64,000 bases of DNA from a bacterium (GTDB lineage Bacteria > Chloroflexota > Dormibacteria > Dormibacterales > Dormibacteraceae): contig SCQL01000028.1 of assembly GCA_004299235.1 (NCBI GenBank), positions 62,001 to 126,000 on the forward strand, in the 5' to 3' direction. Below the pieces are notes generated by a model that ran no database searches, was not told the DNA's origin, and saw only the letters and a list, made by a program, of their open reading frames with translations. Each line of letters starts with the position of its first letter. Position 1 is the first letter of the stretch. Shown piece by piece: positions 1-64,000 of this stretch. The position numbers and the translations under genes were made by a program.

Positions 1-3644
<3,644 letters not shown>

Positions 3645-3682
3645 TAGTACTCCTTCCTTACATCTGACTCATGGCGCCCGCT

Positions 3683-3713
3683 CCCCTCACAGCAGAGGGG
3701 TAGGGGTGAGGGG
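3683..3713. repeat. GC-rich palindrome between rpoB and rpoC
   Basis: CCCCTCAC at 3683-3690 is complemented by GTGAGGGG at 3706-3713, with a G-rich loop. It sits in the 106-base rpoB-rpoC gap. Its CCCTC/GAGGG character resembles the short palindromes at 14512-14533 and 23233-23249, so it may belong to a dispersed REP-like family. No T-run follows, so it is not an obvious terminator. It could modulate rpoC expression or mRNA stability. Confidence 0.4.
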
Positions 3714-3750
3714 GCGGAGAGGGCGGCGACCGGCGTCGTAGGGGATATCC

Positions 3751-7290
<3,540 letters not shown>

Positions 7291-7365
7291 TCGGTTCTCC
7301 TTTCCGGGAAAAAGGGCGCGCTCAGTTAAGGGGCAGGGTGAGCGGCCGGGCGTGCACGAACCGCC

Positions 7366-7371
7366 AGTATA
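7366..7371 (-). promoter_or_regulatory. Candidate -10 box for rpoB-rpoC
   Basis: Read on the minus strand this is TATACT, a good match to TATAAT, about 75 bases before the rpoB ATG. I see no convincing -35 hexamer at 16-18 bases. It lies in the only non-coding gap (7291-7485) upstream of rpoB, which is shared with the divergent aminotransferase gene. Confidence 0.45.
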
Positions 7372-7472
7372 CGACGAAACGGCCCCGCGTGGGGACAAAT
7401 CATCGGCACCAGGCGAACGCCCGCCTGGCCGAAGGGTTGCCGGGCACTATAGCACCGCGGTCGGGCTGCCGC

Positions 7473-7478
7473 TAGCCT
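7473..7478 (+). promoter_or_regulatory. Candidate leaderless -10 box for the class V aminotransferase
   Basis: TAGCCT ends seven bases before the ATG at 7486, the spacing expected if transcription starts at or next to the start codon. No Shine-Dalgarno sequence is seen. The same TANNNT-to-start spacing recurs at several other genes in this window. Confidence 0.4.
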
Positions 7479-7485
7479 GTTGCAG

Positions 7486-8724
7486 ATGCCCGACTGGAAG
7501 GCGCTCCGATCCGAGTTCCCGCTTCTCGACCGGTACATCTACTTCAATGCGTGCTCGCTGGGTCCTCTCCCCCGTGCCGGCCAGGCCGCTCTGGCCCGTT
7601 ACGCGCAGGACTGGGACGCCAAGGGCACCCCGGTCTGGTTCTCCGACTGGCTCCCCCTGCTGAGCCGGTTCCGCGAGAGGATCGCGGAGCTGCTCCACGC
7701 GCCCAGCGGGTCGACGGCGATCGCGCCGTCGGTGTCGGTGGCCTTGACCACACTGGCCTCCGGCCTGCCGCTGCCCGCCGGCCGGGACAAGGTGCTGATC
7801 GGCGAGCTGGATTTCCCCACCATCGGCCACCAGTGGCTCAGCCGGCGCCAGGCCCCGGGGCCCGCCCCCGCTCCGGCCGGCTTCCGGGTCGAGTTCGTGC
7901 CCAGCAAGGACGGCATGACCATCCCGCCGGAGGCGTTCGCGGAGCGGATCGACGAGCGCACGGCCCTGGTCGCGACCACGCACCTCTTCTACACGACCGG
8001 CTACCTGCAGGACGTCCGCGCGATCGCCGACATGGCGCACGCCAAAGGCGCGATGTGTCTGATCGACGGCTATCAGACCTGCGGCTGCGTGCCGATCGAC
8101 GTCGCGCGGCTGGACTGCGACGCCTTTGTCGGCGGTTGCCTGAAGTGGCTGAGCGGCGGTCCCGGCAACGCGTTCCTGTACGTCCGGCCGGAGCTGATCG
8201 CGAGGATTCGACCGCAGGGGACAGGCTGGTTTGCGACGCGCGACCCCTTCTCGTTCACGCTGCAGGAGCTGGTCTTCGCGGACGACGCGCGGCGCCTGGA
8301 GACCGGCACGTGGGCGATGCCCTCGCATTACGCGGCGCTGGCCGCCCTCGAGCTGGTCCTCGAGGTCGGTGTGGCGGCCATCCAGGAGCGGCTGCGCGAG
8401 CTGACCACCCGAATCCTGGAGCGGTGCGACGAGGCGGGCGTCCGGACCTTCACGCCGCGCGAGCGAGAACGGCGCTGCGGCATCGTGGCCCTCGAATGCG
8501 AGCACCCCGAGGAGGTCGAGGCGAGGCTGCACGCGGACGGGGTGATCGTCGACTCGCGGCCGGGCCGGATCCGCCTGTCACCCCACTGGTGCGTGACCGA
8601 AGAGGAGCTCGAGCGCGGGATGGACCTGGTCCTCCAGCACCTCGAGGCACCCACCCAGGCCGGCTCAGACAGTGATCTCGAATCCATCAAGCCGACCGCT
8701 CGCGGTCAGCGGTCGACCACCTGA
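7486..8724 (+). CDS. Aminotransferase class V-fold PLP-dependent enzyme
   Basis: A 412-residue fold-type I PLP enzyme of the class V group (cysteine desulfurase, kynureninase, isopenicillin epimerase-like relatives). The PLP-binding Asp lies in CLIDGYQTCG and the Schiff-base Lys is Lys220 in GGCLKWLSGG. The N-terminus FPLLDRYIYFNACSLGPLP is the usual substrate-side start of the group. Substrate unknown; there is no SUF or kynurenine gene nearby to guide a choice. The ATG at 7486 is preferred to a TTG two codons upstream because a TAGCCT box precedes it by seven bases. It lies on the opposite strand between rplL and rpoB, splitting a normally contiguous ribosomal protein/RNA polymerase block. 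It converges on the rplL terminator. Family secure, reaction not. Confidence 0.85.
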   Translation: MPDWKALRSEFPLLDRYIYFNACSLGPLPRAGQAALARYAQDWDAKGTPVWFSDWLPLLSRFRERIAELLHAPSGSTAIAPSVSVALTTLASGLPLPAGRDKVLIGELDFPTIGHQWLSRRQAPGPAPAPAGFRVEFVPSKDGMTIPPEAFAERIDERTALVATTHLFYTTGYLQDVRAIADMAHAKGAMCLIDGYQTCGCVPIDVARLDCDAFVGGCLKWLSGGPGNAFLYVRPELIARIRPQGTGWFATRDPFSFTLQELVFADDARRLETGTWAMPSHYAALAALELVLEVGVAAIQERLRELTTRILERCDEAGVRTFTPRERERRCGIVALECEHPEEVEARLHADGVIVDSRPGRIRLSPHWCVTEEELERGMDLVLQHLEAPTQAGSDSDLESIKPTARGQRSTT

Positions 8725-8731
8725 CGCCAAC

Positions 8732-8762
8732 AAAAAAGAGCCGGGCCCAGCGGCCCGGCTCT
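8732..8762 (-). terminator. Intrinsic terminator of the rplJ-rplL unit
   Basis: AGAGCCGGGCC (8737-8747) pairs perfectly with GGCCCGGCTCT (8752-8762) around a four-base CAGC loop. On the minus strand the stem is followed by a run of T residues (8732-8737), directly after rplL. This is a textbook rho-independent terminator. No T-run follows on the plus strand. Confidence 0.9.
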
Positions 8763-8776
8763 CGGTGAATCTCGCC

Positions 8777-9166
8777 TTACTTGAGCTCCGCCGTCGCTCC
8801 CGCTTCCTTCAGCCTAGCGACCGCCTTCTCGGCGTCCGCCTTGCTGACGTTCTCCAGGACCGGCTTGGGCGCCGCGTCGACCAGGTCCTTGGCCTCCTTC
8901 AGGCCGAGCTGCGTCAGCTCGCGGACCGCCTTGATGACATTGATCTTGCTCTCGCCGACCGCGGTCAGGGTGACGGTGAACTCCGTCTGCTCCTCTTCCG
9001 CCGCCGCGCCGTCGCCGGCCGCCGGCGCCGCTGCCGCCACCGCAACCGGAGCCGCGGCTTTGATGCCGAACTCGTCCTCGATTGCCTTGACCGCTTCCAC
9101 GACATCCAGGATGCTCCAGTCCTTGAGCGCCTCGACGAAGTCCTTCGGGGTGATCTTGGTCGCCAT
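8777..9166 (-). CDS. rplL: 50S ribosomal protein bL12 (L7/L12)
   Basis: Stalk protein of the large subunit that recruits translation GTPases; dimers bind L10. The protein has 129 residues, slightly above the usual 120-125. Layout: N-terminal dimerisation helices (residues 1-35), an Ala/Pro/Gly-rich hinge (about 36-60), and the conserved C-terminal domain with [20 protein letters not shown]. It follows rplJ by two bases and is terminated by a strong hairpin just downstream. The N-terminus MATK would leave Ala after Met removal, a possible target of N-terminal acetylation. Identity certain. Confidence 0.98.
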
Positions 9167-9168
9167 TC

Positions 9169-9702
9169 CTACGCTGCCTCCAACTTGTTCTTGTACGCCT
9201 CGAGCACGCCACGGAGCTGCTGAAGCGGCGTCTGCATGATTCCAACCAGCTGGCCGACGGGTGATTGAAGAGTGCCCATGAGCTGGGCGATGAGCGTTTC
9301 ACGGGATGGCAGATCAGCCAGCTGCTTCATCTGGTCCGGCGAAAACACCCGGCCCTCGACCAGTCCGCCCACGACCTCGAGCTTCAACCGCGTGGCGCGG
9401 ATGAACTCGTTGATGAGCTTGGAAGGGACCCCGAGGTCGTCATAGCCGAAGGCTATGGCCACCGGCCCCTTCAGCTCCGGCTCCAGGGCGGAGTGGCCGG
9501 CGGCGGCGGCGGCGCGCCGGGCGAGCGTGTTCTTGACGACGCGGTACTCCACGTCGCCGCCGCGGAGCTTGCCGCGCAGCTCCTGGATCTGGCTGACCTT
9601 GAGCCCACGGTAGTCGGTGAGCACCGCCACCTTGGCCTTCCTCAGCTTCTCCGCCAGCAGCTCGACCTGCTCGGCCTTCTGTTCCTTACGGGCTTTCGGC
9701 AA
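9169..9702 (-). CDS. rplJ: 50S ribosomal protein uL10
   Basis: Base of the ribosomal stalk; binds 23S rRNA helix 42-44 and the L12 dimers. The TTG at 9702 is chosen (177 aa, start MPKARKEQK) because AGGGAGG lies at the correct distance (9708-9714) and this matches the family's N-terminus; a longer reading from a GTG at 9756 would run through the leader RNA. Core: [19 protein letters not shown] and the C-terminal L12-binding helix. Two bases upstream of rplL. Expression is probably controlled by L10 binding to the leader at 9703-9821, as known for L10 operons; that control is inferred. Confidence 0.95.
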
Positions 9703-9821
9703 AAAATCCTCCCTGCCCACACGCGTCGAGGCAGGAAGGATCCATCTGTCCTTCACTTGAGATGCCTCGGCAGGAAATTAAGCCGGCGCTCCCGCGCCGG
9801 ACGCCTGCGGTCTAGGGCAGG
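9703..9821 (-). ncRNA. Candidate L10 autoregulatory leader of rplJ-rplL
   Basis: About 119 bases between a perfect TATAAT and the rplJ start. On the minus strand three pairings are visible: CCTGCCC at the predicted 5' end (9815-9821) with GGGCAGG (9712-9718), which covers part of the rplJ ribosome binding site; CCGGCGC/GCGCCGG (9783-9800) as a compact hairpin; and CGAGGCA/TGCCTCG (9727-9733 with 9763-9769) closing an irregular arm that might hold an L10-binding kink. L10 leaders are known regulators of rplJL in many bacteria. I cannot confirm the Rfam consensus by eye. Confidence 0.5.
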
Positions 9822-9827
9822 CCCAAG

Positions 9828-9833
9828 ATTATA
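9828..9833 (-). promoter_or_regulatory. -10 box of the rplJ-rplL promoter
   Basis: A perfect TATAAT on the minus strand, placing the start near 9821. The hexamer at 17 bases, GGAACA, matches only half of TTGACA. It would make rplJL a transcription unit separate from rplKA, consistent with the acetyltransferase gene inserted between them. Confidence 0.6.
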
Positions 9834-9862
9834 CGGGCGCCGCTCCTCGGTGTTCCCGCAGC

Positions 9863-10417
9863 TCAGGCCTCGTGGCCACCGGCCTGCCGCTTCACCCAGT
9901 CTTCGCGCAGGACCTCGGTCACGATGTGGTCGACCCAGCGGCCGTCGATGAACATCTCGGCCTTGAACCGACCGACCTCCCGATAGCCGGCCGCCGCCTG
10001 CGCGCGGGCGCTGGCCTCATTGCCGTCCAGGTAGGCGGACTTCAGCTTGCGCAGCGGCAGCTGCGTGAACGCGTAACCGGCGCGCAGCCGCATCAGCTCG
10101 CGGCCGAGGCCTTTTCCCCACAGGGATCTGTCGCCGATCACCGTGCCGGTGGTCCCGATCCCGTGCTTCCAGTCGATGTCGTGGATGGCCGTGGTGCCCA
10201 CGGCACGCCCCTCGTGCTCCACGACCCACACCACCTGGTTCGGGTCCTTCGACATCCGCTCGATCCACTCCTTCTCGGCCTCGATGCCGGGAGGGTGGCG
10301 CAGGAGGAGGAAGCGCGTGACCTCCATGTCCTCAAACCAGCTGAGCATGACCGCAGCGTCCTCAGTCCTCGGCGGCCTGAGCCGGAGCAGCTTGCCCTGG
10401 ATCACCGGGCCGTTCAT
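9863..10417 (-). CDS. GNAT-family N-acetyltransferase (RimJ/RimL type)
   Basis: 184 residues with the layout of RimJ/RimL-type acetyltransferases: N-terminal strand GKLLRLRPPRTEDAAVML, a central WVVEHEGRAVGTTAIHDID strand pair, the acetyl-CoA pyrophosphate loop in WGKGLGRELMRLRAGYAF, and the late SAYLDGNEASARAQAAAGY segment. It transfers acetyl from acetyl-CoA to an amine, in this subfamily often the N-terminus of a ribosomal protein. It lies between rplA and rplJ on the same strand, an unusual place that suggests, but does not prove, a ribosomal substrate such as L12. ATG start at 10417; no strong ribosome binding site seen. Confidence 0.85.
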   Translation of the reverse strand: MNGPVIQGKLLRLRPPRTEDAAVMLSWFEDMEVTRFLLLRHPPGIEAEKEWIERMSKDPNQVVWVVEHEGRAVGTTAIHDIDWKHGIGTTGTVIGDRSLWGKGLGRELMRLRAGYAFTQLPLRKLKSAYLDGNEASARAQAAAGYREVGRFKAEMFIDGRWVDHIVTEVLREDWVKRQAGGHEA

Positions 10418-10505
10418 GGCCCGTAAGTATGAGGGGCGACCGTTTCGTCTCTTCGGCGCGCCTGCTTCGTCGGGGCGCCCGCTCAGCTTCCCCCGGAAGG
10501 GCTGA

Positions 10506-11237
10506 TCAGCTCGAGGAGTGGAGCTTTGCCGCTTCCTTGACGTCGACCGGGACCGAGGGGCCCTGGGTCGCGGTCAAAAAGAACGTGCGCAGGTACTGAC
10601 CCTTCGACGCCGACGGCTTGTTCCGAATGAGCGCGTCGACCAGCGCCGCCAGGTTCTGGTGCAGCTTGTCCCCGTCGAACGACACCTTCCCGATCGGAGC
10701 GTGGACGATGCCGAACTTGTCGGTCCGGAACTCGACCTTGCCGCCCTTGACCTCCCTGACGGCGCGCGCGACGTCAAAGGTCACCGTGCCCGATTTCGGG
10801 TTCGGCATCAGGCCGCGAGGACCCAGGATCTTGCCCAGTGGTCCGACCTTGGACATGATGTCCGGCGTCGCGACCGCGGCGTCGAAGTCGGTCCAGCCCT
10901 CGGACACCTTCTTCACCAGGTCCTCGCCGCCCACAAAGTCGGCGCCGGCCTCCAGCGCCTCCTTCGCCTTGTCGGCGGTGGCGAACACGGCGACGCGCAC
11001 CTTCTTGCCGGTACCGTTCGGCAGCACAACCGAGCCGCGCACCATCTGTTCGGCATGCCGGGGATCCACCCCGAGCCGGATGTGCGCCTCGACCGTGGCG
11101 TCGAACTTGGAGATCGAGGTCTCTTTCACCATCGCGCAGGCGGCTTCCGGGTGCAGCCCGCCGTCGCCGTTGCCGGCGACCGCCGCTTCGACCTTCTTGG
11201 CCGCCTCGATGTACTTCTTGCCGCGCGCCTTCGGCAT
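10506..11237 (-). CDS. rplA: 50S ribosomal protein uL1
   Basis: L1 stalk protein that binds 23S rRNA and helps release tRNA from the E site; in other bacteria it also represses its own operon. 243 residues with the signature [20 protein letters not shown] and C-terminal [15 protein letters not shown] 20-residue stretch at residues 12-32 ([20 protein letters not shown]) is looser than in E. coli. Its ATG overlaps the rplK stop by one base (TAATG), so the two are translationally coupled. Confidence 0.97.
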
Positions 11238-11665
11238 TATTCGATGACCTCCAGGCCCATCGACCGCGCCGTGCCCTCCACCATCTTCATCGCCGCCACC
11301 GCGTCGTAGGCGTTCAGGTCCTTGCCCTTGGTCTCGACGATCGCGCGCAGCTGCTGCCTCGTCACGCGGCCGACCTTCTCCCGGTTCGGCTTGGCCGATC
11401 CCTTCTCGATGCCGGCGGCCTTCTTGAGCAGGTTGACGGCGGGCGGGGTCTTGAGGACGAACGTGAAGCTGCGGTCCTCGAAGATGGTGATCTCCGCGGG
11501 CACCACGTCGCCGGCCTGCTGAGCGGTGCGCTCGTTGTAGGCCTTGGTGAATTCCATGATGTTGATGCCATGCGGCCCCAGTGCGGTGCCCACGGGCGGC
11601 GCCGGCGTCGCCTTCCCGGCCTGCAGCTCGAGCTTGAGGATCGCTCGGATCTTCTTCTTGCCCAT
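11237..11665 (-). CDS. rplK: 50S ribosomal protein uL11
   Basis: Binds the GTPase-associated centre of 23S rRNA with L10 and is needed for factor binding. 142 residues, standard length. N-terminal [20 protein letters not shown], middle [16 protein letters not shown], and C-terminal [20 protein letters not shown] identify it. Downstream of nusG by 48 bases and overlapping rplA by one base. Confidence 0.98.
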
Positions 11666-11713
11666 CTGAGTTAGCCCTTTTCTTCCTTATCTATGTGATT
11701 GCTGTGTTGCTGC

Positions 11714-12271
11714 TCAGTGGACCTTCTCGACCTGCAGCAGGTCGAGCTCGACTGGCGTTTCGCGACCGAACATGTTGACGAGCACCTTGAGCTTGCCCTT
11801 CTCCGGGTTGATCTCGTCGACCTTGCCGTGGAAGTCGGTGAACGGTCCGTCGACGACGCGCACCGACTCGCCCACCTGGAACTCGACACGAATCTTGGGC
11901 GCTTCCTGCTTCATCTGCTTCTGGATCGCGCGGACCTCCTTTTCCTGCAGGGGGACCGGGCTGTTCGCGGAGCCGACGAAGCTCGTCACGCCAGGGGTGT
12001 TGCGGACGACGAACCACGACTCGTTCGACATCACCATGCGGACGAGGATGTAGCCGGGAAAGATGCGCTTCTGGACGTGGCGGCGCTTGCCGTCCTTGAT
12101 CTCGATCTCGTCTTCCATGGGCACCAGCACCTGGAGGATCTTGTCCTGCATGTCCATGGACTCGATCCTCTTCTCGAGGTTCTTCTTGACCTTTTCCTCG
12201 TGGCCCGAGTACGCGTGGACCACGTACCACTGGGCTTCCGGTTCGGCCGCCGTGCTCTTCTCGACCGCCAT
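11714..12271 (-). CDS. nusG: Transcription termination/antitermination protein NusG
   Basis: Elongation factor that binds RNA polymerase through its NGN domain and links it to Rho or the ribosome through its KOW domain. 185 residues: a short charged N-terminal extension, NGN domain from QWYVVHAYSGHEEKVKKNL, hydrophobic RIFPGYILVRM strand, then KOW with FTDFHGKVDEINPEKGKLKV. Its ATG overlaps the secE stop by one base (TGATG). The secE-nusG-rplK-rplA order is standard. Confidence 0.97.
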   Translation of the reverse strand: MAVEKSTAAEPEAQWYVVHAYSGHEEKVKKNLEKRIESMDMQDKILQVLVPMEDEIEIKDGKRRHVQKRIFPGYILVRMVMSNESWFVVRNTPGVTSFVGSANSPVPLQEKEVRAIQKQMKQEAPKIRVEFQVGESVRVVDGPFTDFHGKVDEINPEKGKLKVLVNMFGRETPVELDLLQVEKVH

Positions 12272-12507
12272 CAGTGAGCAACCCCGTTGTAGAGCGCGCG
12301 CTTGGTGATCTGTTCCAGTGAGTAGTCGACCCCACCGATGAACGCACCGAGCACGACCACCGTGAAGATCACGATCAGCGTGTAGCGATAGAGCTCGCCC
12401 GGCGTCGGCCAGACGACCTTGCGGAGCTCGTCGTAGACGTCGCGAATGAACCGCCCCGCTCTGAACTCGGAGGACGGCTCGACGCGCTTTTTGGCTGTGA
12501 CAGCCAC
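12271..12507 (-). CDS. secE: Preprotein translocase subunit SecE
   Basis: Small essential membrane subunit of the SecYEG channel, 78 residues with one C-terminal membrane helix (LYRYTLIVIFTVVVLGAFIG) preceded by the conserved amphipathic segment RFIRDVYDELRKVVWPTPGE. The GTG at 12507 is preferred: AAGGAG precedes it, and it overlaps the rpmG stop by one base (TAGTG). A longer reading would extend into rpmG. Single-helix form as in most Gram-positive-type bacteria. Confidence 0.95.
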   Translation of the reverse strand: MAVTAKKRVEPSSEFRAGRFIRDVYDELRKVVWPTPGELYRYTLIVIFTVVVLGAFIGGVDYSLEQITKRALYNGVAH

Positions 12508-12656
12508 TACTTGGTCTCCTTGTGCGGGGTGTGCTTGTGGCACCACCTGCAGTATTTGTTCATCTCGATCCGGTCCGGATCGTTCTTCTTGTTCTTCACC
12601 GTGGTGTAGTTGCGCCGTTTGCAGACGCCACAGGCGAGGGTGATGATGTCTTCCAT
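12507..12656 (-). CDS. rpmG: 50S ribosomal protein bL33
   Basis: Small ribosomal protein, 49 residues. It keeps the two CxxC zinc pairs (ACGVCKRRN near the start, KYCRWCHKH near the end), so it is a zinc-binding C+ form. It ends [10 protein letters not shown] and its TAG overlaps the secE GTG. First gene of the rpmG-secE-nusG-rplK-rplA unit. Confidence 0.95.
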
Positions 12657-12683
12657 AGTTGGCTCTTTGGGTGGGGCTGAAAA

Positions 12684-12707
12684 GAAAAAAGCCTAGGTTA
12701 CCTAGGC
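12684..12707 (-). terminator. Terminator-like hairpin at the 5' end of the rpmG operon
   Basis: GCCTAGG (12691-12697) and CCTAGGC (12701-12707) pair around TTA. Read on the minus strand the stem is followed by TTTTTTC, as in an intrinsic terminator. It sits only about 30 bases before rpmG and directly after the predicted transcription start, with no minus-strand gene upstream. It may be an early attenuator or a 5' stabilising hairpin rather than the end of a transcript. Confidence 0.5.
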
Positions 12708-12714
12708 GCCGTCA

Positions 12715-12720
12715 ATACTA
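12715..12720 (-). promoter_or_regulatory. Candidate extended -10 promoter of rpmG-secE-nusG-rplKA
   Basis: TAGTAT on the minus strand, preceded by TGC to give an extended -10 (TGnTAGTAT). The start would fall near 12708, exactly at the base of the hairpin above. No clear -35. Confidence 0.5.
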
Positions 12721-12767
12721 GCAGACAGCCGCCACGTGTTGGCTCACGGCGGCCTGACCGCCACCCA

Positions 12768-12773
12768 TATGAT
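12768..12773 (+). promoter_or_regulatory. Candidate leaderless -10 box for the IDH/IMDH-family gene
   Basis: TATGAT ends six bases before the ATG at 12780. There is no ribosome binding site in the six-base spacer, so a leaderless mRNA is likely. Confidence 0.45.
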
Positions 12774-12779
12774 TGCCGT

Positions 12780-13868
12780 ATGCCCGCTCCGGAGATTGTT
12801 GTCCTGCACGGCGACCAGACCGGGGAGGAGCTGCTGCGCGAGGCGCTGCGGCTGCTCGAGCCCGACGTGCTCGGGTTCGCGATCGCCAAGCGCGACTTCG
12901 ACCTTGCCCTGCCGGAGCGGCGTAAGACCCGCAACCAGGTCGTGCTGGACGCGGCGGCGACCCTGCGCGAGCTCGGCTTCGGCATCAAAGCGGCGACGAT
13001 CACCCCGGAGGGCACCGGCGACGTCGGCAGCCCCAACGCCATCCTGCGCAAGCAGATCGACGGCCGCGTCATCGTCCGAACCGGCCGGCGCATCCCCGGG
13101 GTGCGGCCGCTCGCGGGGGTCCACGCCCCCATCTCGGTCATCCGGATGGCCGTCGACGATGCCTATGGGGCCAAGGAGTGGCGAGAAGGCCACGACCTCG
13201 ACGAATGGGCCTACCGGACGGAGAAGATCAGCCGCCGCACCTGCCGCATCGTCGCGGACCACGCGTTCACCCATGCCCGCCGCATCGACGCCAAAGTGTT
13301 CGGCGGCCCCAAGTTCACGGTCAGCCCGGTCTACGAGGGCATGTTCAAAGAGGAGCTGGACGCGGCGGCCAAGCGCCACCCCGACGTCCGCTACGAGCCC
13401 CAGCTGATCGACGCCACGTACGCGCTCTTGCTCGCGACGACCGGCGAATCCCTGGTCATCCCCGCCCTCAATCGCGACGGCGACACCCTGTCCGACCTGG
13501 TGATGCAGATGTTCGGCACCATCGCCGGCGCCGAGTCGACCCTGCTCGCGTTCGACGATGCCGGCGCGGTCACGGTCGCGATGACCGAAGCTCCGCACGG
13601 GACCGCGCCCGCGCTGCAGGGCAAGAACGTGGCCAACCCCATGGCGATGATCCTGGCCGTGGCATCGCTGCTCGGATACATGCAGGGCAGCCAGGCGCAC
13701 CGAGCGTCGCGGGCGGTTTACGAGTCGGCGCTCGAGGCGGTGTCGGATGGAATCCGGACCGCGGACCTGGGCGGGCAGGCCTCGACCACGGACTTCACCG
13801 ACGAGGTCATCCGCCGCGTCCGCACCAAGATCGACGTCTGGAGCGCGCTCGCCGACGTCGACAGATAG
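12780..13868 (+). CDS. Isocitrate/isopropylmalate dehydrogenase family protein
   Basis: NAD(P)-dependent beta-decarboxylating dehydrogenase, 362 residues. Recognised by the N-terminal GDQTGEELLREAL, the substrate arginines in RRIPGVRP and VIRMAVDDAYG, the catalytic Lys region GGPKFTVS, the metal Asp in NRDGDTLSDL and the cofactor segment EAPHGTAPALQGKNVANPMA. The family spans isocitrate, isopropylmalate, homoisocitrate and tartrate dehydrogenases. The active-site segment is divergent, with no leu or citrate genes nearby, so I cannot name the substrate. An SGNH hydrolase follows at once and is probably co-expressed. Domain secure; exact reaction open. Confidence 0.85.
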   Translation: MPAPEIVVLHGDQTGEELLREALRLLEPDVLGFAIAKRDFDLALPERRKTRNQVVLDAAATLRELGFGIKAATITPEGTGDVGSPNAILRKQIDGRVIVRTGRRIPGVRPLAGVHAPISVIRMAVDDAYGAKEWREGHDLDEWAYRTEKISRRTCRIVADHAFTHARRIDAKVFGGPKFTVSPVYEGMFKEELDAAAKRHPDVRYEPQLIDATYALLLATTGESLVIPALNRDGDTLSDLVMQMFGTIAGAESTLLAFDDAGAVTVAMTEAPHGTAPALQGKNVANPMAMILAVASLLGYMQGSQAHRASRAVYESALEAVSDGIRTADLGGQASTTDFTDEVIRRVRTKIDVWSALADVDR

Positions 13869-13878
13869 CACGGCGCCG

Positions 13879-14499
13879 CTGCGATATCTCGCCCTCGGCG
13901 ATTCGTACACCATCGGCACCGGCGCGTCGGATGCCGCGCACAGCTATCCCTCGATCCTGGCCGCGCGGCTGACCGATCGAACCGGCCGCCAGGTCGAGCT
14001 GACCAACCCCGCCGTCAACGGCTTCACCACCCTCGACCTCATCGACCAGGAGCTCGGTCACGTCGATCGGATAAAGCCGGACCTGGTCACGGTCCTGATC
14101 GGCGTCAACGATCTCGTCCAGGGCCGCACGCCGGCGCAGTACCGAGCTTCTTTGGCCACGATCTACGACCGAGTCGCCGCGCTCGGGCGGCCGCCGGGCC
14201 GCATCGCGGCCATCTCGATCCCGGCCTGGTCGTACGTGCCGGCCGCCAACGAGTACGGCGGCTCCGACCGCGTGCACGCGCTGACGGACATGTTCAACGA
14301 CGCCGCCGAGAGGGAGGCGCGAGCGCGCGGCCTCTCGTGGGTCGACATCACCGACGCGAGCACGTCAGGCCTCGGATCGCGAGGCTGGATCGCAGCCGAC
14401 GACCTGCATCCGGGCGATGCCCAGTACGGCGCCTGGGCGGACGCGATCTGGGAGGCCGTGAAGGCGTCGTGGCTTGCGGCCGCCGGGATGGGGGCCTAA
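13879..14499 (+). CDS. SGNH/GDSL-type hydrolase, start codon uncertain
   Basis: Cytosolic-looking serine esterase/lipase of the SGNH superfamily, about 206 residues. The catalytic Ser is in ALGDSYTIGTG, the block III motif is LIGVNDLVQG and the Asp-His pair is in DDLHPGDAQYG. No signal peptide. The start is odd: after the upstream stop (13866-13868) this frame has no ATG, GTG or TTG until deep in the domain. The first strand LRYLALGDS begins at a CTG (13879), which I use. The only upstream ATG (13747) would add 44 residues overlapping the dehydrogenase by about 120 bases and of shadow-like composition. Substrate unknown. Confidence 0.75.
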   Translation: MRYLALGDSYTIGTGASDAAHSYPSILAARLTDRTGRQVELTNPAVNGFTTLDLIDQELGHVDRIKPDLVTVLIGVNDLVQGRTPAQYRASLATIYDRVAALGRPPGRIAAISIPAWSYVPAANEYGGSDRVHALTDMFNDAAEREARARGLSWVDITDASTSGLGSRGWIAADDLHPGDAQYGAWADAIWEAVKASWLAAAGMGA

Positions 14500-14511
14500 G
14501 CCCTCAGGCGG

Positions 14512-14533
14512 CTCTCTCCCCGATGGGAGAGAG
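14512..14533. repeat. Palindromic hairpin between convergent genes
   Basis: CTCTCTCCC (14512-14520) pairs with GGGAGAGAG (14525-14533) around CGAT. It lies in the 39-base gap between the convergent SGNH hydrolase and LmbE genes and could end transcription from both sides, though no T-run follows. The same CCC-CGAT-GGG core appears at 23233-23249. Confidence 0.5.
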
Positions 14534-14538
14534 AGGCT

Positions 14539-15318
14539 CTACACCGTTATGCGCTTGAACGACTCCGCGTAGCGGTAGCCGCCCCTCTTCCCCACCTCAC
14601 GGTGCCGCTTGCGCATGAACTTTTCGAAATCCCACTCCTGGCCGGGCTTGGCGACCTGGCTCTTGTGCTTCTTCAGCGCCGCGATCTTGAGCTCGAGCGT
14701 CGCGCTGATGTCGACGAGGTGATCGCCTGACGTCCAGTAAGGGATCCAGACCTCCTTCACCTCGTGGGGCTGGAGGCCCTCCTTCAGCAGGCCGCGGAAG
14801 GCTCGGGGGTTACGGGAGTCCGGGTAGACCGCCGCCAGGGTCGCCTCCCCCACGGCCAGATGGTCCGGGTGAGAGCCGCCCATCGGCGCGTCGAGAACCC
14901 GGCCGGGAGTGTGGGTGATGACGAGCTCCGGCCGGTGCTTGCGGATCATGCGCACGATGTCCTGACGCAGCTTGAGGTCCGGCGCCACGTGACCGTCCTT
15001 GTAACCGAGAAACTCAACCTTCTTGACGCCGAGCACGCGAGCTGCCGCCTTCTGCTCTTTCTCGCGGATCGAAGTCAGCTCGGAGTCCTTCTGCTTCGGA
15101 TCCTCGCCGCCCTGCGAACCGTCGGTGACGATCACGTAGGTGACCTGCGCGCCGTCCTTGGCCAGCTTGGCGATCGATCCGCCCGCGCCGAAATCCGGAT
15201 CGTCGGGGTGTGCCGACACGACCAGCACCCGCTCGAACTTCGGTGTCTGGGAGTTGGACCTGGAGCCGGCCGCACCCCGGGTGCTCGCCGATTTCTTCGT
15301 CGATTTCTTCGTTGCCAC
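14539..15318 (-). CDS. PIG-L/LmbE family deacetylase
   Basis: Zinc-dependent N-acetylglucosamine-type deacetylase, 259 residues. The metal site motifs are AHPDDPDFGAGG near residue 38 and GGSHPDHLAVGE. The family acts on N-acetylglucosaminyl-inositol or phospholipid, bacillithiol or mycothiol precursors, lincomycin intermediates and similar amides. The first 28 residues are a Lys/Ser/Thr-rich low-complexity tail (ATKKSTKKSASTRG) of unknown role. The GTG at 15318 is chosen because a TATCGT box ends seven bases upstream; a TTG two codons earlier is possible. No mycothiol genes nearby, so the substrate is unassigned. Confidence 0.88.
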   Translation of the reverse strand: MATKKSTKKSASTRGAAGSRSNSQTPKFERVLVVSAHPDDPDFGAGGSIAKLAKDGAQVTYVIVTDGSQGGEDPKQKDSELTSIREKEQKAAARVLGVKKVEFLGYKDGHVAPDLKLRQDIVRMIRKHRPELVITHTPGRVLDAPMGGSHPDHLAVGEATLAAVYPDSRNPRAFRGLLKEGLQPHEVKEVWIPYWTSGDHLVDISATLELKIAALKKHKSQVAKPGQEWDFEKFMRKRHREVGKRGGYRYAESFKRITV

Positions 15319-15325
15319 GACCAAG

Positions 15326-15331
15326 ACGATA
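15326..15331 (-). promoter_or_regulatory. Candidate leaderless -10 box for the LmbE-family gene
   Basis: TATCGT on the minus strand, seven bases before the GTG at 15318, with no ribosome binding site in the spacer. Confidence 0.4.
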
Positions 15332-15351
15332 CGGGATGCAGGGCGCCGCGT

Positions 15352-17214
15352 TCAGCGTCGCGGCTTCGCCGGGGCTCCCAATGACGCGAGCGGGATCGCA
15401 GCCTGGATCGGCTTCCACAGCGCCTCGAGCTGCTCCGCCGTGAGGCGCGACCGCGACGCGATGACCCGGCCGCCGAACGCCGCGGTCTTCACCGCCGCCC
15501 AGCCTCCGCTGCCGGCCAGGCGCATGGGAACAGTCACCACCGCGGCCTGAGCCGCCGCCTCTTCCGCTTGCCTCGCGCTCCCATCCGCGATCGCTTTGGA
15601 CAGGGCGTTGGCGACGTCGTCGTCGACCTGCCAGGGCTGCGCCAGCACGGCGCACTGGCTCGCGCCCAGCCTGCCGACGGCGGTGACGTATCGCGACACC
15701 ATGGCCCCCAGCGCCCTTGGGTTGGAGACCGGGACGGCCGATGCGAACGGTGCGTACGACGCCGCGAACTTGATCGCGGTGAGTTGATGCCGGCGGACCA
15801 GCGCAGACACCGCGTGCCACGCCGCCACGGCCTCATCGTCCGTGCACCCGCCAAAGAATTCGATGAGCGCCGTGCCCGCATTGACGAGCGGCGCCACCGC
15901 GCCCTCGTTCGCAACCGGCGCGGCGGCCGCCACCTGCTTCCAATCGCTCTCGCTCAGCGAGGCCAGCTGGCGGGCGAAGCCGCCCGAGTCGAGCCTGACG
16001 ATGGGGAACGACCGCGCGAAAGGTCCGTACATCTCCGTCAAGGGGTCCGGGCTCATGCCGTCATGCGTCTCCACGGCGTGGCCGGCGCGCTCGACGGCGG
16101 CAAAGGCCCGGCATCGCTCGAACATGTCCAGCTCCCGGGTGCCCGTGATGGCCGCCAAGATCGATCTCACGAGGCCGGCCGGCTCGGCGCTGCCCTCCCG
16201 CGTGACGCTCGCCACCAGCTTCCGGCGGTCCAGCACGCGCAGCCATTGGATCGGCGTGAGCTCCGCCACCGCCTTGATGAAAGTCGCCACCTCGGCGGAG
16301 TTGGGCCCGTAGGGCACCTGCGCCCTGGCCGGCGGCGGGACGGGTGCGCCCACCGAACTCCGGGACGGCTTGATGGTCTTGATGGCGCTCGTGACCGCGG
16401 TCCGCACCCGGGTCCCGGCCGTCACCTGGGCTTCTCCTTGCAGCGACGCGAACGGGATGGTTGCCTCGAGCGGCGCCCACAGCTCGGTGACCTGCTCTTT
16501 CGACAGGTCGGCCAGGCAGGCGAGCACACGCCCGCCGTGCACCGCAGTCCTCACCGCCGCCCACCCCGAGTCACCGCTGAGATGGACTGGGAGCACAGTC
16601 AGGGCCGCCATCGCGACCGCCTCTTCGCTCTTGACGTGGCGGTTCCTGGCCACGGCATGCAGCAGAGCGCGTGAGACCGCGGGCTCGAGGCGCCAGCGGC
16701 GAGCCAGGCCCTCGCAGTCAACCGCCGGCAGCGCCGCCAGCGCCACCAGGAACCGCCGGGTCACCGGGTCCAGGACATCCGACCCGGACGCAGGGATCAG
16801 GGTCGCGAACGGGGCGTAATGGGCGGCGAACTTCAGGGCGGGCAGATGCTGCCGCGTCACCAGCGCCGACATCGCCTGCCAGGCGGCCACCTGTTTCTCC
16901 TCGCTCTTCTTCGCCAGGGTGTCGAACAGCGCCTCTCCGGCCCGGGCCATGGTTTCAGACATGCGCCCGTCGCTGCTGCGGATCGCGGACTGGATCGAGG
17001 CCGCCGACTCCACCGCCTCCTCCCCGGTGCCCTCCTTGGTCACCGATGCGACCAGGCGCCGGGCCGCCAGGACCTGCCTCCACTGCCAGGGCGTGAGCTG
17101 GGCCGCGGAGTTGATGAACGCCTCCACCTCGGCCGTATTGGGTCCGAACCGGCGCGAGGCGTCGTCGTTGGCTCGCTGGATACGCCCTAAAAGACCATGA
17201 GGGGCCGGGGGCAC
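15352..17214 (-). CDS. Tandemly duplicated protein of unknown function
   Basis: I do not recognise this family. About 620 residues made of two homologous halves. Each starts with a (F/Y)GPN(T/S)AEV segment followed by LTPxQWxxVLxxR(R/K)LVASVT, carries a HLPALKFAAHYAPFA or QLTAIKFAASYAPFA segment, and ends SGWAAV(R/K)TAxxGGRV, then a LTAEQLEALWKPIQAAIPLASL-like tail; the second half contains an extra inserted unit, giving a third PFAxxxP repeat. Mostly helical, no signal peptide or membrane helix, no catalytic motif. The GTG at 17214 is my choice; upstream sequence would shadow pyk. It follows pyk by 38 bases and may be read from the cysS-pyk unit. Confidence 0.7.
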   Translation of the reverse strand: MPPAPHGLLGRIQRANDDASRRFGPNTAEVEAFINSAAQLTPWQWRQVLAARRLVASVTKEGTGEEAVESAASIQSAIRSSDGRMSETMARAGEALFDTLAKKSEEKQVAAWQAMSALVTRQHLPALKFAAHYAPFATLIPASGSDVLDPVTRRFLVALAALPAVDCEGLARRWRLEPAVSRALLHAVARNRHVKSEEAVAMAALTVLPVHLSGDSGWAAVRTAVHGGRVLACLADLSKEQVTELWAPLEATIPFASLQGEAQVTAGTRVRTAVTSAIKTIKPSRSSVGAPVPPPARAQVPYGPNSAEVATFIKAVAELTPIQWLRVLDRRKLVASVTREGSAEPAGLVRSILAAITGTRELDMFERCRAFAAVERAGHAVETHDGMSPDPLTEMYGPFARSFPIVRLDSGGFARQLASLSESDWKQVAAAAPVANEGAVAPLVNAGTALIEFFGGCTDDEAVAAWHAVSALVRRHQLTAIKFAASYAPFASAVPVSNPRALGAMVSRYVTAVGRLGASQCAVLAQPWQVDDDVANALSKAIADGSARQAEEAAAQAAVVTVPMRLAGSGGWAAVKTAAFGGRVIASRSRLTAEQLEALWKPIQAAIPLASLGAPAKPRR

Positions 17215-17252
17215 AGCACAATTTTGGCCGGGTTTTGGCCGATCAGGCCCCC

Positions 17253-18689
17253 CTAAACGGTTTCGACCTTGAGCAGGTTGGTCTGGCCCGTCCGGCCCAC
17301 CGGCACCCCGGCGACCACCACCACCCGATCTCCTGCTCTGACCAGGCCGCTCAGCCGGGCGGCCTCGGTGGCGTTGGCGACCATCTGGTCGGTGTCCCGC
17401 CCGGGACTGACCAGCAGCGGGATCACGCCCGAATACAGAGCCGTCCGGCGAAGCACCTGGGGGTGCGGGCTGGCGGCGATCACCGGCACCCTGGGGTGGG
17501 CCTTGCTGCACCGGAGCGCGGTCGTGCCGGACTCGGTGAAGGCGATGATCGCCCGGGCGCCGATTTCGTCGGCGCTGGTCGCCGCGGCGTGCGCGATGGC
17601 GCTTCCCACCTCACCAGGCTCGCGCCAGATCTGGCGCTCGCGCTCGAAGGCCGGATGCCTCTGGGCGGACATGCAGATCCGCGCCATCGCGCGCACGGAC
17701 TCGACCGGGTGGGCGCCGACCGAGGTCTCCTGCGACAGCATCACGGCGTCCGTGCCGTCCCAGATGGCGTTGGCCACGTCGGACGCCTCCGCCCGGGTCG
17801 GGCGGTTGGCGGTGACCATGGACTCCAGCATCTCGGTCGCCGTGATGACGGGGACGCCCGCGCGGTTGGCCCGATCGATCACGTCCTTCTGCACCGCCGG
17901 CAGCTCGCCCAGCTTCAACTCCACGCCCAGGTCGCCCCGCGCGACCATCACGGCGTCCGCCACCTCGAGGATCTTGCTCAGCTGGCGGATCGCTTCCAGC
18001 TTCTCCAGCTTGGCGATCACCGGCGCGCTGCAGCCCAGCCCGCCGAGCGCGTCCTGGCACGCGTGAACGTCCTCCGCGCGGCGCACGAACGAGAGGGCCA
18101 CGTAGTCCACGCCGAGCTCGACCGCCAGCTTGAGGTCGTCGAGGTCCTTGTCGGTGAGGGCGGGCAGAGGCAGGGGACGGCCGGGCACGCTGATCCCCTT
18201 GCGCTCGCCGAGCAGCCCTCCCCGGGTCACCGAGCAAACGGCCCGCCCGTCGCCGACGCTTCGCACCGAAAGCTCGATGCGGCCGTCGTCCAGCAGCACG
18301 CGGTCGCCCACCCGGAGGGCTTCGACCAGCTCCGGGTGACTAACCTCGATCTCGTTCTCGGCTCGGACGTGAGCCCCGTGCTCTCCAGGCGAGGTATGGG
18401 GCGTGCTGGTGAGGACGGCGAGCCTGCCGCGCACCAGGCGCTGGAAGGCGGATTCAAGCGGACCGGTGCGGATCTTCGGCCCCTGCAGGTCGCCCATCAG
18501 CGCGATCGGGCGGCCGACCGACTCGGCGGCCTCGCGCACCGCGGCGGCAGCCTGGCGGTGAGTGTCGGGCTCGCCGTGCGAGAAGTTCAGGCGAGCGACG
18601 TCCATTCCCGCCTGGACCATCGCACGCAGCACCGCGGGCGAAGCGCTGGAGGGTCCGAGGGTGCAGACGATTCGCGTGCGCCGGATCAC
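17253..18689 (-). CDS. pyk: Pyruvate kinase
   Basis: Converts phosphoenolpyruvate and ADP to pyruvate and ATP in glycolysis. 478 residues, standard bacterial length without the extra C-terminal PEP-utiliser domain. Seen: N-terminal RRTRIVCTLGPSSASP, NFSHGEPDTHR, metal site MVARGDLGVEL, catalytic-loop segment ATEMLESMVTANRPTRAE and C-terminal allosteric domain. The GTG start at 18689 overlaps the stop of the NYN gene by four bases (GTGA), so translation is coupled. Identity certain. Confidence 0.97.
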   Translation of the reverse strand: MIRRTRIVCTLGPSSASPAVLRAMVQAGMDVARLNFSHGEPDTHRQAAAAVREAAESVGRPIALMGDLQGPKIRTGPLESAFQRLVRGRLAVLTSTPHTSPGEHGAHVRAENEIEVSHPELVEALRVGDRVLLDDGRIELSVRSVGDGRAVCSVTRGGLLGERKGISVPGRPLPLPALTDKDLDDLKLAVELGVDYVALSFVRRAEDVHACQDALGGLGCSAPVIAKLEKLEAIRQLSKILEVADAVMVARGDLGVELKLGELPAVQKDVIDRANRAGVPVITATEMLESMVTANRPTRAEASDVANAIWDGTDAVMLSQETSVGAHPVESVRAMARICMSAQRHPAFERERQIWREPGEVGSAIAHAAATSADEIGARAIIAFTESGTTALRCSKAHPRVPVIAASPHPQVLRRTALYSGVIPLLVSPGRDTDQMVANATEAARLSGLVRAGDRVVVVAGVPVGRTGQTNLLKVETV

Positions 18690-19117
18690 TGGTATCTCTG
18701 GACGCGGCGCGTGAGCTCTGCCTCCGCGTCGAGGACGCGTCGCTCGAGCTCGAGGGCGCTGATCACCGCGCCGCCCATGCCGCGCACCAGGTCGCCCTGG
18801 AAGCGGTCGGAGGTGGCGACCGTGATCACGTCGCCGGTATTGCTCGCCTCATACGCGATGCGCTCGATCGCGTGGTCGGCGGAGTGACCCTTGCGCGTGA
18901 ACCGCACGCGCACGCCTTCGACCATCTCCTCGGAATTGGCCCCCGCCTGGTTGGAGTCGAAGACCACGGTCACGTCGGCGCCGGCCACCATCCCGAACAC
19001 CGACAGCCGCTCGACGAGCCGGTCACGCGCCGCCTCGAGCGACGCGTCACGGAGCAGGCGCTTGAGCGCCGGCCAGGCGTGGATGATGTTGTAACCGTCG
19101 ACGACCAAGCGCTCCAC
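18686..19117 (-). CDS. NYN domain (YacP/Rae1-like) RNase-type protein
   Basis: 143 residues matching the YacP-type NYN domain, a PIN-like nuclease fold; Bacillus Rae1/YacP cleaves mRNA in the ribosomal A site. Acidic residues expected of the active site are in VVDGYNIIHAW, TVVFDSNQAG and VATSDRFQGDLV. The GTG at 19117 is two bases after the M50 protease stop and gives the typical VERLVVDGYNII start. It ends inside the pyk start codon. In Bacillus yacP lies near rlmB and cysS; here it lies in the same short operon with both, which supports the assignment. Confidence 0.88.
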   Translation of the reverse strand: MERLVVDGYNIIHAWPALKRLLRDASLEAARDRLVERLSVFGMVAGADVTVVFDSNQAGANSEEMVEGVRVRFTRKGHSADHAIERIAYEASNTGDVITVATSDRFQGDLVRGMGGAVISALELERRVLDAEAELTRRVQRYQ

Positions 19118-19119
19118 GG

Positions 19120-20415
19120 CTAGTGCAAGCGCATGTGGAACTGGCCGTAGTAGATCAGCGCGGGATCGATGCCGACGGTCGTCGTGATCTGGAACACCGA
19201 TTGGAAGAAGCCGTCGCGGATGGGCGCCACGTACCACAGGACGACGAAGACGGCGATGATCGCCGTCTGGCCGAACCGGGCGGCGAGGTCCTGGATGGAG
19301 TGGGGCAGCCACGGGCGCAGGATCCCGAAGCCGTCTAGGCCGGGTACCGGCACCAGGTTCAGCAGCAGCGCGATGGCTTCGATGAAGCCGAGGAACGCGA
19401 GCGCTTCGAAAAATGCGAGGTTGGTGCCGGTGATCCACGCGTCGTGGCCGGGGACCATGAACGGGGCGGCGACGAGCAGGCCGCACAGCAGCGTGCCCGC
19501 CGGGCCGGCGACGGAGACCGCCGAGTCCCACCCGCGGCTTCGCAGCGCCGAATGGTTGATGTAGACCGCGCCGCCCGGCAGCCCGATGCCACCCAGCAGG
19601 AGGAACGCGATGGGCAGGATCAGGCTCAAAAGGACGTTGGTGTAACGCAGCGGGTCCAGGGTCAGGTAGCCGGACGCCGCCACTCCACGGTCGCCGCCCA
19701 GGTACGCCACCAACGCATGCGCGAACTCGTGGACGCAAACCGAGGTGATCCATCCGGCGGTGACGAAAACGATCGTCAGCGGGCCGGCGAGGCCCGGCAG
19801 GATCCCGAACCAGAGCATGGCCCCCGAGACCGCGGTCCCCCCCACGAGGGCGAGGAACACCGGACTGACGGTCAGCACGCCGCGCAAGGACGGCCACGGC
19901 CTGCGCCGCAGCGCCGCATCCGGCCGGGAGCGGAGCGACTGCGACCGGTCGGACTCTCCGGGCGCGAAGTCGGGCTTGGCCCCCGTCTGCAGGTGGCGGC
20001 GGAGGTCGTAAAGCGTCACCCCCGCTTTCTGCAGCGCGGCCGAGGTCGCCGGCGAATCGCTGTACAGCATCGCCAGTAGGAGATGGATCGAATCGACCTG
20101 ATAGTGGCCGAGCACCTGGGCCTCGCGGTTGGCGTTGACCAGCAGCTGCCGGAGCGGGATCGGCCGCGGGGCGGAACCGTCGGCCGATGGCAGCTGCGCG
20201 CCGATCGCCTCCGGATCGCCGCCCACAGCCTGTATCGCCAGGTCCGCCAGCGTGCCGCGGCTCTGCAGCGTCGCCGCGAGGACGTCGATCGGCTCGGCGT
20301 GAGCGGAGCCGCGCGCGGAGGCGATCGCTCCCCCTCGCTCCAAGATCTCGCGCGCGGCGCGAGTCAGCGGGATGTCGGCGGCAGCAAGCTCCAGCTCCGC
20401 GGTGGCGTCAGGCAT
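19120..20415 (-). CDS. Clp N-domain fused to M50 site-2 protease-like membrane protein
   Basis: 431 residues. Residues about 15-145 hold two Clp-N-like repeats (LTRAAREILERGGAIASARG... and LRQLLVNANREAQVLGHYQVDSIHLLLAML), the helical adaptor/substrate-binding module of ClpA/ClpC. After a charged linker come at least five membrane helices with the zinc site HEFAHALVAYLGG and the second metal motif LVPVPGLDGFG, typical of the compact FpvB/Rv-type M50 family that cuts in or near the membrane. Fusing a Clp-N module to an intramembrane protease is not an arrangement I recognise as common. It lies between rlmB and the NYN gene. Target unknown. Confidence 0.85.
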   Translation of the reverse strand: MPDATAELELAAADIPLTRAAREILERGGAIASARGSAHAEPIDVLAATLQSRGTLADLAIQAVGGDPEAIGAQLPSADGSAPRPIPLRQLLVNANREAQVLGHYQVDSIHLLLAMLYSDSPATSAALQKAGVTLYDLRRHLQTGAKPDFAPGESDRSQSLRSRPDAALRRRPWPSLRGVLTVSPVFLALVGGTAVSGAMLWFGILPGLAGPLTIVFVTAGWITSVCVHEFAHALVAYLGGDRGVAASGYLTLDPLRYTNVLLSLILPIAFLLLGGIGLPGGAVYINHSALRSRGWDSAVSVAGPAGTLLCGLLVAAPFMVPGHDAWITGTNLAFFEALAFLGFIEAIALLLNLVPVPGLDGFGILRPWLPHSIQDLAARFGQTAIIAVFVVLWYVAPIRDGFFQSVFQITTTVGIDPALIYYGQFHMRLH

Positions 20416-20426
20416 CGACGATCAGT

Positions 20427-21215
20427 TTAGGAACGCTTGCCGGTGGAACCCGAACGCTGCCTCATCACCTCGTACAGCAACGCAGCCGCGGCGGCGGACG
20501 CGTTGAGGCTCGCGATGTGTCCCCTGACGGGCAGCCGGACCCGTGCGTCGCACCTCTCTTTGACCAGGCGGTGAACGCCCTCACCTTCGCTTCCGACCAC
20601 CAGGCACACGTTCTGCGTCAGGTCGAAATCCCAGGCCGGCAACTCGCCGCGCGGATCGAGCGCCACGCACCAGACGCCGGCACGCTTGACCTCGGCGATG
20701 GCGGAGGGCATGCCCGAGACCTTGGCGATGCGGAGCAGCTCGCTCGCGCCGGAGCTGGCTTTGACCGCGGCCGGCGACAGCGGCGCGCTGCGGTGCTCTG
20801 GGAGGATGGCGCCGTCACAGCCCGCCACCTCCGCGCTGCGCAGGATCGCGCCGAGGTTCTGCGGATCCATGATCGAATCCAGGGCCACGAGCAGCCCTGG
20901 GCCGGTGGCGAGGAGCTCCTTCAAGGTCCAGTCGCGTCGCGGCTTCAACTCCGCGGCCACACCCTGGTGCACTCCGTGGGCCATCGCGTCCAGCTTCTCG
21001 GGCGGCACGACCTCGATCCGCGCGAGGCGCGCCAGCTCCTCCAGTCGAGGATCGTGGCCGAGGCCCGACGCCTGGTAGACCTTCACGACCCGGCCCCCAC
21101 GCGCCGCCTCGAGCACCGCGTTGCGTCCGTGGATGAGGGCCGCGGCGGTCTCGACGGCTCGCCCCGGGGAGCGCCGCCCTGAACCCGGAGAGCGCCCCGG
21201 CCGTACGTTGCTCAC
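20427..21215 (-). CDS. rlmB: 23S rRNA (guanosine-2'-O-)-methyltransferase, RlmB/TrmH family
   Basis: SpoU-type knotted methyltransferase, 262 residues, using SAM to methylate ribose in rRNA (RlmB: G2251 in E. coli numbering). Substrate-binding N-domain from LIHGRNAVLEAAR, then the knot motifs MDPQNLGAILRSAEVAGCD, LVVGSEGEGVHRLV and IASLNASAAAAALLYEV. The first 22 residues are a basic disordered tail. The GTG start overlaps the cysS stop by four bases, an arrangement common for cysS-rlmB pairs. Confidence 0.92.
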   Translation of the reverse strand: MSNVRPGRSPGSGRRSPGRAVETAAALIHGRNAVLEAARGGRVVKVYQASGLGHDPRLEELARLARIEVVPPEKLDAMAHGVHQGVAAELKPRRDWTLKELLATGPGLLVALDSIMDPQNLGAILRSAEVAGCDGAILPEHRSAPLSPAAVKASSGASELLRIAKVSGMPSAIAEVKRAGVWCVALDPRGELPAWDFDLTQNVCLVVGSEGEGVHRLVKERCDARVRLPVRGHIASLNASAAAAALLYEVMRQRSGSTGKRS

Positions 21216-22663
21216 TGGGCCCCCGGCTGGAGCCGGCGCCAGCGCAGCCCGTCCTTGGAGTCCTCCAGCGCGATGCCGCGCCGGCGGAGCTCGTCTCGGA
21301 TCTGGTCGGCCCGCGCGAAGTCGCGAGCCTGGCGCGCCGCCTCGCGTTCGGCGATCAGGCGCTCGACCTCCGCCGCGAGCCCCGGCTCCCGGACGCCCAG
21401 CACGTCGAGGTGCGCGTCGACGTCCTCGATGAGCGAGAGCAGCGCGTCGCGGCCTCGTTCGCCGACACGGCCGCCATCCAGCGCGGTGTTGGCTTCGCGG
21501 ATGAGCTCGAAGACCAGGCCCATACCCTGCGGCAGGTTGAGATCGTCGTCCAGCGCCTCGCGATAGCCGGCGCGCACCTCGTCGATCCGGCGCGGAAATT
21601 CAGCGTCATCGCTGCCGCCGGGGCTGGTCCGCTTCACCCGGTCCGCGAACTCGCGCAGGCGGCGCACCTGCTCGGCCGCCGCATGCAGCGCCTCGGAGCT
21701 CAGGCGAATCCGAGAGCGGTAGTGCGCGTTGGCGATGAGAAAGTAGCGGACCGCGAGCGGGTCGTGCCCGGCATCGACCAGGTCGCGCAGCGTCGTGAAC
21801 CCACCGGCGCTCTTCGACATCTTCTCGCCGGTCGTGTCCGCCAGGTGCTCCGAATGCAGCCACACGCGCGCCAAGCTCGTGTGGTTGGCGGTCTCCGACT
21901 GGGCGATCTCGTTCTCGTGGTGCGGGAACATCAGGTCGACGCCGCCGGCGTGGATGTCAAACGTGGCTCCAAGGTAGCGCTTGCTCATGGCCGAGCACTC
22001 GATGTGCCATCCGGGGCGGCCCCGGCCGAAGGGCGCATCCCAGGCCGCTCCCAGCTTTTCGTCACCCGGCTGCGCCTTCTTCCACAGCGCGAAGTCGAAA
22101 ACCGACTCCTTGTCGTACTTGTCTTGCTTGATGCGGGGAGACGTCCCCCCCTGCTGCGACCGCACGCCGGCCTTCAGCCCGCCGCGATCGAGGTGCGACA
22201 GCGCGCCGTACGCCGGAAAGCTCGCGATTCGGAAGTAGACGTCGCCGTCGGCGACATACGCACGCTCGTCCTCGAGCAGGTCCGTGATCATCGCGACCAT
22301 CTCGGGGATGTGCTCGGTCGCCTTCGGATGGTCCTCCGCCGGCTGCGCGTGCAACGCCGCCATGTCCTCGAAGAAAGCGGCCACGTACGGCTTGACGTAC
22401 TCGCCGATCGTCGTCCCGGCGTGCATCGCCTGGTCGAGGATCCGGTCGTCGATGTCGGTGAGGTTCATGACGTGATTCACCCGGTACCCGCTCACCTGGA
22501 GGTGGCGCCGCACCAGGTCGTAGAAAAGGAAGGCGCGCAGGTTGCCGACGTGGGCGAAGTTCCACACGGTCGGCCCGCACGTGTACATGCCGGCGCGCCC
22601 GGGTTCGAGCGGCGCAAAGTCGGCCTTCGTCCCGGTGAGCGTGTTGTGGAGCTTGAGGGTCAC
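21212..22663 (-). CDS. cysS: Cysteinyl-tRNA synthetase
   Basis: Class I synthetase charging tRNA-Cys, 483 residues. The HIGH-like motif is in FAHVGNLRAF, KMSKS is in GEKMSKSAGGF, and zinc ligands are present in CGPTVWN, WHIECSAMS and the HHENE segment. It is first in the run cysS-rlmB-M50-NYN-pyk with four-base overlaps or short gaps. The GTG at 22663 is six bases after a TAACCT box, consistent with a leaderless mRNA. Confidence 0.97.
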   Translation of the reverse strand: MTLKLHNTLTGTKADFAPLEPGRAGMYTCGPTVWNFAHVGNLRAFLFYDLVRRHLQVSGYRVNHVMNLTDIDDRILDQAMHAGTTIGEYVKPYVAAFFEDMAALHAQPAEDHPKATEHIPEMVAMITDLLEDERAYVADGDVYFRIASFPAYGALSHLDRGGLKAGVRSQQGGTSPRIKQDKYDKESVFDFALWKKAQPGDEKLGAAWDAPFGRGRPGWHIECSAMSKRYLGATFDIHAGGVDLMFPHHENEIAQSETANHTSLARVWLHSEHLADTTGEKMSKSAGGFTTLRDLVDAGHDPLAVRYFLIANAHYRSRIRLSSEALHAAAEQVRRLREFADRVKRTSPGGSDDAEFPRRIDEVRAGYREALDDDLNLPQGMGLVFELIREANTALDGGRVGERGRDALLSLIEDVDAHLDVLGVREPGLAAEVERLIAEREAARQARDFARADQIRDELRRRGIALEDSKDGLRWRRLQPGAQ

Positions 22664-22669
22664 CGGGGT

Positions 22670-22675
22670 AGGTTA
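22670..22675 (-). promoter_or_regulatory. Candidate leaderless -10 box for cysS
   Basis: TAACCT on the minus strand, six bases from the cysS GTG. It would drive the five- or six-gene cysS-pyk unit. Confidence 0.45.
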
Positions 22676-22730
22676 AGTGACTCACCACCTGTGGCGAGGG
22701 CGGCCAAGGCCGTGGGACGCACAGCCGCGG

Positions 22731-23198
22731 CTATTCGATCAGAGCCGCAGCCATCGCCGCGATGCCCGCCTTCTGACCCAGCGCGCCCAGCCCTTCGGGT
22801 GACGTGGCCTTGACGTTCACGTGGTCGGAGTCGATCTGCAAGCGCCTCGCGAGGTTGTCCCTCATCTCCTGCAGGTGCGGCTGCAACCTCGGCTCCTGGG
22901 CGACCACCGTGCTGTCGACGTTGACGATCCGGTAGCCCGCCGCGCGCACGGCGCCGGCAGCGGTCGACAGCAGGTCGAGGCTGGAAGCCCCCTCAAACCG
23001 CGGATCCTCCGCCGGGAAGAACTTGCCGATGTCACCCAGACCGGCCGCACCGAACAGGGCGTCGATCACCGCATGGGTCAACACGTCGGCGTCCGAATGC
23101 CCGTCGAGCCCGAGCGGATGGTCGATGCGCACCCCGCCGATGATCAGAGCGCGTCCGGCTCGGAGCCGATGAGCGTCGTAGCCCGTCCCCACCCTCAC
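22731..23198 (-). CDS. ispF: 2-C-methyl-D-erythritol 2,4-cyclodiphosphate synthase
   Basis: Fifth step of the MEP isoprenoid route, releasing CMP to form MEcPP. 155 residues, typical. Zinc ligands in GYDAHRL and HSDADVLTHA; IGKFFPAEDPRFEGASS and the C-terminal VNVKATSPEGLGALGQKAGIA are diagnostic. The GTG at 23198 gives the family start MRVGTGYDAHRL; an upstream start would add a 65-residue shadow of ispD. Follows ispD by 28 bases. Confidence 0.95.
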   Translation of the reverse strand: MRVGTGYDAHRLRAGRALIIGGVRIDHPLGLDGHSDADVLTHAVIDALFGAAGLGDIGKFFPAEDPRFEGASSLDLLSTAAGAVRAAGYRIVNVDSTVVAQEPRLQPHLQEMRDNLARRLQIDSDHVNVKATSPEGLGALGQKAGIAAMAAALIE

Positions 23199-23226
23199 GG
23201 CCGGTCGATCGAATTCAAGAGCCCAC

Positions 23227-23943
23227 CTAGCCCTCCCCCCGATGGGGAGCGGGCAGGACGGCGGCTTCCTGCTCTTTGATGAGAGCCTCCACCACCTCGA
23301 GGTCCTCCGGCGTGGTGAGCTTGATGTTCGCCGGCTCGCCCTCGACGACCGTGACCGCGTGGCCGGTGGCCGCAACCAGCTGCGCATCGTCGTCACCGAC
23401 CAGGCCGGCGTCGGCGGCTTCGCGGTGGGCGCGCGCCAGCAGCTCGTAGGCGAACGCCTGCGGTGTCTGCGCCAGGACGACGCGGGATCGGTCGAGGCTC
23501 TCGATCAGGCGGTTGCCTTCGACGCGTTTCACGGCGTCGCGGGGGGCGATGGCCGGGAAGGCGGCGCCGGATTCCATGGCCGCGGCGAGGACACGGCGCA
23601 CGAGCGTCGCGGTCGCCAGCGGGCGGGCCGCGTCGTGCACGAGCACGAAATCGCACTCACCGAGCGCCGCCAGTCCGGAGCGAACGGAGGCCTGCCGGCT
23701 TTCTCCGCCGGCCTGGACCACGACCGGCTTGCGAGGATGGACGGACTCCACTTCGCGCTCGGCGTTCTCGAGCCGTGCGGGCGGGGCGACGACCACGATC
23801 CGGTCGACCTCGTCGAGGGCTAAGAACAGCTCGAGCACCCTGGCCAGGGTCGTGCGGCCGTTGAGCGGGACCAGGGCTTTGCTGCCGCGGCCCAGGCGCG
23901 AACCTGAGCCGGCGGCGGCGACGATCGCGCCTATCTTTGGCAA
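23227..23943 (-). CDS. ispD: 2-C-methyl-D-erythritol 4-phosphate cytidylyltransferase
   Basis: Third step of the MEP pathway, joining CTP and MEP. 238 residues with the nucleotide-binding start IVAAAGSGSRLGRGSKALVP, RQASVRSGLAAL, the VHDAARPLATATL motif and late GDDDAQLVAATGHAVTVVEG and NIKLTTPEDLEV. The TTG start abuts the stop of the PIN-TRAM gene with no gap. The ispD-ispF pair supplies both enzymes flanking IspE, whose gene is not in the window. Confidence 0.95.
   Translation of the reverse strand: MPKIGAIVAAAGSGSRLGRGSKALVPLNGRTTLARVLELFLALDEVDRIVVVAPPARLENAEREVESVHPRKPVVVQAGGESRQASVRSGLAALGECDFVLVHDAARPLATATLVRRVLAAAMESGAAFPAIAPRDAVKRVEGNRLIESLDRSRVVLAQTPQAFAYELLARAHREAADAGLVGDDDAQLVAATGHAVTVVEGEPANIKLTTPEDLEVVEALIKEQEAAVLPAPHRGEG
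23233..23249. repeat. Short palindrome at the ispD 3' end
   Basis: CTCCCC pairs with GGGGAG around CCGAT, overlapping the last ispD codons before ispF. The CGAT-centred core matches the hairpin at 14512-14533. Confidence 0.4.
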
Positions 23944-25023
23944 CTAGCCCGCCTCCTCACGCTTGGTGCGGTTGTTCGGGCGCCGGCCCTCGGTGCCTGC
24001 CGGCTCGGCGAAGATCATCCTCCCGGCTGAGGTCTGGATCACCGACGTCACCACGGCGGTGATGGTCTGGTTGATCAGGCGACGGCCGTTCTGGATCACG
24101 ACCATAGTGCCGTCGTCCAGGCTGCCCACGCCCTGCCCGGGCTCCTTCCCCTCGCGGGCGATCGTGACCACGATCTCCTCGCCGGGGATCGCCACCGGGC
24201 GCATGGCCTGCGCCAGCTCGTTCAGGTTGAGCACCGATACGCCCTCGAGGCGCGCGATGCGGTTGAGGTTGAAGTCGTTGGTCATGATCCCCCAGCCCTT
24301 TCGCTTGGCGGTGCGAACGAGGTGGGCGTCGATCTCCGGGCCGGGAGCCGTCTCGTCCTCGGTCACCTGGAGATTGACGGCGGGATCCTTCTGCATCTCG
24401 GTCAGCACCTCGAGCCCGCGTCGGCCGCGCCGCCGCCGGGTGGCGTCCGCCGAGTCGGCCACCATCTGCAGCTCACGCAGCACCGAGCTCAGGATGACCA
24501 GCGGCAGGTCGACGAAGCCGGTCTTCGCGATATCCAAGATGCGGCCGTCGATGATGACCGAGGTGTCGAGCAGCACCGCGCTGAGTCGATGGCCCTCGGT
24601 CCTCTCACCGCCGCCGAAGAACAGGGCGGTGAGCTCCGAGCGCCGGGTGAGCCCGACCGATGCGCCCTGCGCCGCCAGCAGCACGGCGAGGATCGACGAA
24701 AGCGTGTAGCCGTAAGGAAAGTCGCGGACGAACACGCCGATCAGCACCGCGATCACAAGGCCCACGACCATGCCCAGCAAGCCGCTCAGCAGGTCGGGCA
24801 GCGGAGTGCTCGTGAGCCGGAAGTTGAACGTCCGCCACCCGCCCAGCACGTACGGCGTGCCCAGGTAGGCGAAGATCAAGCCTTCCAGCGTGGTCAGCCC
24901 GATGATCACGTAGCCCGGATGTGGATTGCCCACGCCGCGCACCATGAAATAACCGAGCGTAAAACCACCGACCACTCCGAGTCCCGCCCCCAGCCATCGG
25001 GCGAGATACTCGGAACGCTTCAC
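23944..25023 (-). CDS. PIN/TRAM domain membrane protein (YacL-like)
   Basis: 359 residues: four N-terminal membrane helices (about residues 10-125), a PIN nuclease-fold domain starting LLDTSVIIDGRILDIAKTG with acidic residues also in LRELQMVADSAD and IMTNDFNLNRIA, then a TRAM RNA-binding segment (GEEIVVTIAREGKEPGQGVGSLDDGTMV). This is the YacL architecture seen beside ispD and radA in Firmicutes and Actinobacteria, as here. Probably an RNA-cleaving or RNA-binding membrane protein; function not established. 12 bases after radA. Confidence 0.92.
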   Translation of the reverse strand: MKRSEYLARWLGAGLGVVGGFTLGYFMVRGVGNPHPGYVIIGLTTLEGLIFAYLGTPYVLGGWRTFNFRLTSTPLPDLLSGLLGMVVGLVIAVLIGVFVRDFPYGYTLSSILAVLLAAQGASVGLTRRSELTALFFGGGERTEGHRLSAVLLDTSVIIDGRILDIAKTGFVDLPLVILSSVLRELQMVADSADATRRRRGRRGLEVLTEMQKDPAVNLQVTEDETAPGPEIDAHLVRTAKRKGWGIMTNDFNLNRIARLEGVSVLNLNELAQAMRPVAIPGEEIVVTIAREGKEPGQGVGSLDDGTMVVIQNGRRLINQTITAVVTSVIQTSAGRMIFAEPAGTEGRRPNNRTKREEAG

Positions 25024-25034
25024 GGGTTACCTCC

Positions 25035-26444
25035 TCAGGGGACCGAAACCCCGGCCCCCCTGATGAACATGCCAGACCTGATGGGTGTAGAAAAGGCGGC
25101 GGAGACCGCCTCCGCCAGGGTCCGGACCTCAACCACGTCGAGGCCGGATGGCCGTCCGGCTTTGGCGCCGGCCGGAATCAAAGCGCGCGTGAGCCCGTGC
25201 CGGGCGGCCTCGTGGAGGCGGCGCTCCAGTTGACCCACGCGACGCACCTCGCCCGCCAATCCCAGCTCACCGATCACGACCAGGCCGTCTGGCAGTTGCC
25301 TGTCGTCCCGGTTGCTGACGATCGACAGCGCGAGACCGAGGTCGGCGGCCGGCTCGGTCACCCGGATGCCGCCCGCCACGTTGACGAAGATGTCTGAGGA
25401 CCCGAATTTGTGGTTCTGGCGCTTCTCCAGCACCGCGACGATCATGTGCAGCCGATTGATGTCGATGCCGTTGGCAATCCGGCGGACGATGTTGTTGGTC
25501 GTCGCGTTGACCAGGCTCTGGATCTCGACCAGCAGCGGTCGCGTGCCCTCGAGCGCGGCGACGATCGCGGTGCCCGGCGAGGCGACCGTGGCGTTGCCGA
25601 GCAGCGCGGCAGAGGGATCGGGGACCTCTTCCAGGCCCGCCTCGCCCATGGCGAACACGCCGATCTCCTCGGCTGAGCCGAAGCGGTTTTTCATCGCGCG
25701 GAGGACGCGCAGCTCCTGCCTCCGGTCGCCTTCCAGGTAAAGCACGGCGTCAACGATATGCTCCAGGACCCTGGGTCCGGCGATCGCCCCGTCTTTGGTC
25801 ACGTGGCCGACCAGGAAGATCGGAACGCCGGTCTCCTTCGCCAGGCGCATGAGCCGTCCCGCCGACTCCCGGACCTGCGTGACGCTTCCGGCGCTGCCTT
25901 CGAAGCCCGCGTCGGTCACGGTCTGGATGGAATCGACGATGGCCAGCTGCGGCGCCTCGGCCCGGATCGACTCGCAGATCGCATCCAGGTCGTTTTCGGC
26001 CAGCAGCAGGATGCCAGGCTCAAGGGCGCCCAGCCGCCGCGCCCGCATCTGCACCTGCTGCCCCGATTCCTCGCCCGAGACGTAGAGCACCCGGCCGCCT
26101 CGCTGGGCGACCTGGTGAGCGGCATGCATGAGCAGCGTCGACTTTCCGACCCCCGGCTCGCCGCCCACGAGGACGAGGCTTCCCGACACGATCCCACCGC
26201 CCAGCACCCGGTTGAGCTCGTCCCAGGCCAGCGAGCGTCGCGGGGCCGCTTCGGCGGCGATCTCGGTCAGCGGAATCGCCTGGGCGGCGCCGGCCGGGTG
26301 GGCGCGTGCCTTGCCGGGAGCGGCCTTGCGCAGCTGGAACTCCTGAAGCGTGTTCCAGGCACGGCAGTGCGGGCACTGGCCGGCCCAACGAAGGCTCTCG
26401 CCGCCGCAGTCGGTGCAGACGAAGGTGATGGTCGATTTGGCCAT
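25035..26444 (-). CDS. radA: DNA repair protein RadA (Sms)
   Basis: RecA-related ATPase that processes recombination intermediates by branch migration. 469 residues: N-terminal zinc finger with CTDCGGE and CPHCRAW, Walker A in GGEPGVGKSTLL, the RadA-specific KNRFG motif in RAMKNRFGSAEE, and a C-terminal Lon-like domain (VNVAGGIRVTEPAADLGLAL). First gene of the radA-(PIN-TRAM)-ispD-ispF run. The ATG is supported by a purine-rich GGGCGGAAAG upstream. Confidence 0.96.
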   Translation of the reverse strand: MAKSTITFVCTDCGGESLRWAGQCPHCRAWNTLQEFQLRKAAPGKARAHPAGAAQAIPLTEIAAEAAPRRSLAWDELNRVLGGGIVSGSLVLVGGEPGVGKSTLLMHAAHQVAQRGGRVLYVSGEESGQQVQMRARRLGALEPGILLLAENDLDAICESIRAEAPQLAIVDSIQTVTDAGFEGSAGSVTQVRESAGRLMRLAKETGVPIFLVGHVTKDGAIAGPRVLEHIVDAVLYLEGDRRQELRVLRAMKNRFGSAEEIGVFAMGEAGLEEVPDPSAALLGNATVASPGTAIVAALEGTRPLLVEIQSLVNATTNNIVRRIANGIDINRLHMIVAVLEKRQNHKFGSSDIFVNVAGGIRVTEPAADLGLALSIVSNRDDRQLPDGLVVIGELGLAGEVRRVGQLERRLHEAARHGLTRALIPAGAKAGRPSGLDVVEVRTLAEAVSAAFSTPIRSGMFIRGAGVSVP

Positions 26445-26555
26445 AGGGTGACTTTCCGCCCATGATCGGGCTTTTACAAGTGGGTCCGTAGCCTTTTACC
26501 GGCGCCGGCGTTATCCAATGCGAGGAACGGGAACCCCCGCTTCTTGAAGCGTCGA

Positions 26556-26587
26556 GGCGCCGCCCTGACTACCCCCGGGGCGGCGTC
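26556..26587. repeat. Long inverted repeat between RDD gene and radA
   Basis: GGCGCCGCCC (26556-26565) pairs with GGGCGGCGTC (26578-26587) with one wobble. A second small hairpin (GCTTC TT GAAGC, near 26539-26550) is adjacent. They lie in the 176-base gap after the RDD stop and may terminate its transcript upstream of radA; there is no clean T-run. Confidence 0.4.
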
Positions 26588-26620
26588 CACATTACACGAC
26601 CCCTTTGGACCGCACGCCGG

Positions 26621-27424
26621 CTATCGCCTTTCCAGGTCGGCGAGGTGGTCGAGCGCGGCGAGCGGTCCGCTCTCGGCGAAGATATCGGGAAGCGCGTGGC
26701 GAAGGCTCGGCTGGACCTGGTTCGCCAGCTGCACCCGCAGTTCGAACGACAGCTCTGATCGACGCCGCGCGTAGGACGTGACGAAGCGGCGCAGCTCCGG
26801 GTCGAGGCGCCGCAGCGTGAGCTCGGCGGGCGTGACAGGTATGTAGGGCGCGGGCGGCGCCGAGGCCGGGTACGCGGCGGGCGGCGAAGGTGGAGCGCCT
26901 GGCGGGGGCGCGGGCCGGCCGCCGGCGAGCTGCCACAGCCAGACGTGGTCTGAGTCCTTGACCACGATCGTGCCCGCCGCCAGGTCGCCGAGGCGCTTGC
27001 CCCTGCCGTTGACGAACAGCACGATCAGCCCGACCCCATAGGCGTACGGCAGGAAGTCGACGATTCGCACGACGTTGCGGATCCCCGCCTGGACGAAGGT
27101 GAGCGGCTCGCCGCGATCCCCCACCGCACGGAGACGGAAGACCTTTTTGCCGACGGTCTGGCCGGACCACAGTGCCTCGCTGATCCAGAAATAGCCGAAG
27201 ACGACGACGAAGCCGCCGATGACGCCGATCAGCACCGCGAGGTCGTTGGCGCCCGCCGCGGCGGCGGCGATGGCGACGAAGTACACGGCCGCCAGGATCC
27301 CGAACACGATCAACAGGTCGAGGACCTGCGCGATGGCACGCGTCCCCAGGCCGGCGACCTGGTAGTCAAACGACACGCGCTCGGGCGTGGCGACGACGAG
27401 GTCGCTGTCGGGTAAAGACTCCAT
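26621..27424 (-). CDS. RDD family membrane protein
   Basis: 267 residues with an RDD domain of three or four membrane helices (about residues 22-150): [40 protein letters not shown] and [17 protein letters not shown] are visible. A Pro/Ala-rich linker (near 172-195) leads to a soluble helical C-terminus with [20 protein letters not shown]. Function unknown; RDD proteins are often next to MoxR/SpoIIM clusters, as here. The ATG at 27424 is only 18 bases from the divergent SpoIIM-family start. Confidence 0.85.
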
Positions 27425-27430
27425 GTCGGG

Positions 27431-27436
27431 TATTTT
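27431..27436 (+). promoter_or_regulatory. Candidate leaderless -10 box for the SpoIIM-family gene
   Basis: TATTTT ends six bases before the ATG at 27443, inside the 18-base gap between two divergent start codons, leaving no room for a leader. Confidence 0.45.
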
Positions 27437-27442
27437 CCTTCC

Positions 27443-28420
27443 ATGCGCGCGGAGGACTTCGTCGCGCTGCGTCGCGACGATTGGAACCGGCTCGAGGACC
27501 TGCTCGCAAGCGCGGGCCGCGGGCGACTCAACGGGCTCGCGCCGGCGCAGGTGCTGACCATGGCCGCGCTCTACCGGCGGGCGACCGCTGACCTCGCGCG
27601 AGCTCAGCGAGACTGGCCGGGCGAACCGGTCCAGCGTTACTTGAACGGCCTGGTCGCGCGCGGTCACGGCGTCGTCTACCGTCGCGGCGGAGAGGTGTGG
27701 CGGCGCGCACGCGCCTTCTACACCGAGACCCTTCCACGCACCTATCGCGGCGCGTGGCCGTACCTGCTGGCCGCCGCCGGGCTCATGTTCGTGCCCGCGT
27801 TCGTGAGCTACTTCGTCGTCCTGGTCAACCCGGATTCGGCATACGCCCTCGCACCGCCCCAGCTCATCGACTCGGTGCGCCATCACCAGCTCTGGACGAA
27901 CATCCCGCCTGAGGCTCGCATCCAAGCAGCCGGGCTGATCATGACCAACAACATCTGGGTGTCGATGGTCGCGTTCTCGCTGGGCGTGTTCTTCGGTCTA
28001 CCCGTGATGTGGGTGATGATCAGCAACGGCATCAGCCTCGGCGGGCTCTTCGGCCTGACCCAGGCTTACGGCCTGAGCGCCGGCCTGTTCGACTTCGTCA
28101 TCGGCCACGGAGTGCTCGAGCTGTCGATCGTGGTCGCGCAGGGCGCGGGCGGCCTGCTGATGGGCTGGGCGCTGATCTCGCCCGGCAACCGGACGCGCTC
28201 GGACGCGCTCGCCCTAGCGACCCGGCGCGCTTTCATCCTGCTGCTCGGCCTCGCGCCCCTGCTCGTGCTCGCCGGCACGATCGAGGGCAACCTCTCGCCT
28301 TCCGGCGCTCCGTTCGCGGTCAAGCTCACGATCGGGCTGACGACCGGGCTGCTCCTGTACTCGTACCTGCTGCTCACCGGCCGGCCGCGCCACCGGCGCC
28401 GGGCGCGCGCAGGGCTTTGA
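27443..28420 (+). CDS. Stage II sporulation protein M family membrane protein (DUF95)
   Basis: 325 residues. A soluble N-terminal helical part (1-105) with [17 protein letters not shown] is followed by about six membrane helices and the SpoIIM-type core [20 protein letters not shown] and [20 protein letters not shown]. In sporulating bacteria SpoIIM acts in engulfment; in non-sporulating lineages this family sits with MoxR/DUF58 genes and its role is unknown. No other sporulation gene is in the window. Converges on DUF58 with a five-base gap. Confidence 0.88.
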
Positions 28421-28425
28421 CGTGA

Positions 28426-29748
28426 TCACAGAAGCGCCCGCTCCTTAAGTTCGAGATAGCGTTCCACCAACGCCGGGCTGAGGCTCCCGGCCACCACGTC
28501 GAGACCCAGGACCCCACCGCGGCGCAGCAGCTCGAAGCTCTCGCGCCGGGTGGCGACGAACTCCTCCGCCGCCGCCCATTCGTACGCGCGCGCAGAGCTC
28601 GTGATCGGAGCATCGCGCGCGCTCAGGACCGCGGGGTCGGACATGGCGACCACCAGGACGAGGTGGCGCGCCGCCAGCCGGAGGCAGTGGGCGACCAGCT
28701 CTTTGGAGGCTTCCGGATCCTGGACGTCGGTGAGCACGACGATCATCGACCGCCGGGTCACCCTCAGCGCCAGGTGGGTCAGCGCATGGCCGAAGTCAGG
28801 CTCGACGTACTGGGCCTTGACGGCGTACAGGGCTTCGGTCAGACGCCGCAGCTGGACGCTGCCGCGCTCGGGTTGGATGAAACCGGTGACGTGGTCGTCG
28901 AAGGTCATCAGGCCGACGCGGTCTCCATAGGCCTGAGCGACCCACGCGAGCATGAGGGCGGCGTTGACGGCGTGGTCGAGCTTGTCCAGGCCGCCTGCGG
29001 GCGCCGTCATCAGCCGGCCGCAGTCGATGGCGATCATCACCTGCTGGCCGCGCTCCGCCTCGACCTCCACCACCACCGGGTGGTCGCGCCGCGCGGTTGC
29101 GGTCCAGCTCACGCGCCGGATATCGTCGCCGCGCACGTAGTCGCGCAGGCCGGCGAAGGCGGTGGAGGCGCCGGGCGGCCGGGCGCGGCGCAGGCCGGCC
29201 ATCGCGCGCACGCCGCGGCGGAGCGTCAGCTGTACGCGTTTGATGGCGACGACGTTGGGAAAGACGGCCGCCGCGTGGGGGTGCTGCAGGCGCACCTGCC
29301 GGCGCCACCAGCCCTCGGCGCGCGACACCTGCAGGTCGAGCGGGCCGAACCGGTACGCGCCGCGCCTGGGCGAGGTGGTGCGGTACGTGAGCTGCAGACG
29401 GCCGTCGCGGTCGAACCTTCCACACACCTCCCTTGGCTGGGGCTGCAGCTCAGACGGAGCGTGGTCGGCGATCTTTGCCAACAGGCCGGCGGCGGCGGGG
29501 TTCTCCACCACGACCGTGACCTCCTCGCGTTCGCCGAGCGAGAAGGGTTCGGGCATGACGCGGCGGACGCGGTAGCCGGCGCGGCCGGGCAGCAGCGCAA
29601 GGTCGCGCGCGGCGATGATCACGAGCCCGGTCTGATAGACGAGCGCGACCAATCCCAGCACCGGCGACGCGACCGCGAGGGCGATCAGGCCCGCGCCGAT
29701 GGCGATCGCCCACAGCAGGCGAGGCTGCGGCGCAAGTCCCCTGATCAA
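28426..29748 (-). CDS. DUF58 domain-containing protein
   Basis: 440 residues. Two N-terminal membrane helices, a beta-rich region (EPFSLGEREEVTVVVEN), the DUF58 signature FAGLRDYVRGDDIRRVSWTA near residue 200, then a von Willebrand A-like fold (VMIAIDCGRLMTAP). DUF58 proteins pair with MoxR ATPases in chaperone-like complexes; here the moxR gene is four bases upstream. Start is TTG at 29748. Family secure, function not. Confidence 0.9.
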   Translation of the reverse strand: MIRGLAPQPRLLWAIAIGAGLIALAVASPVLGLVALVYQTGLVIIAARDLALLPGRAGYRVRRVMPEPFSLGEREEVTVVVENPAAAGLLAKIADHAPSELQPQPREVCGRFDRDGRLQLTYRTTSPRRGAYRFGPLDLQVSRAEGWWRRQVRLQHPHAAAVFPNVVAIKRVQLTLRRGVRAMAGLRRARPPGASTAFAGLRDYVRGDDIRRVSWTATARRDHPVVVEVEAERGQQVMIAIDCGRLMTAPAGGLDKLDHAVNAALMLAWVAQAYGDRVGLMTFDDHVTGFIQPERGSVQLRRLTEALYAVKAQYVEPDFGHALTHLALRVTRRSMIVVLTDVQDPEASKELVAHCLRLAARHLVLVVAMSDPAVLSARDAPITSSARAYEWAAAEEFVATRRESFELLRRGGVLGLDVVAGSLSPALVERYLELKERALL

Positions 29749-29752
29749 GCTG

Positions 29753-30718
29753 TCAGCGGGGCGGGACGACCCGGCCGGCCACCGCCTCGAGGATGCTGTC
29801 CGGCGTCTGGCCGGCGACCTCGGCTTCCGGGCGAAGGATGAGGCGATGCCGGAACGCGGGCGCGAGCAGCGCCTTCACGTGGTCGGGCGTGACGAACTCC
29901 GATCCATCGAAGGCCGCGTATGCGCGCGCCGCGAGCATGAGGAGGACCTCGGCCCGCGTGCTGGCGCCCAGCGCGATCTCGGGGGCGGTGCGCGTGGCTG
30001 ACGCGAGGTCGACGACGTAGCGGCGGATCTTCTCGTCGAGCACGACCTTCGCGACCTGCGCACGGCAGGCTTCGACGTCGGCGGCCCCGAGGACCGGCTC
30101 GACGCCGGCCTTCACGGGATCGCGGAGCTCGATGCCGGATTCCCAGCGCCGGAGGACCTCCATCTCGTCCGGGGGCGAAGGGTAGTCGAGCCGGACTTTG
30201 AACAGGAAGCGGTCCTGCTGCGCTTCGGGCAGCGGGTAGGTGCCTTCGTACTCGATGGGGTTCTGCGTCGCAAGCACGAGAAAGGGCGCCGGGAGCGCCA
30301 GCTGCCCGCCTTCAAGGGTCACACCACGCTCCTCCATCGCCTCGAGCAGGGCCGACTGGACCTTGGCGGGCGCTCGGTTGATCTCATCGGCGAGCAGGAT
30401 GTTGGTGAAGATCGGCCCGCGGCGCAGCGCGAACGTTCGGTTGGCCAGGTCGTACACCGACGTGCCGACGATGTCCGCGGGCATGAGATCCGGCGTGAAC
30501 TGGACGCGGCCGTAGTCGAGCGCCAGGGCTCGGGCGATCGACTTGGCGAGCAGGGTCTTACCGGTGCCGGGGACGCCTTCCAGGAGGACATGGCCCTGCG
30601 CGACGAGAGCGATGGCGCACAGACGGATGGCTTCTTCTTGGCCCACGACCGCCTTGACGAGCTGCTCACGAAGGCGGGCGTAGAAATCGGGCGCGGCGAT
30701 TGAAATGGTGCCGGTCAT
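29753..30718 (-). CDS. MoxR family AAA+ ATPase
   Basis: 321 residues. Walker [14 protein letters not shown], Walker B LLADEINRAPAKVQSALLEAM, sensor 1 VLATQNPIEYEGTYPLPEAQ, then the C-terminal lid. MoxR ATPases act with vWA partners in maturation of protein complexes. Its ATG overlaps the DUF4350 stop by one base (TGATG). Partner DUF58 lies downstream. Confidence 0.95.
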   Translation of the reverse strand: MTGTISIAAPDFYARLREQLVKAVVGQEEAIRLCAIALVAQGHVLLEGVPGTGKTLLAKSIARALALDYGRVQFTPDLMPADIVGTSVYDLANRTFALRRGPIFTNILLADEINRAPAKVQSALLEAMEERGVTLEGGQLALPAPFLVLATQNPIEYEGTYPLPEAQQDRFLFKVRLDYPSPPDEMEVLRRWESGIELRDPVKAGVEPVLGAADVEACRAQVAKVVLDEKIRRYVVDLASATRTAPEIALGASTRAEVLLMLAARAYAAFDGSEFVTPDHVKALLAPAFRHRLILRPEAEVAGQTPDSILEAVAGRVVPPR

Positions 30719-31866
30719 CAGGCCTCCTTGGTCGATGCTGGACGCCGATGGCGGCGCTCTTCGGTAACAGGATGGGCGATGTGATGCAGCCGGCGGGCCG
30801 CCTTCAACAACCCGGACTCGGTGGCGGCTGCGCTGTCAAGCGTGCTCTCGGCGTCGGCGAGCTCGGCCGCCAACGCGGGTGCGCGCACCCACAGAGCATT
30901 CCAGAAGCGTTCGCGCGGCTGCAGCCCAAGCCCGGTTTGCGCCGCCACCGAACGCTCGGTGGCGGAGGCGAGCAGGCCGAGGGTGACGGCGCGTGCGCTG
31001 GAGCGGCGGAGCAGCTGACCGACCGCAGCGGCCCATTCGACGTCGGTGCGCGCCGCCTCCGCCGGGCGCGGGAGCAGCGGCCCGAACGACCGGCCGCGCA
31101 GGACGAGGCCGGCGAAAACGGCGACGAGCAGCCACAGGAGAGCGGCGCCCCACGGAGTCGCGACCCATGCCTGGGGCGCAAAGTCGCTGAGGATCAAGCC
31201 ATGGTGGTACTCGTCGAACGCGACCGGCGCGCTGCCGCCGGCGATGCCGGCGAGGTCGGACAGCAGCCGGCCGTTGTCACGCTTCTCCAGGTATCCGTTG
31301 CACAGCACGAGCGGGTCGGCCAGGACCACCACGGTCCCCGTCTCCATCCGCTGGAGGTAGCCGAGCACGAAGCCGTCCGGAGTACGCAGGAAGGGGACCT
31401 GACCGGCGGATGGGTCCAGGGGCACGGCTGAATCGCTCCCCGATACCGTGGTGACGCCGTCGACGACCGGACTCGCCACCTCGGTGCGGCTGGATGCGAA
31501 CCCGCCGAGACGCCTCACCCCGAACGCGCGGTCGAGCTCGGGATCCCCTTGCTCGGAGGCATAGATGAGAACGCCTCCGGCGCGGACCCAACGCAGGGTG
31601 CGATCCGCCTCGTCGGACGTGTAGGGACTGGTGGGGGTGAATACGAACATCAGACCGTGTGGTTCGGGAAGCGCGAACCTGCCTGCGATCTGGTCCGTCG
31701 GGTGGCCCATCGCCTGCGTGAACAGGCGGGCGGCAGAGGTGCCGTTCGCGGCGTCGCTGTTGGAGCTGTGCTCAGGCGAGTCGTGATGCGGCTGGCCGAA
31801 GTAAGCCGCCGCCGCCACGACCACCGAAACCATCCCCGCGATCGCCCAGCCACGCGCTCCTCTCAT
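30718..31866 (-). CDS. DUF4350 domain-containing membrane protein
   Basis: 382 residues. One N-terminal helix (WAIAGMVSVVVAAAAYFG), a globular extracellular region (about 40-225; the DUF4350 domain resembles a GATase-like fold) with LRWVRAGGVLIYASEQGDPEL and VVLADPLVLCNGYLEKRDNGR, a second helix (AALLWLLVAVFAGLVLRG), and a cytoplasmic helical tail. Typical member between moxR and DUF4129 genes in actinobacteria-like clusters. Overlaps its upstream neighbour by four bases. Confidence 0.88.
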   Translation of the reverse strand: MRGARGWAIAGMVSVVVAAAAYFGQPHHDSPEHSSNSDAANGTSAARLFTQAMGHPTDQIAGRFALPEPHGLMFVFTPTSPYTSDEADRTLRWVRAGGVLIYASEQGDPELDRAFGVRRLGGFASSRTEVASPVVDGVTTVSGSDSAVPLDPSAGQVPFLRTPDGFVLGYLQRMETGTVVVLADPLVLCNGYLEKRDNGRLLSDLAGIAGGSAPVAFDEYHHGLILSDFAPQAWVATPWGAALLWLLVAVFAGLVLRGRSFGPLLPRPAEAARTDVEWAAAVGQLLRRSSARAVTLGLLASATERSVAAQTGLGLQPRERFWNALWVRAPALAAELADAESTLDSAAATESGLLKAARRLHHIAHPVTEERRHRRPASTKEA

Positions 31867-32771
31867 GCGGCAAGCTCCGCCGGCGGGCGGAAGGGAGCCG
31901 CCACCCGCGCGGCGCGTTGGTAGGTTTCCGGATCGACCGCACGGCCACCATAGATCGCGGCTTCGAACGGGATGAGGAGCGGTCGCAGTCGAGCAGGATC
32001 CGGCGAGCGCTCGAAGATCTCGCGCACGGTCAGCGGACTGCCTTCCCAGGTGCGCTCACCGGCAAGCGTCGCCGCCACGCCGGCGCAGAGCGCGCGGACG
32101 GCTCCGACGCGATCGCCGGCGGCGGCCAGGCGGTCCGCTTCGGCGAAGTAGTCGGAAGGAGCGCGCGGTCCCGCGGGCGTGCCGGCCATGACCGCTTCTG
32201 TGAACCGGCCGCGTGCGGAGCGGAAGACGATCCACGCCACCGCCGCCAGCCCGGCGGCGCCCGCGAGATAGAAGAACCAATCGGGTGCCTGGGGTCCGCC
32301 GTGGCCGCCGAACAGCAGGCGCAGCAGCTCGGTGATTCGATCGCTCACCCACTGCACGAGCCGGTCCAGCAGGGAGGGCGGCCGGTGCAGCCCGTCGTAT
32401 CGATGCATGGCCAGGACGTCGTGCAACCGCTGCTTCGCCAGGATGGGGTCGGTGGTGCTTGCAGGCTGGTCGAGCGCGGACAGCAGGGATCGAAGGCGGG
32501 CGGCGGCATCCTTGTAATCAGGAGGCCGGCGGTGAAGGTCGGCGAGGATCTCCGGCTGGCTCCGCTCGGTGCCGGCCTCGAGCGCGTCGATCGCCATGCG
32601 CGCCGGGGCGGCGTCGGTCGGCGCCGCGGCGCCGACCAGGTTGTAGGCCTCCTGGACCGCCTCGCGGTAGCTCGGCGGATTCGGTGGATCGGCCGATGCC
32701 GGCGCCGCGGTGACGACGCCGAGCGCGATCGCCACCACCAAAGGTGCCGTCGCCCGGAGCGCGAAGAGCAT
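31863..32771 (-). CDS. DUF4129 domain-containing membrane protein
   Basis: 302 residues from the ATG at 32771. Signal-like N-terminus (LFALRATAPLVVAIALGVV, then TAAPASA), an extracellular helical part, one membrane helix (WFFYLAGAAGLAAVAWIVF) and a cytoplasmic DUF4129 domain with VGAVRALCAGVAATLAGERT and GGRAVDPETYQRA. The start is uncertain: an in-frame GTG at 32921 overlaps the upstream stop (GTGA) and would add 50 residues made of five SQPGARRAH units from the 27-base tandem repeat. I favour 32771 because it leaves the signal peptide at the terminus. Confidence 0.82.
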   Translation of the reverse strand: MLFALRATAPLVVAIALGVVTAAPASADPPNPPSYREAVQEAYNLVGAAAPTDAAPARMAIDALEAGTERSQPEILADLHRRPPDYKDAAARLRSLLSALDQPASTTDPILAKQRLHDVLAMHRYDGLHRPPSLLDRLVQWVSDRITELLRLLFGGHGGPQAPDWFFYLAGAAGLAAVAWIVFRSARGRFTEAVMAGTPAGPRAPSDYFAEADRLAAAGDRVGAVRALCAGVAATLAGERTWEGSPLTVREIFERSPDPARLRPLLIPFEAAIYGGRAVDPETYQRAARVAAPFRPPAELAA

Positions 32772-32783
32772 CCTCAGGGGAGG

Positions 32784-32918
32784 GTGCGCCCTGCGCGCGC
32801 CCGGTTGAGAGTGCGCCCTGCGCGCGCCCGGCTGAGAGTGCGCCCTGCGCGCGCCCGGCTGAGAGTGCGCCCTGCGCGCGCCCGGCTGAGAATGCGCCCT
32901 GCGCGCGCCCGGCTGGCT
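32784..32918. repeat. Five tandem copies of a 27-base unit
   Basis: Units run 32784-32810, 32811-32837, 32838-32864, 32865-32891 and 32892-32918, each close to GTGCGCCCTGCGCGCGCCCG plus GCTGAGA; the first has one substitution and the last differs at its first base and last three or four bases. The period is a multiple of three and open in more than one frame. It lies between the DUF4129 ATG and the stop of the upstream membrane protein. Near-identity implies recent copying. Confidence 0.95.
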
Positions 32919-33748
32919 CACTGCGCGGGCTGCGGATGGGCAACGCGTTGCGCGAGCTGAAAGAGGTCCAATCCCTCACGGCGCACGCGAAGGTCGAAGT
33001 AGATGAGGACGATCGCGATCTGGATGACCGGGTTGACGAGGGAGTCGATGATCACGGTGGTGGTCCCAGAGATCCACAACACGACGACCGTGGACAGGAC
33101 GAGCTGCAGAAGCGCTTGCCCGAGCGCGACGAAAGCGCTGAGCGCGATGCGAATGACGTAGTAAACGATGAGCATCAGGAACAGGATCAGGAAGGTGCGC
33201 CACCATCGCCCCTCCACCAGGCGCCAGCTTCGACCCATGGCCGTGCCGAGCCGCGCGTTCTCGATGAACATCACCGGCATGACCACGGCCCAGCCGACCC
33301 AGATCCAGGCCCACAGCGGGATCAGGCAGAACATGATCAGCATCAGCCCGATGAGAAGCCAGTAACCCAGCAGGGGGAAATACCGGCGCGCGATCGCGGT
33401 GAACACTCCGACTGGACCGATGGGCCTGCCGAGCGCCGATTCACACGCGGCATAGGTGACCGCGCCGTAGAAGAACGGGATGAACAACACGTTGATCAAC
33501 GCGCCGATGCCGAAGGCGACCAGCGTCGACCCGAGCGTGCGCAGGTCGGGCTGACCTGAGCCCATCTGCCGGAGCAGGCCGCTGAACAGCGTGTAAGAGC
33601 CGTACCCGGAAAGCGCAGCGGACGGGATGGAGACGATCACCGAGATGCCGGCGAAGAGGAAGAAGTGCCGGCGGTACATGCGAAACGTCTCATCCAGCAG
33701 GTCGCCGATCTCGAGAGGGCGCAGGCGAAAAGGGACCGGGGCACTCAC
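32918..33748 (-). CDS. Multi-pass membrane protein, glycerophosphodiester phosphodiesterase membrane-domain-like
   Basis: 276 residues with about six long membrane helices in pairs (for example HFFLFAGISVIVSIPSAALS, YWLLIGLMLIMFCLIPLWAW, TFLILFLMLIVYYVIRIALS). The N-terminus PFRLRPLEIGDLLDETFRMYR is the usual start of this uncharacterised family, and the late FDLRVRREGLDLFQLAQ is also typical. No catalytic domain. It begins the membrane-DUF4129-DUF4350-MoxR-DUF58 run. Function unknown. Confidence 0.82.
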   Translation of the reverse strand: MSAPVPFRLRPLEIGDLLDETFRMYRRHFFLFAGISVIVSIPSAALSGYGSYTLFSGLLRQMGSGQPDLRTLGSTLVAFGIGALINVLFIPFFYGAVTYAACESALGRPIGPVGVFTAIARRYFPLLGYWLLIGLMLIMFCLIPLWAWIWVGWAVVMPVMFIENARLGTAMGRSWRLVEGRWWRTFLILFLMLIVYYVIRIALSAFVALGQALLQLVLSTVVVLWISGTTTVIIDSLVNPVIQIAIVLIYFDLRVRREGLDLFQLAQRVAHPQPAQ

Positions 33749-33838
33749 GCTTTGACAATTGTGCGGCTGCGCTCACCGAGTCGCAGTCGAACGCAAGGGC
33801 GGAGTTCGCGACACGTTAACCTCGTTCGGAGGGTTGAG

Positions 33839-34237
33839 GTGAACAACGAAGCGACTGCCAGCCGTGAAGACCTCCGGGTTCTCTTCGTCGAGGACGACCC
33901 CACGGTCGCACAGCTCTACAAGTTGAAGCTCGAGCTGGACGGTTATCGAGTCGACGTCGCATCCGATGGCGAGCTGGCGCTGGAGATGGCGCGCCGATCG
34001 CTGCCGGACATCATTTTCCTGGACATCCGCCTGCCGAAGCTGGACGGCATCGCGGTCCTCGAAGCCTTACGCGCCGACCCCATGACCAGTGCCGTTCCGG
34101 TCGTGATCCTTTCCAACCACGACGAGAAGGAACTGGTCGACCGAGGCGCCAAACTGGGGGCGCTGGACCATCTGATCAAGAGCCAGACCACGCCCGCCAA
34201 ACTGGCTGGTGGCCTGGGAGGCTGGCTCAAGAGCTAG
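33839..34237 (+). CDS. Receiver-only response regulator
   Basis: 132 residues forming one CheY-like receiver domain. Acidic pocket in LFVEDDPTVAQL, phosphoacceptor Asp in IIFLDIRLPKLDG, the Thr/Ser in VVILSNHDEKE and Lys in HLIKSQTTPAKL. There is no output domain, so it acts by protein contact or phosphotransfer. The GTG at 33839 has GGAGG six bases upstream; longer readings extend into non-homologous sequence. No histidine kinase is adjacent. Confidence 0.92.
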   Translation: MNNEATASREDLRVLFVEDDPTVAQLYKLKLELDGYRVDVASDGELALEMARRSLPDIIFLDIRLPKLDGIAVLEALRADPMTSAVPVVILSNHDEKELVDRGAKLGALDHLIKSQTTPAKLAGGLGGWLKS

Positions 34238-34281
34238 TCCGGAGCCTCGCCGATTTCGGCCCCCGCCCGGCCCGCCCCCTA

Positions 34282-34298
34282 CCCCCCGGTGCGGGGGG
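34282..34298. terminator. Hairpin between convergent genes
   Basis: CCCCCCG (34282-34288) and CGGGGGG (34292-34298) pair around GTG in the 70-base gap between the convergent response regulator and DUF2087 genes. A strong stem but no T-run on either strand. Confidence 0.4.
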
Positions 34299-34307
34299 CC
34301 TTCGAGG

Positions 34308-34628
34308 TCAGGCCATGGGGCCCGGCCAACACGCGGGGTCGTGGCCGACATCGGGCACGCTTCCGGTGCGCCAGTAGATGCTTCGAGCGCGCTGCATCAG
34401 CTCCTCATCCACCAGGTACCTACGGAGCGCCGCGAAGTCAGGATGCCGCTGCCCCATGATGCGATTGACCTCCGCCTCCCGGTACCTGCGCCCAGGCTGG
34501 AAGTCCTCGACCAACCAGCGCAACACCACCATCCGCTTCTTGCGCTGGGCGGGAATGCCGAGCAGGCGACCGCCGGCGCGGACGAAGCTCCCCAGCACCC
34601 GGGTGTCGAAGTCGAGCTTGTACGCCAA
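34308..34628 (-). CDS. DUF2087 domain-containing protein
   Basis: 106 residues. The domain is recognised from PAQRKKRMVVLRWLVEDF and GRRYREAEVNRIMGQRHPDFA, then LRRYLVDEELMQR. In other bacteria DUF2087 forms a winged-helix-like C-terminal part of HTH regulators or stands alone; a nucleic-acid-binding role is plausible but unproven. Start is TTG at 34628 with no good ribosome binding site, so the N-terminus is uncertain. It follows clpC by 27 bases. Confidence 0.8.
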   Translation of the reverse strand: MAYKLDFDTRVLGSFVRAGGRLLGIPAQRKKRMVVLRWLVEDFQPGRRYREAEVNRIMGQRHPDFAALRRYLVDEELMQRARSIYWRTGSVPDVGHDPACWPGPMA

Positions 34629-34655
34629 TCCAGCCGGGTAGGCCTTCGGCGGGGA

Positions 34656-37157
<2,502 letters not shown>

Positions 37158-37248
37158 GGTCCTTATTCCTCCTGGATGTCTGCGACTCGGGTGGGGCCAG
37201 CACCTCCTCGAACGTTGCTCTGGCCACCTGACGGTAGCCTCTGCACCT

Positions 37249-37254
37249 AATATA
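37249..37254 (-). promoter_or_regulatory. Candidate -10 box for clpC
   Basis: TATATT on the minus strand in the 158-base divergent gap upstream of clpC, giving a leader of about 85 bases. No convincing -35; I found no CIRCE-type inverted repeat or CtsR-like heptad repeat. Confidence 0.4.
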
Positions 37255-37315
37255 ACCTCCAACTCAACCGGCGGATTTCCCTTGGGCGGAGGCGCTTGCA
37301 CAGCATCGATCCCGG

Positions 37316-38938
37316 ATGAGGCCGCTACTCGAGCGCCTCGGTGATCTCCTCCCCTCCGCAATCGCCCTGGCCCTTCCCACGGCTTTCCTTCCCGCCGCCC
37401 AAGACTCGTTCATTCTGCCCCGAGCCTCAATCGTCATCGCGGGCGCATGCCTCGGCGCCGGCGCGGCGCTGCTCACCCCCGGTGGGCCCGGTCTTGGCAG
37501 GCTTCGCCGGCCGGTGGCGGCCTCGGCTGCCGCAGCCGTCCTGGCCTTCCTGCTCTCGATTTCGTGGCCGCTCGGCCTTGCCGGCGCGTACACACGATAC
37601 GAGTCACTCCCGATGCGCGTCGGCTACCTCGGCCTGCTTGCGGCGGGGGTGTGGCTCCTTCGCACGAACCGATCGCGTGATCGGTTGGCAGCCGCATTCG
37701 TGTTCGGCACGTCTGTCGCCTGCCTCGAAGCGCTGCTGCAGGCGGCCGGGCACGTCTTTTTTCGGCCCGACGGCAACCTCGGTAACGCCAACCTCCTAGG
37801 CGCGCTGATCGCGATGGCCCTCCCCCTCGCGGTCGCTCACGGCCTGCGCGGCGGTCGCTTCACGTTGGCGTGGTGGATCGGCGTCGCGACCATGGCCGGC
37901 GGCCTGGTGGCCACGACCTCTCGGAGCGGAGCCCTCGGCGCCCTCGCCGGCTGTCTCGCGCTGATCGTGTTTGCCCTGCGGGGAAGGCTGGCCGCCGGGG
38001 CTGCTGTGGGCGCGGCGGCCGTGATTGCCGGCTCGCTGGTCTTGATCTTGCTTTCCCCGCTCCGCGCGCTCAACGACGACCCGGGTCCAACCCGAGTCCA
38101 CCTGTGGCAAGACGCGGCGCACATGATCGCTGCACGGCCCCTCACCGGCTGGGGCGAGGACTCCACCGGGCTCGCGCTGGGCCAGTTCCTGAGCAGCGAC
38201 TGGTCTCCTGGGGTCACGTTCGACCGCGTCCATTCCGGACCTCTGGACATCGCTGCCGCCCAGGGTCTCCTCGGACTGGCGGCCCTGGCCTGGCTGCTCG
38301 TGATTCTCTTTCGCGGCGCCTGGCGCTGGCGCTTCAGCGGCAGCGTCGCCGCCTTGAGCGCCGCGTGCGTGGGGTACACGGTCTGGGTTCTCTTCAACTT
38401 CGATTGGGCGCCCGCGACCGGCGCCTTCTGGCTCTTGGCCGGCGCCACGTGGTCGGGGGTTCAAGCGGCCGAGGGCGAACTCGTGCCCACCGCCGCCACC
38501 AGGAGCCCGGTGATGCCGGCGCGGGCATGGTGGCGTTCAGGTCTCGCCGTGGTCATGGCCCTGGCAGCGGTCTGGCTGGGGGCCATGCCGCTTCTCGCCG
38601 ATGTCTGGTATGACCACGGCCGGGCCGACCTTTCGGTGGTCGTCGATCCGCTTCAGGCCCGCTACCACTGGGCGCTCGGCCAGGGCCTGGCGGCGCAAGG
38701 CTCGGTGGCGCGTGGAGTGGAGGAAATGAAACGGGCGGCGGAGCTGGGCGAGACCGAGCCGAGCTTGTACGTCGAGCTCGGCGACCGCGAAGCGCAGCTC
38801 GGGCGCTCGACTGCGGCCCGCGGCGATTACCTAAGGGCGCTGGCGATCGACCCCTACTTCTCGCCCGCCCGTCAGCGCCTGGCAGCGGCCGAGCGGAGCG
38901 CCACCCAGCCGGTAAAGAATCAGGCGGGCGTCAGCTGA
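37316..38938 (+). CDS. O-antigen ligase-like membrane protein with TPR tail
   Basis: 540 residues. About ten membrane helices and the Wzy_C/WaaL-type periplasmic loop segment (PGPTRVHLWQDAAHMIAARP, then GWGEDSTG) point to the O-antigen ligase/polymerase superfamily, which joins polysaccharide or glycan chains at the outer face of the membrane. After a last helix (residues about 400-425) comes a tetratricopeptide-like tail (RYHWALGQGLAAQGSVARG, EPSLYVELGDREAQLGRST). Substrate unknown. It converges on rpsA with a three-base gap. Separate from the sugar genes at 52-61 kb. Confidence 0.78.
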   Translation: MRPLLERLGDLLPSAIALALPTAFLPAAQDSFILPRASIVIAGACLGAGAALLTPGGPGLGRLRRPVAASAAAAVLAFLLSISWPLGLAGAYTRYESLPMRVGYLGLLAAGVWLLRTNRSRDRLAAAFVFGTSVACLEALLQAAGHVFFRPDGNLGNANLLGALIAMALPLAVAHGLRGGRFTLAWWIGVATMAGGLVATTSRSGALGALAGCLALIVFALRGRLAAGAAVGAAAVIAGSLVLILLSPLRALNDDPGPTRVHLWQDAAHMIAARPLTGWGEDSTGLALGQFLSSDWSPGVTFDRVHSGPLDIAAAQGLLGLAALAWLLVILFRGAWRWRFSGSVAALSAACVGYTVWVLFNFDWAPATGAFWLLAGATWSGVQAAEGELVPTAATRSPVMPARAWWRSGLAVVMALAAVWLGAMPLLADVWYDHGRADLSVVVDPLQARYHWALGQGLAAQGSVARGVEEMKRAAELGETEPSLYVELGDREAQLGRSTAARGDYLRALAIDPYFSPARQRLAAAERSATQPVKNQAGVS

Positions 38939-38941
38939 CGG

Positions 38942-40135
38942 TTAGGATCCGTCCTCTACGTCGTACTCGTCTGGGCGCCGGTCGGTCCGGGCCCCCGCCA
39001 GGCTCGCCGGCGGTGCCGAGAGCTGCTTCAGGCTGAGCGAGATGCGGCGCCGGGCAGTGTCGATCCCGATCACCTTCACCTGCAGGGTCTCGCCCACCTT
39101 GAGCACGTCTTCGGTCCGCTCGACGTGATCCCAGGACAGCTCGGAGATGTGCAGCAGCCCCTCGATCCCGGCCATGATCTGGAGGAAGGCACCGTACTTC
39201 TTGGTCTTCGTCACCTGGCCTTCCACGATCGAGCCGATCGGCATCGACAGGACCAGCCTCTCCCATGGATCCTGCTGCAGCTGCCGCAGCGAAAGCGAGA
39301 TGCGCGTCTGCTCAGGGTCGAGCTTGATCACCTTCACGGTGACCTCGTCGCCCAGCTGGAGGACATCCGTCACCTTCGACACGCGGTCCCACGACAGCTC
39401 GGAGATGTGGATGAGGCCATCCGCGCCACCGATGTCGACGAACGCGCCGTAGCTGGTGATCCCAGACACGGTTCCCTTCACCGTCGTGCCGGTCTGCAGG
39501 CGGCTGAAGAGCTCCTCGCGCTTGCGAGCGCGATCCTCGTCTTCGGCAGCCTTCTGGCTGACGATCAGACGGTTGCGCTTGCGATTGACCTCGAGGATCT
39601 TGACCGGGATGCGCTGGCCGACCAGCGACTCCAGGCTGCCGGCGTACGCCCGGGCGACCTGGCTCGACGGCAGGAATCCCCGCAGGCCGAGGATGTTGAC
39701 GATGAGCCCGCCCTTGTTCTGCTCGCGCACGTCCGCCTCGATGACCGACCCGTCGACCTGCTTCTCGGCAGCCACGAGCCAGGTCGTCTCGGCACGCGCA
39801 CGGCGCAGGCTGAGGACGACGTTGCCTTCCTCGTTCTCCGGCTGGAGGACATAGACCTTGATCTGGTCGCCAGGCTCCAGGCCGACCGCATCGACCTCGC
39901 CGCGCAGGCCTAGCTCTTTGCTGGAGATGACCCCTTCGGCTTTGGCGCCGATGTCGACGAGGACCTCGTCCGGATCGACGCGAACCACGATGCCATCCAC
40001 GATGTCCCCGTGGTTGGGGGTCTTGAAGGCGTCCTCTTCGTAGTGGAGGTAGTCCTCCATCGTCATCGGGGCGGATGAGTCCTGGTCGGTCGCCTCCTCT
40101 TGTTCTGTCAGGACGGCACCGGACTCAATAGACAA
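38942..40135 (-). CDS. rpsA: 30S ribosomal protein bS1
   Basis: RNA-binding translation initiation protein, 397 residues with four S1 (OB-fold) domains, the short form common in Gram-positive-type bacteria (E. coli has six). Repeats begin near GDIVDGIVVRVDPDEVLVDIG, GSVIEADVREQNKGGLIVNI, TTVKGTVSGITSYGAFVDIG and SIVEGQVTKTKKYGAFLQIM; the last two carry DGLIHISELSWD and EGLLHISELSWD. The TTG at 40135 follows a GGGGG tract; an ATG 23 codons later is an alternative. Confidence 0.95.
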   Translation of the reverse strand: MSIESGAVLTEQEEATDQDSSAPMTMEDYLHYEEDAFKTPNHGDIVDGIVVRVDPDEVLVDIGAKAEGVISSKELGLRGEVDAVGLEPGDQIKVYVLQPENEEGNVVLSLRRARAETTWLVAAEKQVDGSVIEADVREQNKGGLIVNILGLRGFLPSSQVARAYAGSLESLVGQRIPVKILEVNRKRNRLIVSQKAAEDEDRARKREELFSRLQTGTTVKGTVSGITSYGAFVDIGGADGLIHISELSWDRVSKVTDVLQLGDEVTVKVIKLDPEQTRISLSLRQLQQDPWERLVLSMPIGSIVEGQVTKTKKYGAFLQIMAGIEGLLHISELSWDHVERTEDVLKVGETLQVKVIGIDTARRRISLSLKQLSAPPASLAGARTDRRPDEYDVEDGS

Positions 40136-40205
40136 CGCGTATACCCCCTAAGGATTATTGGTGTGGTCTTGGTCGTCAGATCAGCCTCCGCCAAAACGAA
40201 CTGCA

Positions 40206-40211
40206 ATTGTA
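40206..40211 (-). promoter_or_regulatory. Candidate -10 box for rpsA
   Basis: TACAAT on the minus strand, 71 bases before the rpsA start, in the panC-rpsA gap. The -35 region is weak. Confidence 0.4.
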
Positions 40212-40226
40212 ACGTACATTCGGGCC

Positions 40227-41060
40227 TCATCCAGGAAACGGTTGTGACAGATCGTGGTTGTCGATCAACCGCGTGTGCCCGATCCGGACGGCCAGCACCG
40301 CCAGGAACCCCGGTGCGACAAACGTCTCCAGATCGACCAACTCCGCGTAATCGACTCTCGCCAGAGGCTCGACCTGGATCCCGGCCAGCAGCACCGCCCG
40401 GAGCTCGCCCGGCCTTCGCTCCCCCGCCGCGTAGGCGGCCCCGGCGAGCCTGAGGGCGGAGCTCAGGCACATGGCCGCCTGGCGTTCCTCAGGGCTCAGG
40501 TAGGCATTGCGGGAGCTGAGCGCCAGGCCGTCGTCCTCCCGAACCGTCGGGCACACTCGGATGACGACCCCGGTGTCGAGGTCGTGCGCCAGGCGCCTGA
40601 CCACCGCCACCTGCTGGGCATCCTTTTGGCCGAAGTAGGCGCGGTCCGGTTCGACGGCGCCGAAAAGCTTGGCCACCACAGTGGCGACGCCCTCGAAATG
40701 ACCGGGTCGCGCCGCGCCCTCGAGGCGCTCGGCAAGGCCCCCAACCAGCACCCGCGTGCTCGCCCCAGGTGGGTACATCGCATCCGCCGACGGCCTGTAG
40801 ACGGCGTCCACCCCAGCCCGGCCCAGCAGCTCCCCATCACGGTCGGGATCGCGCGGGTAGCGCTCGAAATCCTCGCCCGGCCCGAATTGAATCGGGTTGA
40901 CGAACACGCTCACCACCACCTTCGCGTTCTCGCTGCGCGCCTGCTCCACCAGGCTGAGGTGGCCGGCGTGCAGTGCGCCCATGGTCGGAACCAGGCCGAT
41001 CGAGCGGCCTTCCCGGCGCCACCGGCGCGCGGCCTCGCGCATCGCGTCGGGAGCATCCAA
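40227..41060 (-). CDS. panC: Pantothenate synthetase
   Basis: ATP-dependent joining of pantoate and beta-alanine to form pantothenate (vitamin B5). 277 residues with the HIGH-like nucleotide motif VPTMGALHAGHLSL, FVNPIQFGPGEDFERYPR, YFGQKDAQQVAVVRRLAHDL and ALSSRNAYLSPEER (KMSKS equivalent). Begins at a TTG 13 bases after panB. Last gene of the ftsH-DUF2520-panB-panC run. Confidence 0.96.
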   Translation of the reverse strand: MDAPDAMREAARRWRREGRSIGLVPTMGALHAGHLSLVEQARSENAKVVVSVFVNPIQFGPGEDFERYPRDPDRDGELLGRAGVDAVYRPSADAMYPPGASTRVLVGGLAERLEGAARPGHFEGVATVVAKLFGAVEPDRAYFGQKDAQQVAVVRRLAHDLDTGVVIRVCPTVREDDGLALSSRNAYLSPEERQAAMCLSSALRLAGAAYAAGERRPGELRAVLLAGIQVEPLARVDYAELVDLETFVAPGFLAVLAVRIGHTRLIDNHDLSQPFPG

Positions 41061-41073
41061 GACGGCGGGCTCT

Positions 41074-41922
41074 TTACCCGGCGCCGTACTTGACCTCGTC
41101 TCGCTCCCCCGCCGGCGCGGCGCCGTTGGCCGAGTAGGCGTGCTCCGGCCCGGGGAACACCCCGCTGCCGACCTCCTGGGCGAACGTTTCAGCCGCTTGG
41201 TGGATCTCCCCGGCGAGGTTGGCGTACCGCTTGACGAACTTGGGCGCCTTGCCCGTGGTCAGACCGAGCATGTCGTGGAAGACCAGGACCTGACCGTCGG
41301 TGCCCGAGCCCGCGCCGATGCCGATGGTCGGGATGCGCAAGGCTTGCGTGACGCGTGTCGCCAGGTCACCAGGCACCCCCTCGAGGACCAGGCTGAACGC
41401 CCCGGCCTGCTCGAGCTCCTCGGCGTCAGCCAGGATGCGTGCCGCCTGCGCCTGGCTCTTGCCCTGCACCTTGAAGCCGCCCATCTGGTGGACGAATTGA
41501 GGCGTCAGGCCGAGGTGACCCATGACCGGGATGCCGAGCTCGGTCAGGCGCCGGGTGATCTCGACGCTCCTGCCGCCACCCTCGAGCTTCACGGCATGCA
41601 TGGCGCCCTCCTGCAGGAAGCGCCCGGCGCTGGTGATCGCCTGTTCGACGGAGGCGTGATACGACATGAAGGGCAGGTCGCCGACCAGCAGGGCCTGTCG
41701 AGACCCACGAGCCACCGCTTTGGCATGGTGCAGCATCTCGTCGAGCGTCACCGGCAGGGTGGTTGGGTAACCGAGCATCACCATGCCCAGGCTGTCCCCG
41801 ACGAGAAGGATCGGTATCCCGGCCTCGTCGAGAATTCGGGCGCTGAGGTAGTCGTACGCGGTGAGCACGGCAAAGCGGCGGTGCTCATCCTTGAATCGCT
41901 GAACGTCCAGCACCGTGGTCAT
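41074..41922 (-). CDS. panB: 3-methyl-2-oxobutanoate hydroxymethyltransferase
   Basis: First committed step of pantothenate synthesis, making ketopantoate from 2-oxoisovalerate and methylene-THF. 282 residues with LTAYDYLSARILDEAGI, the metal site LVGDSLGMVMLGY, GAMHAVKLEGG, VMGHLGLTPQFVHQMGGFKVQ and the late IGIGAGSGTDGQVLVFHDMLG. Its ATG overlaps the DUF2520 stop by four bases (ATGA), linking their expression. Confidence 0.96.
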   Translation of the reverse strand: MTTVLDVQRFKDEHRRFAVLTAYDYLSARILDEAGIPILLVGDSLGMVMLGYPTTLPVTLDEMLHHAKAVARGSRQALLVGDLPFMSYHASVEQAITSAGRFLQEGAMHAVKLEGGGRSVEITRRLTELGIPVMGHLGLTPQFVHQMGGFKVQGKSQAQAARILADAEELEQAGAFSLVLEGVPGDLATRVTQALRIPTIGIGAGSGTDGQVLVFHDMLGLTTGKAPKFVKRYANLAGEIHQAAETFAQEVGSGVFPGPEHAYSANGAAPAGERDEVKYGAG

Positions 41923-42791
41923 GTCCTGCGCCTCCTTCGGGTCGCTGCCGCGTGCTGGGTCAGCGCCCTTCGCATCCGCTCGGCCGCGGCAGGCTCCAGG
42001 CCTGCCTCCCTGGCGATCTCGAGCGCGATCTGGCCGAGCATACGATAAAGGTCGGTCACTCGCGACCCGCGCTCCGGCTCCGCCCCTTCGTCGATCGCCT
42101 CGAGAGCCGCCACATGTCGCCGCACCGTCTCCACGTCACCGCGCCGGACGGGGCCGGTCAGGGCGGCCACCGGACCATGCCGGCGGAGGTTCGCCAATGC
42201 CCCTTCGGCCAGGGGCCCCAGCCCGTCCATGGCTTCCTGCTCGTTCCAGCCGGCGGCTTTGAGCAGCTCCACCGCCTCGCGCAGAAGAGCGTCGACGTAG
42301 TTGGAGGCGAACACGGCGGCCGCGTGATACAGGACACGCTGGCTGTCGTCGACGTGTTTGGGTCGGGCGCCCAGATCGCAAGCCAGCCCGGCGAGCTGCC
42401 GGCGCAGCGGCGATGTGCTGGCGTCAACCGCGACCACGATCCCGCGAAACGATGCGGGCGGCCGCGGCTCGGGGAAACTCTGCAGGGGATGAAACGACCC
42501 GACGGCGTGGCGGGCGCGAAGCGGTTCGAGCGACGCCAGGTCCAGGGCTCCGCTGAGATGGCAGAAAGCCACCCTCCGGGGAATCGGCCCGTGAGCCGCC
42601 AGTCCGGCGGCCATGCCCGGCACAGCGCCGTCGGGGACGGCGAGGAAGACGATCGCCCGCGGCAGCGAGCCGAGCCTCTCGACGAGACTTTCCTGCCCCG
42701 TCCGCGCCGGCCACAGCTGCGCCGGGTGACCGGCGGCTTTCAGCGCCCGAGCCAGGCTGCGGCCGAGGTTTCCCCGACCGGCGACGATCAG
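41919..42791 (-). CDS. Rossmann-like and DUF2520 domain protein (possible ketopantoate reductase)
   Basis: About 290 residues. An N-terminal NAD(P)-binding fold with GRGNLGRSLARALKAAG and IVFLAVPDGAVPGMA, and a helical C-terminus with YHAAAVFASNYVDALLREAVELL typical of DUF2520. Its position directly before panB-panC, with no panE visible, suggests it reduces ketopantoate; an alternative reductase outside PanE (PanG) is known, though its exact family relation should be checked. No ATG/GTG/TTG lies between the ftsH stop (42811) and the first strand; I take a CTG at 42789-42791. The nearest ATG (42884) would overlap ftsH by 74 bases. Confidence 0.78.
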   Translation of the reverse strand: MIVAGRGNLGRSLARALKAAGHPAQLWPARTGQESLVERLGSLPRAIVFLAVPDGAVPGMAAGLAAHGPIPRRVAFCHLSGALDLASLEPLRARHAVGSFHPLQSFPEPRPPASFRGIVVAVDASTSPLRRQLAGLACDLGARPKHVDDSQRVLYHAAAVFASNYVDALLREAVELLKAAGWNEQEAMDGLGPLAEGALANLRRHGPVAALTGPVRRGDVETVRRHVAALEAIDEGAEPERGSRVTDLYRMLGQIALEIAREAGLEPAAAERMRRALTQHAAATRRRRRT

Positions 42792-42810
42792 CTGCGGCGG
42801 CGCCGGCGTG

Positions 42811-44655
42811 CTAGGAAGCGGTCGAGCTGGCGGCGGCGGATTCCGGCGCCTCGTGGGCGAGGATCTCGTCGAGCTCTTTCCCATCCAGCGTCTCGACGAC
42901 CTTCAAGCGTTCGACCACGGCGTCCATCTTGTGGCGCTGCGCCGTGAGAATGACCTTCGCCGTCTGGTAGCCGTGGTTGACGATGCTGCGGATCTCTTCG
43001 TCGATGACCGCGGCCACCTCTTCTGAATAGTTCCTCTGCTCACCCAGGTCACGGCCCAGGAAGACGAGCTCTTCGCGATGCCCCATCGCCACCGTCCCCA
43101 GCTTGTCCGACATCCCCCACTGGGTCACCATGCGTCGCGCCATCTGGGTCGCTTTTTGAATGTCGTTCTCGGCGCCGGACGTGATGTCGCCGAACACGAT
43201 CTCCTCCGCGACGCGCCCACCCATGATGCCGGCAATCTGGTCCATCAACTCATCACGCGAGATGAGGTACTTGTCCTCTTCGGGGAGGCTCAGCGTCCAG
43301 CCAAGCGCCATTCCACGCGAGATGATCGAGACCTTGTGCACCGGATCGGCGTGCGGCAGCGCCTTCATCACCAGCGCGTGGCCGGTCTCGTGGTACGCGA
43401 TCACCTCTTTTTCGTGATCCGAGATACGACGGCTCTTGCGCTCCGGACCCGCGATCACACGAGCGATGGCCTCCTCAAGCTCATCCATGCCGATCACTTT
43501 CTTGTTGGCGCGGGCGGCGAGGATGGCGGCCTCGTTGATCAGGTTGGCCAGGTCGGCGCCGCTGAAGCCCGGTGTCTGGCGGGCCAGCACCTCCAGGTCG
43601 ACGGTGGAGTCGAGCGGCTTGTTTCTCGCGTGCACATCGAGGATCGAGCGGCGGCCTTTGATGTCAGGCCGGTCGAGGGTGACGTGGCGGTCGAACCGGC
43701 CCGGCCGCAGCAGCGCGGGGTCGAGCACGTCCGGCCGGTTGGTCGCGGCGATGATGATGACGTGGGTGTTGGTGTCGAAACCATCCATCTCGACGAGCAA
43801 TTGGTTGAGTGTCTGCTCTCGCTCATCGTGCCCACCGCCCAGGCCGGCGCCGCGCTGGCGCCCGACGGCGTCAATCTCGTCGACGAACACGATGCAGGGT
43901 GAGTTCTTCTTGGCCTGGTCGAACAGGTCCCGCACGCGGCTCGCGCCCACACCGACGAACATCTCGACGAACTCCGAACCCGAGATGGAGAAGAACGGCA
44001 CCCCCGCCTCTCCCGCCACCGCCTTGCTCAAAAGCGTCTTACCGGTCCCGGGAGGCCCGACGAGCAACACGCCCTTCGGGATTCGCGCGCCCAGGGCGAC
44101 GAACTTCTCGGGGTACTTCAGGAACTCGACGATCTCAGTCAGCTCCTGCTTCGCCTCATCGACGCCGGCAACGTCCGCGAAAGTGATCGCCGGTTTGTCG
44201 CCCGCGATCATGCGGGCGCGCGACCGTCCGAAGGAGATCGCCTGGTTGTTGCCGCTCTGGGTCTGTCTCAGCACCCACCACATGAAGGCGGCGATAAGGA
44301 TGACCAGGATGATGTTCGGGAGCAGCACGCTCAGCAGGTAGTTGCCGCCGTTGTTCTTGTCGTACTTGATCGTCACGTGGTTGGTCATGAGGTCATCGAC
44401 GAACTTGCACTGGCCAGAGCAATCGGGCAGGGTGACGCTGTGCTTGTGGCCTTCGGAGTCGAGCGCCGTGCCATCGGTGCCGCTGATCTCGAGCGATCTG
44501 ACCGTGCCTGACGAAGCGTTGCTCATCAAGGTCGAGAAGTCCCAGTCGCTTGCGTTCTGGCCGCTCTGGATCGACTGCCAGGTGAACCAGAACACCAGGC
44601 CGAGGACGACGACCAGTGCGAAATAAAAAAGGCTGGAGCGGGGGAATCGGCTCAA
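42811..44655 (-). CDS. ftsH: ATP-dependent zinc metalloprotease FtsH
   Basis: Membrane-anchored AAA+ protease for quality control of membrane and regulatory proteins. 614 residues: helix 1 ([18 protein letters not shown]), a small outer-face domain holding a CSGQC pair, helix 2 ([16 protein letters not shown]), AAA module with [13 protein letters not shown] and the pore FVG segment, zinc site HETGHALV, and a third ligand in the later [14 protein letters not shown]. The CxxxC in the outer domain is not one I expect in FtsH and may form a disulphide. TTG start overlaps the tilS stop by two bases; GGAGAG precedes it. tilS-ftsH adjacency is conserved in Gram-positives. Confidence 0.96.
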
Positions 44656-45992
44656 CTGGGCTCTCCTCGAGGGCTGATCGGCGTTTCTAGCCTAGCAACT
44701 TTCGGCCTCCAGCGGACCGGCATCGGAGTGATGCCGACATGCACCGCCGCCTGACCCGGCGGGCTCATCAGCTCGGAGTCCACGGCGACGCCAGGGACCC
44801 AGGCCAGCCGGTCCCCGGCGAAAACCAGAGGCCAGGCATCGCGCTCCTCGCGCGGGATTCGCGCGTCCACAAAGATGTCCTGCAGCTTGCGACTGCCGCG
44901 CCCGCCAAACGGCCGCATCCGCAAGCCCGGCCGGCGGAAACCCACACGCAGTTCGAGCTCGGGGCGAAGGTGCGTCGCCGCCGGGTCGTCGCAACCGCGG
45001 CACCGCACGACCTCCAGGCGCGGGCGCGCACCGTTTTCCACGGGCCGCTTCGGTGGCGACGCCACGACCTCCATGCGGTCCCCCACGATACGGAAACGCA
45101 GCCCGCCGGGAAGGTCGACGCCACGCCCGCCGCGGCCGGGGCGGGCCAAATTGAGCATCGAGTCGAGGTGGGCTCGCGACAGTGAGGGTTCCGTGCCCCC
45201 GGCCCTGGTGTACAGGAGCTTCATCACCTCCGCGGCCACCGGCTCCGGCATGCGGGCCAGGTCCGATTTGGAGGCAACGCCCGTCTGCAGCGCGTTCAAC
45301 GCCTGCGCGGCGACCGACTCCTGGGTGGCCGCCGCTTGCATGGCTGCGGCGAAGAACCTGCGGCCGATGCCCGGCCGGTCGCGTTCGAGAGCGGGAAGGA
45401 TTTCCCGCCGCACCCGCACGCGCGCGAACCTCGTGTCGGCGTTCGACGGGTCTTCGTAGGCGACGATTTCGCGGCGGCGCAGGAAGTCCACGACCTCGCG
45501 CCTCCAGACCAACAGCAGCGGCCGCACAAAGGCACCGCGCCGGCTGGGCATGCCGCGCAGGCCGGCCAGCCCACAGCCGCGCATCAGGTGCATGACCGCG
45601 CCTTCGACCAGGTCGTCCGCCGTGTGCGCGAGAGCGACCACGTCGGCTCGGGTCTGACTTCGGGCCCGGCTCAGGAATGCGTAGCGAAGCGCGCGCGCCC
45701 CCGCCTGGATTGAGCCCCGCGGCATCGCTTCACTCCGGCGCTCACTGACGACATCGACGCCCAGGCGCACGCACAGGGCGCGAACTTGATCGGCCACCAG
45801 CTCCGAGCCGGCTCGCAAGGCGTGGTCGTAATGGGCGACGATCACGTCGCAACCCAACTCGTGAGCGGCGACGAGCAGGGCGCACGAGTCAGGCCCGCCC
45901 GACACCGCGACCAGGACGCGATCTCCGGGTCGGATCAGGCCGGACTCGCTGATGCCGGTCAGGACCGGATCGGAGGAATGTTTTCGCAGCAT
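44652..45992 (-). CDS. tilS: tRNA(Ile)-lysidine synthetase
   Basis: Attaches lysine to C34 of tRNA-Ile2(CAU), changing its codon from AUG to AUA and its charging from Met to Ile. 446 residues: PP-loop ATPase motif [33 protein letters not shown], and a C-terminal TilS domain with [20 protein letters not shown]. The ATG at 45992 is the first usable start in frame and gives a normal N-terminus; its A is the last base of the CCA tail of the tRNA(CAU) gene immediately upstream, and there is no leader. The next possible start (GTG in VAVSGG) would destroy the ATPase fold. Confidence 0.93.
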
Positions 45993-46067
45993 GGTGGTGC
46001 CGGCTGGACTCGAACCAGCGACAACGCGATTATGAGTCGCGCGCTCTACCACCTGAGCTACGGCACC
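45992..46067 (-). tRNA. tRNA with CAU anticodon, probably tRNA-Ile2 (alternatively elongator Met)
   Basis: A complete 76-base cloverleaf with encoded CCA. Acceptor GGTGCCG/CGGCACC, D-arm GCTC/GAGC, anticodon stem CGCGA/TCGCG around CTCATAA (anticodon CAT), T-arm GCTGG/CCAGC around TTCGAGT, discriminator A. It is clearly not the initiator (that gene is at 46252). The CGACTCATAATCG anticodon arm and the GTCGCTGG..CCAGC T-arm closely resemble E. coli tRNA-Ile2 as I recall it, and the gene abuts tilS, whose product modifies exactly that tRNA. The final A of CCA is also the A of the tilS ATG. Confidence 0.93.
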
Positions 46068-46116
46068 GCGGGCGCCACCTGACGAGGCCACGCGCTGGTG
46101 CGCAGCCCCGGAAATG

Positions 46117-46200
46117 CTAGCGCGCGGCGATCGCCCGCGCCTTCAACTTGCGCTTCTTCGTCCGGCGCTTGGCGAGCGCGACCTTCTTCCTCTTGTTCAC
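46117..46200 (-). CDS. Very small lysine/arginine-rich protein, unknown
   Basis: A 27-residue reading frame, (M)NKRKKVALAKRRTKKRKL followed by KARAIAAR, with about half of its residues Lys or Arg and none acidic. GTG start at 46200 with an excellent AGGAG five bases upstream, which argues that it is translated. It lies between tRNA-fMet and tRNA(CAU). Such tiny basic proteins are usually ribosome-associated (the AURKAIP1/COX24 and Thx types are similar in size and charge), but I cannot assign a family. Confidence 0.65.
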   Translation of the reverse strand: MNKRKKVALAKRRTKKRKLKARAIAAR

Positions 46201-46210
46201 GTCCTCTCCT

Positions 46211-46238
46211 AAAAGCGACGGAGCCGTGCGCGGCTCCG
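46211..46238 (-). terminator. Hairpin plus T-run downstream of tRNA-fMet
   Basis: CGGAGCCG (46219-46226) pairs with CGGCTCCG (46231-46238) around a four-base loop. On the minus strand TCGCTTTT follows. It would end the tRNA-fMet transcript, though the T-run is slightly displaced and the ribosome binding site of the small basic gene follows at once, so read-through may be needed. Confidence 0.6.
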
Positions 46239-46251
46239 CGGGGATTCAATT

Positions 46252-46326
46252 TGGTTGCGGAGGTCGGATTCGAACCGACGACCTTCGGGTTATGAGCCCG
46301 ACGAGCTGCCGCTGCTCCACTCCGCG
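46252..46326 (-). tRNA. Initiator tRNA-fMet (CAU)
   Basis: 75-base cloverleaf with encoded CCA. It shows the initiator hallmarks: a C1-A72 mismatch at the acceptor end (CGCGGAG with CTCCGCA) and three G-C pairs closing the anticodon loop (TCGGG CTCATAA CCCGA). T-arm GTCGG/CCGAC. The D-loop is short. A perfect TATAAT lies five bases upstream of the mature 5' end. Confidence 0.97.
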
Positions 46327-46331
46327 ATTGG

Positions 46332-46337
46332 ATTATA
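46332..46337 (-). promoter_or_regulatory. -10 box of tRNA-fMet
   Basis: Perfect TATAAT on the minus strand, ending five bases before the mature tRNA 5' end, so the primary transcript would have almost no 5' leader. -35 not evident. Confidence 0.6.
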
Positions 46338-46374
46338 CCCGCGGGTTCGCCGCCCACCGAGGCGGGAGCCGGCT

Positions 46375-46755
46375 TCAGTGCGCTTTGGGTGAAACTTTGG
46401 GAGGCGCGCTCGGCGGCGGTTTGGGTGACGGGCTGGGGGCGGTCGTCACCAGATAGAGGCGTTCCTGTGGTCGGGCGTACCCGTTGAGCCGGGCCTCCTC
46501 CTCGTTCGCAGCTCCCGAGGTGATCGCTTCGGCGTCCTTGCGGTACCCCTGGTTTTGCCCGGCGAGCACGGCGTTCTGGCGCCGCAGGTCGGCGACCTGC
46601 TGGTTCAATTTGTGGCCGATGTACGCCTCCTGGGCGAAAGCCACTCCGGCCCAGATGACCGTCACCGACACCGCGGCGACAAGGATCGCGTGGCGCATTC
46701 CGAGCGCATTGGTGCGCACGGTCCCGGCGGCGACTATGGCTCTGCTGTGTCTCAT
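46375..46755 (-). CDS. FtsB/DivIC-like septum formation initiator
   Basis: 126 residues: cytoplasmic N-terminus, one membrane helix (AILVAAVSVTVIWAGVAFA), a coiled coil (GHKLNQQVADLRRQNAVLAG) and the family motif EEARLNGYARPQERLYLV. It then has a Pro/Ser/Lys-rich tail. DivIC/FtsB connects division proteins at the septum with FtsL and FtsQ. A GTG or ATG lower in the sequence (MRHAILV) could be the true start. Confidence 0.85.
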   Translation of the reverse strand: MRHSRAIVAAGTVRTNALGMRHAILVAAVSVTVIWAGVAFAQEAYIGHKLNQQVADLRRQNAVLAGQNQGYRKDAEAITSGAANEEEARLNGYARPQERLYLVTTAPSPSPKPPPSAPPKVSPKAH

Positions 46756-46849
46756 GCTGCGTCGTGTTCAAGAACTGCCGAGCGGATGCCGGATGCGCCC
46801 ACGGACGCACCGGTGCCCGACTATAACAAACGCCCCCGGCGCCGACTCG

Positions 46850-47635
46850 TCAGGTGGTCTTTTCCCAGCGGCGCGCCAGCTCGTCCGCGTCGAGGTCCCG
46901 GAAGCTCACGCCGTCTTGGCGCAGCGACGCTTCGGTGGCGGCGAAGCGCCGGCGGAATCGCTGCCCGGCGACCCGCAGGGCGTCCTCGGGATTGACCTTC
47001 AGGCGCCGTGCCAGCGAAACGACGGCGAAAAGCAGATCGCCCATCTCCTCGAAGTTCTTGCGCGCGTCGGCGGACACGGCAAGCTCGCGGGCCTCTTCCG
47101 CAACCGACTCCGCGGACTCGATCGGTGAGGTGAAGTCAAAACCCACGCGCGCGGCGCGTTTCTGCAGGCCGAGGGCCCAGGCCAGGGCCGGCAGCGTCGT
47201 CGGCACGCGGTCGACGACCGACTCCTCCCGGCCTGCCTTGCGCGCCTCATGCATCTTCTGGTGCTCCCAGTTGCGAAGCACCTCTTCCGCGTCGGCGACC
47301 GTCGTCGTGGCGAAGACGTGCGGGTGCCTGGCGACCATCTTCGCGGCCACCGCCTCGGACACCTGAGCCGCATCGAAACGGGATTGCCCGGCGGCGATCT
47401 CGGCATGCATCGCGATCTGCAGGAGCAGGTCTCCCAGCTCTTCTTTCATCTTCGCGTCGTCGCCCGAATCGATCGCCTCGAGGAGCTCGTACGTCTCCTC
47501 GAGCAGGTAGGGACGCAGCGACTCGTGCGTCTGCTCGCGGTCCCAGGGGCAGCCTCCAGGCGCGCGCAGCCTGGCCACGACCTCGAAGATGGCCGCGATG
47601 CCCGGCGAGTACGGCTTTTCCGGCTCGTTCGTCAT
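46850..47635 (-). CDS. mazG: Nucleoside triphosphate pyrophosphohydrolase MazG
   Basis: Hydrolyses (d)NTPs to monophosphate and pyrophosphate, cleaning the pool and influencing ppGpp levels. 261 residues in two MazG repeats: RLRAPGGCPWDREQTHESLR and EETYELLEAI with EELGDLLLQIAMHAEIA, then NFEEMGDLLFAVVSLARRL. The EExxE-12-28-ExxD metal motifs are visible in both. ATG at 47635 chosen; a GTG six codons upstream is possible. Directly follows mfd. Confidence 0.93.
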   Translation of the reverse strand: MTNEPEKPYSPGIAAIFEVVARLRAPGGCPWDREQTHESLRPYLLEETYELLEAIDSGDDAKMKEELGDLLLQIAMHAEIAAGQSRFDAAQVSEAVAAKMVARHPHVFATTTVADAEEVLRNWEHQKMHEARKAGREESVVDRVPTTLPALAWALGLQKRAARVGFDFTSPIESAESVAEEARELAVSADARKNFEEMGDLLFAVVSLARRLKVNPEDALRVAGQRFRRRFAATEASLRQDGVSFRDLDADELARRWEKTT

Positions 47636-47660
47636 CGAGCCTGATTCTGGCACGGACGCT

Positions 47661-50600
47661 TCACCGGCCAGGCACCGCGGCCGCGCTGCGGCCGGATGCG
47701 TAAAGCCCGGCCATCTCGTCGAGGAGCCGCAGCAGGTCGCCCTGCCAGCCCTCGCCCTGCCGCCTCAGCTTCAGGCGGTTGGGCGCGACGGCGATGCGCC
47801 CCGCCATCCGTCGAGACAGCTCGTCGACGTCCAGGTAGCGCTGCGGATCGACGCGAATCACGATGTCGTGGCCGTCGGCCACCACGCCACGCAGGCCCAT
47901 CCGCTGGCCTCGCAGCTTGACGCGCAGCGAGTACGCGAGGTTGTCCAGCTGCGCCGGGCCTGGGCCATATCGGTCCTCGAGCGAGCGCAGCACGGCGTCC
48001 AGCTCCGGCTCATCCTCGGTGGCGGCGAGTTGGCGGTAGGCACCGAGCCGCAGCTTCTCGTCTCGGATGTAAGAACGCGGAATGAAGTGATCGAGCGGCA
48101 GGTCGAGGTTCATCTCCGCGGTGGAGAGCACGTCGCCGACGGCCGTCTCCTCGGAGCCGGAACGCATCTTCGCCACCGCGCTCTGCAGCATCTGCAGGTA
48201 CATCTCGAATCCGACCGCGGCGATGGCGCCGTGCTGTTCGGTGCCGAGGAGGTTGCCCGTGCCGCGGATCTCGAGGTCGCGAAGCGCGATCTTGAATCCC
48301 TGCCCGAGCTCGTGCAATCCGGAGATCACGTCCAACCGCTTGTCCGCCTGCTCGGTCAGCGAGCGGCGCGGGTCGTAGAGGAAGTAGGCGTAGGCGCGCC
48401 TGCCCGACCGTCCGACGCGCCCCCGCAGCTGATACAGCTGAGCCAGCCCAAAACGGTCAGAGCGCTCGACGATGATGGTGTTGACATTGGGGATGTCGAG
48501 CCCTGATTCGATGATGGTCGTGCACGCGAGCACGTCGAACTTGGCCGATTCGAACTCGACCATGACCTCCGCCAGCTCGTCCTCGGCCATCTGGCCGTGA
48601 CCGACCGTGACCCGCGCCCCAGGCACCAGGCGCCGGATCCTTGCGGCGGCCTTCTGAATCGTGCGCACCCGGTTGTGGACGTAATAGACCTGGCCGCCAC
48701 GCTGCAGCTCGCGTTCGATGGCTTCCCTGACCAGGTCGTCATCGTCCGCGGTGACATACGTCTTGATCGGCTGCCGTTCCTCCGGCGGGGTCTGAATCAC
48801 GCTCATGTCGCGGATCCCGCCGACGGCCATGTGCAGGGTCCGCGGAATCGGCGTCGCTGAAAGGGAGAGGACGTCGAGCTGGGTTCGCAGCTTCTTCAAC
48901 CTCTCCTTCTGCATGACGCCGAATCGATGCTCCTCGTCGACGATGAGCAGCCCCAGTCGCTTGAAGCGCACGTCGCGCTGAAGCAGGCGGTGGGTGCCGA
49001 CGACGATGTCCACCTGCCCAGCCTTGATGCCTTCGATCGCCCGGGCCTGAGTCTCGTCGTCGACGAATCGCGAGAGCATTTCGACTGCGACCGGGAACCT
49101 GCTCAGCCGCTCCCGAAAGACATGGAAATGCTGCTGGGCCAAAACCGTTGTCGGCGCCAGCACGGCAACCTGCTTGCCGCTCATCGCAGCCTTGAAAGCC
49201 GCGCGAAGCGCGAGCTCCGTCTTGCCGAACCCGACGTCACCGCACAGGAGGCGGTCCATGGGGCGATCCGACTCCATGTCGGCCTTGATCTCGGCGAGGG
49301 CCGCGAGCTGGTCGGGCGTTTCCTCATAAGGAAAGGACGTCTCGAGCTCCTGCTGCCATGCCGTGTCCGGAGCAAACGCAATGCCGGGCCGGGCCTCCCT
49401 GACCGAGTAGATCTTCAGCAGCTCGTCGGCCACGTCCTGGACCACCTTGCGTGCGCGACCACGCGCGCGCGTCCAGTCCGCCGTGCCCAGGCGGTGCAGC
49501 GCCGGCTGCCCCTCCCCACCCAGGAACTTCTGCACCCGGTCGAGGTTCTCGACCGGAACGTACAGGCGGTCGCCCTCGGCATACTCGAGCTCGAGGTACT
49601 CGCGATGGGCGCCTTCAGACTCGATCAGCCGCATCCCCACGAAGCGGGCGATTCCATGGTCGACGTGGACGACCAGCTCGTCCGGGGCGAACTCGAGCGT
49701 GAACTCGCGCGTCAGATCCTCGGTGCGGGTCCTGGCGGAACGTCCGCCGCGGGAGGCTCGACGGAGCCTGCCGAACAGCTCGGCGTCGGTCGCCAGGTGG
49801 AATCCGATCGCCGGCTGAGAGCACCCGGCCGCAATGTCGATGTCGGCGTACCTCAATGCCGGCTCCAGGTCGAGATCCAGGTCGAGGTCGACGCCGGCCA
49901 ATGGCGCACGCACCCCGCTTTCGTCAAGGAGCGCTTGCACGCGCTCCCGCTGCTCGCTCGCCAGGACGACCGCCGCCGACTCGCTGCGGGCGGCGAAGTC
50001 GGCCACGGCGCGAGCCCGTCCGACCAGCGGCTCGCCCTCGACCCAGCCGAGGTCGAGTGCGTCGCCGCTCGGCTCGCCTGACGTCAGGCGAAGCACGGGC
50101 CGGCTCCCGAATTCCTCCAACCGATCGACGGCGACCGTGGGCAGGGTGAAGCCTCGAGGCAGCTCTCCGCCTCCAGCCTCGGCCGCGGCCAGCATCGCGG
50201 TCTCTTCGAGGACCGTCCGAGCGTCGGCGAGCTGGCGCTCCGCCTCGAAATCCAGGACCGCGGCGCCCGCGGGAAGATGGTCGAGGAGGCAAGGGCGTGA
50301 TGGGTCGAGGTAGGCGGAGTAGAACTCGACGCCCGGAAACGCCGATCCCGCCTCGAGCCGCACGAGCTCGTCGTCCCAGACCGAGCGCACGTCGCCGCGC
50401 AGGCCATCGAGCGCAACCGACTCGCGAAGCCGGCTCACCGCCTCGACGCCTCGGCGCTCGCCCAACAGCAGTTCCCGGCCGGTGCGGATGGACACCTTAG
50501 GTATCGCCATCACCGACCTCTGGTTTTCGGGATCGAACAGCCGCAGGGTTTCGATGACGTCGCCCGACCATTCGGCGCGGATCGGCTCGTCGGCTGCCGC

Positions 50601-51155
50601 GGGAAAGACATCTAGGATTCCGCCTCGCAGGGAGAACTGCCCGCGATCCTCGACCAGCGCCTCCCGCGAATATCCCAGCTCGACCAGGCGCCAGGCCACG
50701 GCCACCGGATCCGGTCCCTGGCCCGGAGCCAGCACCAGCGTCCCCTCCTGCAGCTCGCGCAAGGAGATGGTCTGGCGCGTGCACGCGCGCCGCGACGAGA
50801 CCACGACGGTCGGTTCCCGACCCGCGCCGGCGAGCGCCGCCAGCGCCTCGAGCCGCTTGTTGACCGCCTCATCAACAGCGGGCGGGCGGTCGAGGAATGA
50901 CACGGCGACCTCGGCGAACACATGAGCGGAGGGGCTGCCCGCCAGCCACGGCCGGAGCTCATCGCCAAATCGGTCAGGTCCCGGCACCAGCACCAGCACC
51001 GAGCGGCCCCGCGCCTGGCACGCCCGCACTATGGAACCGGCCACGATCGCCCAGGCAGATCGAGGCAGGCGGCCGACCTGGACCTCCGCCGAGCCGGCGC
51101 CGAGCCAGCGCTCGAGCGGAGCGGCAGCGATGGTGCTCTCCCAAAGCGAGCTCAC
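47661..51155 (-). CDS. mfd: Transcription-repair coupling factor Mfd
   Basis: Translocase that removes stalled RNA polymerase and recruits UvrA to lesions. About 1164 residues, the usual size. Degenerate UvrB-like N-terminus, RNA polymerase-interacting (CarD-like) domain with DELVVHVDHGIARFVGMRLI, helicase motifs GDVGFGKTELALRA, DEEHRFGVMQKE and LSATPIPRTLHMAVGG, and a C-terminal TRCF domain. The GTG at 51155 is chosen, 22 bases after pth; longer readings are antisense-like sequence from pth. pth-mfd adjacency is common in Gram-positives. Confidence 0.96.
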   Translation of the reverse strand: MSSLWESTIAAAPLERWLGAGSAEVQVGRLPRSAWAIVAGSIVRACQARGRSVLVLVPGPDRFGDELRPWLAGSPSAHVFAEVAVSFLDRPPAVDEAVNKRLEALAALAGAGREPTVVVSSRRACTRQTISLRELQEGTLVLAPGQGPDPVAVAWRLVELGYSREALVEDRGQFSLRGGILDVFPAAADEPIRAEWSGDVIETLRLFDPENQRSVMAIPKVSIRTGRELLLGERRGVEAVSRLRESVALDGLRGDVRSVWDDELVRLEAGSAFPGVEFYSAYLDPSRPCLLDHLPAGAAVLDFEAERQLADARTVLEETAMLAAAEAGGGELPRGFTLPTVAVDRLEEFGSRPVLRLTSGEPSGDALDLGWVEGEPLVGRARAVADFAARSESAAVVLASEQRERVQALLDESGVRAPLAGVDLDLDLDLEPALRYADIDIAAGCSQPAIGFHLATDAELFGRLRRASRGGRSARTRTEDLTREFTLEFAPDELVVHVDHGIARFVGMRLIESEGAHREYLELEYAEGDRLYVPVENLDRVQKFLGGEGQPALHRLGTADWTRARGRARKVVQDVADELLKIYSVREARPGIAFAPDTAWQQELETSFPYEETPDQLAALAEIKADMESDRPMDRLLCGDVGFGKTELALRAAFKAAMSGKQVAVLAPTTVLAQQHFHVFRERLSRFPVAVEMLSRFVDDETQARAIEGIKAGQVDIVVGTHRLLQRDVRFKRLGLLIVDEEHRFGVMQKERLKKLRTQLDVLSLSATPIPRTLHMAVGGIRDMSVIQTPPEERQPIKTYVTADDDDLVREAIERELQRGGQVYYVHNRVRTIQKAAARIRRLVPGARVTVGHGQMAEDELAEVMVEFESAKFDVLACTTIIESGLDIPNVNTIIVERSDRFGLAQLYQLRGRVGRSGRRAYAYFLYDPRRSLTEQADKRLDVISGLHELGQGFKIALRDLEIRGTGNLLGTEQHGAIAAVGFEMYLQMLQSAVAKMRSGSEETAVGDVLSTAEMNLDLPLDHFIPRSYIRDEKLRLGAYRQLAATEDEPELDAVLRSLEDRYGPGPAQLDNLAYSLRVKLRGQRMGLRGVVADGHDIVIRVDPQRYLDVDELSRRMAGRIAVAPNRLKLRRQGEGWQGDLLRLLDEMAGLYASGRSAAAVPGR

Positions 51156-51177
51156 GGGATCACCTCGGCCCGGACAA

Positions 51178-51792
51178 TCACTCCGGCTCGTCACACCCCA
51201 GCGCGCCGGCGCGGTTGTATACATCCATCGCCCGGTCCACGCCCGCTTCCAGGGCCAGCTGCAGCGCGGTGGCCACCCCGTCGACCACGCCTGGAAGGCG
51301 CTCCGCCTCCCGCTTGGTGAAGCGGCCCAGCACGTGATGCCGCCCCGCCGGCGAACCCTTGCTCGCCGGCTTGCCGATGCCGACCCGGAAGCGGACGAAA
51401 TCGGGCGTGCCCAGTGAGCCGATGATCGACAGGACGCCATTGTGCCCTGCTCCCGAACCTCCGCGGCGGATGCGCATCCGGCACAGCGGCAGGTCGAGCT
51501 CGTCGTAGACGACCCACGTCTCAAGTGGTGTCACTCCGGTGTCCCGAAGCGCTCTCACCACCGCCTGACCGGAGAGGTTCATGTACGTCTGCGGCATCAG
51601 CAGCCAGACGCGTTCAGCGTCCGACCGTCCGACCAGCGACTGCCATCGTTTGCGGTCGACGCGCACGCCCAGGCGGCGCGCGAGTTCCCCCACGCACGCG
51701 AATCCGAGGTTGTGGCGCGTGTCGGCATACTCCGACTCCGGATTGCCGAGACCCACGATCAACCGCTCTTCTCGAACTATCTCTTGGTCCAT
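51178..51792 (-). CDS. pth: Peptidyl-tRNA hydrolase
   Basis: Releases peptide from prematurely dropped peptidyl-tRNA. 204 residues with the start RLIVGLGNPESEYADTRHN (catalytic His), MPQTYMNLSGQAV, VVYDELDLPL and GSGAGHNGVLSIIGSLGT. The ATG at 51792 gives the family start after a short MDQEIVREE lead. 104 bases after ybeY. Confidence 0.95.
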   Translation of the reverse strand: MDQEIVREERLIVGLGNPESEYADTRHNLGFACVGELARRLGVRVDRKRWQSLVGRSDAERVWLLMPQTYMNLSGQAVVRALRDTGVTPLETWVVYDELDLPLCRMRIRRGGSGAGHNGVLSIIGSLGTPDFVRFRVGIGKPASKGSPAGRHHVLGRFTKREAERLPGVVDGVATALQLALEAGVDRAMDVYNRAGALGCDEPE

Positions 51793-51896
51793 CAAAAACC
51801 CGACTGGGCGCAGCTTGGCCTGCGGCGAGCGCCGCAAGCAGTCCGGCCGGGCGCGCGCATCGCGCATCCACGGCGGATTGGAGTTTACGCCGCGGC

Positions 51897-52400
51897 TCAG
51901 AGGCGTCCGGGCGCGAGGCTCAGCCCGGACAGCGCGAGGGCAGCGATCGTGAGGCGCGACATCTCCCTGCGCTCTTTGGCGGACTCGTGGTCCCAGCCGA
52001 GGAGGTGCAGGAGCCCATGGACGCACAGCAGCCCCAGCTCAGTCAGCTCCGGGTGCCCGAACTCCTGTGCCTGGCGCACGACCATCGGCCACGAGATCGC
52101 CAGGTCTCCGACGTGCTCGTCGGCGGTTGCAGGTGTCCCGCCCCCGCCGGGCGCAGCCGGAAACGAAAGCACGTCGGTCACCGCGTCGTGGCCCGCGTAA
52201 ACGAGGTTCAGGCGGCGCAGCTCGTCGTCTCCGGTCAGCTTGACGGCGATGCTGCACGTCCCCGCGGGCAGCCGCGCTTCGACCTCCGTCAGGGTGCCCG
52301 CACGCACGAGAACCCCGCGCACGAATGTCGCCGGAGCCGTCACGCGGACGGGCTTGAACACCTCGACTTTGAGCCGGACTGGGCTTGCCACCTCGAGCAA
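51897..52400 (-). CDS. ybeY: Endoribonuclease YbeY (16S rRNA maturation)
   Basis: Zinc-dependent RNase for 16S rRNA 3' maturation and ribosome quality control. 167 residues with the DVLSFP core (TDVLSFPAAPGGG) and metal motif HGLLHLLGWDHE. Start TTG at 52400, 24 bases from the divergent epimerase start; a GTG further in is possible. First gene of the ybeY-pth-mfd-mazG run. Confidence 0.93.
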   Translation of the reverse strand: MLEVASPVRLKVEVFKPVRVTAPATFVRGVLVRAGTLTEVEARLPAGTCSIAVKLTGDDELRRLNLVYAGHDAVTDVLSFPAAPGGGGTPATADEHVGDLAISWPMVVRQAQEFGHPELTELGLLCVHGLLHLLGWDHESAKERREMSRLTIAALALSGLSLAPGRL

Positions 52401-52410
52401 GTAAACCCGT

Positions 52411-52416
52411 TACAGT
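52411..52416 (+). promoter_or_regulatory. Candidate leaderless -10 box for the NAD-dependent epimerase
   Basis: TACAGT ends eight bases before the GTG at 52425, within a 24-base divergent gap. Confidence 0.4.
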
Positions 52417-52424
52417 CAGTTGCG

Positions 52425-53381
52425 GTGCGGATTCTCGTAACGGGCGGAGCCGGATTCATCGGTTCCCACGTGGTCGATGCATACATCGCGGCAGGTCACA
52501 GCGTCGCCGTCCTCGACAACTTCAGCACCGGCCGTGAGGGCAATGTGAACCCGGCGGCGCAGGTGCATCGAGTCGACCTCCGCGACCAGGCGGAAGTCGA
52601 AAAGGCGATCGCGACGTTCAGACCGGAGATCGTCAACCATCACGCCGCCCAGTCCGAGGTGCCGAAATCCGTCGCCGATCCCGCCTACGACGCGCAGGTG
52701 AACATCGTCGGCGGCCTCAACCTGCTCAAAGCCTGCGCCGATCACGGGGTTCGGAAGGTGATCTTCAGCTCCACCGGCGGGGCGCTGTACGGCGAGCCCG
52801 ACGTGGTGCCGGCTGACGAGGATCATCCGGTGCGCCCCCTGTCGCCCTACGGCACCGGCAAGTACGCCTTCGAGCAGTATCTCGGCACGTTCGAGCGCAC
52901 TTTCGGCCTCACATACACCGTTCTGCGCTACGCCAACATCTATGGCGCGCGCCAGGACTTTTACGCCGAGGAGGGACGCGTGGTCGCGATCTTCGCCAGC
53001 CGCATGCTCGCCGGGCGGCCGGCCACCGTCGACGGCGACGGCGAGCAGGCACGCGACATGCTCCACGTCGGCGATGTCGCCACCGCCAACCTCGCCGCGC
53101 TTGAGAAGGGCGCCGGCGGCACGTTTCACATCAGCACCGGCATCCCGGTCACCATCAACGACCTCTACCGGAAGCTGGCCCTGCTGACCGGCTACAAGGT
53201 CCCGCCCAACCACGGCCCGGCCCGCAAAGGCGACGTGTACCGGATCGCCCTGGACAACACCCGGGCGCGGAACGGCCTCGGCTGGGAGCCCCGCGTGAAT
53301 CTCGAAGAAGGCCTGAGCCTGACCGTCGATTACTTCCGCGAGCAGGTCGCGGCCGCTCGAAGCGATTCGGGCGCCTGCTGA
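52425..53381 (+). CDS. NAD-dependent epimerase/dehydratase (UDP-glucose 4-epimerase type)
   Basis: 318-residue extended SDR enzyme acting on nucleotide sugars. NAD loop TGGAGFIGSHVV, catalytic Ser/Thr in FSSTGGALYGEP, Tyr-Lys pair in PYGTGKYAFEQYL, and RYANIYGARQDFY. The short, single-domain form lies closest to UDP-glucose 4-epimerase/dTDP-glucose 4,6-dehydratase-like subfamilies. GTG at 52425 gives the family start VRILVTGGAGF. A small membrane protein follows by 10 bases. Exact sugar unknown. Confidence 0.88.
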   Translation: MRILVTGGAGFIGSHVVDAYIAAGHSVAVLDNFSTGREGNVNPAAQVHRVDLRDQAEVEKAIATFRPEIVNHHAAQSEVPKSVADPAYDAQVNIVGGLNLLKACADHGVRKVIFSSTGGALYGEPDVVPADEDHPVRPLSPYGTGKYAFEQYLGTFERTFGLTYTVLRYANIYGARQDFYAEEGRVVAIFASRMLAGRPATVDGDGEQARDMLHVGDVATANLAALEKGAGGTFHISTGIPVTINDLYRKLALLTGYKVPPNHGPARKGDVYRIALDNTRARNGLGWEPRVNLEEGLSLTVDYFREQVAAARSDSGAC

Positions 53382-53391
53382 AGTCCTCGAC

Positions 53392-53760
53392 ATGACTGGT
53401 GGGTTGGCTTTTCTGCATGGCTACGGCGCGCGGGCGCTGGTCATCTTCGCCGTGGTGCTCGCCATCTGGGGGACCTACCGTTACTTTCGCAACCTGGAGC
53501 TCTCCGCGGGCTTTCGCTCGAGTTATCTGGTCATGGCCGGCCTGACCGCGCTGCAGGGTCTGCTCGGCCTTGGCGCTTTCGCGCTCGGCGGACGGCCGAC
53601 CGAGCTGCTCCACATCGTCTATGGAATCTTTGCCGTCATCTTCCTCCCCGGCGCCTACCTCTACGCCCAGGGCGGGACGCGACGCCGTGAAGCCGCGATC
53701 CTCGCGGGAGCGGCCTGGATCGTGAGCATCGCTTACTTCCGGGGCCTCGCCACCGGCTGA
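53392..53760 (+). CDS. Small four-helix membrane protein of unknown function
   Basis: 122 residues with four hydrophobic segments (ALVIFAVVLAIWGTYRYF, YLVMAGLTALQGLLGLGAF, LLHIVYGIFAVIFLPGAYLY and AAILAGAAWIVSIAYF). Charged residues in between follow the positive-inside pattern. No family recognised. Co-directional and 10 bases after the epimerase; it converges on the VIT gene with four bases between stops. Confidence 0.72.
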   Translation: MTGGLAFLHGYGARALVIFAVVLAIWGTYRYFRNLELSAGFRSSYLVMAGLTALQGLLGLGAFALGGRPTELLHIVYGIFAVIFLPGAYLYAQGGTRRREAAILAGAAWIVSIAYFRGLATG

Positions 53761-53764
53761 GCCG

Positions 53765-54967
53765 CTAGGACCGGAACAGCACGCCGACCCCGTAGGTGAC
53801 GGCGGCCACGATCGATCCGACCGCCAGCATCTCCAGCCCTGAGCGCACTCCGCCCTTGCCGGTGAAGAAGGAGCGAGCGGAGCCGATCAGGAAAAGGAAC
53901 GCGGCGCACACGGCAAACGCGATCCCCAGCGCGCCCAGCCCGGAGGCGGCGGCACCCAGCAACAGCCTGCCGGCCAGGTAGCCGATGACGGGGATCGCTC
54001 CACCGACCAGGGTCGAGACGCCGGCGACGAGGCCTTCGCGCACAGGGTTTTCGAACTGGGCGACGTCGAGGCCGAGCTCCTCACGGGCCTGGGTCTCGAG
54101 CCAGACCCTCTTGTCCGCCGTGATCCGGCCGACGATCGTCGCGGCCTCGTCCGGAGTCAACCCCTTGGACCGGTAGATGTCGATCAACTCCGCTCGCTCG
54201 AGGTCGGGCATCGCCTCGATCTCGGCGGCCTCCCTGGCGAGCTGGCCCTCGAAGACCTCGCGCTGCGACTTGCTCGCGAGATAGGCGCCGCCCGCCATCG
54301 ACACCCCCGAGGCCACCATTGCCGACAGCCCTCCGATCAGCACCACCCGCGGATCCACACTCGCGCCGCCGACGCCGGCGAGCACGCCAAGCGTGGCGGT
54401 CAACCCGTCGTTGACGCCATAGATCACGTTGCGAATGCTTTCGACGCCGCCGCTGTGCCATTCCTCCACCTCGACCTCGGGTGGTCGATCCCTCGCGGCG
54501 ACGGCATCGGCCGGCGGCGGCCCAGAAGCACCGCTGTCGGCGACGTCGTCCGGCGACTGATGATCGAGCTCTTCGGGCAGGACCTGGCGCAGCAACCCCT
54601 GGGCTCTCTCGTCCGACACGGTCGAGACCTGGCTCAGGTAGGCGCGCAGAACCTGGCCCTCGGCGGCGCCCGCGAGGGCGAGCGCCGGGCCGATGCCGGC
54701 AACGCGCGCCAGCGCCGCGAGCAACTGAGCGGTCACGCGCGGCCGCCGGTCCGGCAGGCGGGCACCTCCCGCTGACAGCAGGTCCGCCCAGGCATCGGCG
54801 TGTCGCTTCTCAGTTGCCGCAAGCGCCGCCAGGCGCCGCCGGAGCCGGACGTCCGAGGTGACTTGAGCCAGCGCCGCGTAGACGCCGGCCATGCGCGTCT
54901 CGCTTTCCCAGTTGGCGCGTACCGAACGCGCGTCGGGGGCGGACATGGTCGGGTCGGGTGTGGTCAC
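53765..54967 (-). CDS. Ferritin-like domain fused to VIT1/CCC1-type metal transporter
   Basis: 400 residues. Residues about 15-145 form a rubrerythrin/ferritin-like four-helix bundle with metal-type residues in NWESETRMAGVY, TEKRHADAW, AEGQVLRAYLSQ and PEELDHQ. The C-terminal part is a VIT1/CCC1 transporter with IYGVNDGLTATLGVLAGVGG and five helices. This is the MbfA (membrane-bound ferritin) architecture, reported to export iron or manganese. GTG at 54967, six bases after TACGAT, supports a leaderless mRNA. Confidence 0.9.
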   Translation of the reverse strand: MTTPDPTMSAPDARSVRANWESETRMAGVYAALAQVTSDVRLRRRLAALAATEKRHADAWADLLSAGGARLPDRRPRVTAQLLAALARVAGIGPALALAGAAEGQVLRAYLSQVSTVSDERAQGLLRQVLPEELDHQSPDDVADSGASGPPPADAVAARDRPPEVEVEEWHSGGVESIRNVIYGVNDGLTATLGVLAGVGGASVDPRVVLIGGLSAMVASGVSMAGGAYLASKSQREVFEGQLAREAAEIEAMPDLERAELIDIYRSKGLTPDEAATIVGRITADKRVWLETQAREELGLDVAQFENPVREGLVAGVSTLVGGAIPVIGYLAGRLLLGAAASGLGALGIAFAVCAAFLFLIGSARSFFTGKGGVRSGLEMLAVGSIVAAVTYGVGVLFRS

Positions 54968-54973
54968 GCGTCT

Positions 54974-54979
54974 ATCGTA
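54974..54979 (-). promoter_or_regulatory. Candidate leaderless -10 box for the ferritin-VIT gene
   Basis: TACGAT on the minus strand, six bases from the GTG at 54967. No Fur- or MntR-like palindrome is apparent nearby. Confidence 0.45.
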
Positions 54980-55091
54980 GGGTCGGGTGACGGCCGCGAC
55001 GCCGCCGCGGATGTGACTTCGCCGCCGCACGACCGGCGCCTCCACGCCGGCCGGCCGCCCACGATCGATTGTCTTAACGTAGGGAAGCCCC

Positions 55092-56132
55092 ATGGATCCC
55101 ACCGCCCGGATCAATGAGCCAGGTTCGGCGCCGCGAGAGGAGTCGCGCGCGACGCGCCGTGCAGAACGACGGGTCCTGATCACCGGCGGCGCCGGCTTCC
55201 TCGGCGTCAACGCCGCGCTCCACATGATCCGCGAGGGCTGGCACACAACTCTTCTCGACAATCTCAGCCGCCCCGGGACCGAGCGCAACCTCAAGTGGCT
55301 GATCACCCGCCACCCCACCCAGACGACTTTCATCAAGGAGGATGTGAGGAACGCCGGCGCCCTGGCGGTGCACGTCAAGAACCAGGACGCCATCCTCCAC
55401 CTCGCCGGCCAGGTGGCGGTCACGACCTCGATGGTCGACCCCAGCACCGATTTCGACGTGAACGCCAGAGGCACTGTCAATCTGCTCGAGGCGGTTCGCA
55501 TCCACAACCCCGAGGCGCCGTTCCTGTTTGCATCGACGAACAAGGTCTACGGAAAGCTCGACCACAACAACGCCGCCTGTAAAGAGACGCAGCCTATCGA
55601 CTTCCACAGCCCGTACGGCTGCAGCAAGGGCGCGGCGGACCAGTACGTCAGGGATTACGCCCGCTGCTTCCACATGAACACCGTGGTCCTGCGGCAGAGC
55701 TGCATCTACGGCGCGCACCAGTACGGAACCGAGGACCAGGGCTGGGTCGCGCACTTCGTCCATTCGATCCTCAACCACCGGCCGCTCACCATCTACGGCG
55801 ACGGCAAGCAGGTGCGCGACGTGCTCGACGCGCGCGACCTCAGCGCCCTCTACTCCACGGTCATCGCCAAGATCGACAGGACGCGGGGCGAGATCTACAA
55901 CGTCGGCGGCGGCCCCGCGAACCAGAGGAATCTGCTCGAGGTCATCGCCCACATCGGCGAGCTGACCAACACCCAGCCGGCGTACACGTTCTCGGATTGG
56001 CGCGAAGGCGACCAGGCGTTCTACGTCAGCGACATCACCAAGGCGAAGCAGGAGCTCGGCTGGGAGCCGCAAATCCCATTCGACGTCGGTGTCAAGGACC
56101 TGGTCGCGTGGGCGGCTTCGGTCAGCGGCTAG
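55092..56132 (+). CDS. NAD-dependent epimerase, CDP-paratose 2-epimerase-like
   Basis: 346-residue extended SDR enzyme. NAD loop ITGGAGFLGVNAALH, FASTNKVYGKL, Tyr-Lys in SPYGCSKGAADQYV, and the downstream RQSCIYGAHQYGTEDQGW, a segment that resembles CDP-paratose/tyvelose 2-epimerases. That points to 3,6-dideoxyhexose or related sugar synthesis, but no other dideoxyhexose gene is present, so substrate is open. The first 27 residues are a charged tail. Its stop overlaps the end of the convergent methyltransferase gene by four bases. Confidence 0.87.
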   Translation: MDPTARINEPGSAPREESRATRRAERRVLITGGAGFLGVNAALHMIREGWHTTLLDNLSRPGTERNLKWLITRHPTQTTFIKEDVRNAGALAVHVKNQDAILHLAGQVAVTTSMVDPSTDFDVNARGTVNLLEAVRIHNPEAPFLFASTNKVYGKLDHNNAACKETQPIDFHSPYGCSKGAADQYVRDYARCFHMNTVVLRQSCIYGAHQYGTEDQGWVAHFVHSILNHRPLTIYGDGKQVRDVLDARDLSALYSTVIAKIDRTRGEIYNVGGGPANQRNLLEVIAHIGELTNTQPAYTFSDWREGDQAFYVSDITKAKQELGWEPQIPFDVGVKDLVAWAASVSG

Positions 56133-56986
56133 CTTGGGCTGGCGCGCTCGTGCGCTCGCTCGCACGTGAAGTGTCCGCAACCCCCCGGCAGTGCGCGCAG
56201 CAGTCGGGCCTCGGCCCAGGCGAGGCAAGCCACGACCCTGGCCGCCGTCCGCATCAGGCCGCCCATCACCCCGCCGCGGGACGCCGACATGTCCTCGACC
56301 GACCCGCCGACCGGCCCGCGCCAATCCAGCCACGAGAAATACAGGAGGTCCAGCAGCTGCAGGAGCAGGTGGTAACTCCATCGGGTGCGCACCGCCGGCA
56401 GCCCGCACACGGTCGCCAGCGATCGGAAGCGGTCCGCCGAGAAGATCTGGACATGCCCGCCGTGCCGCGCTTTTGCCGTCCACCGTGTGCCGCATCCGAC
56501 CATTCGGTACAGCGTTCGCGGCTGGCCTTCGAGGGGCAGCACGATGTGAAACCCGCCGCCCGGCCGCAGGACGCGTGCGACTTCGCGAAGCACCGGCTCC
56601 GGGGCCTCCACGTGCTCCAGGACGTCGAAGATCCACACGAAGTCGAACTCGCCGTCGTCAAACGGCAGCCGCTCCGCGGTCGCCAGGCGGAAGTCGACTC
56701 CGTCCGGTGACTCGCTCGCGACCGACAGGGCCGAGCGGCTCAGGTCGCAGCCCAACACCCGGAGATCCGGGCGTTCGCGCTTCACCGCCTTGGCGACGGA
56801 ACCGGCGCCACAGCCCACATCGAGGACGCTGCCGTGCACCCCGCGCAGGTCGGCCAGCAGGTACCGCAGCTTGAGCCCGTTCAGGTACCACGGCTTCGGC
56901 CGCAAAGGAGCCGCGCCCCAGCGCTTGGCCTCGTAGTCGAAGGCCGGTGTCGGCGCTATGGGATTGCCGATCGCGCCGCCTCGCAT
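56129..56986 (-). CDS. Class I SAM-dependent methyltransferase
   Basis: 285 residues with the SAM site VLDVGCGAGSVAKAV, acidic GCDLSRSALS, and post motifs FDFVWIFDVLEHVEAPE and VLRPGGGFHIVLP (Methyltransf_11 type). A hydrophobic stretch near the C-terminus (ARVVACLAWAEARLL) may be membrane-associating. Probably methylates a glycan or lipid, given neighbouring glycosyltransferase and sugar genes. Its start overlaps the preceding small protein by 31 bases, so the true start may be a little later. Confidence 0.88.
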   Translation of the reverse strand: MRGGAIGNPIAPTPAFDYEAKRWGAAPLRPKPWYLNGLKLRYLLADLRGVHGSVLDVGCGAGSVAKAVKRERPDLRVLGCDLSRSALSVASESPDGVDFRLATAERLPFDDGEFDFVWIFDVLEHVEAPEPVLREVARVLRPGGGFHIVLPLEGQPRTLYRMVGCGTRWTAKARHGGHVQIFSADRFRSLATVCGLPAVRTRWSYHLLLQLLDLLYFSWLDWRGPVGGSVEDMSASRGGVMGGLMRTAARVVACLAWAEARLLRALPGGCGHFTCERAHERASPS

Positions 56987-57240
56987 GCGGCCGCGGGCAC
57001 GCTCGGCGCCGCCACCCCTTCGACCGTCCAGCCCGCCTCGGCCATGGTCCCGACAGGCGTGAACCAGCCCGGATTGAGCTGCCGGGCGAGGGCGAGGTTC
57101 GGGTCCTTCTTCGGTATCGCGATCAGGCGAGTGTCAGTCTCGTTCAGCCAGCACTGCACCAGCGTGGTCACGGTGTCCTGATGATCCTCGTACCGGTATC
57201 CGGGGGGCAGGTGGGCGAACGGATCGTACATCTCGCTCAC
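56956..57240 (-). CDS. Small protein of unknown function
   Basis: 94 residues, MSEMYDPFAHLPPGYRYEDH at the start and an Ala-rich end. No membrane helix or motif recognised. GTG start overlaps the preceding gene's stop by four bases (GTGA), so it appears to be translated in the glycosyltransferase-methyltransferase run. Its C-terminus overlaps the methyltransferase start. Real but uncharacterised. Confidence 0.6.
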   Translation of the reverse strand: MSEMYDPFAHLPPGYRYEDHQDTVTTLVQCWLNETDTRLIAIPKKDPNLALARQLNPGWFTPVGTMAEAGWTVEGVAAPSVPAAACEAARSAIP

Positions 57241-57536
57241 CAGGCGCCTTGGACTCCGCCAACGCGCGCCCGCCCGTACGTGATGTCAGGGCGGTCCGCC
57301 GGCAGCGCCAGGGCGTGCCCAGGGTAAGGACCCTGGCCGTACCACCCGCCGAGCTGGATGCTCTCCGCCTTGAGCGCATACCACTCGACCTCCGAAGGCC
57401 TGAAGACCTCGGCGATCAGGAGCCACGCGAGCTGGAGCGCGGATTCGGACTCGACCTCTTCCGCGGCTGGGGTCGGGTCGGGCGCCCTGTCCTCCTCCTC
57501 CTCCTCGTCGGCGAGGATCCTGGGCCACAGCTTCAT
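57237..57536 (-). CDS. Small acidic protein of unknown function
   Basis: 99 residues. After MKLWPRILA comes an acidic tract (DEEEEEDRAPDP) and then a folded-looking part with LQLAWLLIAEVFRPSEVEWYALK and GGWYGQGPYPGHALALP. ATG at 57536 overlaps the glycosyltransferase stop (ATGA). No family recognised. Paired with the next gene by GTGA overlap. Confidence 0.62.
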   Translation of the reverse strand: MKLWPRILADEEEEEDRAPDPTPAAEEVESESALQLAWLLIAEVFRPSEVEWYALKAESIQLGGWYGQGPYPGHALALPADRPDITYGRARVGGVQGAW

Positions 57537-59761
57537 GCCGTGGCTGCTTGCGCCGCGACCTGTTCGTGTGACCGCGCCACCTCGAGGACGGAGCGCTCGA
57601 GCGTGTCCAGGTGCCGTTCCCAATCGAAGCGTCGCGCCCAGGCGAACGCGCGCTCACCCATGGCCTGGTTCTCGGCGGGCCGGTCGAGAAGGTCTGCGAT
57701 CCCGGAGGCGTAGTCGCTCACCTCGAGCGGTTCGGCGAGGTGCCCGGTCCCGGTCCCCACCGTCACCGTGGGCCCGGCCTGGTTCCACGCGACCACGGGC
57801 ACGCCCTTGGCCATCGACTCGATCACGCCCATGCCGAAGTCCTCCTCGGGCGCGGGATAGACGTAGACCGCGGCGCCTTCATACAGCTGCTGCAGCTCGT
57901 CCTCGGCGATGGCGCCGAGAAACGTCACCGCGTCCGACATCCCCAGCTCCGCAACCAGGGCTTGCAGCGAAGCCGTGTGCAGCGTGGCCGGTCCGGGAAT
58001 CACGAGCTGCACGCGAGGATGGCGCCTCCGCACCTCGGCCATCGCGCGGATCGCGAGGTCGAAGCGCTTCTGGGGGTAGTGCCGGTTGGTCAAGAGCACG
58101 TACGGCCGGCGGATCGGATAGCCGTTGATGGTCAGGCCGCCCGAGAAGCGCGCCTCGACCGGCAGCGGAAAGCCGGATGCGGCCACGTGGCAGCCCGCCG
58201 GGCAGTCGATCGCGTCGCGGCGATACGTGCGCCGGATGATGTCGCCGATGTAGTCGCCGTTGACCAGCAGCTGGTCCGCCTCCTGCACCGACCGGCGGTC
58301 CGCCCACGCGACAAAGCGGGCCGCGCGCAGCACGATCGCGGCGAGCAATCGGTAGTCCGCATTCGCCACCCACCCCGTCTCGCGGTCGATGCTCCGCGGG
58401 TAGACGAGGCGGTTGGGCTGGTTGAGGTAGACGATGTAGGGCACGTCCATCAGCCGCGCCGCCCACCAGGCGATCCACGCGCTCGGCTGGTTGCAGCCGA
58501 CGATCGCGTCCACGCCCCGGAAGCGCCACGCGTAGAGCGGCATGAGAAGCGAGGTCGCGGCCATCTGCACCGCCTCGCGGAACGGGAACCAGCGCGGCAG
58601 CTGGGGCAGGAAGGTGCGCACTCGAACTTCGCCGATCAGCTCGGGATAGCAGCGCGAAGCGTCGACCGTGGGCGCGTAGCACTCGACCGCGAAACCGCGC
58701 CGCCGCAGCCCCATCACCTCCTCGATGACGATCCGCTCGCCGCCGCCCGAGTAGGTGAACCCGCAGTGGAAGACCGCGATCTTTCGCGGGCCGCCCGCTC
58801 GAGCCCGGCGCCGCCCGCCGACCAAAAAGAAGCTCAGCAGCCCCAGCGCCAGCGCGTTGCCGGCGGTGATGGCGTGGTACAGGACGATGGCCCCTGCCGC
58901 GACCGCCGGGGCCAGCCCGAGGCCGCCACCCAGGACCAGCGAACCGGCGACTTCGAGGTTGCCGAGGTAGCCCGGACCCGCGGGGACGGCGAAGCTCAGC
59001 AGCAGCGCGGGGTATGCGGCCATCGCCCGTGGCGCCGGCACCTGGACGCCGACGGCGGTGAACAGCAGGGTGAAGTTGAAGGCGTCGATCACGATCGCCA
59101 GGGCGGTGAGCGCCGCCAGGCGACCCGCGAGCGCGGGCGTCCACAGGCCGCGAGCGCCGGCGCGAAACGCAAACGCCTGCCCCGCAATCGCCGAGGCGAA
59201 TCGAGCCGGAAGGAGAGCCCGCGCCAGGCGAGAGCGCGCGAGGCGAGGGCCCAGCAAAGCCGTGCCGAGCACCGCCGCCAGCAGCGCGATCGCCAGCGCC
59301 GCGGCACCGAGGAGCCCGCGCGGGGCACTGATCACCCCGGTCGCGGCCACGACCTCGAGCCCCGCCAACACGGTCGCCACGGCCGCGAGGTCGCAGGCCT
59401 TGTCGATGACGATCGTGGCCAGGGCCGAACCCGCCGGCACGCGATGCCGCCGCCACAGCCACCACGCTCGCGCCGCGTCACCGGAGCGGATGGGCAGGAC
59501 GTAGTTAAGCAGGCCGCCCGCGGCATTCATCGCGAACGCCCTGACCATCCCGACCGGGGCGAGCGGCCGCAGCAGGAAGAGCCAGCGCCGGGCCCTGATC
59601 ACGCTGGTCAGCAGGAACAGCACGAGCATCAGGATCACCGCCGCCCAGCTCTGCACCCGCGCGTGGCTGACCACCTCGGGCAGCGACACCGTGCGAAGCC
59701 ACAGCCACAGCAGGGCCAGGCCGAAGGCCGTCTGCAGCCCAAGTCGGAGCCATCGGTTCAC
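57533..59761 (-). CDS. Fusion of LPG-synthase-like membrane domain and GT4 glycosyltransferase
   Basis: 742 residues. Residues 1-320 form a multi-helix membrane domain of the lysylphosphatidylglycerol synthase TM/UPF0104 type (LNYVLPIRSGDAARAWWLWR, VPAGPGYLGNLEVAG), often linked to lipid flipping. Residues about 330-735 are a GT-B glycosyltransferase of family 4: GGGERIVIEEVMGLRRRG, RPYVLLTNRHYPQKRFDLAI and the nucleotide-binding EEDFGMGVIESMAKGVPVVA. The two parts normally occur as separate proteins. It likely makes and perhaps moves a glycolipid. GTG start overlaps the small upstream gene's stop (GTGA). Confidence 0.88.
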   Translation of the reverse strand: MNRWLRLGLQTAFGLALLWLWLRTVSLPEVVSHARVQSWAAVILMLVLFLLTSVIRARRWLFLLRPLAPVGMVRAFAMNAAGGLLNYVLPIRSGDAARAWWLWRRHRVPAGSALATIVIDKACDLAAVATVLAGLEVVAATGVISAPRGLLGAAALAIALLAAVLGTALLGPRLARSRLARALLPARFASAIAGQAFAFRAGARGLWTPALAGRLAALTALAIVIDAFNFTLLFTAVGVQVPAPRAMAAYPALLLSFAVPAGPGYLGNLEVAGSLVLGGGLGLAPAVAAGAIVLYHAITAGNALALGLLSFFLVGGRRRARAGGPRKIAVFHCGFTYSGGGERIVIEEVMGLRRRGFAVECYAPTVDASRCYPELIGEVRVRTFLPQLPRWFPFREAVQMAATSLLMPLYAWRFRGVDAIVGCNQPSAWIAWWAARLMDVPYIVYLNQPNRLVYPRSIDRETGWVANADYRLLAAIVLRAARFVAWADRRSVQEADQLLVNGDYIGDIIRRTYRRDAIDCPAGCHVAASGFPLPVEARFSGGLTINGYPIRRPYVLLTNRHYPQKRFDLAIRAMAEVRRRHPRVQLVIPGPATLHTASLQALVAELGMSDAVTFLGAIAEDELQQLYEGAAVYVYPAPEEDFGMGVIESMAKGVPVVAWNQAGPTVTVGTGTGHLAEPLEVSDYASGIADLLDRPAENQAMGERAFAWARRFDWERHLDTLERSVLEVARSHEQVAAQAATA

Positions 59762-60075
59762 GCGACCACCTCAATCTCTTCAGACGCGGGCGCGACCAGT
59801 ATCCAGCGCTGGACGAAAAGCCAGAAGGCGAAGAGAAAGCCGGCCACCAGGACCGTGCCGCCGTGGTCGTGGAAGAGGACGGCGGGCGTGGCGTGGGACG
59901 GCGCCTTGTGATTCCCAGAGTGACGCAGTCGATTTATCTTCGAAAACGTGCACCGATCGACGATGTTGCTCGCGGATTCCCCGCCTACACTCTGGCTCCA
60001 ATCCGCCCACGTCGGCGGACGGGACCGACAGGAAGGAGGGAGTACGGGGACGCCCTGATTTTCATCGAACCTCAC
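59758..60075 (-). CDS. Hypothetical small protein with one membrane helix
   Basis: 105 residues from a GTG at 60075. The last 50 residues include a membrane helix (GGTVLVAGFLFAFWLFVQRWI) and an acidic end that overlaps the glycosyltransferase start (GTGA). The first half is of unnatural composition and lies over a pairable inverted repeat and a plus-strand terminator-bounded interval, so the true protein may be shorter, starting after about 59920. Existence of the C-terminal part moderately likely. Confidence 0.45.
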   Translation of the reverse strand: MRFDENQGVPVLPPSCRSRPPTWADWSQSVGGESASNIVDRCTFSKINRLRHSGNHKAPSHATPAVLFHDHGGTVLVAGFLFAFWLFVQRWILVAPASEEIEVVA

Positions 60076-60132
60076 CCCCCGCAGCCAAGCTCGGAGCCGG
60101 TGTCGAGAAATCGCCCGGCCCGAGCCTTTTTT
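59912..60132 (+). ncRNA. Candidate plus-strand small RNA unit
   Basis: A plus-strand promoter candidate (TTCCCA at 59912-59917, 17-base spacer, TATCTT at 59935-59940) is followed after about 150 bases by a very strong plus-strand terminator ending at 60132. No plausible plus-strand protein lies between; the frames are Arg/Pro-rich shadows. The interval also contains TCCGCC/GGCGGA (60002-60019) as a hairpin and a purine-rich GGAAGGAGGGAG tract. No known RNA family recognised. Transcript would be about 185 bases, starting near 59947. Confidence 0.4.
60089..60132 (+). terminator. Strong plus-strand intrinsic terminator without an obvious gene
   Basis: GCTCGG (60089-60094) and GCCGG (60096-60100) pair with CCGGC (60115-60119) and CCGAGC (60120-60125); a CGA-GAAA-TCG tip closes it. 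T6 follows at 60127-60132. Orientation is plus; on the minus strand there is no T-run. The nearest upstream plus-strand gene ends at 56132. Confidence 0.8.
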
Positions 60133-60139
60133 GGGGGTT

Positions 60140-60982
60140 TCAGCCGCCGTGAGCGGCCCTGCGCTCAGCCCACTGGTGCAGGCCTTCGAGCCACGGCCGC
60201 AGGGGCGAAACGCGCGTCGAACTCAGGCATCCGTTGAGCGGCCGGGCCGCTGGGGACTTGATGTCGGCGCTGGACACCGACTCGACGTCACCGCGCACCC
60301 CGCACTCCGCGAGCGCCGCGCGCGCCAGCTCATCCCAGCCACAGCAGCCGCCGGCGACGAGGTGGACCACACCCTCGAGCCCGTCCTGGGCCAGATGAAT
60401 GGCGACTGGCGCGAGATCGCGAGTGTAGGTGGGGTTCACCCGTTGGTCGGCGACGACGCGAAGCGGACCTCCCGCCCGCGCCCGCATGACGATTCGTCCC
60501 GGGAAGCTGCCGCCCTGGCTCGACGCGCCGCGGTCACCGAACAGCGCCGCGGTCCGGACCACCAGAGCACGAGGCATCGCCTCCAGCACCCGGCGCTCGC
60601 CCTCTCGTTTCGACTGCGCATAAACCCCCAGCGGTAGCGCCAGGTCCGATTCCACGTAGGGACGGTCGAGCCTGCCGTCGAAGACGAAATTGGTGGAGAA
60701 GTGGACCAGCCGCGCCCCGATGCGCTCGCAGGCCACCGCCGCGTTGAACGCGCCTTCCGAATTGACCTGGAAGGCGAGGTGTCGCTCGTTCTCGGCCCGG
60801 TCGACGGCGTTGTAGGCGGCGCAGTTGAACACGATGTCCGGGCGCCGGTCCCGCATCAGCGCCAGCAATGCGGCCGGGTCGGCGACCGAGACCTCCTGAT
60901 GAGAAACACCGGCGCCTTCCGGCAGCAGTGTCGCCAGGTCCGATCCGAGCTGCCCGCCAGCCCCCAACACCAGTGCTTTCAC
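60140..60982 (-). CDS. dTDP-4-dehydrorhamnose reductase family protein
   Basis: 280-residue SDR of the RmlD family, reducing dTDP-4-keto-rhamnose to dTDP-rhamnose. NADP loop VLGAGGQLGSDLATLLP, PDIVFNCAAYNAVDRAE, FSTNFVFDG, Tyr-Lys in GVYAQSKREGE. RmlA, RmlB and RmlC genes are not in the window, so the exact substrate is open. GTG at 60982, six bases after TACGGT. Confidence 0.9.
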   Translation of the reverse strand: MKALVLGAGGQLGSDLATLLPEGAGVSHQEVSVADPAALLALMRDRRPDIVFNCAAYNAVDRAENERHLAFQVNSEGAFNAAVACERIGARLVHFSTNFVFDGRLDRPYVESDLALPLGVYAQSKREGERRVLEAMPRALVVRTAALFGDRGASSQGGSFPGRIVMRARAGGPLRVVADQRVNPTYTRDLAPVAIHLAQDGLEGVVHLVAGGCCGWDELARAALAECGVRGDVESVSSADIKSPAARPLNGCLSSTRVSPLRPWLEGLHQWAERRAAHGG

Positions 60983-60988
60983 CTGAGG

Positions 60989-60994
60989 ACCGTA
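60989..60994 (-). promoter_or_regulatory. Candidate leaderless -10 box for the RmlD-like gene
   Basis: TACGGT on the minus strand, six bases before the GTG at 60982. No ribosome binding site in the spacer. Confidence 0.45.
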
Positions 60995-61027
60995 CCAAGT
61001 CGAGCCGCGCCCAAGCTTGCGGTTCGA

Positions 61028-63988
61028 TCAGTCGCGCTGCTTGGCGAGCTCCGAATGTGACTGGAGGAGTGCCGTGATCTCCCGCTCCGCGGCCGGACGT
61101 CCGACCAGGAAACCCTGCGCCGCGTCGCATCCCGCCTCGAGCAGCACCGCTTCCGCCATCCGGTCCTGGAGCCCCTCGGCGACGACGCGCAGACCGAGGT
61201 TGTGACCCAGCCCGACCGCGGAGCGCACGATGGCTCCGGAGTCGGGGTCCGACGCGAGCGCCGACACGAACGAGCGGTCGATCTTGATCTCGTTCACCGG
61301 CAGCCGCATCAGGTAGAGGAGCGACGAGTAGCCGGTGCCGAAGTCATCGAGCGCGAGCCGCACGCCCATCTCGTTGAGCCGGCGCAGAGCCTTGGCCGCC
61401 GCCGCCGCCATGGCGACCCCCTCGGTGATCTCGAGCGTGAGCCGGCGCGGGTCCAGCTTGTAGTTGCCGAGCGCCTGGGCGACCATGTCCTCGAGCGAGT
61501 GATCCTCGATGTTGCGTGGCGAAACGTTCAGCGAAACCGAGACGTCCAGTCCGTCCTGCAGCCACCTGCTCAGCTGCGAGATGGCGGAATCCAGCACCCA
61601 GGCGGTGAGCGGATGGATGATGCCCGTCTCCTCGGCCATGGGGATGAAGCGATCCGGCGGCATCAGGCCCTCGCGAGGGTGGTTCCAGCGCACGAGCGCT
61701 TCGACGACATGAATCGCTCCGGTCGCCAGGGTCACCTGCGGCTGGTAGTGCAGCACCAGCTCGCCCTGAGGGATCGATCGGCGCAGCTCGCCCGCCAGCC
61801 CGGACCGGCGCAGCGTCTGCGCCTCCTGCTCGGGAGCGTAGACCGCGTGCCCGCCACCCGACCGCTTCGCGACGTACATCGCCACGTCGGCCCGCCGCAT
61901 GAGCGTGCTCGGATCGTCGCCGTGAACGGGGTACATCGCGATGCCGATGGACGCCCCGGTCTCGACCATCTGGTCGGCGATGGCGAAAGGCCCCTCGAGC
62001 GACGCCAGGATCTTGCGCGCGGTGGCGACCACGTCGTCGGGATGCTTGGCATCGGTCGTGAGCACCGCGAACTCGTCGCCGCCGAGCCGGGCGATGGTGT
62101 CGGTCGCCCGGAGGACGCCGCGGAACCGCGCGGTGACCTCCTGCAGGAGACTGTCGCCACGATCGTGGCCGAGCGCGTCGTTGATGTCCTTGAAACGATC
62201 GAGGTCGAGCAGGAGAACGCCGAACATCTTCTGGTTGCGCCTCGCGGCGAGCAGGGCCTGGCGCAGACGGTCGCCGAACAGGCTTCGGTTGGGCAGGCCG
62301 GTCAGCGCGTCGTGCAGCGCCTGGTACTCGAGCGCGTCGGTGTGGGCTTTGCGCTCCGAGATGTCACGCAGCGTGGCGATGAACAGGTGGCGTGAGCCGA
62401 CCTGCATCGAGCTGACCACGAACTCGAGAGGGAACAGGCTCCCGTTCTTCCGCTTGCCCATGGTCTCGTGCGCGCCGCTGACCGGGATGTCGAGCTTGAG
62501 GCGGCGTTCCAGGTAGTTGATGAAGGCGCTGCGATGAGTGGTGGCGATGAGGACGTCGGCCTGCTGTCCGACCAGCTCCTTCTCGGTGTGGCCGAACAGC
62601 TTGACGACCGCCGGATTGACGGATTCGATCACGCCGGCCTGGTCGATGGTGACCAGACCGTCGGAAACGTTGTCCAGCACCGACCGTATCCGCTTCTCGC
62701 TCTCCTGCAGCGCCACCTCGGCTCGCTTGCGCTCCACGAACTCGCCGACCTGCGAGCCGACGTCGTTCATCACCGCCGCCAGCCCCTCGTCCAGCTCGCG
62801 GGGCGCCCACGTGTGGAGCGAGATCATGCCGACCACCCTCCGGCCGCTGCGGACCGGGAAGCCGACGATGCCTCGCAGCCCGGCCGCGACCGCGGCCACG
62901 GAACGGGGGGAATCGTCCGCGGCGACGTCCGCCACGGCCATCGGAGCCCCCGTCTCCCACACCTTGCCGGCCAGCCCTTCGCCCCGCCGATACAGCGCCT
63001 CATGGGCGGTGGCCTCGTAGCTCGACGTGTCGCGGCCAGGTCGCTTCCAGGACGCGCCGAAGTGCATGGCCTCGCGCGCGGCATCCACCTCCCAGTACTC
63101 CGCCAGCTCCCAGTCGAGCGCCCGGCACAGCCCTTCCAGCACGCCCGGCGCCGCTACTTCCCAGCCAGGCGAGGTGACCAACGCCTGGGTGACGGCAAAA
63201 CGTGCCGCCTGCAGCACCTCGCTGCGCTTGCGGTCGCGCAGGTCGACCGCCACGGTCTGGAAGTAGTGCGGCGTGTTGTTCAGGTCGCGAACCAGGCGCG
63301 CGGTCACGTCCACCCAGACCGGCAGGCCGTCCTTGCGGGTGTAGCGCTGTTCGATGCGCGTCCCCTGCTCCTCGCCGGCGAGCATCCGCCGCATCGCATC
63401 CTGCATGGCGGCGACGTCTTCGGGATGGGTGATATCGAGGATGGAAAGGTGGCAGAGCTCGGCGTCTCCGTAGCCGACCAGCTCACAGAAGGCGAGATTG
63501 ACGGTCGTGATGCGGCCGTCCAGGGCGGAGAACGCCATGCCCGCTTGCGCCCGCTCGAAAAGCGTTCGGAACCGCCTTTCGCTCTCACGCTCCGCCTGCT
63601 CCGCGCGCCGGCGCTCGCTGACATCGCTCACCAGCGTGAGCAGGCGGTTGGAGGATTCGGTGGCCAGGCGGTGCACCGCCACGTCGACCTGGGCCCGGCG
63701 CCCGTCCTTGGCGATGAGCTCCGACTGGTAGCGGACGGGCGCGTCACGACCGGCCATCCGGGCGCTCAGGTGCGCGGTCAGGCTGGCGCGGAGCTCGGGA
63801 GGCGCCATCTCGACCAGGGTCGGCATCGCGGAGAGCTCCTCCTTCGAATACCCGGTGAGCTTGACATACGCCTCGTTGCCGGCGACGAATCTGCCCTCTT
63901 CCGTAACGACCAGCCCCGCACCCAGGTCGCTGATGGCGTCGAGGAGGGAGCTCTGGCGTTCGACGTGCACGCTGAGATCGCGCCCCAC
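61028..63988 (-). CDS. PAS/GAF sensor diguanylate cyclase-phosphodiesterase (GGDEF-EAL), possibly cut at its start
   Basis: 986 residues. Order: PAS (from about 12), PAS (140-260), a GAF-like domain (about 280-420), PAS (430-550), GGDEF (560-720) with the intact LGGDEFAVL motif, and EAL (740-980) with EALVRWNHP and later KIDRSFVSAL. It probably makes and/or breaks cyclic di-GMP in response to signals in the PAS/GAF domains; both catalytic signatures look intact. No signal peptide or membrane helix, so cytoplasmic. GTG at 63988 is used, but the frame stays open to the window edge, so the protein may be longer. Confidence 0.93.
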   Translation of the reverse strand: MGRDLSVHVERQSSLLDAISDLGAGLVVTEEGRFVAGNEAYVKLTGYSKEELSAMPTLVEMAPPELRASLTAHLSARMAGRDAPVRYQSELIAKDGRRAQVDVAVHRLATESSNRLLTLVSDVSERRRAEQAERESERRFRTLFERAQAGMAFSALDGRITTVNLAFCELVGYGDAELCHLSILDITHPEDVAAMQDAMRRMLAGEEQGTRIEQRYTRKDGLPVWVDVTARLVRDLNNTPHYFQTVAVDLRDRKRSEVLQAARFAVTQALVTSPGWEVAAPGVLEGLCRALDWELAEYWEVDAAREAMHFGASWKRPGRDTSSYEATAHEALYRRGEGLAGKVWETGAPMAVADVAADDSPRSVAAVAAGLRGIVGFPVRSGRRVVGMISLHTWAPRELDEGLAAVMNDVGSQVGEFVERKRAEVALQESEKRIRSVLDNVSDGLVTIDQAGVIESVNPAVVKLFGHTEKELVGQQADVLIATTHRSAFINYLERRLKLDIPVSGAHETMGKRKNGSLFPLEFVVSSMQVGSRHLFIATLRDISERKAHTDALEYQALHDALTGLPNRSLFGDRLRQALLAARRNQKMFGVLLLDLDRFKDINDALGHDRGDSLLQEVTARFRGVLRATDTIARLGGDEFAVLTTDAKHPDDVVATARKILASLEGPFAIADQMVETGASIGIAMYPVHGDDPSTLMRRADVAMYVAKRSGGGHAVYAPEQEAQTLRRSGLAGELRRSIPQGELVLHYQPQVTLATGAIHVVEALVRWNHPREGLMPPDRFIPMAEETGIIHPLTAWVLDSAISQLSRWLQDGLDVSVSLNVSPRNIEDHSLEDMVAQALGNYKLDPRRLTLEITEGVAMAAAAAKALRRLNEMGVRLALDDFGTGYSSLLYLMRLPVNEIKIDRSFVSALASDPDSGAIVRSAVGLGHNLGLRVVAEGLQDRMAEAVLLEAGCDAAQGFLVGRPAAEREITALLQSHSELAKQRD

Positions 63989-64000
63989 GGCTCGGCTGGT

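Follow-up and report, generated by a model that had tools for sequence, protein, structure and literature searches.

A conserved C-rich arm and terminator hairpin, very probably the 3' end of a small RNA in a family of Dormibacterota

In a genome of the Dormibacterota, a group of uncultured soil bacteria, about 66 bases of the plus strand very probably form the 3' end of a small regulatory RNA that had not been described before. This element combines an unpaired, C-rich arm with a terminator of its own. It was found in a window of 64,000 nucleotides, by which we mean the whole stretch of DNA that was analysed, and we count it as a new RNA family and as a regulator of an already known kind. The original prediction had proposed a small RNA on the plus strand with a terminator at its end, and conservation in relatives supports such an RNA at the level of sequence. 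The features of the locus are collected in Table 1.

Table 1. Features of the small RNA locus and its surroundings (window coordinates)
Feature	Position	Strand	Evidence
Conserved upstream block with promoter-like boxes and a palindrome, consensus CTTGGGATTCCAAG	59906..59962		67% mean identity across genera
Candidate -10 box TACACT	59986..59991	+	Conserved short block in alignment of 30 type-1 upstream regions; tentative
Presumed variable 5' part of the RNA, local hairpin TCCGCC/GGCGGA at ~60000-60020	59993..60066	+	39% identity
C-rich segment GAACCTCACCCCCCGCAGCCAA	60067..60088	+	Almost unchanged in every type-1 copy; type 2 has five C; unpaired in consensus fold
3' terminator hairpin, 6+5+3 pairs, bulged A, GAAA loop	60089..60125	+	Fold; pairs kept in 99.5% of cells
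T6 tract, predicted RNA 3' end	60127..60132	+	Every complete type-1 copy shown has the T tract
rmlD (dTDP-4-dehydrorhamnose reductase), convergent with the RNA	60140..60982	-	PF04321
'Small membrane protein' ORF	59758..60075	-	Residues ~63-105 correspond to sequence that in relatives immediately precedes the LPG-synthase gene, ~3 kb away

The terminator hairpin (GCTCGG-A-GCCGG-TGT-CGA-GAAA-TCG-C-CCGGC-CCGAGC) is built from GCTCGG/CCGAGC (6 pairs), a bulged A, GCCGG/CCGGC (5 pairs), a small internal loop and CGA/TCG (3 pairs) below the GAAA loop, and is followed by C60126 and then by the T6 tract. The strong plus-strand terminator that had been predicted was real, with its T6 and GAAA tip, but its stem has 14 pairs and not 11. 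The hairpin folded with -28.2 kcal/mol (z -2.4), and 5 of 200 shuffled sequences folded equally well. It was not listed by a simple terminator scan, probably owing to the bulge, and a sigma-70 promoter scan found no site. Since the simple scanners listed neither the terminator nor a sigma-70 promoter, the hairpin is a modest signal when single-sequence evidence is taken alone.

When the 241-base region was compared with 40 related genomes, 17 of them gave matches, and these were centred on its 3' part. When 13 relatives that belong to other genera of the family were aligned, positions 60067-60128 showed a mean identity of 97% (minimum 92%), whereas the 81 bases upstream of this core and the 40 bases downstream of it showed mean identities of 39% and 38%, respectively. 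Three genomes of other genera carry the 66 bases at 60067-60132 without a single difference, and a fourth carries 65 of them; altogether, 6 of 12 relatives in this comparison had exact matches of 62-66 bases to the window. For the protein of the adjacent rmlD gene, identity is only 54-66%. The difference between core and flanks, the long exact matches and the divergence of the rmlD protein indicate that the core is sharply bounded and under strong constraint, and exact identity over 66 bases next to flanks of about 38% is decisive evidence against chance.

Of the 42 genomes in the Dormibacterota family of the window, 34 carried the element according to a covariance model, as did 35 of the 110 genomes of the class, the one extra match beyond the family (G047) being weak. 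Only two further matches were obtained in a scan of 400 genomes of the phylum. The match in G149, which is outside the class, was rejected as an out-of-family copy: it lies on a 3.8-kb contig that carries genes of the window's family (DHWR01000124.1; L027 / L137) and is probably mis-binned. The match in G284 was located inside a large open frame and was probably due to chance. The element was not convincingly found by the covariance model outside the family among these class and phylum genomes. An exact pattern of the element was found on 35 contigs among approximately 85,000 species genomes; the named matches were all Dormibacterota or 'Chloroflexi' MAGs except two (labelled Bacillota and unidentified bacterium). 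The genomes of the family that had no match were still negative under looser filters and with a pattern allowing 3 mismatches, which informs on the five-C form only and misses the window's own copy, as the six-C form amounts to one inserted base. The element was unmatched in the plasmid collection.

The copies occurred in two forms. Type 1 (29 genomes from seven genera) has six C residues, a short GAAA-type tip and a T tract. Type 2 (5 genomes from four genera) has five C residues followed by GCAGCCAUGCUCGGUGGAGG and a long variable tip, which in one copy carries an insertion of approximately 40 nt; up to three matches were observed per genome, with two to three in G011 and G021, and most type-2 copies showed no obvious T tract. 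The arm-plus-stem motif common to both types is about 26 nt long. The hairpin and the T tract were present in all complete type-1 copies (the T tract count refers to the complete copies shown, as type-1 copy L016 ends at a contig end), so the terminator predicted from the window is also conserved in relatives. The base pairs of the stem were kept in 99.5% of cells, compared with 33-50% when the partners were slid. One C-G to G-C compensatory switch was detected between the types and was still paired in 6 of 6 type-2 rows; within type 2 one compensatory pair was observed, a result matched by 99 of 500 shuffles with six sequences and little power. Covariation of homologous regions, which had been suggested as a check, thus showed that pairing was kept, but the compensatory changes amount to a single pair between the types and another one within type 2. 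The C5/C6 single-base differences and the non-triplet length differences between copies argue against a conserved reading frame and for a conserved non-coding sequence. The single C tract sits in a segment that is unpaired in the consensus fold, and the loop of the hairpin is GAAA.

The evidence for a promoter of the RNA's own consisted of readable boxes in type 2 and a tentative -10 box in type 1. Variants of the latter in relatives were TAAACT, TAGACT and CAAACT (TANACT-like), with no clear -35 box in type 1. In type 2 a sigma-70-like pair was located roughly 115-145 bases upstream (TTGCAA-16-TAAAAT in L041), and similar boxes were read by eye in L023, L024 and L026. The promoter-like pair of the original prediction lies inside the conserved upstream block, but it is weak and was not a site in the sigma-70 scan. 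This block probably controls the RNA and, in relatives, also a divergent helix-turn-helix (HTH) gene that it precedes, so that it may act on either strand. Transcription of the RNA is what these boxes and the terminator would suggest, and we infer that the variable region upstream of the core belongs to the transcript. The fold z-score for 59993-60137 was -3.0.

The genes on either side of the element (59761 and below; 60140 and above) are all on the minus strand, as had been stated and as the flanking gene calls bore out. In most relatives approximately 3 kb separate the RNA from an LPG-synthase/glycosyltransferase gene, and this stretch contains a double-HTH gene (HTH_17), an 817-aa family-2 glycosyltransferase (p817) and an exosortase-like gene. 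Most of it is missing in the window, L009 and L011. The gene at window positions 57533-59761 (-) encodes a single 742-aa protein in which a membrane domain of the LPG-synthase type is joined to a family-4 glycosyltransferase. The last ~40 codons of the small membrane protein ORF matched the end of the exosortase-like gene of relatives; its longer homologue in L021 is PF09721, and the window ORF itself had no Pfam match. By these matches the ORF is an exosortase-like C-terminal remnant joined to upstream non-coding DNA and not a likely target gene, which speaks against the antisense action on this gene that had been proposed.

An action in cis, whether as an antisense RNA of the small ORF or on the genes that lie convergent with and divergent from the RNA, so as to control the sugar cluster, is improbable. 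The arrangement of the type-1 loci would fit it, since the RNA is convergent with rmlD in 26 of 29 and divergent from the double-HTH gene in 22. However, the small ORF is a gene remnant, there is no overlap between the core and rmlD, and the RNA is retained at loci that have lost the HTH gene, p817 or rmlD (the last in L049). The type-2 copies have unrelated neighbours in four other genera, being located near a CvpA/trypsin-like protease gene, upstream of a gene whose beginning resembles Trm112 or near an ABC transporter gene. The suggested control of the sugar cluster is not supported by this distribution. The RNA is independent of any single neighbour, and its survival of neighbour losses argues for an action in trans. 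Even less probable is that the element is merely a strong terminator between convergent genes. A good hairpin and T6 do adjoin the rmlD end, but termination would not call for 22 unpaired bases that stay invariant upstream of the hairpin, the strand that carries the T tract has no gene, the loop and stem sequences are identical across genera in spite of the divergence of the rmlD protein, and arm and stem are kept in type 2, mostly without a T tract.

For the action of the RNA we consider it on balance probable, by analogy with 6C/B11, that it is a stand-alone small RNA which would act in trans by pairing with mRNAs via its C-rich arm without Hfq. Such an action is more likely than antisense or sugar-cluster control. 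If the candidate -10 box is right, the plus-strand RNA would be approximately 135 nt long (about 59998-60132), with a variable 5' part that probably forms a hairpin. Its functional part would be the conserved last 66 nt, consisting of the unpaired arm GAACCUCACCCCCCGCAGCCAA and the factor-independent terminator hairpin, which may also protect the 3' end of the RNA. The C-rich segment is likely the pairing (seed) arm; it would base-pair with G-rich ribosome-binding regions of several mRNAs and thereby block translation without Hfq, as is the case for mycobacterial 6C/B11. No Hfq was detected in 21 genomes of the class. An RNA end that is near letter-perfect over 66 nt across genera without detectable Hfq offers a testable entry point to RNA regulation in Dormibacterota, and may be a further case of C-rich arms used where no RNA chaperone is known. 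We think it unlikely that the RNA is a new global regulator of Dormibacterota, in which the ~26-nt motif would be under unusually tight constraint, without Hfq, through contacts to many mRNAs or to a conserved machine of the cell.

A possible but doubtful alternative is that the conserved RNA is real but binds a protein or the ribosome, as a sponge or structural RNA, and does not pair with mRNAs. For a short pairing seed, the length and invariance of the conserved segment are unusual, with ~26 nt kept in both types, and there were no long complementary sites: in the 8 genomes searched, long complements of the arm were found only at the RNA's own locus. The arm paired somewhat better with translation starts (237 called genes in 264 kb of this genome, with rough gene calls) than with controls from coding sequence, but this advantage was reached by 11 of 150 shuffled arms. 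On the other side, CsrA, one obvious client of a sponge, is absent from 20 of 21 genomes, and the arm is C-rich and predicted to be unpaired, like those of pairing small RNAs. The single CsrA gene (G000:C64:17231-17386), found in none of the 20 relatives, lies on a contig that may be a contaminant or a recent acquisition.

The C-rich small RNAs of Firmicutes and alpha-proteobacteria (RsaE/RoxS and CcaF1 type) have an unpaired C-rich motif that can mask the Shine-Dalgarno sequence. Our element resembles them in this motif and in the intrinsic terminator at its 3' end; unlike it, they have another motif and come from other phyla, and the Rfam search detected no homology. The search of 59900-60145 against Rfam at gathering scores and at E values up to 10 gave no match. 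The nearest working model is 6C / B11 of Actinobacteria, likewise a small RNA from a GC-rich bacterium in which Hfq is not known, and likewise with a run of C that is probably its active part. Mycobacterial B11 represses an mRNA via C-rich loops that face a run of G (PMC10470900; Mai et al. 2019 as cited there); this run, a G6 tract, lies in the eccB4 5' UTR and is the site on which both of its C-rich loops act (PMC10470900). The two differ in that 6C/B11 has two C-rich loops, whereas here one C tract is located in an unpaired arm before the terminator. Membership in the Rfam family 6C was rejected, with no covariance model match and no two hairpins with C-rich loops. The Chloroflexi-1 RNA motif (RF01698), listed for Chloroflexus aggregans only (PMC2864571), is likewise a candidate structured RNA from Chloroflexi, but it did not match the window element. 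A literature search found no paper on regulatory or small RNAs of Dormibacterota.

It is extremely improbable that one of the known housekeeping RNAs (6S or SRP RNA) is present here as a divergent copy. The first scan of the six-C genomes searched gave no 6S match, which would leave room for this, but Rfam was empty even at an E value of 10. SRP RNA was found elsewhere in the genome (G000:C16). 6S RNA (RF00013) had no match in the window and a separate 6S-like sequence was located at aspS, downstream of the gene in G003 and G006, with weak matches at the aspS locus in G000 and G005. The 6S-like RNA downstream of aspS (L139:3129-3305 and L164:1345-1458) scored below the Rfam gathering score and is a lineage-specific 6S missed by Rfam.
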